Shown here piece by piece: positions 1 through 64,000 of a DNA stretch of 64,000 nucleotides. The notes below the pieces were generated by a model that worked only from the letters and a program-made list of their open reading frames with translations, had not been told where the DNA came from and searched no databases. Origin of the DNA: Chloroflexota bacterium (lineage in GTDB: Bacteria; Chloroflexota; Anaerolineae; Aggregatilineales; Phototrophicaceae); NCBI GenBank assembly GCA_026707745.1, contig JAPOWG010000104.1:1-64000 (forward strand), given 5' to 3'. How positions within the stretch are numbered: the stretch's first letter is position 1; each line of letters starts with the position of its first letter. The position numbers were made by a program, and so were the translations under genes.

Positions 1-1032
1 GTCAGCAATTTGCAGGATATAGTCGGCCGAGCCGACTTGCTAGTGCAGCGTTCGCATCATGACCGCATTGACCTAACTGATTTGCTACGTTCGGTACCAG
101 GCGTACAGAAACATCGTGCTCAACCCGGCGGCCGTCGTGTCACGCGGCCACGCAACACGGTTAGCAAGCAAATCACCGATATCGTTGCCGAGTACGTCAG
201 CAAGGGAGAATACGAACTTACCTATGATGATGAGCAAGTCATGGCGATGGATCGCGCCCTGGGCACGCATCTCGCTGGCGCCATCCAGCGGAAGTCCATT
301 CCACACGGCGACCGGATACGCGCCATCAATCTTAGCTTCAGCAATTCGGCGATTCCAGGAAATGGCCTCGCCGCATTTCTGGATGATCCGGTAAACGTTT
401 TGGTCGAAGGCGGCGCACAGGACGGCGTGGGGAAATGCGCCGTAGGCAGCAAGATCTCCATTTTGAAAGGTTTGAATCATAATGGGCGTCGTTTGGACGG
501 CTCAGTCGGCAAGAGCTTCGCTTATGGCGCGCAAGGCGGCCTTTTTATCGTGCAAGGCAACGCCGATACACGAGCCTGCATCCGCATGAGCGGCGCCGAC
601 GTGGTCTTTGGAGGCGAAATCACCGAACCGTTGCAGGACGGTCTCGGGGGTTTGGGCGCGCGCGCGAACCTAAAGGGATATGCCTTCGAGTATATGACGT
701 CCGGACGCGCGGTCGTCTTGGGCGATCCCGGACCGTGGATGTGCGCTGGCATGACCGGTGGCGTCGTATATCAGCGCGTTCAGCCGGAAATGAATCTGAC
801 TATAGACGCTATCAGACACCGTATCGCTCCTGGATCGGTGGTCGAGGCGCAACCGTTGGACGACGAGGGACACCAGGATGTGCGCGAACTCTTAAATGCG
901 TATATCCGTACGCTCGAGGAGAATCATCAATCGCAGACCGCGGAGCCGCTCTATGCTCTGCTGAAGCGCCCCGAAGACCACTTCGTAAAGATTGCGCCGC
1001 CTGTCGCGCGCAACATCGTCAACGAAAGCTAG
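1..1032 (+). CDS. gltB: Glutamate synthase large subunit, C-terminal (GXGXG) part; 5' end outside window
   Basis: Frame open from base 1; GltB C-terminal beta-helix repeats (GGAQDGVGKCAVGSKISILKG, GRRLDGSVGKSFAYGAQGG, GADVVFGGEI, FEYMTSGRAVVLGDPGPWMCAGMTGGVVY). Confidence 0.92.
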   Translation, partial: VSNLQDIVGRADLLVQRSHHDRIDLTDLLRSVPGVQKHRAQPGGRRVTRPRNTVSKQITDIVAEYVSKGEYELTYDDEQVMAMDRALGTHLAGAIQRKSIPHGDRIRAINLSFSNSAIPGNGLAAFLDDPVNVLVEGGAQDGVGKCAVGSKISILKGLNHNGRRLDGSVGKSFAYGAQGGLFIVQGNADTRACIRMSGADVVFGGEITEPLQDGLGGLGARANLKGYAFEYMTSGRAVVLGDPGPWMCAGMTGGVVYQRVQPEMNLTIDAIRHRIAPGSVVEAQPLDDEGHQDVRELLNAYIRTLEENHQSQTAEPLYALLKRPEDHFVKIAPPVARNIVNES

Positions 1033-1039
1033 CCGAATC

Positions 1040-1067
1040 AAAAGCTGCCGGCGCACCTGCCGGCAGC
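1040..1067 (-). terminator. Hairpin terminator between convergent gltB and PucR gene
   Basis: GCTGCCGGC-gcacct-GCCGGCAGC perfect 9-bp stem, followed on the minus strand by TTTTGATT. Confidence 0.6.
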
Positions 1068-1099
1068 AATGCACCATGACGAGCACTCAAATTTGTCGC

Positions 1100-2755
1100 T
1101 CATCCTGTCGACGACTGCCCGGGGATCGTTGCCAACACGCGCTGGGTTTTGAGCGCCAAATGCAAGATTAGACGATTGTCCGAATCGTCCAAGTCCATTT
1201 TCGTGAGCTCGGATATGCGTTCCAGCCGATAGACCAAAGTATTGCGGTGCACATCGAGGGCTTGCGCCGCCTTCGCCAGATTTCCGTTCGCTTCAAAGAA
1301 GCCGCCCAAGGTCCGAATCAGGTCGCTTTGTTTGCGTTTATCGTGCTCAACTAGCGGACCCAAGGCGTCATCGTAGAACTGATGAAGATTGTCCAGGTTC
1401 CGTTCCTTCAACGCCAAAAGCAACTGAAACAATTTGAGATCGCCATAGAATGTCGTAGTATCACGGTCGCTAAGCTGGTAGGAAATGCCAACAGCGTCCT
1501 TGGCCTCGCGGTAGGCGTCGCGTAACATAGAAAGCCCCGTCGCGGGACGACTTATGCCCGCCGCAATCAGGCCATTGGAAAGGCGGCTTGAGATTTGCCC
1601 ACGTACATTTTCGATAGTCATACGCGTTCTCGACAGTCCCGCGGCATCGTCTTCGTCCAGTGGATACAAGACCACAATCACATCCACATATTGTCCAACA
1701 GCGCCGTTGATCTGGCGGCGCGACATATCGTCGCGCACCAGCGAAATTAATGGTTCCAGGGAAAGCGACTGGCCGGACTCCGTGATCGCGCGAAACACAG
1801 AAACAACATAGGAAGCGCCGGGTTGAAAGCCCGCTTGCTGCGCGCGAGTGCGCAACAAGTCCTCATCCGCCGGTGTTCCACTCAGCCACATCTGGATCCA
1901 GTCGCCTCGCGCCTGCTCAACGGCCGAAGCAATTGCACGGTTCTTCGCCATTTCTATCGCGCAAACGTCGGCGCCGTAGGCCAAGACCAAGCGGCCGAAT
2001 TCATCCAGTTCACTCTTTTGATCCACCAACGAAAGATAACCCGCCACGCGCTTTTCCACCTTTAGCACCGTTGTGAAACCCAAGGGGCTTGGGGTGATCA
2101 TACCTTGGCTGGAGGGCGCTTCCTGACTCAACCAGGTTTGAAAATCTCCCAAGGGCAATTCCGCGGGTGGATAGCGCCCGTTTAGGCTGCGGCGACCAAT
2201 ATTGGGATAGATCTGGGAAATCATCAGACCAGCATCGTCGTGAATGACAATGGGCTTTCCCGTCGAGCGCGACATAACCTGCAGGAGGCTGCCAAGATCA
2301 CGATTCTCGGCAGCCAACCGCGTCAATTGCCTTTGGATCTCGATGGCCCGCTCAGTCAGACGCGCGGATTGGTTCAATAGTAGAGAATTCACCGCGCGTT
2401 CAACAGTCGTCAAGCTGGTATCCAAGGGTACCGATACCAAAACCGTCCCGCATTCGTTTGCGGCATCTTTAGCGCTCTGGCTGGTTTCGCCCGTCGCTAG
2501 AACCGCATTGACACCGATATCTGACAAGAGACGAATCACACCTGCCAAACGCAGCCGATCATCAAAGCTGCGCAAAACGTCCATAGATACCAGCGCCAGC
2601 TCGCCACCGTAAATGTCGGGGAAAACGGGCGGTTGCGCGCGAATAGTGACTGACCAATTCACTTGCGTTTCCGGATCACCGGCTACAATGCTCGCGCCCA
2701 ATGGTAAAGAATACCTAAGTAAGGACTGAATTGAAGCGGTGTTTTTATCTGACAT
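1100..2755 (-). CDS. PucR/CdaR-type transcriptional regulator
   Basis: C-terminal PucR HTH (LGGFFEANGNLAKAAQALDVHRNTLVYRLERISELT); start placed at MSDKN rather than the longest ORF. Confidence 0.82.
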   Translation of the reverse strand: MSDKNTASIQSLLRYSLPLGASIVAGDPETQVNWSVTIRAQPPVFPDIYGGELALVSMDVLRSFDDRLRLAGVIRLLSDIGVNAVLATGETSQSAKDAANECGTVLVSVPLDTSLTTVERAVNSLLLNQSARLTERAIEIQRQLTRLAAENRDLGSLLQVMSRSTGKPIVIHDDAGLMISQIYPNIGRRSLNGRYPPAELPLGDFQTWLSQEAPSSQGMITPSPLGFTTVLKVEKRVAGYLSLVDQKSELDEFGRLVLAYGADVCAIEMAKNRAIASAVEQARGDWIQMWLSGTPADEDLLRTRAQQAGFQPGASYVVSVFRAITESGQSLSLEPLISLVRDDMSRRQINGAVGQYVDVIVVLYPLDEDDAAGLSRTRMTIENVRGQISSRLSNGLIAAGISRPATGLSMLRDAYREAKDAVGISYQLSDRDTTTFYGDLKLFQLLLALKERNLDNLHQFYDDALGPLVEHDKRKQSDLIRTLGGFFEANGNLAKAAQALDVHRNTLVYRLERISELTKMDLDDSDNRLILHLALKTQRVLATIPGQSSTG

Positions 2756-2943
2756 GGCTAGATTCCTGTACACGTGAATTAAGCCAAATAGCGCCTGACC
2801 GATATCTGATCGGCAGAAACAACAAATCGGCAGTACTAATTTGTACCTTATAACCAATAACTTAACATATTGCAAGCCAAAAGGATAGGGCGAACGCCCC
2901 TTGTAGCGTCACCCTAAGGCATTGCTTGGCCAAATATACCAAT

Positions 2944-5900
2944 TCAGTTGGATAGTCTTACGGCAATCGTCAGCGTTTCACCTTTGATTTCTACGCTTTC
3001 GCTGACGAAATCGCCGGAGGGGGTCCCAGGCTGCAAGTCGTCCGCCAAGGTCTCTTGGCTGATATAGCCGCTGAAGAGTTGCATAACGGCATCGATGGCG
3101 TCCGAGGCATCACAATAGACAATGCTGATACGGTCGTCCAATTCGAAATCCGCAACCTTGCGTAAATTCTGGATCCGTCTGACCAACTCTCGCGCCAGTC
3201 CTTCTTCCACAAGGTCGGACGACAAACGCGTATCCAGGACCACCATATACCCGCCGTCTTCAACTGCGCCTTCCGGCGTTTCGACCGTGACCTTAACTTC
3301 GCATTCGGCATTGGCTATGTCATAGGTCTTGCCGTCAAGCTCTACGATGATGTCTTCCCCCGCTAGCAGACGCTCGGCGAAGGGTCGCACATAGTCCTGT
3401 TCACCGAACTTAAGCGCCGACTGCAGCGCTTTGAAGTCCTTACCGAATTTCGGACCCAGGAAACGCGGTAGCGGATTGAGGCTGTAGACACTGGTCGCTG
3501 CGAATCGATCCACATCGTCGGCGCCCATGACCTTGATGTCTTTCAAATTCAACTCGCTCTTGATCAACTCCGCATAACGCTCAATTGTCCCCGACTCCGC
3601 TACATCACGAGTCGCGAATTGAGCGCCCGCTAAAGGTTGTCGAACGCCTATTTGCGCTGCGTTGCGCGCGGACAAACCCAAGCTCACCAAGCGCTGTACC
3701 AGCGCCATTTCCGATATGAGCTCTTCGACGATCAAAGTTTCATCGCAATTCGGCCAGGCGGACAAATGCACGCTGTCTGCCGGAGAGCCGTCTTGTTCGC
3801 CTACCAGATTGCGATACAGCTCTTCGCTCAAGAATGGCATCGTTGGAGCCAGCAATTTCGCCAAGGTTGTCAGCACCTCGTACAAAGTGGCATAAGCCGA
3901 GCGTTTGCTCGCGTCCACATCGCTCTTCCAGAAGCGTTCACGGCTCAGCCGAACGTACCAATTGCTCAATCGCTCTACAAACTCTTCGACGGGACGCGTC
4001 GCGGCAACTGCATCGTAGTTCTCGTAGGCATCGGTGACGGTCTTGATCAGACTGTGCAATTCCGCCAACACCCAGCGATCCAGCAATTCCCGATCGGCAG
4101 GCGGAGGAGCCTTCATCGCCGGCGTCCATGAATCAATGTTGGCGTAAGTTACGAAGAAGCTGTAGGTATTCCACAGCGTGGACCAAAACTTCTTAATGAC
4201 TTCGCTGACCAGATTTTTGGAAAAACGACGCGGTTCGCCCGGGGGCCCGGACGTATAGAGATACCAGCGGAAGGCATCTGCCCCCGCTTCTTCCAGCACC
4301 TCCCAGGGGTCGACGACATTGCCTTTGCTCGTCGACATCTTTTGCCCCTTTTCGTCGAGGATGTGTCCAAGCGAGATGACGTTTTTGAAGGCAACTGAAT
4401 CGAATAACATGGCGCCGATCGCGTGCAGGCTATAGAACCAGCCACGCGTTTGGTCGACGGCTTCACAGATGTAGTCCGCCGGATGCTGTTCTTCAAGTAA
4501 ATCTCTGTTCTTCTGAGGATAGGCCCACTGCGCTACCTGCATCGCGCCACTGTCGAACCAGACGTCGATCACTTCCGGCACACGGCGCATGGTGCCGCCT
4601 TCGCCGCTGGGATTGTCGAAACTGACTTCGTCGACATAGGGTCTATGCAAATCCAGCTCGCTTAAGTCTTCTCCCGCAAGTTCGCTTAACTCCCCAACGC
4701 TGCCAACGCATAGCATTTCCCCGGTTTCGTCGTCAACCCAGACCGGCAAGGGTGTGCCCCAGTACCGCTCTCGCCCCAAGGACCACTCCTTGAGATCCTC
4801 GAGCCAGTTGCCGAAGCGGCCGTCCTTCAGGTGCTCTGGGACCCAGTTTATGGTCTGATTGAGATCAATCATGGTCTGTTTGTATTTCAGAGTGTCGATG
4901 AACCAGGTCTCGCGCGCGAAGTACATCAATGGCGTATCATCGCGCCAGTTGTGCGGATAGGTATGCTCGTATTTCTCGTTCCGGTACATCAAGCCGCGTT
5001 CTACCAGATCCGCGATAATTTCCTTGTCGGCATCTTTGAACCACATACCGCGGAAATTAGCGCAGGCATCAACAAAGCATCCGGTCTCGTCAACCGTGAT
5101 CAGAACCGGCAAGTCGTGTTTTCTTCCCGTTTCCAGGTCGTCCACACCATAGGCCGGCGCTGTATGCACGATGCCCGTACCATCCTCCGTGCTCACGTAA
5201 TCCGCAGGTACAACATAGGCGTAATCGTTTTCCACGGGCAAGAAGGTATAGAGCGGATGATAGCGCCAGCCTAGCAAGTCCTTGCCCTTGAGACGCCGGA
5301 CTATTTTGTAATCGATATCTCCGTCCAGTACCTTTTCCATGAGCGCTTCGGCCAAGATAAGCTGCTCGGCGCCTTCGCCATCCGAGGCAGGTCCGGCGAC
5401 CTGTACATAGTCGACATCCTCGCCAACTGCCAGCGCGGTATTGGCCGGCAAGGTCCAAGGCGTTGTCGTCCAGGCCAGCAGATAGACACCCGGCTGGTCC
5501 TTGAGCGGAAAGCGTACAAATATGCTGGGATCAACGATGGTCTTGTAGCCGAGCGAAACCTCGTGGCTGCTCAATGGCGTGCCGGAGGTGGGACTGTATG
5601 GCACTACTTTGTAGCCGCGATAGAGCAAGCCCTTGTTCCAAAACTCCTTGAGGATCCACCAGACGCTTTCAATGTATTCATTCGAGAATGTCACATAGGC
5701 GTCGTCAATGTTCACCCAGAAGGCGATGCGCTCGGTGAACTTTTCCCAATCGATAATGTGGCGAAAAACGGTGGAACGGCACATCTCGTTGAATTCTGCA
5801 ATGCCGTATTCTTCAATCTGGCTCTTATTGTCGAAGCCGAGCTCCCTTTCGACAGCGATTTCCACCGGCAGACCGTGCGTGTCCCATCCACCTCGCCGCA

Positions 5901-6147
5901 GACAATAAAATCCATTCATCACCTTGTACCGCGGGAACATATCCTTGAAAGCCCGGGCCAAGACGTGATGACTTGCCGGTTTGCCGTTCGCCGTCGGCGG
6001 CCCTTCATAAAACACGTATCGAGGAGCATCTTCGCGCCCTTCGGTGGTGCGCTCAAATACGCGGTTGAAGCGCCAGAAATCCAGTTGCTTCTGTTCGAGT
6101 TTGTTGATGCTCTCGCTATTGATCTTCGAGTTTACTGCCCTAAACAT
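2944..6147 (-). CDS. ileS: Isoleucyl-tRNA synthetase
   Basis: Class I signatures (YEGPPTANGKPASHHVLARAFKD; GQKMSTSKGNVVDPW), editing domain TTTPWTLPANTALAVG. Start could be 6165 or 6147; 6147 has an upstream GGAGAG. Confidence 0.96.
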   Translation of the reverse strand: MFRAVNSKINSESINKLEQKQLDFWRFNRVFERTTEGREDAPRYVFYEGPPTANGKPASHHVLARAFKDMFPRYKVMNGFYCLRRGGWDTHGLPVEIAVERELGFDNKSQIEEYGIAEFNEMCRSTVFRHIIDWEKFTERIAFWVNIDDAYVTFSNEYIESVWWILKEFWNKGLLYRGYKVVPYSPTSGTPLSSHEVSLGYKTIVDPSIFVRFPLKDQPGVYLLAWTTTPWTLPANTALAVGEDVDYVQVAGPASDGEGAEQLILAEALMEKVLDGDIDYKIVRRLKGKDLLGWRYHPLYTFLPVENDYAYVVPADYVSTEDGTGIVHTAPAYGVDDLETGRKHDLPVLITVDETGCFVDACANFRGMWFKDADKEIIADLVERGLMYRNEKYEHTYPHNWRDDTPLMYFARETWFIDTLKYKQTMIDLNQTINWVPEHLKDGRFGNWLEDLKEWSLGRERYWGTPLPVWVDDETGEMLCVGSVGELSELAGEDLSELDLHRPYVDEVSFDNPSGEGGTMRRVPEVIDVWFDSGAMQVAQWAYPQKNRDLLEEQHPADYICEAVDQTRGWFYSLHAIGAMLFDSVAFKNVISLGHILDEKGQKMSTSKGNVVDPWEVLEEAGADAFRWYLYTSGPPGEPRRFSKNLVSEVIKKFWSTLWNTYSFFVTYANIDSWTPAMKAPPPADRELLDRWVLAELHSLIKTVTDAYENYDAVAATRPVEEFVERLSNWYVRLSRERFWKSDVDASKRSAYATLYEVLTTLAKLLAPTMPFLSEELYRNLVGEQDGSPADSVHLSAWPNCDETLIVEELISEMALVQRLVSLGLSARNAAQIGVRQPLAGAQFATRDVAESGTIERYAELIKSELNLKDIKVMGADDVDRFAATSVYSLNPLPRFLGPKFGKDFKALQSALKFGEQDYVRPFAERLLAGEDIIVELDGKTYDIANAECEVKVTVETPEGAVEDGGYMVVLDTRLSSDLVEEGLARELVRRIQNLRKVADFELDDRISIVYCDASDAIDAVMQLFSGYISQETLADDLQPGTPSGDFVSESVEIKGETLTIAVRLSN

Positions 6148-6205
6148 GACGACTTTTCTCTCCATGATAGTGATACGAATCGACGACTTGCAAAGAATCG
6201 GACTA

Positions 6206-6271
6206 TCAGCCCTTTGTTCGCATCACTATGGCAATGACCCGCGGTGCGAGCACTTCGCGCAGCGACACCAC
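6206..6271 (-). CDS. Candidate leader peptide upstream of ileS: MVSLREVLAPRVIAIVMRTKG
   Basis: GTG start preceded by AGGAGG with 7-nt spacing; 21 codons ending TGA; contains GTC ATT GCC ATA GTG; 3' part overlaps one arm of a 13-bp inverted repeat. Confidence 0.5.
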   Translation of the reverse strand: MVSLREVLAPRVIAIVMRTKG

Positions 6272-6358
6272 GTTCCCACCTCCTCATTATGTTCAGAATA
6301 ACGCAGAAATTATGGCTGAGCGCGGGCGATTTCGATAGGGTGAAAACGGCGCTCAAGG

Positions 6359-7210
6359 TCAGGCTTGTAGAGCGTTTTCACTAGGCTGGCCAGCTTTGGG
6401 AAATACATCACCATCAACAGTTCCCTGCAACTGCTCGACCTCGTTCAAGATTGCCGTCCCGTAGCCCGTTTTCCGATATCTTGCGGCCTCTTCTTTCCAA
6501 TAGATTATGCTCTCGCGCATCGATTCTGCCGATGCTGGCTGGCGGTTAGTCAAGATTTTCAGGTAGTGCATAGCCAGAGTCGTCTTGGCCGGTTCGTCAA
6601 AGGGCAGCTCACAGAATTTGCCAAGATATGTCGCCGCCTTGGAGTGATCGCCTAGATAGTAGCATGCCTGGCCCAAATCAAAGTTAACGACATCCGGCGC
6701 CCCCAGACAATAAGCCCGCTCTATGAAATCGCGTGCTTGAGGATAGTCGCCCAAGACCAGGTTCAGCTTGCCGGCTGCATATAGCGCGTAATGATAGTCC
6801 GGCTTGATTTGAAGCGCCCGGTCAATGGCAAGCTTGGCACGATCAAATTGACCCAACTGCCTGTAACAGTTGCCCAAGAGTACCAGAGCATCAACAGACT
6901 CTCGATGGGTTTCCGGAACCGGCTCGAGCAAGTCGCGCGCGGACTCATATTCGCCACGAATGTAGTGCTGCTGGGCTTCGTGATAAGGCGAAATAGCGCG
7001 ACGATTTCCCCAAAAGATCACCAGTTGCAGCGTCAGGAGCAAACCAAAGGCGCCAAGACGAGCTGGCAACTTGATCTCGTCCGGACCAACAAAGCCGGCA
7101 AGCAACAACACGACGAGAAGGATGACCGCCAAATAGAGCGACAGTTGCGAAGACCTGTCCCACTCGGGCAGGCGCTTGTACAGATCGCGCAGGAAATGAC
7201 CGAAGATCAT
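6359..7210 (-). CDS. Membrane protein with TPR repeats
   Basis: Two N-terminal hydrophobic segments then TPR-like helices (LLGNCYRQLGQFDRAKLAIDRALQIKPDYHYAL). Confidence 0.75.
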   Translation of the reverse strand: MIFGHFLRDLYKRLPEWDRSSQLSLYLAVILLVVLLLAGFVGPDEIKLPARLGAFGLLLTLQLVIFWGNRRAISPYHEAQQHYIRGEYESARDLLEPVPETHRESVDALVLLGNCYRQLGQFDRAKLAIDRALQIKPDYHYALYAAGKLNLVLGDYPQARDFIERAYCLGAPDVVNFDLGQACYYLGDHSKAATYLGKFCELPFDEPAKTTLAMHYLKILTNRQPASAESMRESIIYWKEEAARYRKTGYGTAILNEVEQLQGTVDGDVFPKAGQPSENALQA

Positions 7211-7212
7211 GC

Positions 7213-8094
7213 CTATTGCTGCTGCTCTTCGGTATCGGTGATCGCGCGCTCGATTTTTTCGATTTCGTAATTGAGCAAACTGCCGTAGGCAGTTCCTTCC
7301 AGCGCACTAAGCGTAGACTTCCAAGCCTGCAGCCCATGTTTAGTACTTATCATGCGCTCGGTCGCACTGATCGCGTTTTTCGAATCCCCGACTTTCAAGT
7401 AGTGTTGCGAAAGATAATAGTTGACGCGCACGCTGTACATTGAAGGCATCGAATACAGCACCGCATGCTTGAAGGACTCGATGGCTGAATCGTGCTCGCC
7501 TGCCAACTGCTGAATAAAGCCCAGTTCCGCCCAGATAATCGGCTGATCGGGCGACAACTGCGCGGCTGTTTGTAGCGCCATGGCCGCTTCGCCGTAGCTC
7601 GCCTGCATCCGATAGCCGTTTGCCAGGGTCATGTAAGCAGCGGCGTTTTGCGGGAACATCTGTACAGCTTGATCGGCGGTCGCCTGGGCTTTCGCCAGTT
7701 GCCCGTTGTAGGCATAGGCGCTTGTCAAGAGCATGAGCAGGTCCGGCGTGATTTTGCCGCCGGCCAATACCCGTTCCAACAGTTGTATTGCCTGCGGAAA
7801 CTGGAGTTTCTGGATTAGACGATAAGCTTCGCCGTATCCCGCCCCGTACTGACGGGACTGTCGCGCCAACAAAATGCCGACGAGTAAGAAGCCGAGAACG
7901 ATCATGCTCGCGGACAAGCAAAGGCCCGCCAGCGACAATTGCGCTACGGGTGACAGGTAGGGATCAAGCGGCTGTGTCATCCCGCTGGCAAATTCGATCG
8001 CCACGCCCAGGACAAAAACGACAATGCCCAGCAGCGCCAGCGCAACGGATACAAACACCGCTATCCACGCGATCAACCGGCGGACCGACATCAT
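7213..8094 (-). CDS. Membrane protein with TPR repeats
   Basis: N-terminal TM segments; TPR-like repeats (LTSAYAYNGQLAKAQATADQAVQMFPQNAAAYMTLANGY). Confidence 0.75.
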   Translation of the reverse strand: MMSVRRLIAWIAVFVSVALALLGIVVFVLGVAIEFASGMTQPLDPYLSPVAQLSLAGLCLSASMIVLGFLLVGILLARQSRQYGAGYGEAYRLIQKLQFPQAIQLLERVLAGGKITPDLLMLLTSAYAYNGQLAKAQATADQAVQMFPQNAAAYMTLANGYRMQASYGEAAMALQTAAQLSPDQPIIWAELGFIQQLAGEHDSAIESFKHAVLYSMPSMYSVRVNYYLSQHYLKVGDSKNAISATERMISTKHGLQAWKSTLSALEGTAYGSLLNYEIEKIERAITDTEEQQQ

Positions 8095-9095
8095 AATCCT
8101 CCAACCCGCGTTGTCTCCAGGTCTTTTTCGTCCCGAATTAGATCGCGGGCGTATTCGACATCTTCGCTTAGCACGTCCCGCAAGGCATGCGCCTCATCAG
8201 CACTCATAATGACCTGCCACTCTTCCAGGCCGGACTTTTCTCTCTTCATCGCATCCAAGGCCTGTGCCGCCCCAACTGAATCACCCAGCCGCAGATGGGC
8301 TCTCAATAAGTATAGATGAGCTAGCAGCCGGTGTCGAGAATCAGGCATCTTTAGCGCCAAGGCCGAGCTGAGGTGTTCAATTGCGCCTTCACTACGTTGC
8401 AAGCGGTCTTCGATCATGCCGAGGTTGTACGCAGCTACCCACTCTTCCGGCGACATTTCGTATGCGGTTTCCGCTGCCTCATAGGCCTTCTGATAGTTGC
8501 CTCCTTGCAATTCCACTTCCGCCAACCCATTATATGCAACCGCAGTTTGTTCCTCCAATTTGATCATCCTGCGATAGTCCTGCTTCGCGGCTTCAAGCTT
8601 GCCCGCCAAGCGATAGAGTTCCGCCCGAAATCGATAATGCTCGCCCCGCGAAGTTTCGAGCTTGATCTGCGCAGTGATCGACTTGATGGCAGCCTCATAG
8701 TCTCCCTTTCGCATGGCGCGAACGGCTCGCTTGTAATTCTGAGGTCCCCCAGTGCTATTAAACACGAAGATTCCGGCGACAATCCAGCCGATGCCCGCGC
8801 CTACAAACAGCCCAGTTAAGTGAGGCAGAATGGTCGAAGCGACGACGATAGCCAAAACTGCAGGCACGATCACAGCCAACCAGCGAAGACGTTCTGCGCG
8901 CGTTAAACGGCCTAGGATCAAGTAGGATGCGCCGGCGAGAAAAACAGCGAGCAGCAGACTCTGCGCTGCTGTAGCCCAGAATAGCCTATCCGCTACTATA
9001 TTCAGCAATAGACTGGCTATACCGGTAACGCCAAGAAGGACAACAAAGGCCTTGAATCTGGCCGGGCCGAGAAAAATTCGAAAGCGCCTAACCAT
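8091..9095 (-). CDS. Membrane protein with TPR repeats
   Basis: Four N-terminal TM segments; TPR-like repeats (AYNGLAEVELQGGNYQKAYEAAETAYEMSPEEWVAAYNLGMI); overlaps next gene by 4 nt. Confidence 0.75.
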   Translation of the reverse strand: MVRRFRIFLGPARFKAFVVLLGVTGIASLLLNIVADRLFWATAAQSLLLAVFLAGASYLILGRLTRAERLRWLAVIVPAVLAIVVASTILPHLTGLFVGAGIGWIVAGIFVFNSTGGPQNYKRAVRAMRKGDYEAAIKSITAQIKLETSRGEHYRFRAELYRLAGKLEAAKQDYRRMIKLEEQTAVAYNGLAEVELQGGNYQKAYEAAETAYEMSPEEWVAAYNLGMIEDRLQRSEGAIEHLSSALALKMPDSRHRLLAHLYLLRAHLRLGDSVGAAQALDAMKREKSGLEEWQVIMSADEAHALRDVLSEDVEYARDLIRDEKDLETTRVGGL

Positions 9096-9136
9096 TCGCC
9101 ATTGCTTTCCGGGAACGCTTGCCTTGGCCGCTACAA

Positions 9137-9838
9137 CTATGGGCGGCGCGCATAGTTGCTGACAGTTACCGAGAATTCATGCTGCTTGAATGCGTTTATT
9201 CGTTTGATGACAACGCCCTGCTCATCAACCCAGTAAGACGCTGCTTTATCGACGTAGCGGAATCGTTGCGTTACGATTTCGCGCTTGCCCAAGGCCAGGC
9301 GATCGGGACCCAAACACTCCACCGGCGATTCCACAATGCGCGTTACGCCGGGGAATAACTGCGCATGTTCAAACATCGGCACAAAAACAGAGACCGGTTT
9401 TCCCTCGCATTTCGACAGCGCGAAGAGCGTTCTCCCACGCATGATTAGAAGCGGGATATCCAGCAAAACCTCGGGCGCAATCGCTCGTTCAAGATAGCTT
9501 CGCACCGCCCCATTCATTCGGTAACCAACCTGCATGACCCGGTCTACCAGACTGTATGTAGCGGACAGTGTCCTTATACCGCCTTCAAACTGATCATTTT
9601 CGTATCGAAGGTCAAATCGAATTACTTCGTCGTCGCGGCTGATCAATAGCTCTGCCAGAAGCGACTTGCCTTCTTCTTCGCGCGCGTCACTGTCAACACG
9701 AAGGAACTTGCTGCCATCGCCCAACTCATGAATGGTCCATGATTCTGTCTTGCTTAGCGATCTGCCATCCTTGGCGAACAAGTAGTCTCCGCTGGCGACA
9801 AAACGTTCGTGCGCCCCCACAGGATGCAAATAGCGCAT
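9137..9838 (-). CDS. Conserved hypothetical protein, translationally coupled to alaX
   Basis: Start placed at MRYLHPVGAHERF, whose ATG overlaps the alaX stop (TAATG). No family recognised. Confidence 0.65.
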   Translation of the reverse strand: MRYLHPVGAHERFVASGDYLFAKDGRSLSKTESWTIHELGDGSKFLRVDSDAREEEGKSLLAELLISRDDEVIRFDLRYENDQFEGGIRTLSATYSLVDRVMQVGYRMNGAVRSYLERAIAPEVLLDIPLLIMRGRTLFALSKCEGKPVSVFVPMFEHAQLFPGVTRIVESPVECLGPDRLALGKREIVTQRFRYVDKAASYWVDEQGVVIKRINAFKQHEFSVTVSNYARRP

Positions 9839-10545
9839 TAGCCGTCGATCTCCACATATAGCCTCTTGTTGATGCCGCCCTTGCTTTTGTATTTGCTGAT
9901 CTTTATCGTGCCGACTTCGCAAGTATTCGCAACATGCGTTCCTCCATCCGCCTGCAGATCGAGTCCGACGATTTCCACCGTGCGCACTTCCTTAATCGCC
10001 TCCGGCAGCAAATTGATCTTTGTACGGATCAGATCGGGAATCTCAAAGGCGACGCTCCGCGGCAATATCTGAATCTTGACGTCGCGGGCCGCGGCCACTT
10101 CCAAATTAATCTTCTCTTCTATTTCCACCACTACTTCCGGCGCCAGCCGTTCGAATTCGAAGTCCATCCTACCCGACAGAATATCCATATTGCCCCCGGT
10201 AACACTGGCCTGGTGGTCGCGCCACACAACACCGCACAAAATATGCATCGCGGTGTGCGTGCGCATCAGCTTGTAGCGCCGCTCCCAGTCGATCATGCCT
10301 TGTATGTCGCTGCCAACCGGCGGCAGCGGGCCGTCGATGATGTGTAAGTTCCCGCGCATAACCTTGCCAACTTCGTAGTCGCTATCCCCGTTGCAGAGCT
10401 TGCCGATATCGCAAGGTTGTCCGCCGCCACCAGGATAAAAGGCGGTCCTGTCGAGTTTTACACCCTTGTTCTCGATATCATGCGACAGGACTTTGGCTTC
10501 AAACTCCCTGAGATAACTGTCTCGTAAATACAGTTCTTCCGTCAC
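9838..10545 (-). CDS. alaX: Alanyl-tRNA editing protein AlaX-like
   Basis: AlaRS editing-domain motifs (DRTAFYPGGGGQPCDIG; HTAMHILCGV; GLDLQADGGTHVANTCEVGTIKI); GTG start proposed at 10545. Confidence 0.85.
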   Translation of the reverse strand: MTEELYLRDSYLREFEAKVLSHDIENKGVKLDRTAFYPGGGGQPCDIGKLCNGDSDYEVGKVMRGNLHIIDGPLPPVGSDIQGMIDWERRYKLMRTHTAMHILCGVVWRDHQASVTGGNMDILSGRMDFEFERLAPEVVVEIEEKINLEVAAARDVKIQILPRSVAFEIPDLIRTKINLLPEAIKEVRTVEIVGLDLQADGGTHVANTCEVGTIKISKYKSKGGINKRLYVEIDG

Positions 10546-10556
10546 CGTCCACTCCT

Positions 10557-11123
10557 TCAAATCTCGGCGCGCATTCGCAGCATCGTCGCTTTGCCGCCAA
10601 TTGCCTTCCAAAACTGAATCGCCGCTGGATTCCCCGCGCTAACATGCCATTCAAAATGGCCCACCTTCTGCGTTTGAAACCAGTCTGACATTTTCGCCAC
10701 CAGCTCTCGGCCCAGCCCTTGGCGGCGGTGTTCGGCCATGACGTAAATGTCAGCCAGCAATCCACTGCGCAGCGGCTGGAACATCTCAGTTGTGATATCG
10801 GCCACCAAGCCAAGCGCATAGGCCACAATGTCGCTGTCAACTTCGGCGACCAGAATACGAGTCCAGGGATCGGACAACCGTTGCAGGATCCGCTGCGCGT
10901 ACAAGTCGGCGCCATCGTCGGCCGCGCGAAACGTGAGCGGATCGAAGGCTTGGTGGTATTCCACCATTTCCAACCACAAGCAGCCGATTCGGTCCGCATC
11001 GGCTTCATTCGCCAATCGTATCACAGCCGCTCGGCGGCAGCGATAGGGTCTACCGCGCTCACACAAAATAACAAGCCTTCTCCACACCTGAGCAAGGGGG
11101 TTTATTGAGACAGAGCTAACCAA
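10557..11123 (-). CDS. GNAT-family N-acetyltransferase
   Basis: GNAT core (ADIYVMAEHRRQGLGRELVAKM). True start probably internal (VIRLANEADADRIG). Confidence 0.8.
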   Translation of the reverse strand: MVSSVSINPLAQVWRRLVILCERGRPYRCRRAAVIRLANEADADRIGCLWLEMVEYHQAFDPLTFRAADDGADLYAQRILQRLSDPWTRILVAEVDSDIVAYALGLVADITTEMFQPLRSGLLADIYVMAEHRRQGLGRELVAKMSDWFQTQKVGHFEWHVSAGNPAAIQFWKAIGGKATMLRMRAEI

Positions 11124-11596
11124 TTCTGATTAAATCGTGTACGCGCGCCTTGCGCCCGCCAGAAGGCCTCTTCAACGGGATAACGCGCCGGTACGTCCAC
11201 GGTCAAAAACCCAATATCGCGCGCCTGGAGCCATTTACGCGCTTCATCCAACAATGCGCCACTGAGACCGGGACGAGATCCATGCAGATCAACAGCCATA
11301 TCGATCACTTTCCCAACGACGGGTGGTCCCAGCCCGGCCGGTCCCTCGGCGATCATGATCACCATGTAGCCGCCTATGCTCTCGTTCACCTCCCCTACAA
11401 AGAAGCCGCATTTGTCGTTCGTCAGCCAGGATCTGGCTTGTCGTTGCCAGTCGAGAATCCGCTCCGGGTTCAATGGCTGAAGATCATCCGACTGCTGTAA
11501 TAACGACGCGCGCTCGTTCCAAATAAGGGAGGCCTGCCTCAAGTCTCCCTCTACTGCAACACGTATCGCCAATTGGCGTATTTTGTTCAATCCCAT
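11102..11596 (-). CDS. GNAT-family N-acetyltransferase
   Basis: GNAT-like fold pattern (KVIDMAVDLHGSRPGLSGALLDEARKWLQARDIGFLTVDV). Confidence 0.65.
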   Translation of the reverse strand: MGLNKIRQLAIRVAVEGDLRQASLIWNERASLLQQSDDLQPLNPERILDWQRQARSWLTNDKCGFFVGEVNESIGGYMVIMIAEGPAGLGPPVVGKVIDMAVDLHGSRPGLSGALLDEARKWLQARDIGFLTVDVPARYPVEEAFWRAQGARTRFNQNWLALSQ

Positions 11597-11779
11597 GTCG
11601 ACGATAGCATATCATTCGCGAAGTTTAGCGGCAAGACATGATGACGCGCAAGCGCGCAACTGTCTTACCAGAGCCGATTGGTACAGACCGATGATTATGA
11701 AGTAGAATATGCTCAACTGAAAGCAGCCTTGTCTGTTGCTCTAGGTCGACAGGCGAGAAACACAGTGATAGGAGTTCAC

Positions 11780-12139
11780 ATGTCTACCCTACCCACGACA
11801 GAACGAGTTGGCAGAGCATGGCGCGCCCACCGCGATGGCAATAACTCCGAAGCGATTAGATTGTTTGAAGAAGTCATTGGGGCCAATCCCGAGAATGTTG
11901 ATGCGCATTATGGCCTCGGTCTGGCGCACAAAGCGGATGGAAACAACAGCGCCTCAATTGCCGCCTTTCAAAAAGCCCTGAACTTCGCGCAGCAGGCGCT
12001 CCATGCCGTGCAGACTACGTCCCACATCGAGGGTCATCACGGCGCCAATGATCTGGATTCCAACGACGATGACCGATTCATGATGCTAACTCGAATGCTG
12101 AAGCAGCGTCTCGAGGACGTAGGGGGCGACGGTTCCTAG
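11780..12139 (+). CDS. TPR-containing protein
   Basis: AGGAG 7 nt before ATG at 11780; TPR (AHYGLGLAHKADGNNSASIAAFQKALNFAQ). Confidence 0.75.
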   Translation: MSTLPTTERVGRAWRAHRDGNNSEAIRLFEEVIGANPENVDAHYGLGLAHKADGNNSASIAAFQKALNFAQQALHAVQTTSHIEGHHGANDLDSNDDDRFMMLTRMLKQRLEDVGGDGS

Positions 12140-12147
12140 CCCCTGCC

Positions 12148-13143
12148 ATGCACAAACGCGAGCGCCTTGAACGCGCGATTGCCGGGGAAGCGGTTGATCG
12201 TCTGCCCGTGTCCTTATGGCGCCATTTTCCCGGCGACGATCAGCGCTCGGCGGATCTGGCTCGCTCCATCGTAAGCTATCAGCAAGAATACGACTGGGAC
12301 TTTGTTCGCGTGATGCCGTCGAACAATTTCCTGGTTTCGGATTACGGAATCCAGGACGCCTGGCTTGGCGATCGACGAGGCAAGCGCGACGCGCAGAAGT
12401 TCATCATACAGCGCTCCCTTGACTGGACGACAATACGTCCGCTTTCCCCGGAGCGCGGAGCGCTGGCCCAACAGATCGCGTGCTTGTCCCTCGTGAATTC
12501 AGCAATTGGAATCGATGGGATTCCGGTTTTGCAGACCGTTTACAGCCCGATGACCCAGGCGGCGCAAATCGCGGGATGCACACAGCTGTTAAGAGACATG
12601 CGATTGCGCCCGGACAGATTGCGGAGTGGACTCAATGCCTTGACTGAAAGCACACTTCGCTTCCTGGAAGCGATACGAACAAATCCGTCGATTGCTGGCG
12701 TCTTCATGGTTTCGTGTTTGGCAAACCACGAGCTAATGTCCGCATTCGAATACAAAGCGATGGCGATGCCATTCAATCGCGCGATTTTGGATTTCATCCA
12801 ACCAGGCTGGTGGCTCAATGCAGTACAGGTTCAGGGTTCGTCCCCGATGTTTGACCTATTTGCCGGTTCGCCCGTGCAGTTTCTTAATTGGGACTTCTCG
12901 GATGACAAAAGCGAACTATTACAACTGAAGCTGGCATTTCCAGGCGCCGTCTGCGGTGGTTTGAGCGACTGGGAGCACTTGCACCAAGGCACGCCGGCCT
13001 TGCTTCAGTCTGCGATTACGGACATCTGGCATCACACGGAGGGACGACGACTCATACTGGCCGGTAGCGGGGACGGCTTCGTGACCGCGCCACTGTCAAA
13101 CCTGCGCGCCGTCCGCGCTAGTGTGGAAAACCTGGCGGTCTGA
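12148..13143 (+). CDS. Uroporphyrinogen decarboxylase (URO-D) superfamily protein
   Basis: URO-D-like N-terminus (RLERAIAGEAVDRLPVSLWRHF) and fold-typical spacing; may be a HemE-like or methyltransferase-like member. Confidence 0.7.
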   Translation: MHKRERLERAIAGEAVDRLPVSLWRHFPGDDQRSADLARSIVSYQQEYDWDFVRVMPSNNFLVSDYGIQDAWLGDRRGKRDAQKFIIQRSLDWTTIRPLSPERGALAQQIACLSLVNSAIGIDGIPVLQTVYSPMTQAAQIAGCTQLLRDMRLRPDRLRSGLNALTESTLRFLEAIRTNPSIAGVFMVSCLANHELMSAFEYKAMAMPFNRAILDFIQPGWWLNAVQVQGSSPMFDLFAGSPVQFLNWDFSDDKSELLQLKLAFPGAVCGGLSDWEHLHQGTPALLQSAITDIWHHTEGRRLILAGSGDGFVTAPLSNLRAVRASVENLAV

Positions 13144-13739
13144 TGTCTCTGCGCGTCATCGCTGGCAGCGCCCGCGGCGCTCGACTAAAAGCCGTCCCCG
13201 GGGATAGCACACGCCCGATCATGGACCGGGTCAAAGAAGCGCTCTTCAGCATCATCGGCGATGAAATCGTGGGCGCGAGCATGCTCGACCTGTTTGCCGG
13301 AACGGGCAGCGTCGGCATTGAAGCGCTGAGTCGAGGCGGCGAACAAGTTCACTTCGTCGACCGCCATCGCGCTGCGCTCAGGACCGTTCGCGAAAACCTC
13401 AAGCATACGCGGCTCGAAGCCCGCGCGGTCCTACGGCAGCGCGACGCTTTCGACGTGATCAAACGGCCGCCGGAAAGACGATTCGATTTCATTTACGTTG
13501 CGCCGCCGCAATACCTGGGCCAGTGGTTGGCAATGCTGAAAGCCCTTGACGGAAACTCGTCCTGGCATCACCCGGATTCGGTCGTAATCGTACAGATTGA
13601 TCCGCGTGAACTGGAAGATGACGTTTGCTTGCGCTACTTGGCCGAATATGATCGGCGCATCTATGGAAGAACTATGCTGCTGTTTTTCGAGTTCGTCGAT
13701 GCATCGAAAAGAATCGAACGGAATCGAACAGCGCGTTAA
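13143..13739 (+). CDS. rsmD: 16S rRNA (guanine966-N2)-methyltransferase RsmD-like
   Basis: VIAGSARGARLKAVPGDSTRPIMDRVKEALFSII; LDLFAGTGSVGIEALSRGG; motif IV is VAPPQY instead of (D/N)PPY/F. Confidence 0.88.
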   Translation: MSLRVIAGSARGARLKAVPGDSTRPIMDRVKEALFSIIGDEIVGASMLDLFAGTGSVGIEALSRGGEQVHFVDRHRAALRTVRENLKHTRLEARAVLRQRDAFDVIKRPPERRFDFIYVAPPQYLGQWLAMLKALDGNSSWHHPDSVVIVQIDPRELEDDVCLRYLAEYDRRIYGRTMLLFFEFVDASKRIERNRTAR

Positions 13740-13759
13740 TTGATGAAGAAGAGTCGGAC

Positions 13760-15223
13760 TTAGCTTGATTCGACGTGTTTGCGGACGACGAACTCTTGCG
13801 CCTCTGAAACGCTACCCACGGTGCCAAGGACCTGCGCCTCGCGCAAGGCGCTCAAAAGCTGGCCCACCCTCGGTCCGCGTCTGATGCCAAGCGTTTTCAT
13901 GATATCATCGCCATCCAGCAGGGGCGGAGGACTGACGACGTCATCATATTGGTTGAACCAGGTATCCAGCAACTCAGTTGCGGTGTCGACAAAAGCAAGC
14001 CAATCCGCTTGCCGTATCTCTGCGCCTTGTCTGCCTAAATAAACCGCCGCTGCGAGGAAAATGGCGTCAATCCCCGCTTCGCCCAGCCCATGCCAGAAGC
14101 GATGACGGAGCAAAGTCGACCATTCTGATTCATCGAGTATGACGTGATAATTGGACATTGCCAGCGACAGATAACGACCCTCTTCCAGCGTTAGCCGAAG
14201 CGACCGGGAAACAACTTTTGCCGACAAGGCCAATCGCTCTCCATCTCTTGAAGAATCCAATTCGCCCAGGTTGCTCAAGAGCGCGGCCAGAACTAACAAT
14301 TCTTTGTGTCGTCTCCCGTTGCCATAACTTCGGCTCAAGCGCCCCTGCAATTGTCCGCGAAAGCGATCCCATTGAATGACAAGCATACCGAGATCAAAGG
14401 CTGCCGCGCTGTTGTCTGTACGCCTTTCGCTAACAGCGGTCAAAATAGCGCACATGCGCTCGGTGATGCGCAGGTTACGAGACCAGGCATCCAAATGCTG
14501 CGGCGCTTTCCCTGTTGCCTGCTTCAAGTCTAGCTGGCCCGGGAAAATGCGCTGGAGTATCCCCAGGTGTTGCAAGACTCGGAGCCCGCGCGCCGCGTTG
14601 TCCAGAGCCAACAACTTGAAAAACTCGTCGCGTATTCTTTCGGGCGAAATCTGACTAAGACCGGGGGCAAACTGACGAACATCGGACAAGGTTGCCGGGT
14701 GAATCTTCAAAGCCAACTGCGTGCTTTGTCGCACGGCTCTCAGGGCGCGGACGGGATCTTCCTCGATCGCATTTCGCGAGCAGCGGCGCAACACCCGTTC
14801 GCGCAGGTCGCGCTCGCCGCCAAGCATGTCTATCAAATGTGACAGGTCGCCGAGCAGGTCGGCGGCCAAGGTATTCACAGTGAAGTCGCGCTTAATGAGA
14901 TCGTCGTGGAGTGTCGCGCCGCGAAATCGAGCAAAATCGAGCAAAATCGCTCCCGGCCCGCGCTTTACGAAAACACGCGCAACGCCGCGCGCGCGATCCA
15001 TGATATAAATGTCGGCATCTAACCAGTCGGCAACGTTCTTGGCGATCCCGATCGCGTCTCCGTCTACCGCGATATCGACATCGGTGATTTCCGCACGCTT
15101 GTAAGCATCGCGTACCGCGCCCCCCACGACGTAGAGCGGTGTTGTGACTCCCTTGTCGCGAAGCAACCGCTGCAGATCGTATACAAATCCACTCCATTCC
15201 AGGAGGGGGCCGGCATCACTCAT
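13760..15223 (-). CDS. CCA tRNA nucleotidyltransferase / poly(A) polymerase family
   Basis: VGGAVRDAYKRAEITDVDIAVDGD; RDFTVNTLAADLLG; EEDPVRALRAVRQ. Confidence 0.88.
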   Translation of the reverse strand: MSDAGPLLEWSGFVYDLQRLLRDKGVTTPLYVVGGAVRDAYKRAEITDVDIAVDGDAIGIAKNVADWLDADIYIMDRARGVARVFVKRGPGAILLDFARFRGATLHDDLIKRDFTVNTLAADLLGDLSHLIDMLGGERDLRERVLRRCSRNAIEEDPVRALRAVRQSTQLALKIHPATLSDVRQFAPGLSQISPERIRDEFFKLLALDNAARGLRVLQHLGILQRIFPGQLDLKQATGKAPQHLDAWSRNLRITERMCAILTAVSERRTDNSAAAFDLGMLVIQWDRFRGQLQGRLSRSYGNGRRHKELLVLAALLSNLGELDSSRDGERLALSAKVVSRSLRLTLEEGRYLSLAMSNYHVILDESEWSTLLRHRFWHGLGEAGIDAIFLAAAVYLGRQGAEIRQADWLAFVDTATELLDTWFNQYDDVVSPPPLLDGDDIMKTLGIRRGPRVGQLLSALREAQVLGTVGSVSEAQEFVVRKHVESS

Positions 15224-15776
15224 CTAGCAGGACGTCCTGCCGCGCCACTCCAACAAAGGGAAGGTTGCGGAATCGTTCATCCAGATCGAGCCCATATCCA
15301 AATACGAACTTGTTTTCGATATCGAAACCAACATAATCGACGTCAATCTCGATTTCCCGGCGCGACTGTTTGTTGAGCAACGCGCACAGCTTTAAGCTGG
15401 CCGGATCGCGGCTTTTTAGCGTTTTTATGACGAAACTCAGGGTATACCCGCTATCAATGATGTCCTCAACAACAAGGACGTGTTTGCCCCGGACATCGGT
15501 TTGCAGATCCATATCGATGCGTACGGATCCGGCGGATTTTCGGGCGCCAACCCCATAGCTACTGGCAGCCATGAAATCAATCATATGCGGAACCTGGATA
15601 TGGCGCGAAAGATCCGTCAGGAACATGACGCCGCCCTTTAGAATGCATAACAGAAGCAGATCTTCGCAATCCGCATAATCCCGGTTGAGTGTCTTGCCAA
15701 GTTCGGCGATTCGCGCTTGCAAGCGATCCTCATCAATAAGAATCTCTTCAAGATATCTTTTGTATGCAGGCGCCAT
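15216..15776 (-). CDS. hpt: Hypoxanthine phosphoribosyltransferase
   Basis: PRTase motif VLVVEDIIDSGYTL; LLLLCILKGGVMFLTDL; VDYVGFDIENKFVFGYGLDLDERFRNLPFVG. Confidence 0.93.
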   Translation of the reverse strand: MAPAYKRYLEEILIDEDRLQARIAELGKTLNRDYADCEDLLLLCILKGGVMFLTDLSRHIQVPHMIDFMAASSYGVGARKSAGSVRIDMDLQTDVRGKHVLVVEDIIDSGYTLSFVIKTLKSRDPASLKLCALLNKQSRREIEIDVDYVGFDIENKFVFGYGLDLDERFRNLPFVGVARQDVLLDE

Positions 15777-15791
15777 TGGCCGTTCGTCCTC

Positions 15792-18700
15792 TCAATTCTC
15801 GATTGTCATGCCGGTTTCTTCGTAATGCGACTGCAAACTGCGAACGCTGAGCGGGCTTTCGCGCAGTCGCCGAATGCCCTGCACCGAAGCCGCCGCCGCG
15901 CTCATGGTTGTAATAATCGGTACACCCAAAGCATAAGCCTGGCTGCGGATCCGAATGCCGTCTTCGTGTGCCTGGCCGCCCCTAGGGGTGTTAATCACCA
16001 AATCAACTCCGCCCTCTTGCATCAGGTCCAAAACGTTCGGTGTGCCTTGCGACAGCTTCTTCACGGGCCCAGCGTCGATTCCCAGGCTGTTTAGCCATCT
16101 GGCCGTTCCATCCGTTGCAACCAGTCGAAAGCCGAATTGAACCAGGTCTCTGGCAATTTTGGCGACTACCGCCTTGTCAAAGTCATTAACGCTGATGAAC
16201 ACAGTGCCGTCCACCGGCAAGGGCGTACCCGCAGCCGATTGCGCCTTAACATAGGCGTGACCGAATGACGATGCGTGACCCATCACCTCTCCCGTCGAGC
16301 GCATCTCCGGTCCCAGACGCGTATCGACCCCCGGGAACTTCTGAAAGGGAAACACCGCTTCCTTAACAAAAAAGCCGTCTATGGCGGGTTCCGAAACGAA
16401 TCCAATGTCTTGTAGCGTTCCGCCTGCGGCGATTTCTGCCGCGTAGCGCGCCAGCGGATGTCCAATAGCCTTGCTGATAAAAGGCACCGTCCGACTGGAG
16501 CGCGGATTCACTTCCAGCACGTATACTTCATCATCCTTGACCGCAAACTGTATGTTAAACAGCCCCTTGATGCCTAGAGCCACCCCAATGCGCTGAGTAT
16601 AGTCTCTGATCACATCCAGATGAAAATAACTGATCTTGTAGGGCGGCACAACACAGGCGGAATCGCCGCTGTGTACACCCGCCTGTTCGATATGCTGCAT
16701 GATGCCGCCAATTGTAACTTCTCTGCCATCCGCGAGAGCGTCCACATCGACTTCGTAGGCATCGTCCAAGAACTGATCGATCAACACCGGATGGCCGCCC
16801 CAGGTCACGTTATTATCCAGCCAGGCCAGCAGTTGACTCTCGTCAAAGACAATCGCCATGCCGCGCCCGCCCAGCACATAACTGGGGCGCACTAGCACCG
16901 GATAACCGATGTGACGAGCGGCCAGCGCGGCATCATTTCTCGTAATAATCGTAGCGCCCGCAGGTTGCATAATGTTGAGTTCGCCCATGAGAGCATTGAA
17001 GCGTTCTCGGTCTTCCGCAAGGTCGATCGTATCAACCGACGTGCCCCAAATTGGCGCGCCCATCCGCTGCAGATCACGGGCAATATTGAGCGGCGTTTGC
17101 CCGCCAAACTGCACCAGTATGCCATCCGGTTGTTCGCGGTCGACGATGTTCATGACGTCTTCCGCGGTCAACGGCTCGAAATATAGGCGATCCGCTGTGT
17201 CGTAGTCGGTGCTGACCGTCTCCGGATTGCAATTCACCATAATCGTCTCGAAGCCCATCTCCCGCAATGCGAAGCAAGCGTGAACGCAACAGTAATCGAA
17301 TTCGATGCCTTGCCCAATACGATTGGGGCCGCCACCGAGTATCATCACTTTTCGGGTCGAGACGGGCTCCGCTTCGTCGTCCATTTCATAAGTTGAATAA
17401 AGATATGGTGTATGAGCTGCGAATTCCGCGGCACAGGTATCCACGCGATAGAAATTAGCACAGACGCCCAGCGACTTGCGATGATGTCGAACGGCAAACT
17501 CTTCTTCGCCCAACAGTCCAGCGATATAGGCGTCGCTGAATCCATAGCGTTTCAACTTGTACAAGTCGCGGCAATCCAGATCGGAAAGGCGCAGTCCCTT
17601 GTCCAATAGCGTATTGTGAATCGCCATTAACTCGCTCATTTGCTGGACAAACCAGGGATCAAAACGCGTCTGACGGACGATTTCATCAATTTGGACGTTT
17701 TCGCCAATCACCGTCGCCACCTGGAACAAGCGCTGAGCCGTCGGTACGCTAAGCACTTCCGGCGACAAATGCTCCCGCGCCTGGCTCCCAAAGCCGTCTA
17801 TACCGATGTCCAGCGAGCGGACCGCTTTCTGCAGGGCTTCGGGAAAAGTCCTGCCGATCGCCATTACCTCGCCCACAGCTTTCATTTGTGGTCCCAATAC
17901 CGGATCCGCGCCCGCAAACTTCCTGAAATCCCAACGTGGAATCTTGACCACGACATAATCCAGAGACGGCTCGAAGCTGGCTGGCGTCTGCTGGGTGATG
18001 TCGTTGGCGATCTCGTCTAAGGTATATCCTACGGCAAGCAGCGCAGCGATCTTGGCGATCGGGAAGCCGGTGGCTTTACTAGCCAGCGCCGACGAACGAG
18101 AAACTCGCGGATTCATTTCGATGACATAGACTTCGCCATCATCCGGGTTTATGGCAAATTGCACATTCGCGCCACCGGTCGTGATGCCAACGCGGTCAAA
18201 TATCATCCGAGACATATTGCGCAATCGCTGCAATTCCTTGTCTGTAAGCGTCTGCGCCGGGGCGATAGTAATGCTGTCACCGGTATGCACACCCATCGGG
18301 TCGAGGTTCTCGATCGAACAAACGACGACGAAGTTTCCCTTCGCGTCCCGCATCAACTCGAGCTCGTATTCTTTCCAGCCAAGCAGGCTTTTGTCCACGA
18401 GCACCTGTCCGACCGGGCTTTGCCGAATGCCATTTGCCGCCACCTCTCGCAGTTCGTCCTCGCCATAAGCCACACCGCCCCCGGCGCCGCCCATCGTGAA
18501 CGACGGGCGGATCAGAACCGGATAGCCTATATGAGCGGCAAACGACAATGCCTCCTCGACATTGCCAACCACTTTGCTATCCGGTACGCGCAAGCCAATC
18601 TCGCGCATTGTCTCATTGAAAAGTTGCCGGTCTTCCGCGAGTTGAATGCTAGTCAGGGTTGCGCCAATTAGCTCCACATCAAATTGCTCCAGCAAGCCCG

Positions 18701-19013
18701 CCTCTTGCAGTTCCACCGCAAGGTTGAGCGCAGTCTGTCCACCAACTGTGGGGAGCAATGCATTGGGCCTTTCTTCCGCTATGATCTTTTCGCAGATGTA
18801 TGTGGTGAGCGGCTCGATATACGTTGCGTCGGCAAATTCGGGGTCGGTCATGATCGTCGCCGGGTTGGAGTTAACAAGGACAACGCGATATCCTTTTTGC
18901 TTCAACGCTTTGCAAGCCTGTACGCCGCTATAATCAAATTCGCAGGCTTGTCCAATGACAATCGGTCCGGAACCGATGATCATGATTGTCTTTATATCTG
19001 ACCGTTTGGGCAT
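15792..19013 (-). CDS. carB: Carbamoyl-phosphate synthase large subunit
   Basis: Duplicated ATP-grasp halves ([50 protein letters not shown]) and MGS-like C-terminus. Confidence 0.98.
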
Positions 19014-19060
19014 TGATTTATTCCATGTCTGGGAGGACCGCCAAACGCGACTATGAGCAG

Positions 19061-20182
19061 CTAAACCGGCTCTTGAACCGCCGCTACGTATTCATCAAAC
19101 AGGTACATTGAATCATGTGGACCGGGCGAAGCCTCGGGATGGTATTGAACGCTAAAAGCCTGCAACGCTTTGTGGCGCAATCCGGCAACTGTATTGTCGT
19201 TCAAGTTGATGTGCGTCACTTCGCCGCCACCCAGGTCGCTGTCCGCTGAAACCGCGAATCCATGATTGTGCGTCGCGATCTCTACTTCGCCGTTGTGCAG
19301 ATTCTTCACCGGTTGATTGCCCCCTCGGTGTCCGAAACGCATTTTTTCGGTTTTTCCTCCCAGCGCCAGCGCAAGAATCTGGTGGCCGAGGCAAATGCCG
19401 AAAATCGGCAGCTCTCCCAGGAGGGACTTCACATTCTCGATGGCGTAATCCACCGCTGCGGGATCGCCCGGGCCGTTGCTGAGGAATAGGCCGGATGGCC
19501 GCAGGGCGCGCACATCGCATGGAGAAGTCTGCGCTGGAACAACTTTGACTCGCAAGCCTCGATCCGTCATCATACGCAGGATATTGTGTTTGATGCCAAA
19601 GTCGTATGCCACAACCAGCGGACGCTCGCGAGCCGGGTTTGAGGCGCCATACCACTGAGGATCGCTGCCCTCGCGCCAGTCGTATGCCTTCGAAACTGTG
19701 ACGGCGTCGACCAAATTGGCGCCCGACATGTCGAGCGAAGCGCGCGCGGCCGCCGTTAACTTGTCCGTATCAAGCGCCACGTCGCCATGAGCCACCGCTG
19801 CCCGCATCACGCCCTTTTCTCGGATATGCCGCACAAGCGCACGGGTGGCAAGGCCGGAAACACCAATGATGGCATTATCCCGCAGATATGTCGCCAGGTC
19901 GCCGCGATTGCGCCAATTGCTAACGATGGGGCTGAGGGAACGCACCACGAAGCCTGACACCCAAACTTTGTTCGATTCCGGATCTTCAAGATTGACGCCA
20001 GTATTGCCGACATGAGGCACGGTCATTGCGACAATCTGCCGATAATATGACGGATCGGTCAGAATCTCTTGATAACCCGTCATCGACGTGTTGAATACGA
20101 TTTCTCCGGTTTGGACGCCTTCAGCGCCAAAGCCTTCGCCCGGGAAAACCCTTCCGTCTTCTAGCACCAATGCAGCGGGCAT
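19061..20182 (-). CDS. carA: Carbamoyl-phosphate synthase small subunit
   Basis: Class I amidotransferase motif [43 protein letters not shown]. Confidence 0.98.
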
Positions 20183-20199
20183 TTTGACCCTCGAACCTA

Positions 20200-21429
20200 T
20201 CAGGAACGATAGTCGCCATTGATCGTGATATAGTCGTGACTGATATCACAGGTCCAAATGGTCGCGTCAGCTTCGCCCAAGCCACAATCCAATGTGAAAT
20301 AGATCGAGGGTTCAGCCATGATGGCGGCGGCATCGTCTTCACGATAGTCGGTCGGCATGCCCTGGCTGAAGATCAGCAAGCCCCTGTCCGCCGCAGGAAC
20401 CGACTCGCCCGCCGCAACATAGAGCGATGAGTTGTCAGGTTCAAAGGCGGCTTCGGCGCGACCAGCCGCCGCCATGATTCGTCCCCAATTGGCGTCGTTG
20501 CCGTAAAAGGCGGACTTGGTAAGCACCGAGGCACCAATAGTCTGTCCGATACGCTCGGCTGCCGCGACTGATTCCGCGTTCCGTATGTCAAGCGTGACAA
20601 ACTTCGTGACGCCCTCGCCATCGCGAACCACCTCTTGCGCCAGATACTTGGCCAGTGTATCCAACGCTGCTTGGAAAACCTCGACATCTTCCTCGTCCGA
20701 GACATCGACGCCGCTGGCGCCATTGCACATCAGAACGACCATGTCATTTGTACTCGTATCCCCATCGACGACGATCCGGTTGTAGCTACGCCGAGATGCC
20801 TCGGAGAGCGCCGCCTGAGCCTGTGGCATCCCGAGGCTGGCGTCCGTCACGATGACGCTAAGCATGGTCGCCATATTTGGCGCGATCATGCCCGCGCCTT
20901 TGACGATGCCCGCCAGGGTAACATGTCCCTTGCTCGTCTGGACAGTGACGGAGCCCAGTTTAGGACGCGTGTCCGTTGTCATGATGCCGGCGGCGGCGGC
21001 TGACCAGTCGTCTCCCAGGTTCTCGCTGGAAAGTTCCACCCCACAAGATATCTTGTCCATCGGCAAATGAGTGCCGATGACACCTGTTGACATCACCAGG
21101 ACCTGGTCGCTAGCGATCGCCAGGCGCTCGGAAACCAAGTCAGAGGTTGCGCGAGCGTTTTCCAGGCCCACAGCTCCGGTACAGGCATTTGCGCTAACCG
21201 TATTGATGGCAACAGCACGGATGCCAGAAGCGTTGTCTCGCAAGCGTTCCATGTTCAAAAGCACGGGCGCGGCTTTGACCTTGTTGCGGGTAAAGACCCC
21301 GGCGGTCACACAATCGGTCTCGCTGCAGATCAGCGCAAAATCCAGCGCGCCGTCCTTTTTCAAGCCCGCATGAACGCCGGCGACACGGAATCCAGTTACA
21401 GAGCGAATGTCGGGACTAATCTTGATCAT
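20200..21429 (-). CDS. argJ: Bifunctional ornithine acetyltransferase / N-acetylglutamate synthase
   Basis: Autocleavage region GAGMIAPNMATMLSVIVTDA; GDTSTNDMVVLMCNG; YGNDANWGRIMAA. Confidence 0.97.
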   Translation of the reverse strand: MIKISPDIRSVTGFRVAGVHAGLKKDGALDFALICSETDCVTAGVFTRNKVKAAPVLLNMERLRDNASGIRAVAINTVSANACTGAVGLENARATSDLVSERLAIASDQVLVMSTGVIGTHLPMDKISCGVELSSENLGDDWSAAAAGIMTTDTRPKLGSVTVQTSKGHVTLAGIVKGAGMIAPNMATMLSVIVTDASLGMPQAQAALSEASRRSYNRIVVDGDTSTNDMVVLMCNGASGVDVSDEEDVEVFQAALDTLAKYLAQEVVRDGEGVTKFVTLDIRNAESVAAAERIGQTIGASVLTKSAFYGNDANWGRIMAAAGRAEAAFEPDNSSLYVAAGESVPAADRGLLIFSQGMPTDYREDDAAAIMAEPSIYFTLDCGLGEADATIWTCDISHDYITINGDYRS

Positions 21430-22618
21430 CGACTTCCTCCAAGATGGTCGTGAGTTTTTCCACTAATTCATCAACATGTTGCTTTTCGATGATCAAGGGC
21501 GGGACGAAGCGAATCACATTAGTGCCCGAATTGACCAGCAGCAAGCCGTGCTCGTAACCCTTTTGCACGATATCAGCCGGCGCGATATCCAGTTCGATTC
21601 CCGCCATGAGGCCTCGTCCTCGTACATCTTTGATATGTGGGCTGTTGATTTCCGAGAGGCGATCCAACAAATAGTCGCCGACTTCTTTCACATGTTCCAG
21701 GAATCCGTCGCTCAGCACACGATTGACGACCATCTCCGCCGCGCGCATCACCACCGCCCCGCCGGAAAACGTGGAGCCGTGATCGCCCGGCTGCATAGCG
21801 CTGCCGACGGCCTCGGTCGTCAATATAGCGCCGACAGGCAGACCGCCTGCCAGAGGTTTCGCCAAAGTCATAATGTCAGGCGATATGCCACTAAAACTAT
21901 ACCCCCATAGGTCGCCAGTGCGTCCAAGTCCACACTGAATCTCGTCGAAAATGAGTGTCGCGCCCTTCTCGTCACACAATTGCCGCAGAGCTTGCAGAAA
22001 CTCCGCTGTGGCAATGTTGATGCCGCCTTCGCCTTGCAAGGGCTCAACGATAACTGCCACAGTGTCTTCATCAATCATTTCGCTGGCGCTGTCAATACTG
22101 TTGAATTCTCCTACCACCGCGCCAGGCACCATCGGCTTGAACGGCGTCTGATACTTCTCTTTGGGCGTGATGGCCAAGGCGCCCATAGTTCTACCATGGA
22201 AGGCCTCGGTGAAGCTAACCACCTTAGTCTTGTTAGGTTTTTCGTTGACATAGGCCACCTTGCGGGCGAACTTTAGCGCCCCTTCGTTCGCTTCGGCGCC
22301 GCTGTTGCAAAAATAGACTTTGTCAGCGAAGGAATGCTTGCACAGCAATTCAGCAAGCTCCACGAGCGCCTGCGTATGATACAGACCGCTGACGTGGATC
22401 AAACCGGTCTTCATTTGCTGGTTGACAACCGCCATCAACTCTTCGTCGCCGTAGCCCAAGGCGTTCACCGCGATACCGGCAACCCAGTCGGTATACGCTT
22501 TGCCCTCGGTATCGTAGACCGTTACCCCTTCTCCCCTCGCCAATACGAAATCCGGACGCCCCGCGACCGGTACGCTATACTCTTGATCTTTCTGAATCAC
22601 TTCACTTTGAAGAGTCAT
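21416..22618 (-). CDS. argD: Acetylornithine aminotransferase (class III)
   Basis: CNSGAEANEGALKFARK; ATLIFDEIQCGLGRTGDLW; LAKPLAGGLPVGAILT. Confidence 0.94.
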   Translation of the reverse strand: MTLQSEVIQKDQEYSVPVAGRPDFVLARGEGVTVYDTEGKAYTDWVAGIAVNALGYGDEELMAVVNQQMKTGLIHVSGLYHTQALVELAELLCKHSFADKVYFCNSGAEANEGALKFARKVAYVNEKPNKTKVVSFTEAFHGRTMGALAITPKEKYQTPFKPMVPGAVVGEFNSIDSASEMIDEDTVAVIVEPLQGEGGINIATAEFLQALRQLCDEKGATLIFDEIQCGLGRTGDLWGYSFSGISPDIMTLAKPLAGGLPVGAILTTEAVGSAMQPGDHGSTFSGGAVVMRAAEMVVNRVLSDGFLEHVKEVGDYLLDRLSEINSPHIKDVRGRGLMAGIELDIAPADIVQKGYEHGLLLVNSGTNVIRFVPPLIIEKQHVDELVEKLTTILEEVDDQD

Positions 22619-22647
22619 CCCATCCCTCTGTTCGAACTTGACAATGG

Positions 22648-23397
22648 CTATTTTACAAATGTCGTTCCAACATCGCCTGCCCAGCCATCCAAATCCGTGA
22701 TTATGGCTTTAGGCACGCCAGATGATAGCACATCCAGCGCCGATTTGACTTTCGGAATCATGCCTCCGTATATCGTCCCGTTAGCTATCAATACTCGCGC
22801 TTCAACTTCGCTGAGTCTCTCAACCAGTTCGTTATCCATCAAAACGCCGGAGACATTGGAAATGAAAACGACGCTGTCGGCGCCTATCGCTGCAGCCAGC
22901 GCTCCAGCGACCGGGTCCGCATTCAGATTGAAGTTACTGTCAGTTCCGGCGCTGACTGGCGCAACTACAGGTGTCACACCGAGCTCCAGCAATTGAAACA
23001 GGACTTCGCCCCGCACCGACTTTACAGAGCCGGTAAACTGCATATCCACCGACTCGTGCCGCATTTGTCGGGCTCGTATAAGACCGCGATCGACGCCCGA
23101 CAGACCTTGCGCATCCACACCGGCGTTGAGCAAATGCCTGACCAGACGCTTGTTGACGCTCCCACAAAGCACCATTTCCACCAGCGAAAGGGATTGGGCG
23201 TCCGTGACCCGCAGTCCGTCAACGTACGTTGGCTCAATATTCAGGCGTTCCTGCAAGCGCGTGATCTCGATGCCACCGCCATGCACGATGACCAATTGCT
23301 CCTCTCGCCCTGCGACAGCCTCCGCAAATCGCCGTAGCAACGCATCGTCATCCAGATAATGCCCGGAGATCTTGATCAAGGAAATAAGGCTACCCAC
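22648..23397 (-). CDS. argB: Acetylglutamate kinase
   Basis: IKISGHYLDD; LVIVHGGGIEI; FNLNADPVAGALAAAIGADSVVFISNVSGVL; GGMIPKVKSALDVLSSGV. Confidence 0.92.
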   Translation of the reverse strand: MGSLISLIKISGHYLDDDALLRRFAEAVAGREEQLVIVHGGGIEITRLQERLNIEPTYVDGLRVTDAQSLSLVEMVLCGSVNKRLVRHLLNAGVDAQGLSGVDRGLIRARQMRHESVDMQFTGSVKSVRGEVLFQLLELGVTPVVAPVSAGTDSNFNLNADPVAGALAAAIGADSVVFISNVSGVLMDNELVERLSEVEARVLIANGTIYGGMIPKVKSALDVLSSGVPKAIITDLDGWAGDVGTTFVK

Positions 23398-24398
23398 TAG
23401 ATTAATCCCAGCGTTTCATCAATCCCAAACATCAAATTCATGTTTTGCACAGCTTGGCTCGAAGCTCCTTTGCGCAGATTATCCGTGACGCTAGTGACGT
23501 GAAGATACTGCCGCAATACCGGCGTGATGCTAATAACGCATTTGTTAGTCTTGACTGCGTGCTTCAGGCTGGCTTGTTCGCCGAGCGGAAGCACGTCCAC
23601 CAAAGCCTCGTTATCATAAACTTCGCAGAAGAGATCATGCGCCTGTCCGCTAGAAAGCGAGTCGTCCAGCGTGACATAGATGCTGGACATCAGCCCGCGA
23701 TCCACCGGCAACAAATGCGGGCAAAAGATGATAGGACCAATTTCCCTGTCCACTTTGAGCGCCTCTTGTTCCATTTCGCCGACGTGGCGATGAGAGCGGC
23801 CCGTCTTGTATGGCAGGAGATTGCCGTATACCTCCGCAAAATGCGTGCTAAGCGAGGGCTTGCGCCCCGCGCCTGTCACACCCGATTTTGCGTCAACGAT
23901 GATGGGGGCATCATGGCGGATTCCACCGCAACGCAACAAGGGAAACAGACCAAGCAAAGTCGTCGTCGGGTAACAGCCCGGTGTCGCGATCAAATCCTGA
24001 TCAATGATATTGGCGCGATTGATCTCGGGCAAGCCATAGGGCGTTGGCAACAGTTCCGGATGTGGATGCGGAATCCCATAATTCTCTTCATAGCTTTCAG
24101 CCGTATCGAGGCGCAGATCAGCCGACAGATCTACAACCTTGACCCCAGCGTCCACACCTTGTCTGGCTACTTCGGCGGATGCCTTGTGAGGAAGCGCCAA
24201 GAATATCACATCGACATCATCGAGCGTAACCGAGCCCGGAGACACGAATGACAGATCGCTTCCCGGGACGGTATCCCCCACATAAGTATTCGATGTCGCA
24301 AATGCAAGCTCTACATTTGGATGCGCATTCAGCAACTCAACAAGATCCAGACCGGCGTAACCAGATCCGCCATAAATTCCTGCTCGAATTCCGCTCAT
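23397..24398 (-). CDS. argC: N-acetyl-gamma-glutamyl-phosphate reductase
   Basis: GIYGGSGYAGLDLVELLNAHP; TPGCYPTTTLLGLFPL; DAKSGVTGAGRKPS. Confidence 0.96.
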   Translation of the reverse strand: MSGIRAGIYGGSGYAGLDLVELLNAHPNVELAFATSNTYVGDTVPGSDLSFVSPGSVTLDDVDVIFLALPHKASAEVARQGVDAGVKVVDLSADLRLDTAESYEENYGIPHPHPELLPTPYGLPEINRANIIDQDLIATPGCYPTTTLLGLFPLLRCGGIRHDAPIIVDAKSGVTGAGRKPSLSTHFAEVYGNLLPYKTGRSHRHVGEMEQEALKVDREIGPIIFCPHLLPVDRGLMSSIYVTLDDSLSSGQAHDLFCEVYDNEALVDVLPLGEQASLKHAVKTNKCVISITPVLRQYLHVTSVTDNLRKGASSQAVQNMNLMFGIDETLGLI

Positions 24399-24415
24399 AG
24401 CAAGTCCCTCACAAA

Positions 24416-24449
24416 CAAAAAACCCTGACCATCATTTCGAGATCAGGGT
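24416..24449 (-). terminator. Intrinsic terminator (candidate attenuator) in argC leader
   Basis: Minus strand ACCCTGATC-tcgaaatgat-GGTCAGGGT followed by TTTTTT, ending ~17 nt before the argC ATG. Confidence 0.8.
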
Positions 24450-24479
24450 GTACTTCCAACGATTAGTCAAAGCAGCGCA

Positions 24480-24602
24480 TCAGGAATGCAAAAGGTCCAC
24501 ACTGAACTCTATCAGCGCAATTGCGCGCCTAGGCCTGGTACGCGGTTTCACTTGCGAATACTCTTTCACGCCAAGGTCTTCTTCATTCCAAGCTTGACTC
24601 AC
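24480..24602 (-). CDS. Candidate Arg leader peptide: (M)SQAWNEEDLGVKEYSQVKPRTRPRRAIALIEFSVDLLHS
   Basis: 40-codon GTG ORF starting 8 nt after a consensus -10; cluster CGT ACC AGG CCT AGG CGC; stop lies ~30 nt before the terminator stem. Confidence 0.55.
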   Translation of the reverse strand: MSQAWNEEDLGVKEYSQVKPRTRPRRAIALIEFSVDLLHS

Positions 24603-24610
24603 TCGACGGC

Positions 24611-24639
24611 ATTCTAAAGAAGCTTTTGCCACTCGTCAA
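24611..24639 (-). promoter_or_regulatory. Sigma70-type promoter for the arg leader/operon
   Basis: Minus strand TTGACG - 17 nt - TAGAAT. Confidence 0.7.
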
Positions 24640-24758
24640 CACACTGCAAGAGAATTATGCACTTTTTCAGGTTGCTTGTGCATGTTGCACCAAACTTTTC
24701 TAAACGCAAACTATTTCGAGCAATCGCGGCGTCCAGCTTTACAGGCATATTTTGAGAG

Positions 24759-25391
24759 TCACAGAAGAACGAATTCTTCTATCTTCTGCATCATTTCGGC
24801 CTGTTCACGAGCAATGAGCACACCGTCGTGGCGGATGGCTAGACGAGATTTCGCCAAAAGTTGCCTAAGCAGATCCCGCTCAGTTCTTGACAAAGAGTCC
24901 AGCCAACGCATGACATTGGTATCGTATCTGATTTCGGAACCGTGAGCGTGGACCTCGGAATTTTTCACCTTCGGACGGGCGGCCAATTCGCCTCTCCGAC
25001 GCGCCTTGCGCAAAAATCCTTGTTTGACAAACCGCCTTGCTCGCGCAAAGACATGGCTCGTTATTTTCTGTGAGCGCGGCAGACTTCTTCGCCGATTACG
25101 CGCCGCGGCTGTGCTTGGGATTCCACCGGCAATTGCCAAAGCGAATCCCGGTAAGATCCAAGTGGTCCATTCCGTCTGTTCGGTGCCACTAACCAATTGC
25201 GGTATATCGTATGCTATGCCATACATTTGCAAGGCTGAATAAGCGATTAACGCCGCAAGTGAAATCGGCAAGATAGCCGCTAACGAAATCAGCATTCTGA
25301 GAGATCGCGGATAGAGCGACGGACCGAATCCAAGCACAGGGCACCTGCAAAATTCGTCAAAGCCAAACCGGCGCTGCCCCCAGTTTAACAC
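24759..25391 (-). CDS. Hypothetical membrane protein (questionable)
   Basis: 210-codon ORF with two hydrophobic segments; its middle is antisense to a copy of the dispersed ~87-bp repeat, so boundaries are uncertain. Confidence 0.4.
   Translation of the reverse strand: MLNWGQRRFGFDEFCRCPVLGFGPSLYPRSLRMLISLAAILPISLAALIAYSALQMYGIAYDIPQLVSGTEQTEWTTWILPGFALAIAGGIPSTAAARNRRRSLPRSQKITSHVFARARRFVKQGFLRKARRRGELAARPKVKNSEVHAHGSEIRYDTNVMRWLDSLSRTERDLLRQLLAKSRLAIRHDGVLIAREQAEMMQKIEEFVLL
25029..25120 (+). repeat. Dispersed ~87-bp repeat family R1, copy A
   Basis: AACCGCCTTGCTCGCGCAAAGACATGGCTCGTTATTTTCTGTGAGCGCGGCAGACTTCTTCGCCGATTACGCGCCGCGGCT aligns without gaps over the first 45 nt with copies B, C, D. 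Confidence 0.65.
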
Positions 25392-25523
25392 AACTCGACT
25401 GCGCTAGTGTTATCCACCTGCACAGTATGACTGAGAGTCCTTGTCTGCAACCTGCATGAGCGCAGAAGACGTGCATGCCAACGTACTCAATAGAGGTTCA
25501 AATGACGAATTGTCGCGAAAAAC

Positions 25524-25552
25524 TTGACAAGTAATCAAATTGGCGTTAAATT
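25524..25552 (+). promoter_or_regulatory. Consensus-like sigma70 promoter upstream of rpoD
   Basis: TTGACA - 17 nt - TAAATT. Confidence 0.55.
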
Positions 25553-25871
25553 GTTCTATTGGACTGCTCGAAAACATTTGCGAGAACTCAAACGGTTAGC
25601 GAAGGCGTCACATGATACGGTCATTGATAGACCGGGTAAGCATAAGAATCAATGCATCTGTATAATTGGTGAGCCAGCAATTGAGCGCTATGTAGAAACC
25701 ACTAAGATCTTTGATCAACCAATCTTCGTCCCGGCGAATGATTCAGTAAAAATGGGAGTTGTGTGCCAGTCGCCTGGGTCTACGCGCCACGCAATTTGCA
25801 GGATTGAAGAGAATTTTTTTATATCGGTTATTGTTGGTAAAGTGCTAATTTAGCGCGGTTAGCAGAAAGGC

Positions 25872-27173
25872 TTGTCCGTGGTTGCAGTTCTGGACAACGT
25901 TACAAATATCAGTCAGCGGGAAGAGATTCAGAAACAGCTTGTAGGCAAGGCGAACAAGCAAGGTTTTGTCACGTATAGTGACATTTTGGAGTTGCTGCCC
26001 GATGTTGAAGGTGATGTCGCGCTTCTCGATGACCTTATGGATAGCCTGCTGGAAGCTGGAATCGAAGTTGTTCCGGCAACCACCAAGACCGCGGATGAAG
26101 ACAGCGAAGACAGCAAAGAGCAGAAGCCGCACAGCGATTCGCTGATTACTGAAACGGACGACCAGGACGAAGTCGAGCGCGATGCTCTGCTCATGGTCCT
26201 GAAAAAGGATCTGACGAGCGACGCTGGCTATCAGGCGGCGCTCGATACCGACGATGTCGTTGGCTTGTATCTCAAAGAAGCGGGTCGTGTTCCGCTTTTG
26301 ACCGCCGAAGAAGAAGTGCTGCTCGCCAAGCGCATGGAGGCGGCGGAATTCGCGAGCGCTCGTCTGGAAGATGCCGCCGCGATGCGCGCTGATGAATTGA
26401 CCTGGAGCGAAGAGCAAGAATTGCGCGGCATCGTTTTCGACGGGGAAAAGGCGCAGGAGCATTTGATTCGCGCTAACGCGCGCCTGGTGATCAGTGTAGC
26501 CAAGAAGTATATCGGACGCGGCGTACCATTCCTTGATCTGATCCAGGAGGGCAACATAGGTTTGATCCGGGCCACCAATAAATTCGAGTACCAGCGTGGC
26601 CACAAGTTCAGCACCTACGCCACCTGGTGGATCCGCCAAGCGGTCAGCCGCGCCGTCGCCGATCAAGGACGCACCATTCGTGTGCCGGTTCATATGGGCG
26701 ATCAGCTGAATCGCATGCGCCGAGTTCAGTTGCAGTTGCTGCAAGAACTGGGGCGCGAACCCAAGATTGATGAGTTGGCGCAAGGTATGGAGACCACGCC
26801 GGACAAAGTTGAAAACTTGCTGGAGATTTCTCGGCGTCCAGTCAGTTTGGAAACGCCTATCGATGACGAAGGCGACTCGACCTTTGGCGACTTCGTTGAA
26901 GACATAAATAGCCCGGCGCCCTCAGACGAAGTAGCGACGCACTTGCTGCATGTCCAGTTGCAGCAAGCGCTCGACAAGTTGCCTCCGCGCGAAGCGCAGA
27001 TCCTGCGCTTGCGTTATGGCCTTGCCGACGGCCGCGTTTACACGCTGGAGGAAGTCGGTCAGACCATCGGTGTCACACGGGAACGCGTTCGTCAGTTGGA
27101 GGCGCAAGCCCTCAACCGATTGCGTCAGTCGTCGGCCCACGTGATTCTGAAGGACTACTTGTACGAAGTTTAA
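25872..27173 (+). CDS. rpoD: RNA polymerase primary sigma factor (RpoD/SigA)
   Basis: Region 1.1-like N-terminus; region 2 ([35 protein letters not shown]); region 4 ([28 protein letters not shown]). TTG start. Confidence 0.96.
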
Positions 27174-27211
27174 TCGCTGATCCCGCCTCTCATTCTCAAT
27201 ACGTCTTGTAT

Positions 27212-27246
27212 AATGACCCCATTCGCCTTGTGCGCTTGGGGTCATT
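27212..27246 (+). terminator. Perfect 10-bp inverted repeat after rpoD
   Basis: AATGACCCCA-ttcgccttgtgcgct-TGGGGTCATT; no strong T-tract. Confidence 0.45.
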
Positions 27247-27283
27247 GTTCTGTAAGATAGTGTAAATCTGGAAACGCAGGGTT

Positions 27284-27847
27284 ATGATGCAACCCGCAAT
27301 CGACCAGTCTCGAATCGTTATTCGTGATGGCGTGGAAACCGATATTCCGTTTTGCCTGGAACTGCAAAGCGACTATCAGACCGAGCACGTCTGGCAAATG
27401 ACCGTGCAGGAGTTGACGGACCAGATCCAGATCAGTTATCGCCGCCAGCGTCTGCCGCGCCCGCTTGCCGCTACGCACGAGACCGACCCCAGGCATTTGG
27501 AAATGGCTATCAGGCGTCGTCATTGCTTTGTCGTCGTGCAAGATAGGAATTCCCACCAGATACTCGCTTTCATATCCATGCGCGTTGACGAAACTAGTGA
27601 AATCGCCTATTTGCAGGACATCGTTGTCGATCGTCCCTATCGGCGTCAGAGCTTGGGTTCACGCTTGGTAAATGTCGCGCGAGTTTGGGCGCGTGAAAAC
27701 GAACTGCGGCAGATCATGTTCGAGATCGCAACGACCAATTATCCCTGCATTCAATTCGCTCAAGACCAAGGATTTGTCTTTTGCGGCTTCAACGACAGGC
27801 ATTTGCCCAGTCGAGAGATCGCGGTCTTCTTCAGCGTTTCCGTTTAG
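27284..27847 (+). CDS. GNAT-family N-acetyltransferase
   Basis: LQDIVVDRPYRRQSLGSRLVNVARVWARENELRQIMFEIATTN. Confidence 0.8.
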   Translation: MMQPAIDQSRIVIRDGVETDIPFCLELQSDYQTEHVWQMTVQELTDQIQISYRRQRLPRPLAATHETDPRHLEMAIRRRHCFVVVQDRNSHQILAFISMRVDETSEIAYLQDIVVDRPYRRQSLGSRLVNVARVWARENELRQIMFEIATTNYPCIQFAQDQGFVFCGFNDRHLPSREIAVFFSVSV

Positions 27848-27922
27848 AAACAGTGTTTTCGTCATAATTTGCTAAACTTGTAATAGAGTCAATTCTGCAG
27901 ACCCAATCTTCAAAGGCTTGCA

Positions 27923-29842
27923 TTGGATCTGGCAACTGCGATTCTGCTAATTGTCAATGAGACTTTGACCGCGAGCAATGCGATCATAGCGGTTTCCCTA
28001 TTGCTCTTTAATCTCACACGAAATCTAAAAAATCGAGTCGCCAAATCGTCGGCGGTTGTGCTCGCCTGTGTAACGATCGCATATGTCGCGGATGCTTTTA
28101 TCTCGCTCGAACCGGAGTACGCCGCCCACGAGATCGCTTCACGCTTGCAGTGGATAGGCATCGCTTTTATGCCGGCGGCCATGTACCACTTGTCGGACGC
28201 TCTGCTCGCAACCACAGGATTGCCGTCGCGCGGACGTCGCCGTCGGGCGATTCGCATCCTGTATTTGATCGGCGCTGGCTTTTTGCTGTCTGCGGCATTT
28301 GCCGATTCCCTGTTTGTGTTTGTCGACGCGGGGGGATTCCTGAGTATCCAGGCTGGCTCCCTATTCCCCGTCTATCTCGTCTACTTCGTCGCCGCCAACG
28401 GATTCGCATTCTACAATGTACAGCGCGCTCGCAAGCGCTGCCTGACTCAAGGCACTCAGCGGCGCATGGTATTCCTGCAAATAGCTATCCTGACGCCCGC
28501 GTTGGGCATCTTTCCTTATTCCGTACTGCTCAGTCCAGGTGACGAATTTAGCGTCTTTGGTCTCTTGGTTATCAATACTGCGAACATCATCATTATTTTG
28601 ATGCTGTTTTTCCTATCGTACCCCCTTTACTTTTTTGGGTCAGATATTCCGGATAGATTGGTCAAAAAACAACTGCTGGACTTCTTGCTCAGGGGACCCG
28701 CAACTGGATTGATCGCCCTGGCAGTAGTCAACTTCACCGCGCAAGCAACGCGCATTCTGGGCTTGCCAGGCGAGGCCTTTACCCCGCCCGCGGTCGTTGC
28801 CGCGGTCTTGCTTTGGCAGTGGTTCGTATCACTGGCGCTGCCCTATTTTGAACTGCTCTTCATATATCGTGACGAAGACGACGCGCAGATTACTATGCTG
28901 CAATCTCTCAGCGAAAGGGTCCTTACCCGCAGCGACCTGTCACAATTGATCGCTGCGACCACCGAGGCGATATGCGACTACATGCGTATCGACGAAGCAT
29001 GTGTGCTGCACTTCGTGAATGGCGCCCCAGAGTTTCTGCACCAAGTCGGAGAACCAGGCTTCTCGGAAGACGATTTGCGGGCCGATCGCAACTTGCGCCA
29101 AAGCCTGGCAAACGCGTATTCCCAAAGCGCCGGCAAAGCCTTCGTCGAATGGAACGATTATGCCTTAATTCCTTTGTACAGCAGCCGTATTTCCGACGAC
29201 AATTCGCCAGGGCGCATTATTGGTACATTGGGGTTGCTGAACAGGAACAACTCTCTATATGAGGAGCTAGATGATCCAAAGAGTATTCTCTACGCCTATC
29301 TGGATCGCCTGGAAAAGAGTCTCGAAGACATGCGATTGCAATCAGAGATGTACACGCTGCTGGAAGGCCTGCTCCCGCAATTTCAGATGACGCGGTCCCG
29401 CGCCGTACAAGTCGAGTATCGGCAATCACAGGCTCAGTTTGCGGCGGTAGAGACCTTGCCAGACCAACAAGAGCTATTTGAGCAAGTACGGGCGGCCCTA
29501 CGACACTATTGGGGAGGCGCCGGTATCACCCAGAGCAACTTGATCAACCTTCGGATCGTGCAGGCAAGAATGAGCGCGGACCAGGATACGGCTGTCAACG
29601 CCTTGCGCAATACACTTCAAGACTGTATCGCTACGCTCAAGCCCGAAGGCGAACGCAAGCTGGCTAGCCCGGAATGGACCTTATACAACATCTTGCAGTT
29701 GCGATTTCTCGAAAGGAAAAAAGTGCGTGACGTTGCTCGCCGTCTTAGCATGAGCGAAGCAGACCTTTACCGTAAACAGCGCGTCGCCATTCTGACTGTG
29801 TCCGACCTGCTGTTGCAGCGGGAAAAACAAGCCAGGGGTTGA
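27923..29842 (+). CDS. Multi-TM sensor-like protein with GAF-like region and C-terminal HTH
   Basis: About 7-8 N-terminal TM helices, GAF-like middle (LSERVLTRSDLSQLIAATTEAICDYMRIDEACVLHFV), C-terminal HTH-like VRDVARRLSMSEADLYRKQRVAI; no kinase motifs seen. Confidence 0.6.
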   Translation: MDLATAILLIVNETLTASNAIIAVSLLLFNLTRNLKNRVAKSSAVVLACVTIAYVADAFISLEPEYAAHEIASRLQWIGIAFMPAAMYHLSDALLATTGLPSRGRRRRAIRILYLIGAGFLLSAAFADSLFVFVDAGGFLSIQAGSLFPVYLVYFVAANGFAFYNVQRARKRCLTQGTQRRMVFLQIAILTPALGIFPYSVLLSPGDEFSVFGLLVINTANIIIILMLFFLSYPLYFFGSDIPDRLVKKQLLDFLLRGPATGLIALAVVNFTAQATRILGLPGEAFTPPAVVAAVLLWQWFVSLALPYFELLFIYRDEDDAQITMLQSLSERVLTRSDLSQLIAATTEAICDYMRIDEACVLHFVNGAPEFLHQVGEPGFSEDDLRADRNLRQSLANAYSQSAGKAFVEWNDYALIPLYSSRISDDNSPGRIIGTLGLLNRNNSLYEELDDPKSILYAYLDRLEKSLEDMRLQSEMYTLLEGLLPQFQMTRSRAVQVEYRQSQAQFAAVETLPDQQELFEQVRAALRHYWGGAGITQSNLINLRIVQARMSADQDTAVNALRNTLQDCIATLKPEGERKLASPEWTLYNILQLRFLERKKVRDVARRLSMSEADLYRKQRVAILTVSDLLLQREKQARG

Positions 29843-30003
29843 GATTGCCTGTCCATGATCTGGCATCGGTGGAGCAAGCACATTCTACTGGCGACCTCTA
29901 GCGCACTTGCCTGATTGTTCATTTTCGCCCTCAAATTCCTCTGCGAGATTCCTCAATCATGATAGGCTTGTGAAGGTAGACACGGTAGGGATTCTCAGCA
30001 AAG

Positions 30004-32532
30004 ATGGCGCAAGAACAACCGGCTGATCCGCAAGCCACTGACCAGGTATCAGAGGCGGTCGACCATCTCATGTCGGTTCAAAGGGAATCTGTCATAAAGC
30101 CCTTGGAGGACGAGCAATTAGAGTACGACTTTTGGGAAGACCTCAAAGATAGTTTGCCTCCATGGATCGACGAAGTTGTTGGTTTTGTACTCTTTGTCTT
30201 TGGTATTCTGTCTTTCATCTCGCTTTATTTGCCGTCCGAAGCGCTGGTGGCGGTTACCTGGGCTGACATTTTGCACAAGCTGTTTGGCAATGGCAGCGTT
30301 TTTGTCGCTGGTGCCTTGTTTGCGTTCGGTATCCTATTATGGTTGCCAAAAGTAGGCATTCGCGTCGGTTTTACTTCGGTGCGCATGCTAGCGTTGGAAA
30401 TCATATTTCTTTCAGTTTTGGCGATGCTGCATCTAAGCAATAGCGACGCGGAATTGCGCGCCCTCGCCCGGGCCGGGCAAGGTGGCGGACTCATAGGCTG
30501 GGGTATCAGCTATCCCTTTTATTGGGTCATGGGCAGGCAGCCCGCTCTCGCGTTTTTTGCGCTTATGATTGTCACATCTGTTGTGGTCTTCATCGGGTTG
30601 AGGCGACGACATATAGTCGCTTTTCTGGGCGATCTAAGCCAACAGTTAACCGACTATAGCCAGGATTCAGGGCGGGCGCCTGACCAAAACAGTATCGGTA
30701 TATATCGGCGTTTGGCGACAATACCAGGTTATCGAACCCGCATCATGCGGATACGCCCAGATCCAGAAAACATCCCGGAAGAATTGAGAGAGCGTCAGGC
30801 CGCCAATGAGAAGCCCGGACTGATGCCGGTTCACAATACCTCCGCGGCGCCCGCAGAGCTAACTGAAACAGATCCCGCATTTGACAAAACGATAGACAGA
30901 TCGAACGAACTGGTTGCAGACGCCGTCGCGTCGGAATCTGCCGCAGTAGACGATATCGATGAGGGAGAACTTCAAACTGCTGAAGACGATAAGCAAGTTG
31001 AGATTGGGAGCCTGGCCGCCAGTGACTACGATGAGGGCGCGCTGCCTGCGCTTGAATTGCTTTCTGCAATCGAACTGCTGTTGCCCGAAGAGGAAGAAAT
31101 CGACAAAAATGTCTCGCTTATCGAAAACACGCTCCTGGAATTCGACATTGAGATCCATGTCCTAGATGTTCAAGTGGGACCAACCGTCACCCGCTACGCA
31201 CTACAACCCCACAAGGCTGACGGCAGCGAACGAATTCGATTAAGCAAGATTGCCTCATATTCGCGTGATTTGTCTCTGGCTCTAGCGGCTAAGCGACTCC
31301 GTATGGAAACGCCGGTTCCAGGCACCAATTACATGGGGATCGAAGTACCAAACAAGCAACCAAGCATCGTAGCGCTGCGCAACGTAATGGAAAGTGATAG
31401 CTATCGAAAGGCGCGCGCTCATGCGGCTTCTGCCCTGATGATTCCATTGGGCCGCGACGTTATGGGCGACCCCGTGCCAATTGACCTTACATCAATGCCA
31501 CATCTTCTGATTGCGGGGACAACCGGTTCCGGGAAGTCCGTGTGCATGGCAGCTATTGCCACTTCACTGTTAATGCAAAACGCGCCCAACCGGCTGCAAA
31601 TCGTCATGCTCGATCCAAAGATGGTCGAGTTGGCGCGATTCAACGGGATTCCCCACTTGTTAGGACCGGTAGAAACGGACAACGAGCGGATCATTGGGGT
31701 CTTGCGCTGGTGCACGCGGGAAATGGATCGCAGGTACAAACTGCTGGAAAAGCACTCAGCGCGCAATATTGACATCTTCAACAATCGCCAAGAAGAAAGC
31801 GGTCATCAAGTCAGCAAGCTGCCATACCTGGTGATCATGATCGACGAAATTGGCGATCTAATGATGCGCGACCCGGTCGAAACGGAAGCCTGCATTACAC
31901 GGCTCGCGCAGATGGCGCGCGCAGTGGGCATGCATATGGTCGTGGCGACACAACGTCCAAGCGTGGACGTGATCACCGGTCTCATCAAGGCCAACTTCCC
32001 ATCGCGCATTGCCTTTTCTGTCGCGTCGGGCGCGGATTCACGCGTTATCCTGGACAAAACCGGCGCCGAGGATCTGCTGGGCAAGGGGGACATGCTATTT
32101 CTTTCATCCGACGCGGCCGGACCGCAGCGCGTCCAAGGTTGCTTTGTTTCGGAAGACGATGTACGTGCGGTCGTGCAACATTGGCAGGGGTGGCAAGCCG
32201 CGCGATTTGACACGGACAGTGGCGCAACCCCGAAGAGGGCGCCTTGGGAGCGTACCTTGAAGCGGCGTCAATTCTTGACCGATACGGACCCCATGCTGGA
32301 AGAAGTGATCAAACTGGTGGTAGAGGCGCAAGAGGCCTCCGCGTCTCTCATCCAGCGGCGCCTGGGACTGGGTTATCCCCGCGCGGCTCGTATCATGGAT
32401 CTGCTGGAAGAACTGGACGTTGTCGGCGATGTTGTCCCCGGCGGACGCGCCCGCGAGGTGATCATCCCCCCGGTGCCTGACCCTTTCAGGTTTGTCCTCG
32501 AGCGCCATCTCAAGAAACAGCAAGACAACTGA
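30004..32532 (+). CDS. ftsK: DNA translocase FtsK/SpoIIIE
   Basis: N-terminal TM domain; Walker A GTTGSGKSVCMAAI; Walker B YLVIMIDEIGDLMM; C-terminal gamma winged helix (ASLIQRRLGLGYPRAARIMDLLE). Confidence 0.95.
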   Translation: MAQEQPADPQATDQVSEAVDHLMSVQRESVIKPLEDEQLEYDFWEDLKDSLPPWIDEVVGFVLFVFGILSFISLYLPSEALVAVTWADILHKLFGNGSVFVAGALFAFGILLWLPKVGIRVGFTSVRMLALEIIFLSVLAMLHLSNSDAELRALARAGQGGGLIGWGISYPFYWVMGRQPALAFFALMIVTSVVVFIGLRRRHIVAFLGDLSQQLTDYSQDSGRAPDQNSIGIYRRLATIPGYRTRIMRIRPDPENIPEELRERQAANEKPGLMPVHNTSAAPAELTETDPAFDKTIDRSNELVADAVASESAAVDDIDEGELQTAEDDKQVEIGSLAASDYDEGALPALELLSAIELLLPEEEEIDKNVSLIENTLLEFDIEIHVLDVQVGPTVTRYALQPHKADGSERIRLSKIASYSRDLSLALAAKRLRMETPVPGTNYMGIEVPNKQPSIVALRNVMESDSYRKARAHAASALMIPLGRDVMGDPVPIDLTSMPHLLIAGTTGSGKSVCMAAIATSLLMQNAPNRLQIVMLDPKMVELARFNGIPHLLGPVETDNERIIGVLRWCTREMDRRYKLLEKHSARNIDIFNNRQEESGHQVSKLPYLVIMIDEIGDLMMRDPVETEACITRLAQMARAVGMHMVVATQRPSVDVITGLIKANFPSRIAFSVASGADSRVILDKTGAEDLLGKGDMLFLSSDAAGPQRVQGCFVSEDDVRAVVQHWQGWQAARFDTDSGATPKRAPWERTLKRRQFLTDTDPMLEEVIKLVVEAQEASASLIQRRLGLGYPRAARIMDLLEELDVVGDVVPGGRAREVIIPPVPDPFRFVLERHLKKQQDN

Positions 32533-32630
32533 AATCGTTCTATCTGAACGGCTGCAGCGGCTGCAGCCCCACGGCTGTTTCACCAAATCGACAGGGGCTA
32601 CAGGGCGCTTGAGGAGAGTCGGTTTCGCCT

Positions 32631-33320
32631 TTATAGCAGCTTCCGCCGCTTACCCGTTTCGACTGGGGAAATGACACCGGGATTGTCATTAATTGGACGA
32701 TTCACCTGCGTAGAGACCTCGAAGGCGGTCAATTGCTCGCTATTGCAGCCAGCCATGAGCGGTAGCCATTGATCCGGGCTTAGTTCCTCCTCGGACAACC
32801 AGGTATCATAGTCCTCGGGCTCAATCATGACGGTCATTCGATGATGGATGGGGCGAATGAAATCATTGGCTTCCGTGGTCAGAATTGCGCAAGTGCCAAG
32901 CCAACTCCCGTCCGGCTTTTTCCAGTTTTCCCATAACCCGGCGAATGCGAAGATCTCCCGGTCCCCGCGCTTGATATACATCGGCACTTTTTTGCCGTCT
33001 CGCTTTGTCCACTCAAAATAACCGTCGGAGGGAATCAAACAGCGACGTCTCTTGAAAGCCGCCCTGAACGAGGGTTTGTCCGCCGCTGTTTCCGAACGGG
33101 CGTTAATCATGCGGCTGCCGATGGCGGGATCCCTGGCCCAAGTCGGCACAAGGCCCCACTTCAATAGCGTCAGTTCCTTCCGATTTCGATTTGTGATCAC
33201 GGGCACCATTTGAGAAGGCGCGATATTGTAACGCGGACCCTCCCAAACCGATACATCATCCAAGTCGAAGGCCAGCTGGATAAACTCGGCATCAGCCGTC
33301 AAAGTATATCTTCCGCACAT
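32631..33320 (-). CDS. SOS response-associated peptidase (SRAP/YedK-HMCES family)
   Basis: MCGRYTL with catalytic Cys2; NARSETAADKPSFRAAFKRRRCLIPSDGYFEW; HHRMTVMI. Confidence 0.94.
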   Translation of the reverse strand: MCGRYTLTADAEFIQLAFDLDDVSVWEGPRYNIAPSQMVPVITNRNRKELTLLKWGLVPTWARDPAIGSRMINARSETAADKPSFRAAFKRRRCLIPSDGYFEWTKRDGKKVPMYIKRGDREIFAFAGLWENWKKPDGSWLGTCAILTTEANDFIRPIHHRMTVMIEPEDYDTWLSEEELSPDQWLPLMAGCNSEQLTAFEVSTQVNRPINDNPGVISPVETGKRRKLL

Positions 33321-33324
33321 TGGA

Positions 33325-33591
33325 CTATTTCTTGCCGGGTTTCTTCGGTTTTCCAAGCTCGGCAACTTGACGTACCACGCCTAGTATCGCCAGCAGGATA
33401 GCGAGCAGTTGTCCGGTAGATACAGTACGCGGCGCCGCTGAATCCGAACCGTCGTATTCTTCCGCCGCGCGCGTGTACAAATAACTCGAGACTAAACCAA
33501 CAATCGCGCCAAAACCGATGCCGAGAATGAGAGCGCGCGTTTTGCGCTCCCGACGATCTTGTTCGTTCATCGGGCGTCTTAGGTCTGTCAT
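33325..33591 (-). CDS. Small membrane protein
   Basis: 88 aa, two hydrophobic segments; overlaps upstream gene by 4 nt. Confidence 0.6.
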   Translation of the reverse strand: MTDLRRPMNEQDRRERKTRALILGIGFGAIVGLVSSYLYTRAAEEYDGSDSAAPRTVSTGQLLAILLAILGVVRQVAELGKPKKPGKK

Positions 33592-34067
33592 AGCTCTTCC
33601 TCACCAACCGTTTCATCTGACAGTGTATCAAAGCTCCTCAGCAGTTGTCGAATCGGGGCAAAAGCAACCGCCCAATTCAAGATGCGCTGGTCAACGCTAC
33701 CCAACCACCTGTCCGCGTTGCTTTCCAATGCCGCCGCCCACCGCTCCAGACGGCGCAGCGGGGACATCGTCCCGCGTTGCCAGCGATGCATCAGGGCAAC
33801 CAGGACAAGAATAGCTATGGAGAGCGGAAACAAGCATACTGCCGCCGGACAAAGAACCAACAATGAAAATGCCGCGTCCGAAAGCACCGCCACTTGAGTC
33901 GGGGCGGGAAGCGCTACCGCGATCGCGATATACGCCAACACCAAGAGTAAGACGAATCCAAATGGCAGCATCACGCTTTTGCGGTAACGGCCACGACGCA
34001 GTCTATCTAGCTCAGCGTGATATCTGTCCTGCCCCGCGCTATCGACCCTGTTTACCTGCGCCATCAT
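33588..34067 (-). CDS. Membrane protein
   Basis: TM segments (VMLPFGFVLLLVLAYIAIAVAL; LLVLCPAAVCLFPLSIAILVLVAL); start at MMAQVNRVD chosen. Confidence 0.6.
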   Translation of the reverse strand: MMAQVNRVDSAGQDRYHAELDRLRRGRYRKSVMLPFGFVLLLVLAYIAIAVALPAPTQVAVLSDAAFSLLVLCPAAVCLFPLSIAILVLVALMHRWQRGTMSPLRRLERWAAALESNADRWLGSVDQRILNWAVAFAPIRQLLRSFDTLSDETVGEEEL

Positions 34068-34144
34068 CCTTCCATTGTCTAATCGGCACACGACGAGTAT
34101 TGTACCCCAGACACTGCATCCCATTCAATCAAGCTTATGCACCC

Positions 34145-34807
34145 ATGACACATATTTCGCCGGTTGCGCAAAGACTTCGCATTACCTTTGGCAAATCAGG
34201 TCCGCTCAAATACACCAGCAGTCTTGATGTCGCCAAAATCTGGGAACGCGTGCTTCGCCGCGCCGGGCTGCCAATCCTATATACACAAGGATTCAATACC
34301 AGGCCACGCCTCCAGTTGGCGATGCCCCTTCCCCTTGGGATCACAAGCGAATGCGAGATTCTCGATATCGCCTTGCGCGAGACGATTGACCTGCGCACGG
34401 AAGAATTGGCTCGTTGCCTTTTGCAGGTGGCGCCCGCTGGATTGTCAATCCATCGCATCCAGGATATCGATTTACGGGAATCGACAATGCAATCGCGGAT
34501 CACAAGCGCTGAATATCGTGTCAGTTTTCTTGATGCCCTGGACCCCGCCCTTCTCGATCGAAGGATTGACGACATTCTTGAACGAGAGACCATCGTAGTC
34601 GAACGAATCAGAAAACGACGACGCAGCGTGATGGATCTTCGTCCTTTGATCATTGATCTACGTGTGGACCGAAACAGTGACCTGATTGCGCATCTTTCGG
34701 TCGGCGATCGCGGCAATTTGCGGCCCGATCAGCTTCTCGAGCAAATGGGTCTCGCGGACTACCACCACGTTGTGCATCGCTATAAACTGCACATGCTGCC
34801 TGATTGA
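34145..34807 (+). CDS. TIGR03936/DUF2344 radical SAM-associated protein
   Basis: RLRITFGKSGPLKYTSSLDVAKIWERVLRRAGLPILYTQGFNTRPRLQLAMPLPLG. Confidence 0.85.
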   Translation: MTHISPVAQRLRITFGKSGPLKYTSSLDVAKIWERVLRRAGLPILYTQGFNTRPRLQLAMPLPLGITSECEILDIALRETIDLRTEELARCLLQVAPAGLSIHRIQDIDLRESTMQSRITSAEYRVSFLDALDPALLDRRIDDILERETIVVERIRKRRRSVMDLRPLIIDLRVDRNSDLIAHLSVGDRGNLRPDQLLEQMGLADYHHVVHRYKLHMLPD

Positions 34808-34901
34808 TGGTCTCGCTTGAAGCGGCCTGACTCGACAAATCAATCGGCACGACAACATGCTAAAATCGCTTCTGATTATCTAATCAAGGAATGCCATATT
34901 C

Positions 34902-35813
34902 ATGTCCGAGTCATTGCATGTCAGTCCAGATGTAAAAGCAGCGCTTGGCAATGGCCAGCCGGTCGTCGCATTGGAGTCGACCTTAATCACGCATGGATTG
35001 CCCTTTCCGCTCAACGTGGAAACTGCCTCGGCGATGGAAGCGGCGGTTCGTGAGGGTGGCGCAATGCCCGCCACGATCGCTGTCCTGGATGGTGTCATCG
35101 TCGTAGGTATTTCCAAAGAGCAAATTAATCACCTGGCGAACTTGCCTGAAGGCGGCGTCCGCAAATGCAGCCGTCGCGATTTGCCGATCGCGCTCGCGCT
35201 GCGTCAAACCGGCGCCACCACCGTAGCGGGAACAATGATCGTCGCCGACATGGTCGGCATTAAGGTCTTCGCAACCGGTGGCATCGGTGGCGTACATCGC
35301 GGTCAGCCGCAAGATGTCTCGGCCGATTTGATCGAATTCGGGCGTACACATGTCGCGGTCGTGTCTTCCGGCGCGAAGTCCATCCTCGATTTACCGCTCA
35401 CGCTCGAGGTTTTGGAGACGCAGGGCGTACCGATTCTCGGCTTTCAGACCGATAGCTTGCCGGCTTTTTACGCGTCAAGCAGCGGATTGCCGATTGACCA
35501 GCGTGTGGATTCCGCGCTTCAAGCGGCGCATATTATCCGGGCGGCCCAGGAATTGGGAGCCCGGCATGGCATACTCGTAGCCGTGCCGGTCCCAGCGGAC
35601 AAAGCACTGGAAGCCGACACAGCGGAGAAAGCCATTGAGGGGGCAACGCGCGATGCGGAAAATGAGGGAATAACCGGCAATGCCATTACGCCCTTCGTCC
35701 TGAATCGTGTCAGTCAACTGACAGACGGGGCTTCCCTGGAAGCGAATATTGCCTTGCTCGTCAACAATGCAAGAATCGCTGGACAGATCGCGCGGGAATT
35801 GAGCCGCTTGTAG
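34902..35813 (+). CDS. psuG: Pseudouridine-5'-phosphate glycosidase
   Basis: VVALESTLITHGLPFPLNVETA; VFATGGIGGVHRG; VSSGAKSILDLPLTLEVLETQGVPILGF. Confidence 0.93.
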   Translation: MSESLHVSPDVKAALGNGQPVVALESTLITHGLPFPLNVETASAMEAAVREGGAMPATIAVLDGVIVVGISKEQINHLANLPEGGVRKCSRRDLPIALALRQTGATTVAGTMIVADMVGIKVFATGGIGGVHRGQPQDVSADLIEFGRTHVAVVSSGAKSILDLPLTLEVLETQGVPILGFQTDSLPAFYASSSGLPIDQRVDSALQAAHIIRAAQELGARHGILVAVPVPADKALEADTAEKAIEGATRDAENEGITGNAITPFVLNRVSQLTDGASLEANIALLVNNARIAGQIARELSRL

Positions 35814-35831
35814 CTCAACTCTGTTTACGTG

Positions 35832-35924
35832 AACCGCATCGCTCATGCGACGAGACGGCAACCTATTTTGTGTGAGCGCGGCTAGCCTATTCGCCGGTTA
35901 CGCGCCGGACGGCTCTTCTTGGGA
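35832..35924 (+). repeat. Dispersed ~87-bp repeat family R1, copy B
   Basis: AACCGCATCGCTCATGCGACGAGACGGCAACCTATTTTGTGTGAGCGCGGCTAGCCTATTCGCCGGTTACGCGCCGGACGGCT. Confidence 0.65.
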
Positions 35925-36410
35925 CCACAAATGTAGAATGAGATCTTGCTCGAACGTTTGACCGCCCAAGTCCTGCAGCAGGGACAGAATCTGAGCGCGA
36001 TGGTCAGTCCCGTGATTAACCATATGCAGACAGATTTGCCATCGTGTGTTGTGGTGTCTGCCCCCACGTCCGGGAAAATGAAGTTCCACAGTCCGCTCCA
36101 ACTGTTCGCGGCTCAGTCCAAACACATAATCTTGGACCCTCGCGCGAATCGAAGTCCACTTTTGCCGCACCGAATGCGCGTCCGGGAAATCCGTAAACAT
36201 GAGATTCTCCGTAGGTTGCTGATGCTGTAGACGAGACAGCCAGCGGTCATCTACATTCATCACATGCACCAGTTGATTGCGAACCGACCCCAAAGAGTAA
36301 TTGTACTCTTGTACGAATTGTTCCCTGCTCAATTCCATAACGGACGACCAAACCCGGTCGTACGCTGTGTAGTGGTAGTCGAACAAACTGCGAACCGCTG
36401 TCAACATCAT
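35898..36410 (-). CDS. DinB-family protein
   Basis: LFDYHYTAYDRVWSSVMELSREQFVQEY; HVMNVDDRWLSRLQ; HMVNHGTDHRAQILSLLQDLGG. Confidence 0.8.
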   Translation of the reverse strand: MMLTAVRSLFDYHYTAYDRVWSSVMELSREQFVQEYNYSLGSVRNQLVHVMNVDDRWLSRLQHQQPTENLMFTDFPDAHSVRQKWTSIRARVQDYVFGLSREQLERTVELHFPGRGGRHHNTRWQICLHMVNHGTDHRAQILSLLQDLGGQTFEQDLILHLWSQEEPSGA

Positions 36411-36424
36411 GATTGATTCTCCTA

Positions 36425-37477
36425 TTATTCAAATACTCGCCATATATCCAGACCCGTATCGCAGCCGATAATCAGCGCCTTTCCGTCCCGGCTGAGCTCA
36501 ACCTTATCCGGAATCCTGCCACATTCTCGATAGGGTCCGAGGTCGTAGCGCTCGCCGCTTTCGGCGTTCCAGCCGACTACCGCGGGTCGGAAATCCAGAT
36601 TCACTGCCAGAATCGCGCTCGCATCCTTGGATAACAAGAGGTATTGCGGATACGCTCCATCAAGCGCCGCCACAATTCGGTTTTCACCTGTCTCCAAATT
36701 CAAGAGGTTGAGTTGCTGTCTTGACGGGCTCGTCCAAGCGAGATGGCTGGCTGCCGGGGCATTGACCGCGCCGAAAACGGCAGGACCATTGACGAGCTGA
36801 AATTCCTTGACTCCAGATTCGCTGAACGAATCCGGATAAATGTCGAAATACAGCCTGCTTTCCGCCAACGCCGACACGATCACCACAGGAAAGTTTATTC
36901 TGCCTATCCGCATGGCAGGCGCATCGCCGGCCCGATCGGGAAAAGGAATCACATCCTGCAGGCTAAGTTCGCCAGTTTCACGATCCAGCCAGTAGTGCAG
37001 GAAGTGCGTCTGCCCGTCATCATCAGTCGCTTCAACAAACAGATCGTCTTCTGAAATGCCATGAAAGAGCGCAATAGGAACCTGGCCCTTCTTCAGCCTG
37101 TTTTCATTGATAAGGTACTGGCCATCCAACTGATGCAGGATTATAGGCTCGCCCTGTATCTGTACGCCATCAATGAGGGCGAATGGTTGAGCGCTCTGCT
37201 CCTGTCGGTTAAGCCCTCGTCGCGATTCATCCGAAAACGAAAAGCCATAAATCTCGCCTGATTGGTCAAATAGTACGAACTCAGTCGCGTCGTCATTCGC
37301 TGCGAACCAGCCGATCTTAAGCTTGGCGTTAAAGCCCGCGAAGTCAATCCGATCGTAGGGACGCAGTCGCTGCAAGTTTTCTGCGGAAATCGCAGTTCCG
37401 TGATCTTCTGCGATGTTCGCCGCCGTCGTCAGCATGAGCGAAACCAGTAGACAGACAACCGCGCCTAGATGTCTCAT
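36425..37477 (-). CDS. Secreted/anchored hypothetical, beta-propeller-like
   Basis: N-terminal signal-like segment; WD/YVTN-like repeats (LTWTS..., LLLSKDASAILAVN, LSRDGKALIIGCDTGLDIW). Confidence 0.6.
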   Translation of the reverse strand: MRHLGAVVCLLVSLMLTTAANIAEDHGTAISAENLQRLRPYDRIDFAGFNAKLKIGWFAANDDATEFVLFDQSGEIYGFSFSDESRRGLNRQEQSAQPFALIDGVQIQGEPIILHQLDGQYLINENRLKKGQVPIALFHGISEDDLFVEATDDDGQTHFLHYWLDRETGELSLQDVIPFPDRAGDAPAMRIGRINFPVVIVSALAESRLYFDIYPDSFSESGVKEFQLVNGPAVFGAVNAPAASHLAWTSPSRQQLNLLNLETGENRIVAALDGAYPQYLLLSKDASAILAVNLDFRPAVVGWNAESGERYDLGPYRECGRIPDKVELSRDGKALIIGCDTGLDIWRVFE

Positions 37478-37553
37478 CGCTACACAAGCCTGCCGGCATA
37501 GGATATAATCTCAGTATCGTGAGTCCGAAACATAGGAGTGGCTCGGCAATCTG

Positions 37554-39479
37554 ATGACGCTTTCCGCTTTGATCGAGCCTAAATTGGATCGCTTCCTGTT
37601 ACAAGTGGAAAAACCGGGGCGCTACGTCGGCGGTGAGTACAATAGCGTCGCCAAGGACTGGGACAAGGCAGAAATCAAGGTCGCCCTGGCATTCCCGGAC
37701 ATTTATGATTTGGGCATGTCCAACCTGGGCATCATGAACCTCTATCACCAGGTAAATTTGCAGGACAACATGCTGGCCGAGCGCGTCTTTTCGCCCTGGC
37801 TGGACATGGAAGCGATCATGCGCGAGCACGAGATCCCGTTATATTCACTTGAAAGCAAACATCCGGTTAGCGAATTTGATGTCCTCGGCATCAGCTTGCC
37901 TTACGAGCAACTCTATACCAACGCTTTAAATCTGATCGACTTGGCTGGCATGCCCATTTTGAGCCGAGAGCGCGATGAGCGGCACCCATTGGTGATCGCG
38001 GGCGGCCATGCCTGTTTCAATCCGGAACCAATGGCCGACTTCATTGACGCCTTTGTTATTGGCGAAGGCGAAGAGATCATTGTTGAGATCGCGTCCTTGA
38101 TGGCTCAACTGAAAAAGAGAACCCGAAGCGAGCAACTCAAGGAACTTGCCAAGGTCCAGGGCATGTACGTGCCGAGGTTTTACGACGTCGAGTACCAAAG
38201 AGACGGCACCGTTTATTCCGTTGCGCCCAATCAGCCGGGGGTTCCGGAGCGCGTGCTGAAACGGATCGTAATTTCATTGCCCAAGCCCTTTACCAAGTTC
38301 ATCGTTCCCAACATCGACACTGTGCATAACCGGGCCCCGATCGAGATTATGCGCGGCTGTACGCGGGGTTGTCGTTTCTGTCATGCCGGCATGGTGACGC
38401 GTCCGGTACGGGAGCGCCCGGTTGACGAGATCATGTCGGCAATCGAAGAAATCGTGCAAAACACAGGTTTCGAGGAGATCAGCTTGTTGAGCTTGTCATC
38501 TTCGGACTACGTTTGGGTGGAAGAACTTGCGGAAGAAGTCAACCGCGTCTATAAGGACGCGGGTTTGAGCTTGAGCTTGCCCAGCTTGCGCATCGAGAGC
38601 GCTAGCGCCGACCTTCTGGAAAAGCTCGGTGATACGCGCCGCAGCGGCTTCACCTTCGCGCCGGAGGCTGCTACCGAGAAAATGCGAGATATGATCAATA
38701 AATATGTGCCCGACGACCGGGTGATTCAAACCGCCAAAGACGTATATTCGCGTGGATGGCGCACGATCAAGTTCTATTTCATGATCGGACACCCGGACGA
38801 GTCTTTGGAGGACGTTCAGGCAATAGTCGATCTTTGCCTGCGAACACTCAACGAAGGCACCAAGATTCTTGGCAAGAAAGCGACCTTGAACGTCGGCGTC
38901 AGCACCTTTATTCCCAAACCGCATACGCCCTTCCAGTGGGTGCCCCAAGACAGACGCGACCAGGTCGAACAGAAGCAGTCGCTGTTGAAACAGCAGATGC
39001 GCCGAGGGGGCATGCACCTGCGCTGGAATGACTATGACGGCAGCGAGTTTGAAGGTTGGCTAAGCCGTGGCGATCGCCGAGTGGCGAGGGTGATTCGCCG
39101 CGCTTGGGAACTGGGTTGCAAATTTGATGCCTGGCAAGATCAACACCGGCATCACAAGTGGTTAGAGGCCTTTGAAGATTGCGGCCTCGATCCGGACTTT
39201 TACAATTACCGCGAGCGCGATCTGGACGAGGTCTTCCCCTGGGATCATATTGACGTTGGCATACACAAGAAGTTCCTCAAAGAAGATTACCTTATGAGCA
39301 TCCGGCGCGAGACGCGCGTCGATTGCCGTGACAAGTGCTTCGCCTGCGGCATCTTGCCCAAATTCGCCAAGGAACGTTCAACCACAGAAGAACAAGCCTG
39401 GGAATGCCCGCCGGTCACGCCGATCAGCGAACGACGTGCCGCGCGGCAAGTCTCGATTCCGCTCAGTTCCATCGGTTGA
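37554..39479 (+). CDS. TIGR03960-type B12-binding-domain radical SAM protein
   Basis: IMRGCTRGCRFCHAGMVTRPVRERP (CxxxCxxC); FTFAPEAATEKMRDMINK; C-terminal CRDKCFACGI. Confidence 0.9.
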   Translation: MTLSALIEPKLDRFLLQVEKPGRYVGGEYNSVAKDWDKAEIKVALAFPDIYDLGMSNLGIMNLYHQVNLQDNMLAERVFSPWLDMEAIMREHEIPLYSLESKHPVSEFDVLGISLPYEQLYTNALNLIDLAGMPILSRERDERHPLVIAGGHACFNPEPMADFIDAFVIGEGEEIIVEIASLMAQLKKRTRSEQLKELAKVQGMYVPRFYDVEYQRDGTVYSVAPNQPGVPERVLKRIVISLPKPFTKFIVPNIDTVHNRAPIEIMRGCTRGCRFCHAGMVTRPVRERPVDEIMSAIEEIVQNTGFEEISLLSLSSSDYVWVEELAEEVNRVYKDAGLSLSLPSLRIESASADLLEKLGDTRRSGFTFAPEAATEKMRDMINKYVPDDRVIQTAKDVYSRGWRTIKFYFMIGHPDESLEDVQAIVDLCLRTLNEGTKILGKKATLNVGVSTFIPKPHTPFQWVPQDRRDQVEQKQSLLKQQMRRGGMHLRWNDYDGSEFEGWLSRGDRRVARVIRRAWELGCKFDAWQDQHRHHKWLEAFEDCGLDPDFYNYRERDLDEVFPWDHIDVGIHKKFLKEDYLMSIRRETRVDCRDKCFACGILPKFAKERSTTEEQAWECPPVTPISERRAARQVSIPLSSIG

Positions 39480-39485
39480 CCCGCC

Positions 39486-40280
39486 TTGGACAATACCCGG
39501 CGCATAGTCGTCAATGGTCTGGAGATTCGCGAACGGGTCGTCGGCAAGGGCGACCCGGTGCTGATGATTCACGGCTGGGGCGCGAATCTTGAGTTGTTGG
39601 GGCCCTTGGCGCAATACCTTGAAGGCCTTGATTATCGACTCTACATGTTGGATTTGCCCGGTTTCGGCGAGAGCGCCGAACCGACCGCCCCTTATACAAT
39701 CTTCGACTACGCTGCCTTCTGTGTCGCCTATCTGAATTTACACCGCCTCGAGCAAGTTCACTACTTCGGTCATTCGCTGGGCGGGCGCATTGGCTTGATT
39801 CTTGGCTCTGACCACAGTAACCGCCTCAAAACCATGGTCTTGTCAAACAGCGCCGGCATCAAAGCGAGGCAACCCTTGTCCAGTCAATTGCGACTGCGGG
39901 TGTATCGGTCTCTTCGCAAGGGCTTGAACCGTCTCGGCGTCCCTGCCATCGCCCAGGACCTTCGCCGGCGCTACAATAAGCGCTACGGTTCGCCGGACTT
40001 TCAATCCGCATCGCCGGTCATGCGGGCAACCCTGATCAATGTTGTCAATCAAGACTTGCTGCCTAACGCATACAGAGTGAACGTTCCAACGGTATTGATA
40101 TGGGGTGATGCGGATACGGAAACGCCTCTATGGATGGGCGAGAAACTGGAAAAGGCCATTCCCGACGCTGCCTTGATCGTGCACGAAGGCGCGGGCCACT
40201 ACGCCTACCTTGACTATGCGCGCAGGACCGCGTCAATCATGAACGCGCTATACTCAAACGACGATTTTCAAGTGACCTGA
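39486..40280 (+). CDS. Alpha/beta-fold hydrolase
   Basis: VLMIHGWGANLELLGPLAQYL; HYFGHSLGGRIGLILGSDH; catalytic His region HEGAGHYAYLD. Confidence 0.87.
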   Translation: MDNTRRIVVNGLEIRERVVGKGDPVLMIHGWGANLELLGPLAQYLEGLDYRLYMLDLPGFGESAEPTAPYTIFDYAAFCVAYLNLHRLEQVHYFGHSLGGRIGLILGSDHSNRLKTMVLSNSAGIKARQPLSSQLRLRVYRSLRKGLNRLGVPAIAQDLRRRYNKRYGSPDFQSASPVMRATLINVVNQDLLPNAYRVNVPTVLIWGDADTETPLWMGEKLEKAIPDAALIVHEGAGHYAYLDYARRTASIMNALYSNDDFQVT

Positions 40281-40359
40281 CAGCGCAAAGCGACCGTTTC
40301 GCCATCCCGTTGTCTAACCGCGGAAAGACCTTATCATGCGCTTGCACACTTATTTGATA

Positions 40360-40446
40360 AACCGCGTCACTCATGCGACGAGAAGGCTTATTATTTTCTG
40401 TGGGCGCGGCATACCTTTTCGCTGCCGCCGAGCGGCTTTTTTGGTA
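40360..40446 (+). repeat. Dispersed ~87-bp repeat family R1, copy C (tandem with D; ends in GCCGC-CGA-GCGGC-TTTTTT)
   Basis: AACCGCGTCACTCATGCGACGAGAAGGCTTATTATTTTCTGTGGGCGCGGCATACCTTTTCGCTGCCGCCGAGCGGCTTTTTT. Confidence 0.7.
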
Positions 40447-40531
40447 AACTGCTACTTGCGGTAGCCGAACAGGTTTATTGTTTTGTGTGAGTACGGTAGC
40501 CCAAATTCGCCGCCGCCGAGCGGCTATGGGG
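40447..40531 (+). repeat. Dispersed ~87-bp repeat family R1, copy D
   Basis: AACTGCTACTTGCGGTAGCCGAACAGGTTTATTGTTTTGTGTGAGTACGGTAGCCCAAATTCGCCGCCGCCGAGCGGCTATGGGGA, more diverged; abuts murF. Confidence 0.6.
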
Positions 40532-40539
40532 ACTGAACA

Positions 40540-42189
40540 GTGACAAGTCTCTTGCTAATAGCGTTGGCGGCCGTATGGCTGGTTGGAACCTGGCATCGCA
40601 TTTACCAGCTGGCTCGATTTTATCAGATCGAAGAATACATGAGCCGGCGCTTTTTCCAGTGGCTTCGACGCAGGCCGCGTTATCTCTTGCCCAAGCGCGC
40701 GCTGGGCGCCTGGTTCCTCGGCACGGCAATTGCTGTCGTCCTGGGCGAAGCGCCCAACGGCGCGCTCCCGCTCTTGATCATGTTTGTCGCAGCTCTAGTC
40801 GCTGTTTCGCCGGAGCAAGAACAGGAAATCAAAAAGCCGCTCGTCCGCACGGGGCGCGTCAATCGTATGATGGCGGCCGCTGCCATATGCGCTGCGCTCG
40901 CGCAGGTGGCATCCTTTTTGGTGGCGACAAATACATTTGAAGAATTGCAGTCGCTCCCGATTCCGCCGATAGCAATCGCTACATCGGGGTTTGTCCTTTT
41001 CATATTGGCCCCAATATGGTTGACATTGGGCAACCTGATTCTGCAGCCCTTCGAGAGTTACCGGCGCTGGCGCTATCTGTCGGGTGCCCGCTCGGTGCTG
41101 AACGCGACCAAGCCTAAAATCATAGGAATCACCGGCAGCTACGGCAAAACAACGACAAAAGACTTCTTGCGCGACATCCTGAGCCTGCGATATCGGGCAT
41201 ATGCGACGCCAAAGAGCTACAACACGCTTATGGGGATCTCTTTGGCGATCAATCGTGATCTTGTCGACGATTATCGAACTGAATACTTCCTCAGCGAAAT
41301 GGGCGCCTATATACCTGGCGAGATTGATCGCATCTGCCAGTTGACGCCACCCGATGTTGCGATTGTCACAGAAATAGGTCCGCAACATCTTGAACGTTTT
41401 GGCTCGCTGGAAAATGTCATGCGCGCCAAATACGAAATCATCAAGAATCTCAAGGAAGACGGCGTCGGCGTTTTCAACTGGGACAATGCCCTGATCCGAG
41501 AGATGATCGCCATAGGTCATCCTGAGACTCGATTGTCCGTGAGCCGCGAACTGAACCTTGATGAGGCGCGTCGCGAAAACCTGAGCTGGATCGCGACTGA
41601 CACAGAAGAAAGTTTGGACGGCCTCCGATTCACAGTCACCAATGTAGCGTCTGGCGAGCAAGCGCGGTTGAGCACGCCCGTCCTTGGCGAACACAATATT
41701 ACGAACCTCCTGCTGTGCGTCGCGGTTGCGTTTCACGAAGGCATCCCTTTGCGCGATATTGCCATGAGAATCGGCACGCTCAAACCCGCGGAGAGTCGAC
41801 TGGTGCGGCAAAGGACTGCTTCCGGGATCACCATCATCAATGACGCATACAGCGCCAATCCAAAAGGTATCGTCAGCGCCTTAAAGGTGCTGGGCATGCA
41901 CAAAGACGGCAAAAGGTTGCTGATCACGCCGGGCATGATAGAACTCGGCGATTTGCAAGACCTGGAAAACCGGAAATTGGGCGTCCTGGCCTGCCAATAC
42001 GCCACCGATATCATCCTCATTGGCAGAGAGCAGACCAAGCCGGTATTCGAGGGCATTCAATCGACGGGATATGACATGGCGCGCGTACAAGTGTATGAAA
42101 CCTTGGCGGAATCGGTGGCATGGTACCGGCAGAACCTGAGGGCGAACGATACCGTTCTATTTCTGAATGACTTGCCAGATACCTATTAG
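40540..42189 (+). CDS. murF: MurF-like Mur ligase with N-terminal membrane region
   Basis: IIGITGSYGKTTTKDFLRDIL (Mur ligase P-loop); LSEMGAYIPGEIDRICQLTPPDVAIVTEIGPQHLERFGS; INDAYSANPKG; several TM helices before the ligase core. Confidence 0.85.
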   Translation: MTSLLLIALAAVWLVGTWHRIYQLARFYQIEEYMSRRFFQWLRRRPRYLLPKRALGAWFLGTAIAVVLGEAPNGALPLLIMFVAALVAVSPEQEQEIKKPLVRTGRVNRMMAAAAICAALAQVASFLVATNTFEELQSLPIPPIAIATSGFVLFILAPIWLTLGNLILQPFESYRRWRYLSGARSVLNATKPKIIGITGSYGKTTTKDFLRDILSLRYRAYATPKSYNTLMGISLAINRDLVDDYRTEYFLSEMGAYIPGEIDRICQLTPPDVAIVTEIGPQHLERFGSLENVMRAKYEIIKNLKEDGVGVFNWDNALIREMIAIGHPETRLSVSRELNLDEARRENLSWIATDTEESLDGLRFTVTNVASGEQARLSTPVLGEHNITNLLLCVAVAFHEGIPLRDIAMRIGTLKPAESRLVRQRTASGITIINDAYSANPKGIVSALKVLGMHKDGKRLLITPGMIELGDLQDLENRKLGVLACQYATDIILIGREQTKPVFEGIQSTGYDMARVQVYETLAESVAWYRQNLRANDTVLFLNDLPDTY

Positions 42190-42283
42190 GCGCGCCGCTT
42201 GGTATCTAATGAAACCTTATTGACATCATTGGTCAAAACTTGCATAGTACTGCACTGATTCAGCAAGGACCCGGGAAGGGGTA

Positions 42284-43480
42284 ATGAGGGTTCGCCGACG
42301 AACATGCGTGGCGGTCATCTTTGGCGGCCGCAGCGTCGAACATGACGTGTCCATCGTGACCGGACACCAGATAATGGGAGCATTTCCCGAAGATCTATAC
42401 GAGGTTGTTCCGGTCTACATCTCCCGCGACGGCGCCTGGTTCACCGGCGACCCGCTGCTTGATTTGGACAAATATGCAGACAAGGGCTTGCTGCAATTGG
42501 AAGGAGTCGCATCCTGCCTGCTATCGCCGGATACGCGCCACCACGGCCTCATCGTGAATCCCTTGGCTGGCAGGTTCAGCAAGAGCGATGTCAAGCGCAT
42601 TGATGTCGCTTTTCCTGCGCTGCACGGCACGCACGGCGAGGACGGCAGCCTCCAGGGTTTGCTAGAATTGGCAGACCTGCCTTATGTAGGATATGCCACT
42701 CTGGGTTCGGCGCTGACCAATGACAAGGCTATGACCAAGATGGTGCTGCGTCAAGCTGATGTCCCGGTACTCGAAGACTTCATATTCTCTCGCGAAAGCT
42801 GGCTAAGCCAACCCGATCAAGTGCTTGAAGAGATCCAGCAAAGGCTGGCATTTCCACTTTTCATTAAGCCCGCGACGCTGGGATCCAGCATCGGAATCAG
42901 CCGCGCGGAGTCCTTACCCTTGCTGCGCGCTGGTATCGACATCGCCGCCAATTTCGACCGGCGTATCATGGTTGAGCCGGCGATCGCCGATGGCATCGAG
43001 ATCAATTGTTCAGTCATAGGCTTCGGCGACGAATTTCAAGCTTCGACCTTGGAACAGCCCCTTTCTTGGGACGAATTCCTGTCGTATGAGGACAAATATC
43101 TGCGCGGAGATGAAGGCATGAAGAGCGCCGAGCGGATAATCCCGGCGCCGGTCAATGATGCGCTCACGACGCGCTTGCAGCAACTGAGCCTGCGCGCCTT
43201 CCAGGCTGTCGACGGTCGCGGCATAGCGCGCATTGATTTTCTCGTAAGACCTGAGCAGGGAGAGATCTATCTCAACGAAATAAACACTATGCCCGGTTCG
43301 CTCGCGCTTTATCTCTGGCGGGAAGAAGGGCTGTCGCCAAGCCAACTGGTCCAGAGATTGGTGGATCTGGCGCGCGAAGCGCACGCGGAAAAACGCCGCA
43401 ACATGTATGACTATCAAACTAATCTCGTATCGGTCGCCAGCCAGCGCGGCATAAAGGGCAGCAAAGGCGCCAAGTCTTGA
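42284..43480 (+). CDS. ddl: D-alanine--D-alanine ligase
   Basis: VIFGGRSVEHDVSIVTG; HGTHGEDGSLQGLLELADLPYVGY; IYLNEINTMPGSLALYLW. Confidence 0.95.
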   Translation: MRVRRRTCVAVIFGGRSVEHDVSIVTGHQIMGAFPEDLYEVVPVYISRDGAWFTGDPLLDLDKYADKGLLQLEGVASCLLSPDTRHHGLIVNPLAGRFSKSDVKRIDVAFPALHGTHGEDGSLQGLLELADLPYVGYATLGSALTNDKAMTKMVLRQADVPVLEDFIFSRESWLSQPDQVLEEIQQRLAFPLFIKPATLGSSIGISRAESLPLLRAGIDIAANFDRRIMVEPAIADGIEINCSVIGFGDEFQASTLEQPLSWDEFLSYEDKYLRGDEGMKSAERIIPAPVNDALTTRLQQLSLRAFQAVDGRGIARIDFLVRPEQGEIYLNEINTMPGSLALYLWREEGLSPSQLVQRLVDLAREAHAEKRRNMYDYQTNLVSVASQRGIKGSKGAKS

Positions 43481-43611
43481 CTCGCTTGGCTGGATTGCCT
43501 TAAGAACCACAGTACGCCAAGCATCCTCCGGCCTTGATTTTGGCTTGTTGGCAATATGCTGTATGCTATGATTTAGGCGTTCGGGACAGCTAATACGCCG
43601 ACAAGATAATT

Positions 43612-45234
43612 GTGCCCTACACATCCGACGATCAACGACAGCCCTATCCATCCGAAGTAGGCCGTTCGATTTGGGGTGGCGCTCCACTTCCGCCGATTCC
43701 CGAACGCGTTCTTGACGGAATCCCGGGGTTTATCGCCTGGCTGGTCCTGTTGCTCTCAATCGCAAGCGCAGTCGCCTTTCCCCTAACCCTGATGCTGACG
43801 GCTGCATTTGTAGCCCTCTATTCTGCGCTCCGGTTCTTGTTCGCTGGCATCGCCAACGGCATGGGCAATCGCAAGGTCAATACCTGGGAAGCGATCGACT
43901 GGTATCAAAAGTACCTGGAAATTGAGGACGAGGTTGGCGTCGCCTGGGACGAAGTGCATCACCTCGTAATCATCCCCAATTACAAAGAATCACTGGAGGT
44001 TCTCAGTAGAACGCTGAACCAACTCCGGCAGCAACACAATGCGAAAACGCAAATCTCGATCATCCTGGCAATGGAAGGCGGAGAACCGAATAGCTATCGC
44101 AAAGCGCGTTTTCTGCAGCGCCATTACGCCGCTCACTTTGCCAACGTCTATTACACGGTCCATCCTCGCGGCTTGATCGGCGAGATGCAATGCAAGTCCG
44201 CCAATCTGTCTTGGGCGGTCAAATGGTACTTCGACAAGGTAATCGAGCCGGAAAGTCTGGATATCGATAACATCGTCGTGACGACTATGGACGCTGACAC
44301 GCGCTGGCACCCGAAGCACTTTGCAGCCCTCACGTATTTCTTCGCCGCAAGCAAGGACAGGCATCGCACCTTTTGGCAGGCGCCGATTCGTTATCATGGC
44401 AATATATGGCAAGTTAACCCCTTGATGCGCATTATCAACACCTATGCCACAGCCTTTGAGATGGCGTACCTTGCAGCGCCCTGGTGGATGGCGATGCCGA
44501 TGTCCTCCTATTCGCTCAGCCTGAAACTGCTCGAACAAAGCGGCAACTGGGATACTGATGTCATCGCCGATGAATGGCACATGTTGATCAAGGCCTATTT
44601 CGCGACAGGCGGCAAAGTTTCTCTGCAGCATATTTTCCTGCCCTTCCTCGCGGATTCGACTACTGGTTCCAACATCTTTCGCTCCGTCAAAAACCGTTAT
44701 ACGCAGACACTGCGCCATGCCTGGGGGAGCAAAGAGGTCGGTTACATGCTGGCCAAGTTAATCGAGAATCCGCATGTTGTATCGTTCAACTCCCTGAAGC
44801 TATTGTTCAGGATCGCTCATGATATCCTGCTGGCTGGCGCCGGCTGGATAATCCTGACGGTCGGATCGCAATTGCCGGTACTGTTTCATCCCGAGATCGC
44901 ACCAGTACAGTTGGATACCTTGGTAGCCGCTTCGGACAAGCTGTCGTATGTCATTGACGGATTGTCCGGAAGCCATCCAGCCTGGATCCTTTTGGCGATT
45001 TCCGGCATCACTATGATCATCCTTGTCATCATTTTTCAAATCCAGGACTATCGCATCCGGCCGCCGCGAGACGGTCCCTACACCTTCGTGGAGAGCCTGC
45101 AAGAGTTGCTGAGCATCCCTTTTATGTTGGTTTTGACATTGCTTGTTGTCGCGCTGCCTACCCTGGTGGCTCAAACGCGTCTGCTCTTGGGGATTCCGCT
45201 GCAATTCATTGTGACCGACAAGTCGACCGAATGA
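43612..45234 (+). CDS. Membrane glycosyltransferase, GT2-like
   Basis: HHLVIIPNYKESLEVLSRTL; VVTTMDADTRWHPKHF; C-terminal TM helices. GTG start. Confidence 0.8.
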   Translation: MPYTSDDQRQPYPSEVGRSIWGGAPLPPIPERVLDGIPGFIAWLVLLLSIASAVAFPLTLMLTAAFVALYSALRFLFAGIANGMGNRKVNTWEAIDWYQKYLEIEDEVGVAWDEVHHLVIIPNYKESLEVLSRTLNQLRQQHNAKTQISIILAMEGGEPNSYRKARFLQRHYAAHFANVYYTVHPRGLIGEMQCKSANLSWAVKWYFDKVIEPESLDIDNIVVTTMDADTRWHPKHFAALTYFFAASKDRHRTFWQAPIRYHGNIWQVNPLMRIINTYATAFEMAYLAAPWWMAMPMSSYSLSLKLLEQSGNWDTDVIADEWHMLIKAYFATGGKVSLQHIFLPFLADSTTGSNIFRSVKNRYTQTLRHAWGSKEVGYMLAKLIENPHVVSFNSLKLLFRIAHDILLAGAGWIILTVGSQLPVLFHPEIAPVQLDTLVAASDKLSYVIDGLSGSHPAWILLAISGITMIILVIIFQIQDYRIRPPRDGPYTFVESLQELLSIPFMLVLTLLVVALPTLVAQTRLLLGIPLQFIVTDKSTE

Positions 45235-45392
45235 CAGTTCAGCGCGATTTCCCTTGGCATGTTTTTCTATGCTTTTCCAATTGCATCGGCTTGTGTGTCC
45301 AATATCGTCGATTAACCCTAGTCTGTAGCGCGCGAGTTTCTTATGATCCCTCCAGCAGCGCGTCTCCACAACACAAACGAAGATAATCCAGC

Positions 45393-46169
45393 ATGACAAT
45401 TGAACGTGTGCAGAAAATCATGGCCCAAGCCGATATCGGATCGCGACGCAAATGCGAAGAAATTATCCGAGCGGGCCGTGTACGGGTTAACGGCAAGGTT
45501 ATCGAACTCGGCGCTAAAGCGGATCCACAGAAGGATATCATCCTGGTGGATGGTGAAGTCATCGGAGGCGCATTTGATCCACTGTATATTGTCGTAAACA
45601 AGCCAAAAGGCGTGCTATCGACAAACGAATCGCCACCTGACGATAGCCGCCCCACTATACGCGAACTTATAGATTTGCCCGGGCACCTTTTCACCATCGG
45701 ACGCCTGGACGCCGACAGCGAGGGTCTGATGATCTTGACCAATGACGGGAAACTGGCCAACAGAGTGACGCATCCGCGATTTGAACACACCAAGACTTAC
45801 AAGGTCACGGTCAAGGGCAGAGTCCGGCGAGAAACGATGGAAAAATGGGAATCTGGCGTCTGGCTGGACAACAGCCGTACCGCCGCCTGCTTCGCCAAGG
45901 TATTGGAATCCAACAGACGATCCAGCACCTTGCGAATTGTCATGGTCGAAGGACGCAAGCGCCAGATCCGCCGGGTAGCTTCTGTCTTGGGCCATCCGGT
46001 AATTCGCTTGGTCCGCACGCACATCGGGCAACTCGGATTGGGCACCTTGCGCAAGGGCGCCTGGTATCAACTAGACCAAAGCGAAGTCGACGCGATGATG
46101 ACTCCAGCCAGCGAACTGGCAGAAATCCGTCGAAAACGGCGCGAGCGCAAGCAGCGCAAGAATGGCTAA
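45393..46169 (+). CDS. RsuA/RluB-family pseudouridine synthase
   Basis: S4 domain (ERVQKIMAQADIGSRRKCEEIIRAGRVRVNGKVI); GRLDADSEGLMILTNDGKLANRVTHP. Confidence 0.93.
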   Translation: MTIERVQKIMAQADIGSRRKCEEIIRAGRVRVNGKVIELGAKADPQKDIILVDGEVIGGAFDPLYIVVNKPKGVLSTNESPPDDSRPTIRELIDLPGHLFTIGRLDADSEGLMILTNDGKLANRVTHPRFEHTKTYKVTVKGRVRRETMEKWESGVWLDNSRTAACFAKVLESNRRSSTLRIVMVEGRKRQIRRVASVLGHPVIRLVRTHIGQLGLGTLRKGAWYQLDQSEVDAMMTPASELAEIRRKRRERKQRKNG

Positions 46170-46914
46170 TTCCCAAGAAAAGCGCATGCCCACCGAACTG
46201 AGCATTGAGGAGTACATAGCCCGCCAGCCAGAATATGACAAGCGCCGGCGAATTCTCCTTCCTATGCTGAGGGCGGCGGTACCCAGCTTTTGCAAGGTCG
46301 AGGTCGAAGGGCTGGAAAATGTGCCCCGTCGCGGCAGCGTGTCTCTCATGATAAACCACATATCCTACCTGGATCCAATCGTCGTGACGGCCAGCATTCC
46401 CTTCCGCTACACGATTTCGCTATCAAAAATCGAAAACTTCCGGATTCCCGTCGTGGGATGGTTCCTGCGGCAATGGGGACACTTCCCGATCCATCGCGGA
46501 GATTATGACCGCAAAGCGCTCATGCAAACGATCGCCCTGCTACAAAGCGGGCAACTGGTGTTGATGGCGCCGGAAGGCACTCGTCACGCCGGGGGTTTGC
46601 AGCCGGGCAAGGACGGACTGGCCTATGTCGCGACCAAATCCGATGCTGTAATCGTTCCCACAGCCATTTGCGGCGCCGAAAACTGGAAATCGCGCATGAA
46701 GCGCCTCCGCCGCGCTTACGCAAAGGTGATATTTGGAAAAGGATTCCGATTTCGAACCGAAGGACAGAAACGCATACCGCGCCAAGTTCTCTCCCAAATG
46801 ATTCGAGAAGCCATGTATCAACTCGCCGCTACTATTCCCGACGAATATGCCCATTTGCGCGGAGTTTACGCCGAGATCGAAAAGTCCACAGCCGATACCA
46901 TCGAATTCCTTTGA
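46162..46914 (+). CDS. 1-acylglycerol-3-phosphate acyltransferase (PlsC-like)
   Basis: HxxxxD motif NHISYLDPIV; MAPEGTRHAGG. Confidence 0.88.
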   Translation: MANSQEKRMPTELSIEEYIARQPEYDKRRRILLPMLRAAVPSFCKVEVEGLENVPRRGSVSLMINHISYLDPIVVTASIPFRYTISLSKIENFRIPVVGWFLRQWGHFPIHRGDYDRKALMQTIALLQSGQLVLMAPEGTRHAGGLQPGKDGLAYVATKSDAVIVPTAICGAENWKSRMKRLRRAYAKVIFGKGFRFRTEGQKRIPRQVLSQMIREAMYQLAATIPDEYAHLRGVYAEIEKSTADTIEFL

Positions 46915-46923
46915 CGCTACGTA

Positions 46924-47997
46924 TTATGCGAACTCGCCCCGCGAAGCTTGCAGGGCGCTTAGCGCCAACAGCGCAGCTGTTTCATCCAAGCGCTTGAAGC
47001 GGCGGTCCTTGGTCATTCCATGGACGTAGCGAAAATGCATCTGTTGCATGAAGACCATCCATCTGAAGTGTGCCAAAGCCTGATAAAAGCGAATATCTCC
47101 CACGTCGCGGCCGCTGCGTTCGGCGTATCTGGCGATGATCTGCTTCCTTGTGAGAAAACCGTAGTCCCCGGTCGGCATCGGCGTCAACTGCAAGAGATGT
47201 TCCGGATCGCCAGGCTCGGTCCAGTATGTCAATAATGTCGCCAAATCAAGCAAGGGATCGCCAAGCGTGCACATATCCCAATCCAATAGGGCCCTCATCA
47301 TGGACGGGTCATCAAGAGCGAAGATTGTGTTGTCCAGCTTGTAATCATTGTGTACCAAGGTAGGGGCAGGCGATTCCGGCATGTTTGCGACCAGCCAGGA
47401 ATAGAGTTCCTCGACGATGGAGCTGTCTTCAAGTTTTGCCGCGTTCCAGCGCCGATACCAGCCTTGCACTTGACGGCCGATAAAACCGGCCGGTTTGCCA
47501 AGTCCCGCAAGACCGATTGAATCGTAATCGACCGAATGGAACTCGACTAGCACATCCACCAGCGCTTCGCTAAGCAGGCGCGCCGCATTTGGCATAGCGG
47601 CGAAGCCCGGTGGCATGGCACGACGTACGACGAGTCCCTTTCGTCGCTCCATGATGAGAAAAGGGGCGCCTATGACGCTGGCGTCTTCAACATATAGATA
47701 GATTCGCGGCGCAAAGCGGAACACGGGATACAGCACCGAAAGCACACGGTATTCGCGCGACATATCATGAGCTGTCGGCGCATAATGACCTATCGGGGGC
47801 CGCCGGAGAACGTATTCCTGCGTATCGCCGAAACTGAGCAAATAGGTCAGGTTTGCCATGCCGCCCGTGAATTGTCGCACAGTCATCGGCTGATCCGCGC
47901 CTTCCAGCTCGCCCGCTAGAAACGCGGCGAGCTTCGCTTCGTCAAATACTTCGTCTGGACGCGGATCCTGCAAATCTTTCATCTGTCCCGTAGACAT
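46924..47997 (-). CDS. APH-family phosphotransferase (ACAD10/11 N-terminal-like)
   Basis: RQFTGGMANLTYLLSFGDTQEYVLRRPP; LVHNDYKLDNTIFA; ALLDWDMCTLGDPLLDLATLLTYW. Confidence 0.86.
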   Translation of the reverse strand: MSTGQMKDLQDPRPDEVFDEAKLAAFLAGELEGADQPMTVRQFTGGMANLTYLLSFGDTQEYVLRRPPIGHYAPTAHDMSREYRVLSVLYPVFRFAPRIYLYVEDASVIGAPFLIMERRKGLVVRRAMPPGFAAMPNAARLLSEALVDVLVEFHSVDYDSIGLAGLGKPAGFIGRQVQGWYRRWNAAKLEDSSIVEELYSWLVANMPESPAPTLVHNDYKLDNTIFALDDPSMMRALLDWDMCTLGDPLLDLATLLTYWTEPGDPEHLLQLTPMPTGDYGFLTRKQIIARYAERSGRDVGDIRFYQALAHFRWMVFMQQMHFRYVHGMTKDRRFKRLDETAALLALSALQASRGEFA

Positions 47998-48263
47998 GGC
48001 TTGAACTCTCGACTACCTAGCTCCGGAATCTATTGTTGGGTTATTCGCTGCCTGCACTTAAGTTTCGTTCCAAGGTTGAGTTTAGCATATAGCGCCTTCG
48101 CCAGCGAAGCGCAATGTGTCCTCAAATGCTGGGAAATTACCCTGATTTCCTCTGATTTTGCCCTCAAATGCCGGGAAGACGCCCCTTTTTGCCCCCCATT
48201 TTGCCCCTATTTTTGGGTAATAGTATCGATACAGTATATATACATGGGAGATCCATTTTCAAT

Positions 48264-48605
48264 TCACCACGGCCGCGATGACGGTATCGTCGCGGCTGCC
48301 GGGGGAACGGTTGGGCGGATCGGGTTAGCTGGGGCTTGAATGGCGGCGTTGGGTGCAGGTGCGGGACTATCGGGCCGTTGTTTTTTGGTTATAAGTTTAT
48401 CCGACATTGTCCGTTTCGCGGACAAAGAAAAACTTTTTTCGGACAAAGTAGCGTTCTGTTGGCGGCGCAGCCTTTTACGCCAGGGACGCAGTGTACGATG
48501 ATGGATGCCTGTAAATAGGTGTAGGGCGTTGATGTCGATATGGATATCGAGCGGGCGCATGACATTGCGTTTTTCACGGTCTGAGTAGTTTCTGGTTTTA
48601 GGCAT
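48264..48605 (-). CDS. Small protein with HTH-like N-terminus, possible phage/mobile remnant
   Basis: YSDREKRNVMRPLDIHIDINALHLFTGIHHRTLRPWRKRLRRQQ has coherent HTH-like character; C-terminal tail is low complexity. Confidence 0.35.
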   Translation of the reverse strand: MPKTRNYSDREKRNVMRPLDIHIDINALHLFTGIHHRTLRPWRKRLRRQQNATLSEKSFSLSAKRTMSDKLITKKQRPDSPAPAPNAAIQAPANPIRPTVPPAAATIPSSRPW

Positions 48606-48708
48606 GGCGGTCCTCGCTGCGATGTGTTTGCAGACATGATAGCACAGATGTTCTGACAGAGTGTGACTAAATGTTCACGTGTTGGGATTTTCTAACCATT
48701 GAAGGCGC

Positions 48709-48812
48709 GTAGGGCGCGTAGACACAGCCCTTCGACGCTGACGGTCAGCAGCGGTGGGCGAGCCAAGGCTCGCCCCTACGGCCAAGTTTTACTTTGGAGT
48801 TGCGCGAATTTC
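48709..48812 (+). repeat. Interspersed GC-rich palindromic element R2, copy 1
   Basis: Contains GCGGTGGGCGAGCCAAGGCTCGCCCCTAC (48751-48779), shared with copies at 57593 and 59280 (inverted). Confidence 0.7.
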
Positions 48813-48885
48813 TTGTTCCTACTGAGGGATTTTTCACCTCAAAGAGCAAAGAGGATACTTATCCCGCTTCGAGATTTCCTGACCG

Positions 48886-49551
48886 GTGATGTACAATCAG
48901 GGTCGACTTCGACTTTACAGAGCGACATTAGAAATGACAAATATGGAAAAAATCGGATCCATTGATCAATTGCAGATTCAACAGAACCCGTTGAAAACAC
49001 AACTCAGTGACAAGAATACCGTATATGATCCTTCCGGTATCATGGTGTTGCAGGAGATCCGACTGACGACCTTCGGCATTGTCGGCATCCTTGATTTTCT
49101 CAATAAAGAAATGGCGTATTTGGACGTCCATCACTTGCGCCACCCACAGTCCAGATTCCGCGGAGACAACAAGATTAGCATTGGCTTTACCGGTCACTAT
49201 CAGCAGATGCGAAAAGAATTCGGGGCGCATCTGCGGGACGGAAGCGCTGGCGAGAATATCATCATCAAGTCCGATCACCTGGTTTCGCCGGGTGAGCTTG
49301 GGCAGAGGCTGGCGATACGATCGCGAAACCATGATTCCCTGATCTACTTGAGCGATATCAAGCCGATCCCGCCCTGCGAACCCTTCGTCCGCTACGCGAG
49401 GGATCGTCCCGCTTCATCGCCGAGAGAGACTCAGTCCGATCTTAAGCTTTTGAGCGACGGCTTGCGCGGCTATTACGCGGAAATTGAATCCGCCGCGGAA
49501 GAAGCAATTGTCCGAATAGGCGACACGGTTTACCGAGCGGACTCGTCCTAG
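48886..49551 (+). CDS. MOSC-domain-like protein
   Basis: ISIGFTGHYQQMRKEFGAHLRDGSAGENIIIKSDHLV and PCEPFVRYARD resemble MOSC core; start likely ~48943. Confidence 0.5.
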   Translation: MMYNQGRLRLYRATLEMTNMEKIGSIDQLQIQQNPLKTQLSDKNTVYDPSGIMVLQEIRLTTFGIVGILDFLNKEMAYLDVHHLRHPQSRFRGDNKISIGFTGHYQQMRKEFGAHLRDGSAGENIIIKSDHLVSPGELGQRLAIRSRNHDSLIYLSDIKPIPPCEPFVRYARDRPASSPRETQSDLKLLSDGLRGYYAEIESAAEEAIVRIGDTVYRADSS

Positions 49552-49614
49552 CGTCCAGCCAATCCAGGCAGAACAATCCGGCGAAGGCAATTGCGATAGC
49601 CCAGGCATCGCACC

Positions 49615-50868
49615 ATGGCGCGCAGTCCGCTACAAGGTATGATATCCCCATCACATCAACAGAATCGAGCCAGATTGAAGATTGAAAAGTCACTTCCTAT
49701 TCTGATCGCCTATCTGATTTTCATCGCCATCGGCTTGGCCACCGGTCTGCTAAATATTGCCTGGACCTTTATACAGCCCACGTTTGCCGTCTCGCTGGAT
49801 TCATTGGGCACGCTGTTAAGCGCCGCCATGCTTGGCGGGCTGATAGCGGCATTTTTCTGTGGTTCCTTGATCAACAGATTCACCATCGCCTCCGTCTTGC
49901 TTGGCGGCCTGGTGATCGCTGGCTTGGGCATGTTGGGCTATGCTATTGCGCCCATCTGGATCGCCTTGCTGCTGGCCGCATTTGTCGCCAGCATTGGCAA
50001 AGGAACGATAGACGCGGGAATGAATATTTTCGTGGCGTCGAATTACGGCGTCAGCCAAATGAATTGGCTGCACGCCTGCTGGGGTATCGGGCTGACATTC
50101 GCGCCCGGGCTCGTGACTTTCCTCGTGCTCGACCTAGAAGCAGGATGGCAGCTTGGCTACGTAATTATGGGCGGCGTCATCCTGCTACTCGGTCTCTCCG
50201 TACTGATCACCCTGCCCCTGTGGAAACTAAAGAAAACGAAGCGCAGCAGAAGCAAGGAAGTCGACTCCAAAGCGCCGCTGCGGGAAACACTAGGGCGTCC
50301 GATCGTTTGGATCAGCCTGCTTTACTTCTTCCTGTACGGGGGCATCGAGATCGGCACCGGGCAACTGGCGAATACACTTTTCGTCGAAGCGAGAGGCATT
50401 CCACAAGAAACGTCGAGCGCATGGGTAAGCGCGTATTGGGGCAGCTTTACCATCGGCCGCATGCTCATGGGCCTTTTGGCCTTGCGCTTGGGTGACAGGA
50501 CCCTGCTGAACATCAGCTTTGCGCTGACGGTCGTCGGCGCCCTTTTGCTATTTGCCAATGTTGCCGAGTTTTCCAGCTTGATTGGACTACTGGCTTTGGG
50601 TTTCGGCCTGGCGGCTCAGTTTCCGATTTTGATTCTGCAAACGCCGCGTCGCGTCGGCGCTGAACACGCCTCAAACGCTATAGGATTCCAGGTCGGTTGC
50701 GCCGGCCTGGGCGGCGCGGCGCTTTCCGGCGTGGCGGGGGTATTCGCGGAGAACTTCGCGATCGAGTTGATCAGCGCATTCATTTTCCTGGGCGCGCTGC
50801 TTTCGCTGGTGATTTATCAATTGATGGTCTGGTGGGAAAAGCGACATGCCTCCACGAGCTCGGATTAG
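49615..50868 (+). CDS. MFS transporter
   Basis: About 12 TM helices; gene order suggests muropeptide/amino-sugar transport. Confidence 0.85.
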   Translation: MARSPLQGMISPSHQQNRARLKIEKSLPILIAYLIFIAIGLATGLLNIAWTFIQPTFAVSLDSLGTLLSAAMLGGLIAAFFCGSLINRFTIASVLLGGLVIAGLGMLGYAIAPIWIALLLAAFVASIGKGTIDAGMNIFVASNYGVSQMNWLHACWGIGLTFAPGLVTFLVLDLEAGWQLGYVIMGGVILLLGLSVLITLPLWKLKKTKRSRSKEVDSKAPLRETLGRPIVWISLLYFFLYGGIEIGTGQLANTLFVEARGIPQETSSAWVSAYWGSFTIGRMLMGLLALRLGDRTLLNISFALTVVGALLLFANVAEFSSLIGLLALGFGLAAQFPILILQTPRRVGAEHASNAIGFQVGCAGLGGAALSGVAGVFAENFAIELISAFIFLGALLSLVIYQLMVWWEKRHASTSSD

Positions 50869-50877
50869 GATCATAAA

Positions 50878-52428
50878 ATGCTGAGGCTGACGGAAAAAAT
50901 CGGGCAGATGTTGATGGTGGGATTCGACGGCACCGTCGCGCCTCCTTATCTTTTGGACTGGTTGGCATCCGGTCGGATCGGCGGCGTATATCTCTTCGCG
51001 CGCAATGTGGAGTCGCCCGCACAGGTCAAGCAACTTGTGGATTCATGCCATAATGCGGCCAGGCATCCCATCCTCGTGGGTATCGATCAAGAAGGCGGCG
51101 CTGTAGCGCGTTTGCGGGCTGGCTTCAGCGAGAGCCCTGGCGCTATGGCGCTCGGCGCTTCCCGCGATACGCAACTCGCGGAGGACATCGCTTTCATGAT
51201 GGGGCGGGAACTGGCAGCCCTCGGCATCAACTGGAACTTCGCGCCGGTGGCCGATGTCGCTCATAGGTCCGCGAATCCGTCCGTCGGCACGCGATCGGCA
51301 GGCCTGGACAAGGATTTGGTCAGGGACTTCGTTATCGCGCAGATCAAGGGTTTCGAGCGAGCGGGCGTCGCCTCGACTGCCAAGCATTTTCCGGGGCTGG
51401 GCAATACCGAGATTGATACGCACGAAGCGCTGGCAAAAGTATCCGGATCGCTGGGCTACTTGTATGAAGAAGATCTGATACCTTTTCGCGGCGCAATCAG
51501 CGCGGATGTGCCCTGCATCATGACAAGTCATGTCATGTTCGAGGAATTGGACGACCGCTACCCGGCAAGTTTATCGCCGCGGGTGATAAACGGATTGCTG
51601 CGGAGCGAACTGGGTTATGATGGCGCAGTCTGCACAGACTGCATGGAGATGAAGGCGATCACTGACGGCTGGGGGACCGGCGAGTCCGCCGTGCTTGCTG
51701 CGCTGGCGGGCGCCGATATGCTACTGTTTTCGCACAGCCGCGCGGGGCAAGAAGCCGCCTACGATACCCTTTTGGGGGCGGCGGAATCCCGCCGCATTTC
51801 GACTGAGCGCATTGACAAATCCATTGCGCGCATAGGGGCGCTCAAACGTCGGTACCAATTGAATGACCGTCCGCCTTTAGAGATCGTCGCCTGTGACGCC
51901 CACCTTTCCCTGGCCAGCAAAGCCGCCCGAGCGGGCACGGTTCTTTTGAGGCCGCCCGATCGCTGGCCCATTGCTCGGGGGCGATCTCGCCTATTGTGTA
52001 TCGAGTTCGCCAGGCAATTGTTTTCAAGCGAGGAAGATCAAGATTCCGGTACTGCGCTGTCAAGATATCTCAGCCAGCGCTTAGCCCACGCGGAAAGCCT
52101 GATTGTTCGCTCGGAGGCCGAGCTTGACTTGATACTCGCGCAAGCCGGGTCGTTGGACGCGGCATCGGAAATCTTGATCATAGCGACCAGAAACGCTCAC
52201 ATGCTGCCTTGGCAAGCACAAGCGGCTCAGGCAGCTATTGACCGTCATCCCGGCGCCACATTGCTTTGCCTGCGGGACCCCTATGACGCCAAGGTGATAT
52301 CCGACGCCGGCGCCATTCTTTGCAGCAACGGCGATAGCCCGCCATCACTTGAGGCCGCTGTCGACGCCATCTGCGGCGATTATGTGCCTGGGGGGATGCT
52401 CACAGTCAATCTGGAGCCGGCTTTATGA
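50878..52428 (+). CDS. nagZ: Beta-N-acetylhexosaminidase, GH3 (NagZ)
   Basis: VGIDQEGGAVARLR; NFAPVADVAHRSANPSVGTRS; KHFPGLGNTEIDTHEAL; GYDGAVCTDCMEMKAI. Confidence 0.92.
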   Translation: MLRLTEKIGQMLMVGFDGTVAPPYLLDWLASGRIGGVYLFARNVESPAQVKQLVDSCHNAARHPILVGIDQEGGAVARLRAGFSESPGAMALGASRDTQLAEDIAFMMGRELAALGINWNFAPVADVAHRSANPSVGTRSAGLDKDLVRDFVIAQIKGFERAGVASTAKHFPGLGNTEIDTHEALAKVSGSLGYLYEEDLIPFRGAISADVPCIMTSHVMFEELDDRYPASLSPRVINGLLRSELGYDGAVCTDCMEMKAITDGWGTGESAVLAALAGADMLLFSHSRAGQEAAYDTLLGAAESRRISTERIDKSIARIGALKRRYQLNDRPPLEIVACDAHLSLASKAARAGTVLLRPPDRWPIARGRSRLLCIEFARQLFSSEEDQDSGTALSRYLSQRLAHAESLIVRSEAELDLILAQAGSLDAASEILIIATRNAHMLPWQAQAAQAAIDRHPGATLLCLRDPYDAKVISDAGAILCSNGDSPPSLEAAVDAICGDYVPGGMLTVNLEPAL

Positions 52429-53648
52429 CTTCGACAGCGGGAATACTACTCGCGAATAAACGATTCAAGGCCGGGCTGCAAGCGCTGCTTGAACAGCACC
52501 TGCCCGGTACCTTCCCCGCCCTCAGCCTGTGTGTGATTCACCGCGGCGACATAGTTCTGGATGGCGCCTGGGGGTGGATTGACCCGGAGACTCGGGGGTT
52601 GCCGGTCGGTAGTGATACTTTGTTCGACTTGGCATCTGTTACCAAGATTTTCGTCGAAACCAGCTTCTTGACGCTGGTCGAAGCCAGCAAAGTAGAACTG
52701 CAAGACAGACTGGTCGATGTCATTCCAGAATTCGGACAATTGAATCCGCGGGAAATCTCCGGTAGCCAGGACCCGCACACGAGACGATTCCTGCCAATTG
52801 ATGGCGAATATGACGAACTCAGCGTCGACGTAACCGAGGTCAGGTTCAAGCATCTTTTGACGCATAGCTCCGGTCTGCCGCCCTGGCGTTCAGTGTACCT
52901 GCTGGCCAGCGAAGGGGCTCCCGCGCCCCCGGCAACTGGAAGCGCTTATGAAGAAACACGCTGGCAAAGAGGCTTGGCGAGCATGCTGCGCTTTCCCTTC
53001 GCCGGCCCCATTGGCGAAGCGGTTCGTTACACCGATATCGGTATTATGTTGCTGGGTGAGGCTGTGGCCAGATTGCATGGCGGCCGGCTCGACAAGGCCC
53101 TGGCGGAGCTCGTTCTTGATCCGCTCGATCTGCGCACGTGCACCTATAATCCGGTTCAAAATGGCGTACCCAAAGAAAAAACTGTGCCCACTGAATACGA
53201 TGATACTTGGCGACGGCGTCGTGCCTGGGGAGAAGTCCACGACGAAAATGCCTGCGGTGTAGGGGGCATTGCCGGGCACGCCGGTTTGTTCGCAACCGCC
53301 CGTGATGTTGCCGCTTTTGGGAAGGCCTGGGTTTCGGGCGACAGTCGATTGCGCTTGTCATCGCAACTGAGGAAGGACGCGACCAGCCAGCAGGCGTCTG
53401 GACAGTTCCGAATGGGATTGGGCTGGATGCTCAAAGCCGCGGAAGACTCATCCGCCGGTGAATATTATAGCAATTCTTCTTATGGGCACACCGGCTTCAC
53501 GGGAACCTCGCTCTGGGTCGATCCGACACGGCATCTGGTCACTGCTGTGTTGACCAACCGGGTTTTCCATGGCCGGGATGCGAAAAACATTCATTCGTTC
53601 CGGCGCTCAATTCACGAGCTTGTTGTTCGCGGGATCGAGGGAAGATGA
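52425..53648 (+). CDS. Serine hydrolase, beta-lactamase class C family
   Basis: SxxK motif FDLASVTKIF; YTDIGIMLLGEAVARLHG; C-terminal SYGHTGFTGTSLWVDP. Confidence 0.9.
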   Translation: MTSTAGILLANKRFKAGLQALLEQHLPGTFPALSLCVIHRGDIVLDGAWGWIDPETRGLPVGSDTLFDLASVTKIFVETSFLTLVEASKVELQDRLVDVIPEFGQLNPREISGSQDPHTRRFLPIDGEYDELSVDVTEVRFKHLLTHSSGLPPWRSVYLLASEGAPAPPATGSAYEETRWQRGLASMLRFPFAGPIGEAVRYTDIGIMLLGEAVARLHGGRLDKALAELVLDPLDLRTCTYNPVQNGVPKEKTVPTEYDDTWRRRRAWGEVHDENACGVGGIAGHAGLFATARDVAAFGKAWVSGDSRLRLSSQLRKDATSQQASGQFRMGLGWMLKAAEDSSAGEYYSNSSYGHTGFTGTSLWVDPTRHLVTAVLTNRVFHGRDAKNIHSFRRSIHELVVRGIEGR

Positions 53649-54589
53649 ACGATCACCTCTTCATGGGCATCGATGGCGGAGGAACGAGCCTGCGCATCGC
53701 CATTACCGACGGCGATACCCGAGTCATCAACCGGCTTAAGACCTCCGCGTCCAATCCCAACCTTGTTGGCCGTGATCAGGCGCAAAGGCATATTCGGGCC
53801 GCGATCGAAGACTGCATGCGCGGCGCGGAAGTTTCTGCCCATGCCATTCAATCAGCCGGCATCGGCATCGCCGGCGCATCAGCCACTCACAGCCGCGATT
53901 GGCTGATAGCCACAGTGGAACCTGTCTTGCCAGACAGCCTGCTGGTAGCCGCTTCCGACCTCGAAATCGCGCTCGTTGGCGCTCTGGCAAAGCGCTACGG
54001 TGTTTTACTGCTGGCAGGTACGGGAAGCGCGGCTTTTGGCGTCTCACCGGGGGGTCGGCAGCTGCAGATCGGCGGATGGGGATACCTCCTGGGTGATCCG
54101 GGCAGCAGCTATTGGATTGGCATGCAAGTGCTGAAGCAAATGATTGATTGTCACGATAGAGTTGGCCAAGGCAGCGAAACAAGTTCCGATGACGCGCTAT
54201 TCGAACAGGTATTGCAGGCGCTTGGCATTGCAAAGCCCGGGCTGATAGTAGACTGGCTGTATCGAAGTCAATCTCCACCTGCCACACATATTGCCGACAT
54301 CGCAAGAATCATCCTGAATCTCGCCGAGGACGGCAATTGGCGAGCGATCAACATCTTGCAAGGGGCGGCGATTCAGCTGGTTCGACAAACGAGAATGCTG
54401 ATCCAGCGTCTCGACTACCCGGGAGCGGAAATCGCCTTTGCCGGTGGTTTGCTCGACGACGACAATCTGCTTTCAGAGGACGTGGCGCGTCGACTGGGAC
54501 TGGCCGAGCGACCTGTTGCCAAACATCCGCCGGTCATCGGCGCGGCGCTCTTGGCTAGCATGGAGTGGAAACGAGTAACTGCGGCGTGA
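53645..54589 (+). CDS. BadF/BcrA-type sugar kinase (GlcNAc/MurNAc kinase-like)
   Basis: MGIDGGGTSLRIAITDGD; LLLAGTGSAAFGVSPGGRQLQIGGWGYLLGDPGSSYWIG. Confidence 0.88.
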   Translation: MNDHLFMGIDGGGTSLRIAITDGDTRVINRLKTSASNPNLVGRDQAQRHIRAAIEDCMRGAEVSAHAIQSAGIGIAGASATHSRDWLIATVEPVLPDSLLVAASDLEIALVGALAKRYGVLLLAGTGSAAFGVSPGGRQLQIGGWGYLLGDPGSSYWIGMQVLKQMIDCHDRVGQGSETSSDDALFEQVLQALGIAKPGLIVDWLYRSQSPPATHIADIARIILNLAEDGNWRAINILQGAAIQLVRQTRMLIQRLDYPGAEIAFAGGLLDDDNLLSEDVARRLGLAERPVAKHPPVIGAALLASMEWKRVTAA

Positions 54590-55479
54590 GACACTCCACC
54601 GAGAAACCGAACCCTGCTACCGCAAGTATCGACAAAATGTCTACGTTCGATATGCTGGCGGCGATCAATGAAGAAGATGCCGGCGTGGCCCTAGCTGTAA
54701 GGTCAGCGCTGCCACAGATCGCCCGTGCAGTAGATGCAGTCGCGGGGTCCTTGCGCGGCGGGGGCCGGCTCTTCTATGTCGGCGCGGGTACCAGCGGACG
54801 GCTTGGTATACTTGATGCGGTGGAATGTGTACCGACCTTTGGCACTTCCCCCGAGCAGGTGCAAGGCCTGCTGGCAGGCGGGCAAGAGGCGTTCTTCCAC
54901 GCAGTTGAAGGCGCGGAAGACAGTGAGGAAACGGGACGGCATGACCTGCGGCGACGCGGCCTTTGCCGCGACGATGTCGTCTGCGGGATCGCGGCCAGCG
55001 GTCATACGCCTTACGTCATTGGCGCCCTGCGTCACGCGAAGTTGATACGCGCGCGGTCAATCGCTATCTGCTGCAACGAGGAGGCGCCCATCCTGGAACT
55101 CGCGGATATCGGCATAGCGGTCAATGTCGGTCCAGAAGTCATTGCCGGTTCGACGCGCATGAAAGCGGGTACTGCCCAGAAGCTGATTCTCAATATGCTG
55201 AGTACGGCTACCATGATCACTTTGGGAAAAGTCTACCGCAACCTGATGGTCGACTTGAGAGTCACCAACCAGAAGCTGGCGGAAAGAGCGCTGCGTTTGG
55301 TGATGCAATTGGCTGAAGCCGATGAGGCGCAAGCGGCGGCATTGCTATCCGCGACCGATAACGACATCAAAACCGCTGTGGTGATGGCCAGGCTTGGAAT
55401 CACTCTCTCCGAGGCGCGAGAACGGCTGCAGCAAGCGGATGGCTATCTGTACCGGGTAATAGACGGCTTGGATCCTTAG
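54565..55479 (+). CDS. murQ: N-acetylmuramic acid 6-phosphate etherase
   Basis: GGRLFYVGAGTSGRLGILDAVECVPTFGTSPEQV; VNVGPEVIAGSTRMKAGTAQKLILNMLSTA. Confidence 0.96.
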   Translation: METSNCGVRHSTEKPNPATASIDKMSTFDMLAAINEEDAGVALAVRSALPQIARAVDAVAGSLRGGGRLFYVGAGTSGRLGILDAVECVPTFGTSPEQVQGLLAGGQEAFFHAVEGAEDSEETGRHDLRRRGLCRDDVVCGIAASGHTPYVIGALRHAKLIRARSIAICCNEEAPILELADIGIAVNVGPEVIAGSTRMKAGTAQKLILNMLSTATMITLGKVYRNLMVDLRVTNQKLAERALRLVMQLAEADEAQAAALLSATDNDIKTAVVMARLGITLSEARERLQQADGYLYRVIDGLDP

Positions 55480-56658
55480 ATGACAATAAAGAAGCGGATC
55501 ATCATCAAAAGCGCGCGGATCGTCGCTGAGACAGCCGCCTACGGCCGGGCCTGGCTGCGTGTTGAGAACGGCAAGATCGCCGCTATTGCGCCCGGTGATC
55601 CCCCCGAATTGCAAGACGTCAACATAATAGACGCGAATGGAGCGACGCTCTTGCCCGGCTTCATCGATATCCATACGCATGGCGGGGACGGTTTCGATGT
55701 GATGGACGGCGACGCGGATTCCCTGGCGGGCATGGCGCGTTTCTTCGCCCGTGGCGGCGTGACTTCGTTCCTGGCGACGACCTGGACGGACAGCGGCGAA
55801 CGGATCCAGCAGGCTCTGCGAGCGGTGGCGAGCGCGCAGGATATGCGCAGGGATGGAGCCAGACTGCTTGGCGCCCACCTGGAAGGTCCCTACTTGAACG
55901 CAGCGAAATGCGGCGCTCAACACAGCGCTTATATTCGTCGAGCCGACCCCGCGGAAGCCCTGCCCTGGCTGGACCTAAACGTAATTCGGCTATTGTCTTT
56001 GGCGCCGGAATTCCCCGAAAACCACTGGCTGATCACAGAGGCGGTCAGCCGCGGCGTGAGGGTTTCGGTCGCCCATTCCAACGGGGGCTTCGACCAGATC
56101 AAGTCGGCGCGGGACCGGGGTCTATCTCACGCGACGCATGCCTTCAACGCCATGTCGCCGCTTCATCATCGCGAGCCCGGCGTCGTGGGCGCCGTACTCA
56201 GCCTTGATGGCATCCACTGTGAGTTGATCTGCGACCTCGAGCACGTGCATCCAGCTGCCATTGAAATCCTCTGGCGCTGCAAGGGCGTCGAGCGACTGAT
56301 CCTGATCACCGACTCAGTCAAGATTGCCGGAATGCCAGATGGCCGCTATCAGTTCTCGCATCAAGAAGTTGAGAAGAAGGACGGCAGTGTACGTATCTGT
56401 GCCGACGGCAGTTTGGCCGGCACGACCCTGACCATGAATGCCGCTTTGCGAAACTTGATGTCAGTCACAAAATTGCCCGTAGATACCCTTTGGCGAACGG
56501 CCAGTCTCAACGCTGCGCAGGCGATAGGCGTCGATGAGCGCAAGGGTTCCATAGCCCTTGGAAAGGATGCCGATCTGGTATTGGTCGACGACACATTGAA
56601 TGTCCACATGACCATCGTTGAGGGCCGGATCGCATATTCGCGGGATGAAGGGGAATAA
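55480..56658 (+). CDS. nagA: N-acetylglucosamine-6-phosphate deacetylase
   Basis: PGFIDIHTHGGDGFDVMDGD; LGAHLEGPYLN; HATHAFNAMSPLHHREPG; LITDSVKIAGMPDG. Confidence 0.95.
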   Translation: MTIKKRIIIKSARIVAETAAYGRAWLRVENGKIAAIAPGDPPELQDVNIIDANGATLLPGFIDIHTHGGDGFDVMDGDADSLAGMARFFARGGVTSFLATTWTDSGERIQQALRAVASAQDMRRDGARLLGAHLEGPYLNAAKCGAQHSAYIRRADPAEALPWLDLNVIRLLSLAPEFPENHWLITEAVSRGVRVSVAHSNGGFDQIKSARDRGLSHATHAFNAMSPLHHREPGVVGAVLSLDGIHCELICDLEHVHPAAIEILWRCKGVERLILITDSVKIAGMPDGRYQFSHQEVEKKDGSVRICADGSLAGTTLTMNAALRNLMSVTKLPVDTLWRTASLNAAQAIGVDERKGSIALGKDADLVLVDDTLNVHMTIVEGRIAYSRDEGE

Positions 56659-56665
56659 TAACGTT

Positions 56666-57454
56666 TTACTTGCCTTCCCAATCAATGGGATAGGTCTTGT
56701 CGATCATGGCCCCCACAGCGTTGCGGAAGTCTTCAGTACGAAATAGCTGCGCCTGCGCCCAAGCCTCGATTTGCAAGCCACGCGCGTGATCGCACATGTC
56801 GTTGATCACGCGCTTGGCGTAACTCACGGCCAAAGGCGCGGAGGCACACAAGTTCGCGACCAGTTCGGCTACGCCCGCCTCCAGTTCGTCCCTGCTGTAA
56901 ACTGCGTCCAGCATCCCCCACTCCAGCGCCTGCCGAGCATCAATATTCCTGCCAGTCATTACCAAATCTTTTGCGCGCGCGGGACCGACGAGATTCACCA
57001 AGCGAACGGTACCGCCGACATCCGGTATGATCCCCAGACGCGCTTCCGGCAAGCCCAGTTTGGCGCGCGCTGTCGCTATGCGAAAATCGCATGCCAGCGC
57101 AAGTTCCAGCGCCATGCCCAAGCAGTAGCCATGCATAACACAAATCACCGGCAGAGAACTCCGCTCAATCTTGTTGAGGATGGCTTGGTATCTTGCGGTG
57201 AAAGGGAAGAGATTGCCGCGGGTGTCTTCGTCGAGCGCTTGAAACTGACCCAGATCAATGCCTGATGAAAAAACCCGACCTTCGGCACGGACAATCACCG
57301 CGCGAGCGCCGGCGTTGAATTCGGACTCGGCCCGATCGAAGGCGTCGGAAATGGCATCCATCATGGCGTCGTTGATCGCGTTGCGGTCGCCCGGACGATT
57401 TAGCACAACTTCAAATACGGCGCCCTTTCTTTGTGTTTTGATCAGGCCTTCCAT
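56666..57454 (-). CDS. Enoyl-CoA hydratase/isomerase family protein
   Basis: VVLNRPGDRNAINDAMMDAI; PVICVMHGYCLGMALELALACDFRIATARAKLGLPEARLGIIPDVGGTVRLVNLVG. Confidence 0.92.
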   Translation of the reverse strand: MEGLIKTQRKGAVFEVVLNRPGDRNAINDAMMDAISDAFDRAESEFNAGARAVIVRAEGRVFSSGIDLGQFQALDEDTRGNLFPFTARYQAILNKIERSSLPVICVMHGYCLGMALELALACDFRIATARAKLGLPEARLGIIPDVGGTVRLVNLVGPARAKDLVMTGRNIDARQALEWGMLDAVYSRDELEAGVAELVANLCASAPLAVSYAKRVINDMCDHARGLQIEAWAQAQLFRTEDFRNAVGAMIDKTYPIDWEGK

Positions 57455-57499
57455 CTCGACCCTCCCTTGCCTACCGCTACATCCCAGTGGATCAACAAA

Positions 57500-57655
57500 G
57501 TCATGCAAATCCTAAAAATATAGTCGGCGGTAGGGGCGACCCGGCGCCGCGCGTAGACACAGCGGGTCGGTCGCCCGCAAGACCTAGCCGGAGCGGTGGG
57601 CGAGCCAAGGCTCGCCCCTACATTCACCTTGCAATTTGTTGCATGATTTTCTTGG
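57500..57655 (+). repeat. Interspersed GC-rich palindromic element R2, copy 2
   Basis: CGGCGGTAGGGGCGACCCGGCG ... GCGGTGGGCGAGCCAAGGCTCGCCCCTAC, flanked by TCATGCAA / TTGCATGA. Confidence 0.75.
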
Positions 57656-57664
57656 AATTACCCC

Positions 57665-58618
57665 CTACGTATACGACGCCAGAAACTTCTCCATTGCTCC
57701 GACGGTATTAATGCTGAAGCGAATTCTTTTGCGGTCGATGCGGCGCATCAAGCCGTTGAGCACCGTCCCGGCGCCGACTTCGACAAAGGTCTCGGCCCCG
57801 CCGGCGACAATCGTCCCCATTGATTCGGTCCAGCGAACCGCCTGTGTCAACTGTTGATTCAACTCTTTTCTGATGTCGTCGACCGAATCCAAAGCATCCG
57901 CGCTGACATTGCCCAATAACTGCGCTTTCGGCAACTCGAAGTCTGTCGCCGCAATCGCCCTATTAAGGTCCGCCGAAGCTGAAGTCATCAATGGCGAGTG
58001 TGCTGCGACGCTCACGGCCAACTTGACCGCCCGCCTGGCGCCGGATTCCGTTGCCAGCGCTACAGTTCGATCAACAGCGGCGTCATCGCCGGAAATGACA
58101 GCCTGGCCCGGACAATTATCGTTGGCCAGGACAACCGTTTTTTGGGTCTCTTGGGATACAGTAGCACACAAGGTTTCGACAGTCTCGACATCCAAGCCGA
58201 GCAAGGCGGCCATGGCGCCCGGGTTTTCTTCTCCCGCCTTCTGCATCAGTTCTCCGCGCCTACGAACCAGAGTCAAGCCGTCTTCAAAGGAGAGCGCGCC
58301 CGCAGCTGTCAAGGCAGAGAATTCGCCCAGGCTATGCCCGGCCATCCAGTTCGGCTGGCATTCGGGGACGAGTTCTTGCAAGACTCGCCAAATCGCCAGG
58401 CTGCAAACGTAGAGCGCCGGCTGCGTATGAATGGTCTGATTTAGCCGATCCTCCGGTCCTTCCCAGCAGATATTTGACAAGGAGAAACCGAGCAGCTCGT
58501 CAGCCTGCGCGAATGTTTCCCGCGCGATCTGGTACTCGTCGGCGAAGTCTTTACCCATTCCGCTGATCTGCGAGCCTTGTCCGGGGAATATCGCCGCCGT
58601 CCTGCGCCAATCGATCAT
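57665..58618 (-). CDS. fabD: Malonyl-CoA:ACP transacylase
   Basis: IFPGQGSQISGMGKDF; GHSLGEFSALTAAGALSFEDGL; AAHSPLMTSA. Start at MIDWRRTAAIF. Confidence 0.94.
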   Translation of the reverse strand: MIDWRRTAAIFPGQGSQISGMGKDFADEYQIARETFAQADELLGFSLSNICWEGPEDRLNQTIHTQPALYVCSLAIWRVLQELVPECQPNWMAGHSLGEFSALTAAGALSFEDGLTLVRRRGELMQKAGEENPGAMAALLGLDVETVETLCATVSQETQKTVVLANDNCPGQAVISGDDAAVDRTVALATESGARRAVKLAVSVAAHSPLMTSASADLNRAIAATDFELPKAQLLGNVSADALDSVDDIRKELNQQLTQAVRWTESMGTIVAGGAETFVEVGAGTVLNGLMRRIDRKRIRFSINTVGAMEKFLASYT

Positions 58619-58703
58619 CAGCGCAGCGCCTCGATCATCTTTTGACCCTGAATGGATCGACTCGCGAGATAAGCGCTGCCAGCTGCCCCCGATTGCCTGG
58701 CGC

Positions 58704-58730
58704 AAAAAAACCGTGCGAAATGGGCACGGT
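58704..58730 (-). terminator. Intrinsic terminator after rpmF
   Basis: Minus strand ACCGTGC-ccatttc-GCACGGT-TTTTTT. Confidence 0.8.
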
Positions 58731-58762
58731 CTCTTGGTCCAGTTGAATCAGCCAAGTCGCGA

Positions 58763-58948
58763 CTAGTCATCCTTGACTTCCATGACCTTCTCGCCGCCGT
58801 AGGCGCCACACTTTGGGCAGACGCGATGCGAAATACGGTATTCGCCGCAGCTTTCGCATTCTACCAGATGGTTCAAGGTCAAGGCATGGTGGGCGCGCCG
58901 ACGATCGCGGCGCGATTTGGACACCTTTCTTTTGGGTAAGGGACCCAT
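58763..58948 (-). CDS. rpmF: 50S ribosomal protein L32
   Basis: MGPLPKRKVSKSRRDRRRAHHAL; zinc-ribbon CESCGEYRISHRVCPKCGAYGG. Confidence 0.96.
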   Translation of the reverse strand: MGPLPKRKVSKSRRDRRRAHHALTLNHLVECESCGEYRISHRVCPKCGAYGGEKVMEVKDD

Positions 58949-58987
58949 TCCAGCGCTCCTGCATTTCGTTCAAGACAAACAGTGCAT

Positions 58988-59015
58988 TTTATAGGTGTCC
59001 CAGCGAGATTGTCAA
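58988..59015 (-). promoter_or_regulatory. Sigma70-type promoter of rpmF
   Basis: Minus strand TTGACA - 16 nt - TATAAA. Confidence 0.65.
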
Positions 59016-59251
59016 GTGACAGCTGTCGCGACAGTGCAGCGATTTCGGCAGAAACAAAAAACCTTAACCACCGAGGACACTGAGGACAGCGAGAAAAGCA
59101 AAGAAAATCAATGCGCTTGTCTTATTTCAGACATGCTTTTGAGCGACATATATGATTTCCCTGGCGACCCTGCAATATACAGGTGGCGAATTTAGAGAAC
59201 AAGTCGTCAGAACACCCTCAACTCTGTGAACTCAGTAAGATCAGGTAAGTC

Positions 59252-59390
59252 ATGCAAAATTCCGCATCATCGTCGAGTCGTAGGGGCGAGCCTTGGCTCG
59301 CCCACCGTTCCACTTAGGTTTTGCGGGGGCCCGCCGGGTCGCCCCTACCGCCGGCTATTATTTTGGAGTCGCAGGACTTCCCTGGATTTG
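59252..59390 (-). repeat. Interspersed GC-rich palindromic element R2, copy 3 (inverted)
   Basis: GTAGGGGCGAGCCTTGGCTCGCCCACCG ... CGCCGGGTCGCCCCTACCGCCGGC is the reverse complement of copy 2. Confidence 0.75.
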
Positions 59391-59490
59391 CTTCAGTGTT
59401 TAGATTATGTTTTGATTTCTTGACCATTCTGCGAATGCACGATGTGATTCGATTGCTCTGGGCTACTGGATAGTCGCGGTTTGAGCCACC

Positions 59491-59913
59491 CTCACCCCAA
59501 ACCCCTCTCCCATCAAGGGAGAGGGGCTTTTTTCGTCGCGAAGCGCACGGTTGTTAAGGCGCGGGATTGGACATCAGGTTAGCATGGTCGGGTTGTAGCG
59601 CAACGACTGGACAGTCGTGGTTTGAGTCACCCTCACCCCAAACCCCTCTCCCATCAAGGGAGAGGGGCTTTTTTCGTCGCGAAGCGCACGGTTGTTAAGG
59701 CGCGGGATTGGACATCAGGTTAGCATGGTCGGGTTGTAGCGCAACGACTGGACAGTCGTGGTTTGAGTCACCCTCACCCCAAACCCCTCTCCCATCAAGG
59801 GAGAGGGGCTTTTTTCGTCGCGAAGCGCACGGTTGTTAAGGCGCGGGATTGGACATCAGGTTAGCATGGTCGGGTTGTGGCGCAACGACTGGATAGTCGT
59901 GGTTTTTTTTGTT
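59491..59913 (+). repeat. Three tandem 141-bp units, each with a terminator-like hairpin
   Basis: CTCACCCCAAACCCCTCTCCC starts at 59491, 59632 and 59773 (period 141); units 1 and 2 read identical, unit 3 diverges at its end. Confidence 0.95.
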
Positions 59914-60041
59914 ACCACAAAGGCGCGAATAGTGATGGGACTAGGGACGGCAACGCTCGAGTTGCCCGTCCTCCGGATTCACAACTCCACTTTTGCCACG
60001 CGGGCACGCTATAATGACACAATCGGAGTAAGAGTACGCCC

Positions 60042-60896
60042 ATGAATCGACGCCAGCAATCCAGAATCGAAAGTATCGTCAAGCAGCGAATCGCGCGGGT
60101 CACCGCCTTGGCAGGCGGCATGATCAGTGAGGTGCTCAAAATTGAATTTCGTAATGATGACGCGCTCGTGGCCAAAATCGGCGACGGCGCCCACGATTTG
60201 CGCATTGAAGGGTACATGCTCCGGTATCTCCGGGAGAAAAGCAACCTGCCTGTACCGGAGGTGTACTATGAGAAAGCCGATCTCTTGCTCATGGAGTTTA
60301 TCGACGGTCTGACCGAGTGGGATTCGGCCAGCCTGGCTCAACTGGGACATCTGCTGGCAAACTGCCATCAGATCGGCGCGGGTTCTTATGGATTGGAGCG
60401 AGATACGCTAATCGGTCCTTTGCATCAGCCAAACGAGCAATCGGAATCCTGGATCGAGTTCTTTCGCGAGCATAGACTCCAATACATGATAGGCGTAGCG
60501 CGCGAATCAGGACATCTGCCGTCTCGGTTACACGGGCGACTCGCCGAATTCGCCGACAAAATCGAGCGATACTTGATCGAACCGCAGAATCCCGTCCTCA
60601 TTCACGGTGACATGTGGAGAACGAATGTCATCGTACGCGACGGCAGTATCGCCGGCATCATTGATCCGGCGCTCTATTACGCTCATAACGAAATGGAACT
60701 CGCCTACATGACGCTCTTCAATGGCGTCGGAAGGGAATTCTTTGCCGCGTATCGCGAGATACAGCCGATCGAGAATGCCTTCTTTGATACCCGCCGACAT
60801 GTGTATAATCTGTATCCACTGCTGGTTCATCTGACGATTTTCGGCGCTAAGTATCTGCAGCCCCTCGATGCCACACTAAGGCGGTTTTCAATATGA
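60042..60896 (+). CDS. Fructosamine/ketosamine-3-kinase family protein
   Basis: LLMEFIDGLTEWDSASLAQLGHLLANCHQIG; PVLIHGDMWRTNVIVRDGSIAGIIDPALYYAHNEMELAYMTLFNG. Confidence 0.88.
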   Translation: MNRRQQSRIESIVKQRIARVTALAGGMISEVLKIEFRNDDALVAKIGDGAHDLRIEGYMLRYLREKSNLPVPEVYYEKADLLLMEFIDGLTEWDSASLAQLGHLLANCHQIGAGSYGLERDTLIGPLHQPNEQSESWIEFFREHRLQYMIGVARESGHLPSRLHGRLAEFADKIERYLIEPQNPVLIHGDMWRTNVIVRDGSIAGIIDPALYYAHNEMELAYMTLFNGVGREFFAAYREIQPIENAFFDTRRHVYNLYPLLVHLTIFGAKYLQPLDATLRRFSI

Positions 60897-61013
60897 CTTG
60901 TCCTGGGTATTATGCATAGGGAAATTCGTACATACTGCATATAGAGTGTCCCGCTCTTAGCCGCTAAAGTTCAGGGGCTGCACGAGTCTTTGAAGCGATG
61001 GAACGGTCTCAAG

Positions 61014-61073
61014 ATGATTCGAATCAGTGCTGCACGCACAAGCAAGAAGGCCAAGAAGAACCCTACCCACTAG
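61014..61073 (+). CDS. Candidate Lys leader peptide: MIRISAARTSKKAKKNPTH
   Basis: 19-codon ORF with AAG AAG GCC AAG AAG, ending 37 nt before an intrinsic terminator upstream of lysW. Confidence 0.55.
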   Translation: MIRISAARTSKKAKKNPTH

Positions 61074-61110
61074 CTTGGGCTTGTTTGTGTTGATCGAAAT
61101 TTGAACGCAT

Positions 61111-61134
61111 ACCCGCCCAGATGGCGGGTTTTTT
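61111..61134 (+). terminator. Intrinsic terminator (candidate attenuator) before lysW
   Basis: ACCCGCC-cagat-GGCGGGT-TTTTT. Confidence 0.85.
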
Positions 61135-61191
61135 AATTCGAGCAGCCTTACTATAGTTAGCCGCTGGCAACAGTTGCAGGAGATACTCAAA

Positions 61192-61368
61192 ATGACGAAT
61201 GAAGCGCCCCTCTGTCCAGAATGTGATGCCGAAGTTGATATTCCCGGCGATGCCATGGAAAACGAATTGTTGTCTTGCCTGGAATGTGGTATCGAGCTGG
61301 AAATCATGAGCCTTGATCCCATTGAACTGGAACTCGCGCCGGAGGTTGAGGAAGACTGGGGAGAATAG
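61192..61368 (+). CDS. lysW: Alpha-aminoadipate carrier protein LysW
   Basis: CPECDAEVDIP zinc-ribbon, CLECGIELE, C-terminal EEDWGE motif. Confidence 0.94.
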   Translation: MTNEAPLCPECDAEVDIPGDAMENELLSCLECGIELEIMSLDPIELELAPEVEEDWGE

Positions 61369-61373
61369 CAATC

Positions 61374-62252
61374 ATGCGTGTTGCCCTGCTTGTCACCCAT
61401 ATACGCGCCGAGGAGAAACTGATACTCGCGGCATTCAACAATCGCGCTATCAGCCCGGATATCATTCTCGACCGCGAACTCAACTTCAACATTTCGGAAG
61501 GACCGCAGCAATTGGCGCCAAGCGGAATCGCCTGGCGCGAATACGACATGGTATTCGAACGCTGCGTCAGCACGTCGCGCGGGATGTATGCCCTGGCGAT
61601 ACTCAATAGTTGGGGCCTGCGCACGTTCAATACTTACGAGACCGCCGCCATATGCGGGGACAAGCTACGGACCAGTATTGCGCTCACTCTGCACGGTGTG
61701 CCTCAGCCGCATACGCGCGTCGCATTCACGCCGGAAAGCGCGATGCAAGCCATAGAGATCGTTGAGTACCCGGCAGTATTGAAGCCGGTAACCGGTTCCT
61801 GGGGCCGTCTGTTGGCGCGCGTACACAACAGAGATAGCGCCGAGGCCATCCTGGAACATCGACAGACTTTGGGCGACTACAACCACCACATCTATTACGT
61901 GCAGGAATACGTCGACAAACCGGGTCGCGATATACGCGCTTTTGTGGTGGGCAATCGCACCATCGCCGCCATCTACCGCGCGTCCAACCATTGGATCACC
62001 AATACCGCCCGCGGCGGCCTGGCGAGCAATTGCCCGGTGACCGAGAGCTTAAACGAGATCTGCGTTCGCGCGGCGGAGGCGGTCGGGGGCGGCATCCTGG
62101 CTATTGACTTGCTGGAAGACGCGGGGGGCAAATTCATCGTCAACGAAATCAACCATACGATGGAATTCCGCAATAGCAGCAAACCGACAGGTGTGGACAT
62201 CGCCCAGGAAGTCATCGACTTTGTTATCGGGGAAGTAGGAGTGGTCGCGTGA
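61374..62252 (+). CDS. lysX: LysW--alpha-aminoadipate ligase LysX (ATP-grasp)
   Basis: EYPAVLKPVTGSWGRLLARV; FIVNEINHTMEFRNSSKPTGVDIAQEVIDF; directly after lysW. Confidence 0.93.
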   Translation: MRVALLVTHIRAEEKLILAAFNNRAISPDIILDRELNFNISEGPQQLAPSGIAWREYDMVFERCVSTSRGMYALAILNSWGLRTFNTYETAAICGDKLRTSIALTLHGVPQPHTRVAFTPESAMQAIEIVEYPAVLKPVTGSWGRLLARVHNRDSAEAILEHRQTLGDYNHHIYYVQEYVDKPGRDIRAFVVGNRTIAAIYRASNHWITNTARGGLASNCPVTESLNEICVRAAEAVGGGILAIDLLEDAGGKFIVNEINHTMEFRNSSKPTGVDIAQEVIDFVIGEVGVVA

Positions 62253-63274
62253 TTCAAGCGGGGATCGTGGGCGGCAGCGGCTATACAGGCGGGGAGTTGC
62301 TGCGTCTGTTGCATTTTCATCCCGAAGTCGAGGTGCGGCAGATTACCAGTCGTGAGCACACCGGCCGCTACATTCACAGCGTGCATCCCAATCTTCGTGA
62401 TGTATCCAGGTTGAAGTTTAGCCATCCCGACAGTCTGGAAGCTTGCGATATGCTTTTTTTGGCGATGCCGCACGGTACTGCCGCGCGTCAAATCGATCAT
62501 TTCGCCGCGCTAGCGCCAAAGCTCATTGATCTTTCGGCGGATTTCCGCCTAGACTGTTTGGCCAGTTATCAGCGTTGGTATGGCGAAGATCATCCCGCGC
62601 CACGCTGGCTGGATCGATTCGTTTACGGATTGCCGGAGGTTTATCGTGAAAGCTTGACCGGCGCGAATTTCGTCAGCGGCGTGGGCTGCAACGCGACCGT
62701 CATTAACCTGGCTCTCTTGCCGCTTGTCCATGCCGGCTTGCTGGAACGCGCGGTGGCCGAGATCAAAGTGGGATCATCCGAAGGCGGAAACAAAGCCAAC
62801 GCCGGGTCCCATCATCCGATCCGAAGCGGCGCCGTGCGTACTTATAAAGCTACAGGTCATCGACACAAGGGCGAAGTTGAACTGGTACTGGGGGCGGAGC
62901 TCCCAATTGACTTCGCCGTTACCGCCATCGAGATGGTTCGCGGCGTTCACCTTCTGGCGCACTGTTACCTGAACGAGCCGCAGGTCGAGCGCGACATATG
63001 GAAGCTGTATCGCGCTCACTATCGCGACGAGCCTTTCCTGCGATTGGTCAGCGGCAAAACCGGATTACATCGCTTGCCGGAACCGCGCGTGGTTGCCGGC
63101 AGCAATTTCTGCGATATTGGCTTTGAGTTGGACGCGGACGGCAGGCACCTGGTGGTGGTCGCGGCCTTGGACAATTTGGGCAAGGGCGCCGCGGGCACAG
63201 CCGTCCAGTGCCTGAATCTTATGTTCGAACTCGACGAGACTGCGGGACTGGCCTTCCCGGGGCTCTATCCCTAG
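62249..63274 (+). CDS. lysY: LysW-aminoadipate-6-phosphate reductase LysY (ArgC paralogue)
   Basis: GIVGGSGYTGGELLRLLHFHPEVE; GVGCNATVINLALLPL; KVGSSEGGNKANAGSHHPIRSGAVRTYKATGHRH. Confidence 0.93.
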   Translation: MIQAGIVGGSGYTGGELLRLLHFHPEVEVRQITSREHTGRYIHSVHPNLRDVSRLKFSHPDSLEACDMLFLAMPHGTAARQIDHFAALAPKLIDLSADFRLDCLASYQRWYGEDHPAPRWLDRFVYGLPEVYRESLTGANFVSGVGCNATVINLALLPLVHAGLLERAVAEIKVGSSEGGNKANAGSHHPIRSGAVRTYKATGHRHKGEVELVLGAELPIDFAVTAIEMVRGVHLLAHCYLNEPQVERDIWKLYRAHYRDEPFLRLVSGKTGLHRLPEPRVVAGSNFCDIGFELDADGRHLVVVAALDNLGKGAAGTAVQCLNLMFELDETAGLAFPGLYP

Positions 63275-63288
63275 AGATGGGCGCGAAG

Positions 63289-64000
63289 ATGACTCGTGAC
63301 AGATTGCTGGTAGTTAAAATCGGCGGCGGCGCGGGCTTGGACCTGCCCGCGACTTCCGACGATTTGGCCTTGATTGCCGGGCAGCGCGCCCTGGTTGTGG
63401 TCCATGGCGTTAGCGCGATCATGGATCAACTGTGCCGGGACCTGGGTATCGAAGTTCAATCGCTGACATCGCCGTCCGGTCATAGTTCTCGCTACACGCC
63501 GCCCGCCGTGCGCGACATCTATGTACGCGCTTCAGAATCGGCGAATCAACGCGTGGTATCCGCCCTGCGGCAACGAGGCGTCAATGCGCTGGGCATGTCG
63601 GGAAACGAAGTTGTGATCAGCGCCAGACGAAAAAAAGCGATCCGCGCTGTCATTAATGGGCGCGTTCGTATCGTGCGCGATGATTGCAGCGGCTCGATAC
63701 AATCCGTGCATACCGACGTCCTTCAATCCGCGCTTGATAAGGGACAATTGCCCGTCTTGCCGCCAATGGCAAGCAGCGATGATGGTCTGCTCAATGTCGA
63801 CGGCGACCGCGCCGGCGCAGCCGCCGCGGCGGCGCTGGCTGCCGATACGCTGGTTATTCTCAGCAATGTCAAAGGTTTGTATCGCGAGTTTCCAGACGAA
63901 TCATCGTTCGTCTCGGAAGTGGCGCGTTCGCAGATTGACAGCGCGGAATCATGGGCACAGGGACGCATGAAACGCAAAATAATAGCGGCTCGCGAGGCGC
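63289..64000 (+). CDS. lysZ: LysW-aminoadipate kinase LysZ (ArgB paralogue), 3' end outside window
   Basis: Open frame to the window end, absent from the ORF track because it has no stop: RLLVVKIGGGAGLD; LVVVHGVSAIMDQLCRDLGI; LNVDGDRAGAAAAAALAADTLVILSNVKGLYREFPD. Confidence 0.92.
   Translation, partial: MTRDRLLVVKIGGGAGLDLPATSDDLALIAGQRALVVVHGVSAIMDQLCRDLGIEVQSLTSPSGHSSRYTPPAVRDIYVRASESANQRVVSALRQRGVNALGMSGNEVVISARRKKAIRAVINGRVRIVRDDCSGSIQSVHTDVLQSALDKGQLPVLPPMASSDDGLLNVDGDRAGAAAAAALAADTLVILSNVKGLYREFPDESSFVSEVARSQIDSAESWAQGRMKRKIIAAREA

Follow-up and report, generated by a model that had tools for sequence, protein, structure and literature searches.

A probable lysine-specific leader-peptide attenuator upstream of the lysW operon in a Chloroflexota lineage, with tandem leaders in its relatives

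The window analyzed here is a stretch of 64,000 nt that forms part of a Chloroflexota (Anaerolineae) MAG, from a lineage known here from MAGs. Toward its end, the plus strand carries lysW (61192-61368), which encodes the amino-group carrier protein and is the first gene of the controlled operon. The lysW product scores above the cut-off of Pfam Zn_ribbon_LysW (59.8 bits) and just under the cut-off of the NCBIfam LysW models. An SD-like CAGGAG of lysW is located at 61178-61183. On the same strand follow lysX for LysX ligase (61374-62252; TIGR02144), lysY for an ArgC/LysY-type reductase (62249-63274; TIGR01850), and lysZ for [LysW]-aminoadipate kinase (63289-64000, continuing beyond the window end; NF010659), each above the cut-off of its family model. 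Past lysZ, the contig contains lysJ, lysK, and the homocitrate synthase gene, and then hacA and hacB for the large and small subunits of homoaconitase. A separate argB, over its family cut-off, lies on the minus strand (22699-23379). The DAP decarboxylase gene lysA is also above its family cut-off (G000:C37:192236-193441, locus L137) despite the missing dapB, which was not found in the genome search, and no Lys leader was seen ahead of lysA. Since lysA is present but dapB is absent, the aminoadipate route looks like the genome's sole complete lysine pathway. The absence of dapB, the lack of any match to the lysine riboswitch RF00168 in the whole genome, and the possession of its own argB together make the operon look dedicated to lysine.

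A short ORF 5' of lysW, the first structural gene, contains a cluster of codons for the end product of the pathway. This leader ORF of 19 codons (61014-61073, plus strand) encodes MIRISAARTSKKAKKNPTH and ends in the stop TAG (61071-61073). Its cluster reads AAG AAG GCC AAG AAG, with the Lys codons at 61044-61049 and 61053-61058. The earlier note had taken this leader for a candidate lysine attenuator whose codon identity matches the pathway. Its coordinates were all correct on recheck, and the match holds, with LysW-X-Y-Z-J-K and homocitrate synthase in the operon and the homoaconitase genes nearby. An intrinsic terminator (61111-61134, plus strand) is located between the leader ORF and lysW. 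It consists of ACCCGCC-CAGAT-GGCGGGT-TTTTTT, with 7-bp arms at 61111-61117 and 61123-61129 and a run of six T at 61129-61134. Upstream of the leader ATG, the region 60925-60970 (plus strand) contains the candidate promoter motifs TTCGTACAt (60925-60933), TATAG (60940-60944), and TAAAGT (60965-60970). These are conserved, and a MAFFT alignment of 33 congeners yields the promoter-like consensus ttTTCgtACaa..taTaG..TA.AGT. With such motifs 5' of the leader ATG, there is no indication of a TSS beyond 61073. A match of a generic promoter scan at 60885-60913 was at chance level and was not used.

The leader and terminator are present upstream of lysW in 34/34 genomes of the genus. Among them, G033 (locus L019) carries two leaders and the other 33 genomes one each. 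The leader consensus of these 33 single-leader genomes is SKK[AV]KK(T/N/P)xT[HR]-stop, and the length and N-terminal half of the leader vary within the genus. The cluster codons encode Lys in 131 of 132 cases with AAG and AAA interchanged, and the third base of the Ala/Val codon between the Lys pairs is unconstrained. The position of the stop is invariant, although the stop codon itself is TAA in 12, TGA in 14, and TAG in 7 of these genomes. As judged from the alignment, such a pattern is characteristic of a translated frame, beyond a mere RNA motif, and this coding selection indirectly supports translation of the leader ORF. The window genome has no strong Shine-Dalgarno ahead of the leader ATG; one is seen in relatives, L066 among them. 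With a covariance model of the leader, exactly one match per genome was obtained in the 28 genus genomes searched, always before lysW, and no match was obtained in other genera. The model is blind beyond the genus because the helices diverge, and a scan for Lys-cluster ORFs was used there in its place. The scan recovered a Lys-cluster short ORF in 53 of 55 distinct lysW upstream regions (LysX at least 64% identical), compared with 0.3 predicted from dinucleotide shuffles and a single one on the reverse strand. In more distant lysW loci, it was recovered in 16/60 against 1.05 expected.

Within the terminator, GGCGGGTTTTTT is invariant in the 33 congeners. The 5' side of the terminator contains segment 3 (GCCCAG, 61115-61120) and its 3' arm is segment 4 (GGCGGGT, 61123-61129), both on the plus strand. 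In the window, TTGGGC (61075-61080) pairs with segment 3 to form the 2:3 core, which in many congeners is GUAUGGGC:GCCCAUAC and in the clade of the window has just 6 bp with one G-U. The earlier note had this core right but incomplete, because the same strand also pairs with the terminator 3' arm. Segment 2, the antiterminator 5' strand ACCCACTAGCTTGGGC (61065-61080, plus strand), holds the leader stop codon, and ACCC..CUA (61065-61072) within it pairs against that arm. The longer duplex joins ACCC[AG]CU(stop).GUAUGGGC with GCCCAUAC.GGCGGGU, that is, segment 3 plus the terminator 3' arm. The strand ACCCACUAGCUUGGGC, with the leader stop codon inside it, can pair in this way with both terminator arms over about 13 bp. 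The computed energy of the duplex between 61065-61080 and 61115-61129 is -19.2 kcal/mol, compared with -12.5 kcal/mol for the terminator hairpin, and the two structures are mutually exclusive. This extended pairing explains the conservation of the last leader codons, ACC CAC/CGC stop. Segment 2 starts 6 nt past the last Lys codon in the window, with the core at +15/16, and in most units, distant ones included, the core starts about 15 nt past the last Lys codon.

Covariation of the 2:3 pairing across genera is clear at the sequence level. Among 47 distinct sequences, the first position past GGG:CCC forms a pair in 46/46 (UA, CG, UG, or GU), and the second alternates among AU, CG, GC, UA, and UG. 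When terminators were permuted among the 58 distinct leader units, the score for pairing each leader with its own terminator was reached in 0/5000 permutations. This result likewise holds within the first-of-tandem and the last-of-tandem sets. The earlier note had held that missing conservation of the Lys codons or of segments 1-3 in related lysW leaders would refute the attenuator. That comparison was run, and the Lys codons, the stop position, segments 2 and 3, and the terminator proved conserved and covarying.

In the window, segment 1 (GCACAAGCAAG, 61036-61046, plus strand), which lies under a ribosome at the Lys codons, forms a 1:2 helix of 10-11 bp in the MFE fold with segment 2' (CTTGTTTGTGT, 61080-61090, plus strand). 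The 1:2 helix proposed earlier, AAGGCCAAG:CTTGGGCTT, is just a fragment that extends this helix imperfectly on its inner side. The 1:2 and 2:3 helices share position 61080 alone. With almost no bases in common, 1:2 would exclude 2:3 only by topology. Congeners contain 1:2-like helices in more than one register, and just 26/90 units reach p <= 0.05, a level of support below that of 2:3. On these folding results, the 1:2 helix is treated as auxiliary and as the weakest element of the proposed switch.

The effect of the ribosome position on folding was computed by removing the RNA hidden by the ribosome and folding the remainder, with RNA free from the A-site codon +13, a footprint that corresponds to the E. 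coli value. In silico, the structure switches between the regulatory codons and the stop codon. With Lys codons 1-4 of the window leader in the A site, P(terminator) is 0.00, 0.00, 0.01, and 0.30, and it reaches 0.97 once the A site holds the stop codon. When the leader tail and spacer were shuffled, the mean P(terminator) at Lys codons 1-3 was 0.91, and only 1 of 300 shuffles reproduced the switch between Lys stall and stop codon. In the 33 single-leader congeners, P(terminator) averages 0.11 at the first Lys codon versus 0.97 at the stop. In several relatives, the terminator persists at equilibrium folding even with the ribosome stalled, and antitermination there would need kinetic trapping. 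Folding of truncated transcripts supports such trapping. In transcripts that end before the terminator 3' arm, predicted antiterminator pairing is stronger under a stalled ribosome than under a stop-codon ribosome in 33/33 congeners, and under the stalled ribosome it exceeds that of shuffles. The fold of the 201-nt leader on its own is unremarkable (z = -1.09), and single-sequence MFE was dropped as evidence since this value is uninformative.

We consider it very likely that the lysWXYZJK-hcs operon is under the control of a ribosome-mediated, lysine-specific transcription attenuator. The predicted direction of the response and the predicted termination in vivo are as follows. RNA polymerase would copy the leader, and a ribosome would trail it along the 19-codon ORF. 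In a shortage of Lys-tRNA(Lys), this ribosome would stall at AAG AAG GCC AAG AAG. Segment 2 would then be left free to pair with segment 3 before the terminator 3' arm is made, and next with the 3' arm (GGCGGGT), so that transcription would proceed into lysW. When lysine is ample, the ribosome would advance to the stop codon within segment 2 and mask this segment, allowing the terminator to form. After ribosome release, the 1:2 hairpin (61036-61046 with 61080-61090) may hold segment 2 closed.

A different weighting of the same elements would have the classic 1:2 hairpin chiefly govern termination, leaving the stop-codon ribosome without a role. The helix does exist in the window, and the window leader lacking any ribosome still has a P(terminator) of 0.95. 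However, without a ribosome the values are scattered over the 33 single-leader congeners (mean 0.61) and fall near 0 in several of them, unlike those with a stop-codon ribosome. The inconsistency of 1:2 across congeners and its scant overlap with 2:3 also argue against this weighting, which we regard as unlikely. The reading in the earlier note is supported with an amendment: termination is best explained by a stop-codon ribosome over the antiterminator strand, with 1:2 secondary.

It is much less probable that the attenuator senses arginine, or translation speed in general, instead of lysine. LysW pathways serve arginine in some organisms, and the leader tail T[HR]-stop has Arg or His codons. 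However, the genus alignment reveals that the Arg codons are not conserved, unlike the Lys codons, and the tail codons are accounted for by segment 2 pairing. The genome also has the separate argB, and LysZ is called [LysW]-aminoadipate kinase.

Bacterial lysine genes are generally described as being under the control of lysine riboswitches or T-boxes. Control by such an RNA, or by another trans-acting RNA or protein, with an incidental Lys-rich ORF, is scarcely credible here, since the leader ORF is under codon-level selection. The lysine riboswitch and T-box readings are contradicted, as Rfam models gave no gathering-level match to either near lysW in the window and 20 related loci. The least probable reading, that the terminator belongs constitutively to the upstream kinase gene and lies beside a chance Lys-rich ORF, would suit the unremarkable single-sequence fold and the number of terminator-like sites in this stretch (one, near the chance expectation of 0.6), but can be dismissed given the occurrence of leader and terminator throughout the genus, the covariation of the antiterminators across genera, and the excess of Lys-cluster ORFs over expectation.

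The element in the window is a new case of classical leader-peptide attenuation, of which a lysine version is already said to exist in Thermus thermophilus. Tsubouchi et al. 2005 (J Biol Chem) reportedly described a leader-peptide attenuator of the T. thermophilus lysine cluster, which is said to lie before homocitrate synthase and not directly before lysW. It reportedly likewise combines a Lys-codon leader, transcription attenuation, and alpha-aminoadipate/LysW genes, and it belongs to a different phylum. Given this case, the earlier note was probably mistaken in its view that LysW operons have no known leader-peptide attenuator. We found no earlier report of a lysine leader attenuator for the LysW pathway in Chloroflexota in the literature searched. 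With the trp, his, phe, thr, and ilv attenuators of Proteobacteria and Actinobacteria, the window leader shares the codon cluster, the exclusive antiterminator and terminator, and ribosome position as the signal. It differs from them in its Lys codons, its weak 1:2 helix, and the stop codon within a long antiterminator strand, which pairs into the two arms of the terminator. The Trp_leader model RF00513 scores 24.2 bits over 61070-61137 against a gathering score of 41; the hairpin layout resembles that of the window leader, but this is a resemblance only, as the leader has no Trp codons and is not a member. For lysine, the element listed in a survey of RNA-based regulation of amino-acid genes is the L-box (PMC1262725). 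In PMC5584792, the name lysW refers to a transporter and not to the carrier protein.

Strong comparative evidence points to a lysine leader-peptide attenuator as the control that has been conserved for the LysW (alpha-aminoadipate) pathway of this Chloroflexota lineage, and the leader motifs could help to annotate lysine regulons in MAGs. Four order-level relatives (L040, L041, L042, and L044) have no convincing Lys-cluster leader before lysW; L040 has a poor candidate only, and L042 has little upstream sequence. Without a genuine leader, control may differ there.

Tandem Lys-rich leaders, with a terminator after each, are found in 22/115 distinct lysW loci (L019, L033, L039, L043, L045, L046, L047, L049, L063, L066, L067, L069, L070, L073-L075, L077-L079, L081, L086, and L094). 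The upstream leader is of the window type, KKAKK..TH-stop, with a stop codon that either borders the antiterminator strand or falls within it. The downstream leader often ends in KKPDPRSG-stop, and its last codons, CGGTCTGGA-like, themselves encode the antiterminator strand, which pairs with TCCAGACC of the terminator. A sample of 60 loci from across the class shows tandem leaders in 5/8 loci of other genera in the family. Lys-rich leaders, alone or in pairs, turn up again in families f21, f22, f36, f37, f38, and f40, and most remaining families in this sample have none. Because G033 retains both leaders and the other 33 genomes have the first only, the single-leader state in the genus is probably derived, as far as distribution indicates. 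The attenuator in the window is likely the survivor of an ancestral pair, with two different serial lysine attenuators across much of the family and in scattered other Anaerolineae. If this is true, having two terminators that respond to one amino acid would multiply the repression and make the response steeper.

Two serial leader ORFs before one operon are also seen in Salmonella mgtCBR, a singular case of tandem attenuators with different signals, in which the mgtM and mgtP leaders sense ATP and proline, respectively (PMC3641672). This was the only tandem leader-peptide attenuator in the literature searched. In contrast to mgtCBR, both leaders in the relatives are Lys-rich and precede a lysine operon, and the window genome has one. 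The predicted mechanism in the window itself is classical, and the novel part is the tandem arrangement predicted to sense one and the same amino acid. Tandem attenuators with the same signal would offer a naturally occurring test of the way in which terminators in series influence an expression response.

Two further features were observed upstream of lysW. A second family of leader-like ORFs, approximately KKPSLACRDGxxCLG-stop, is located about 270-330 nt upstream of lysW in L106, L200, and L201; it is conserved and is found in family f36 and L106. In one congener, L007 (G020), a dispersed repeat that is about 95 nt long, GGCGCGTAACCGGCG...GAGCGACGCGGTTTA, is inserted between the attenuator and lysW, and similar sequence occurs at about 1120-1220 of L137 and on the minus strand of the window near 35892.
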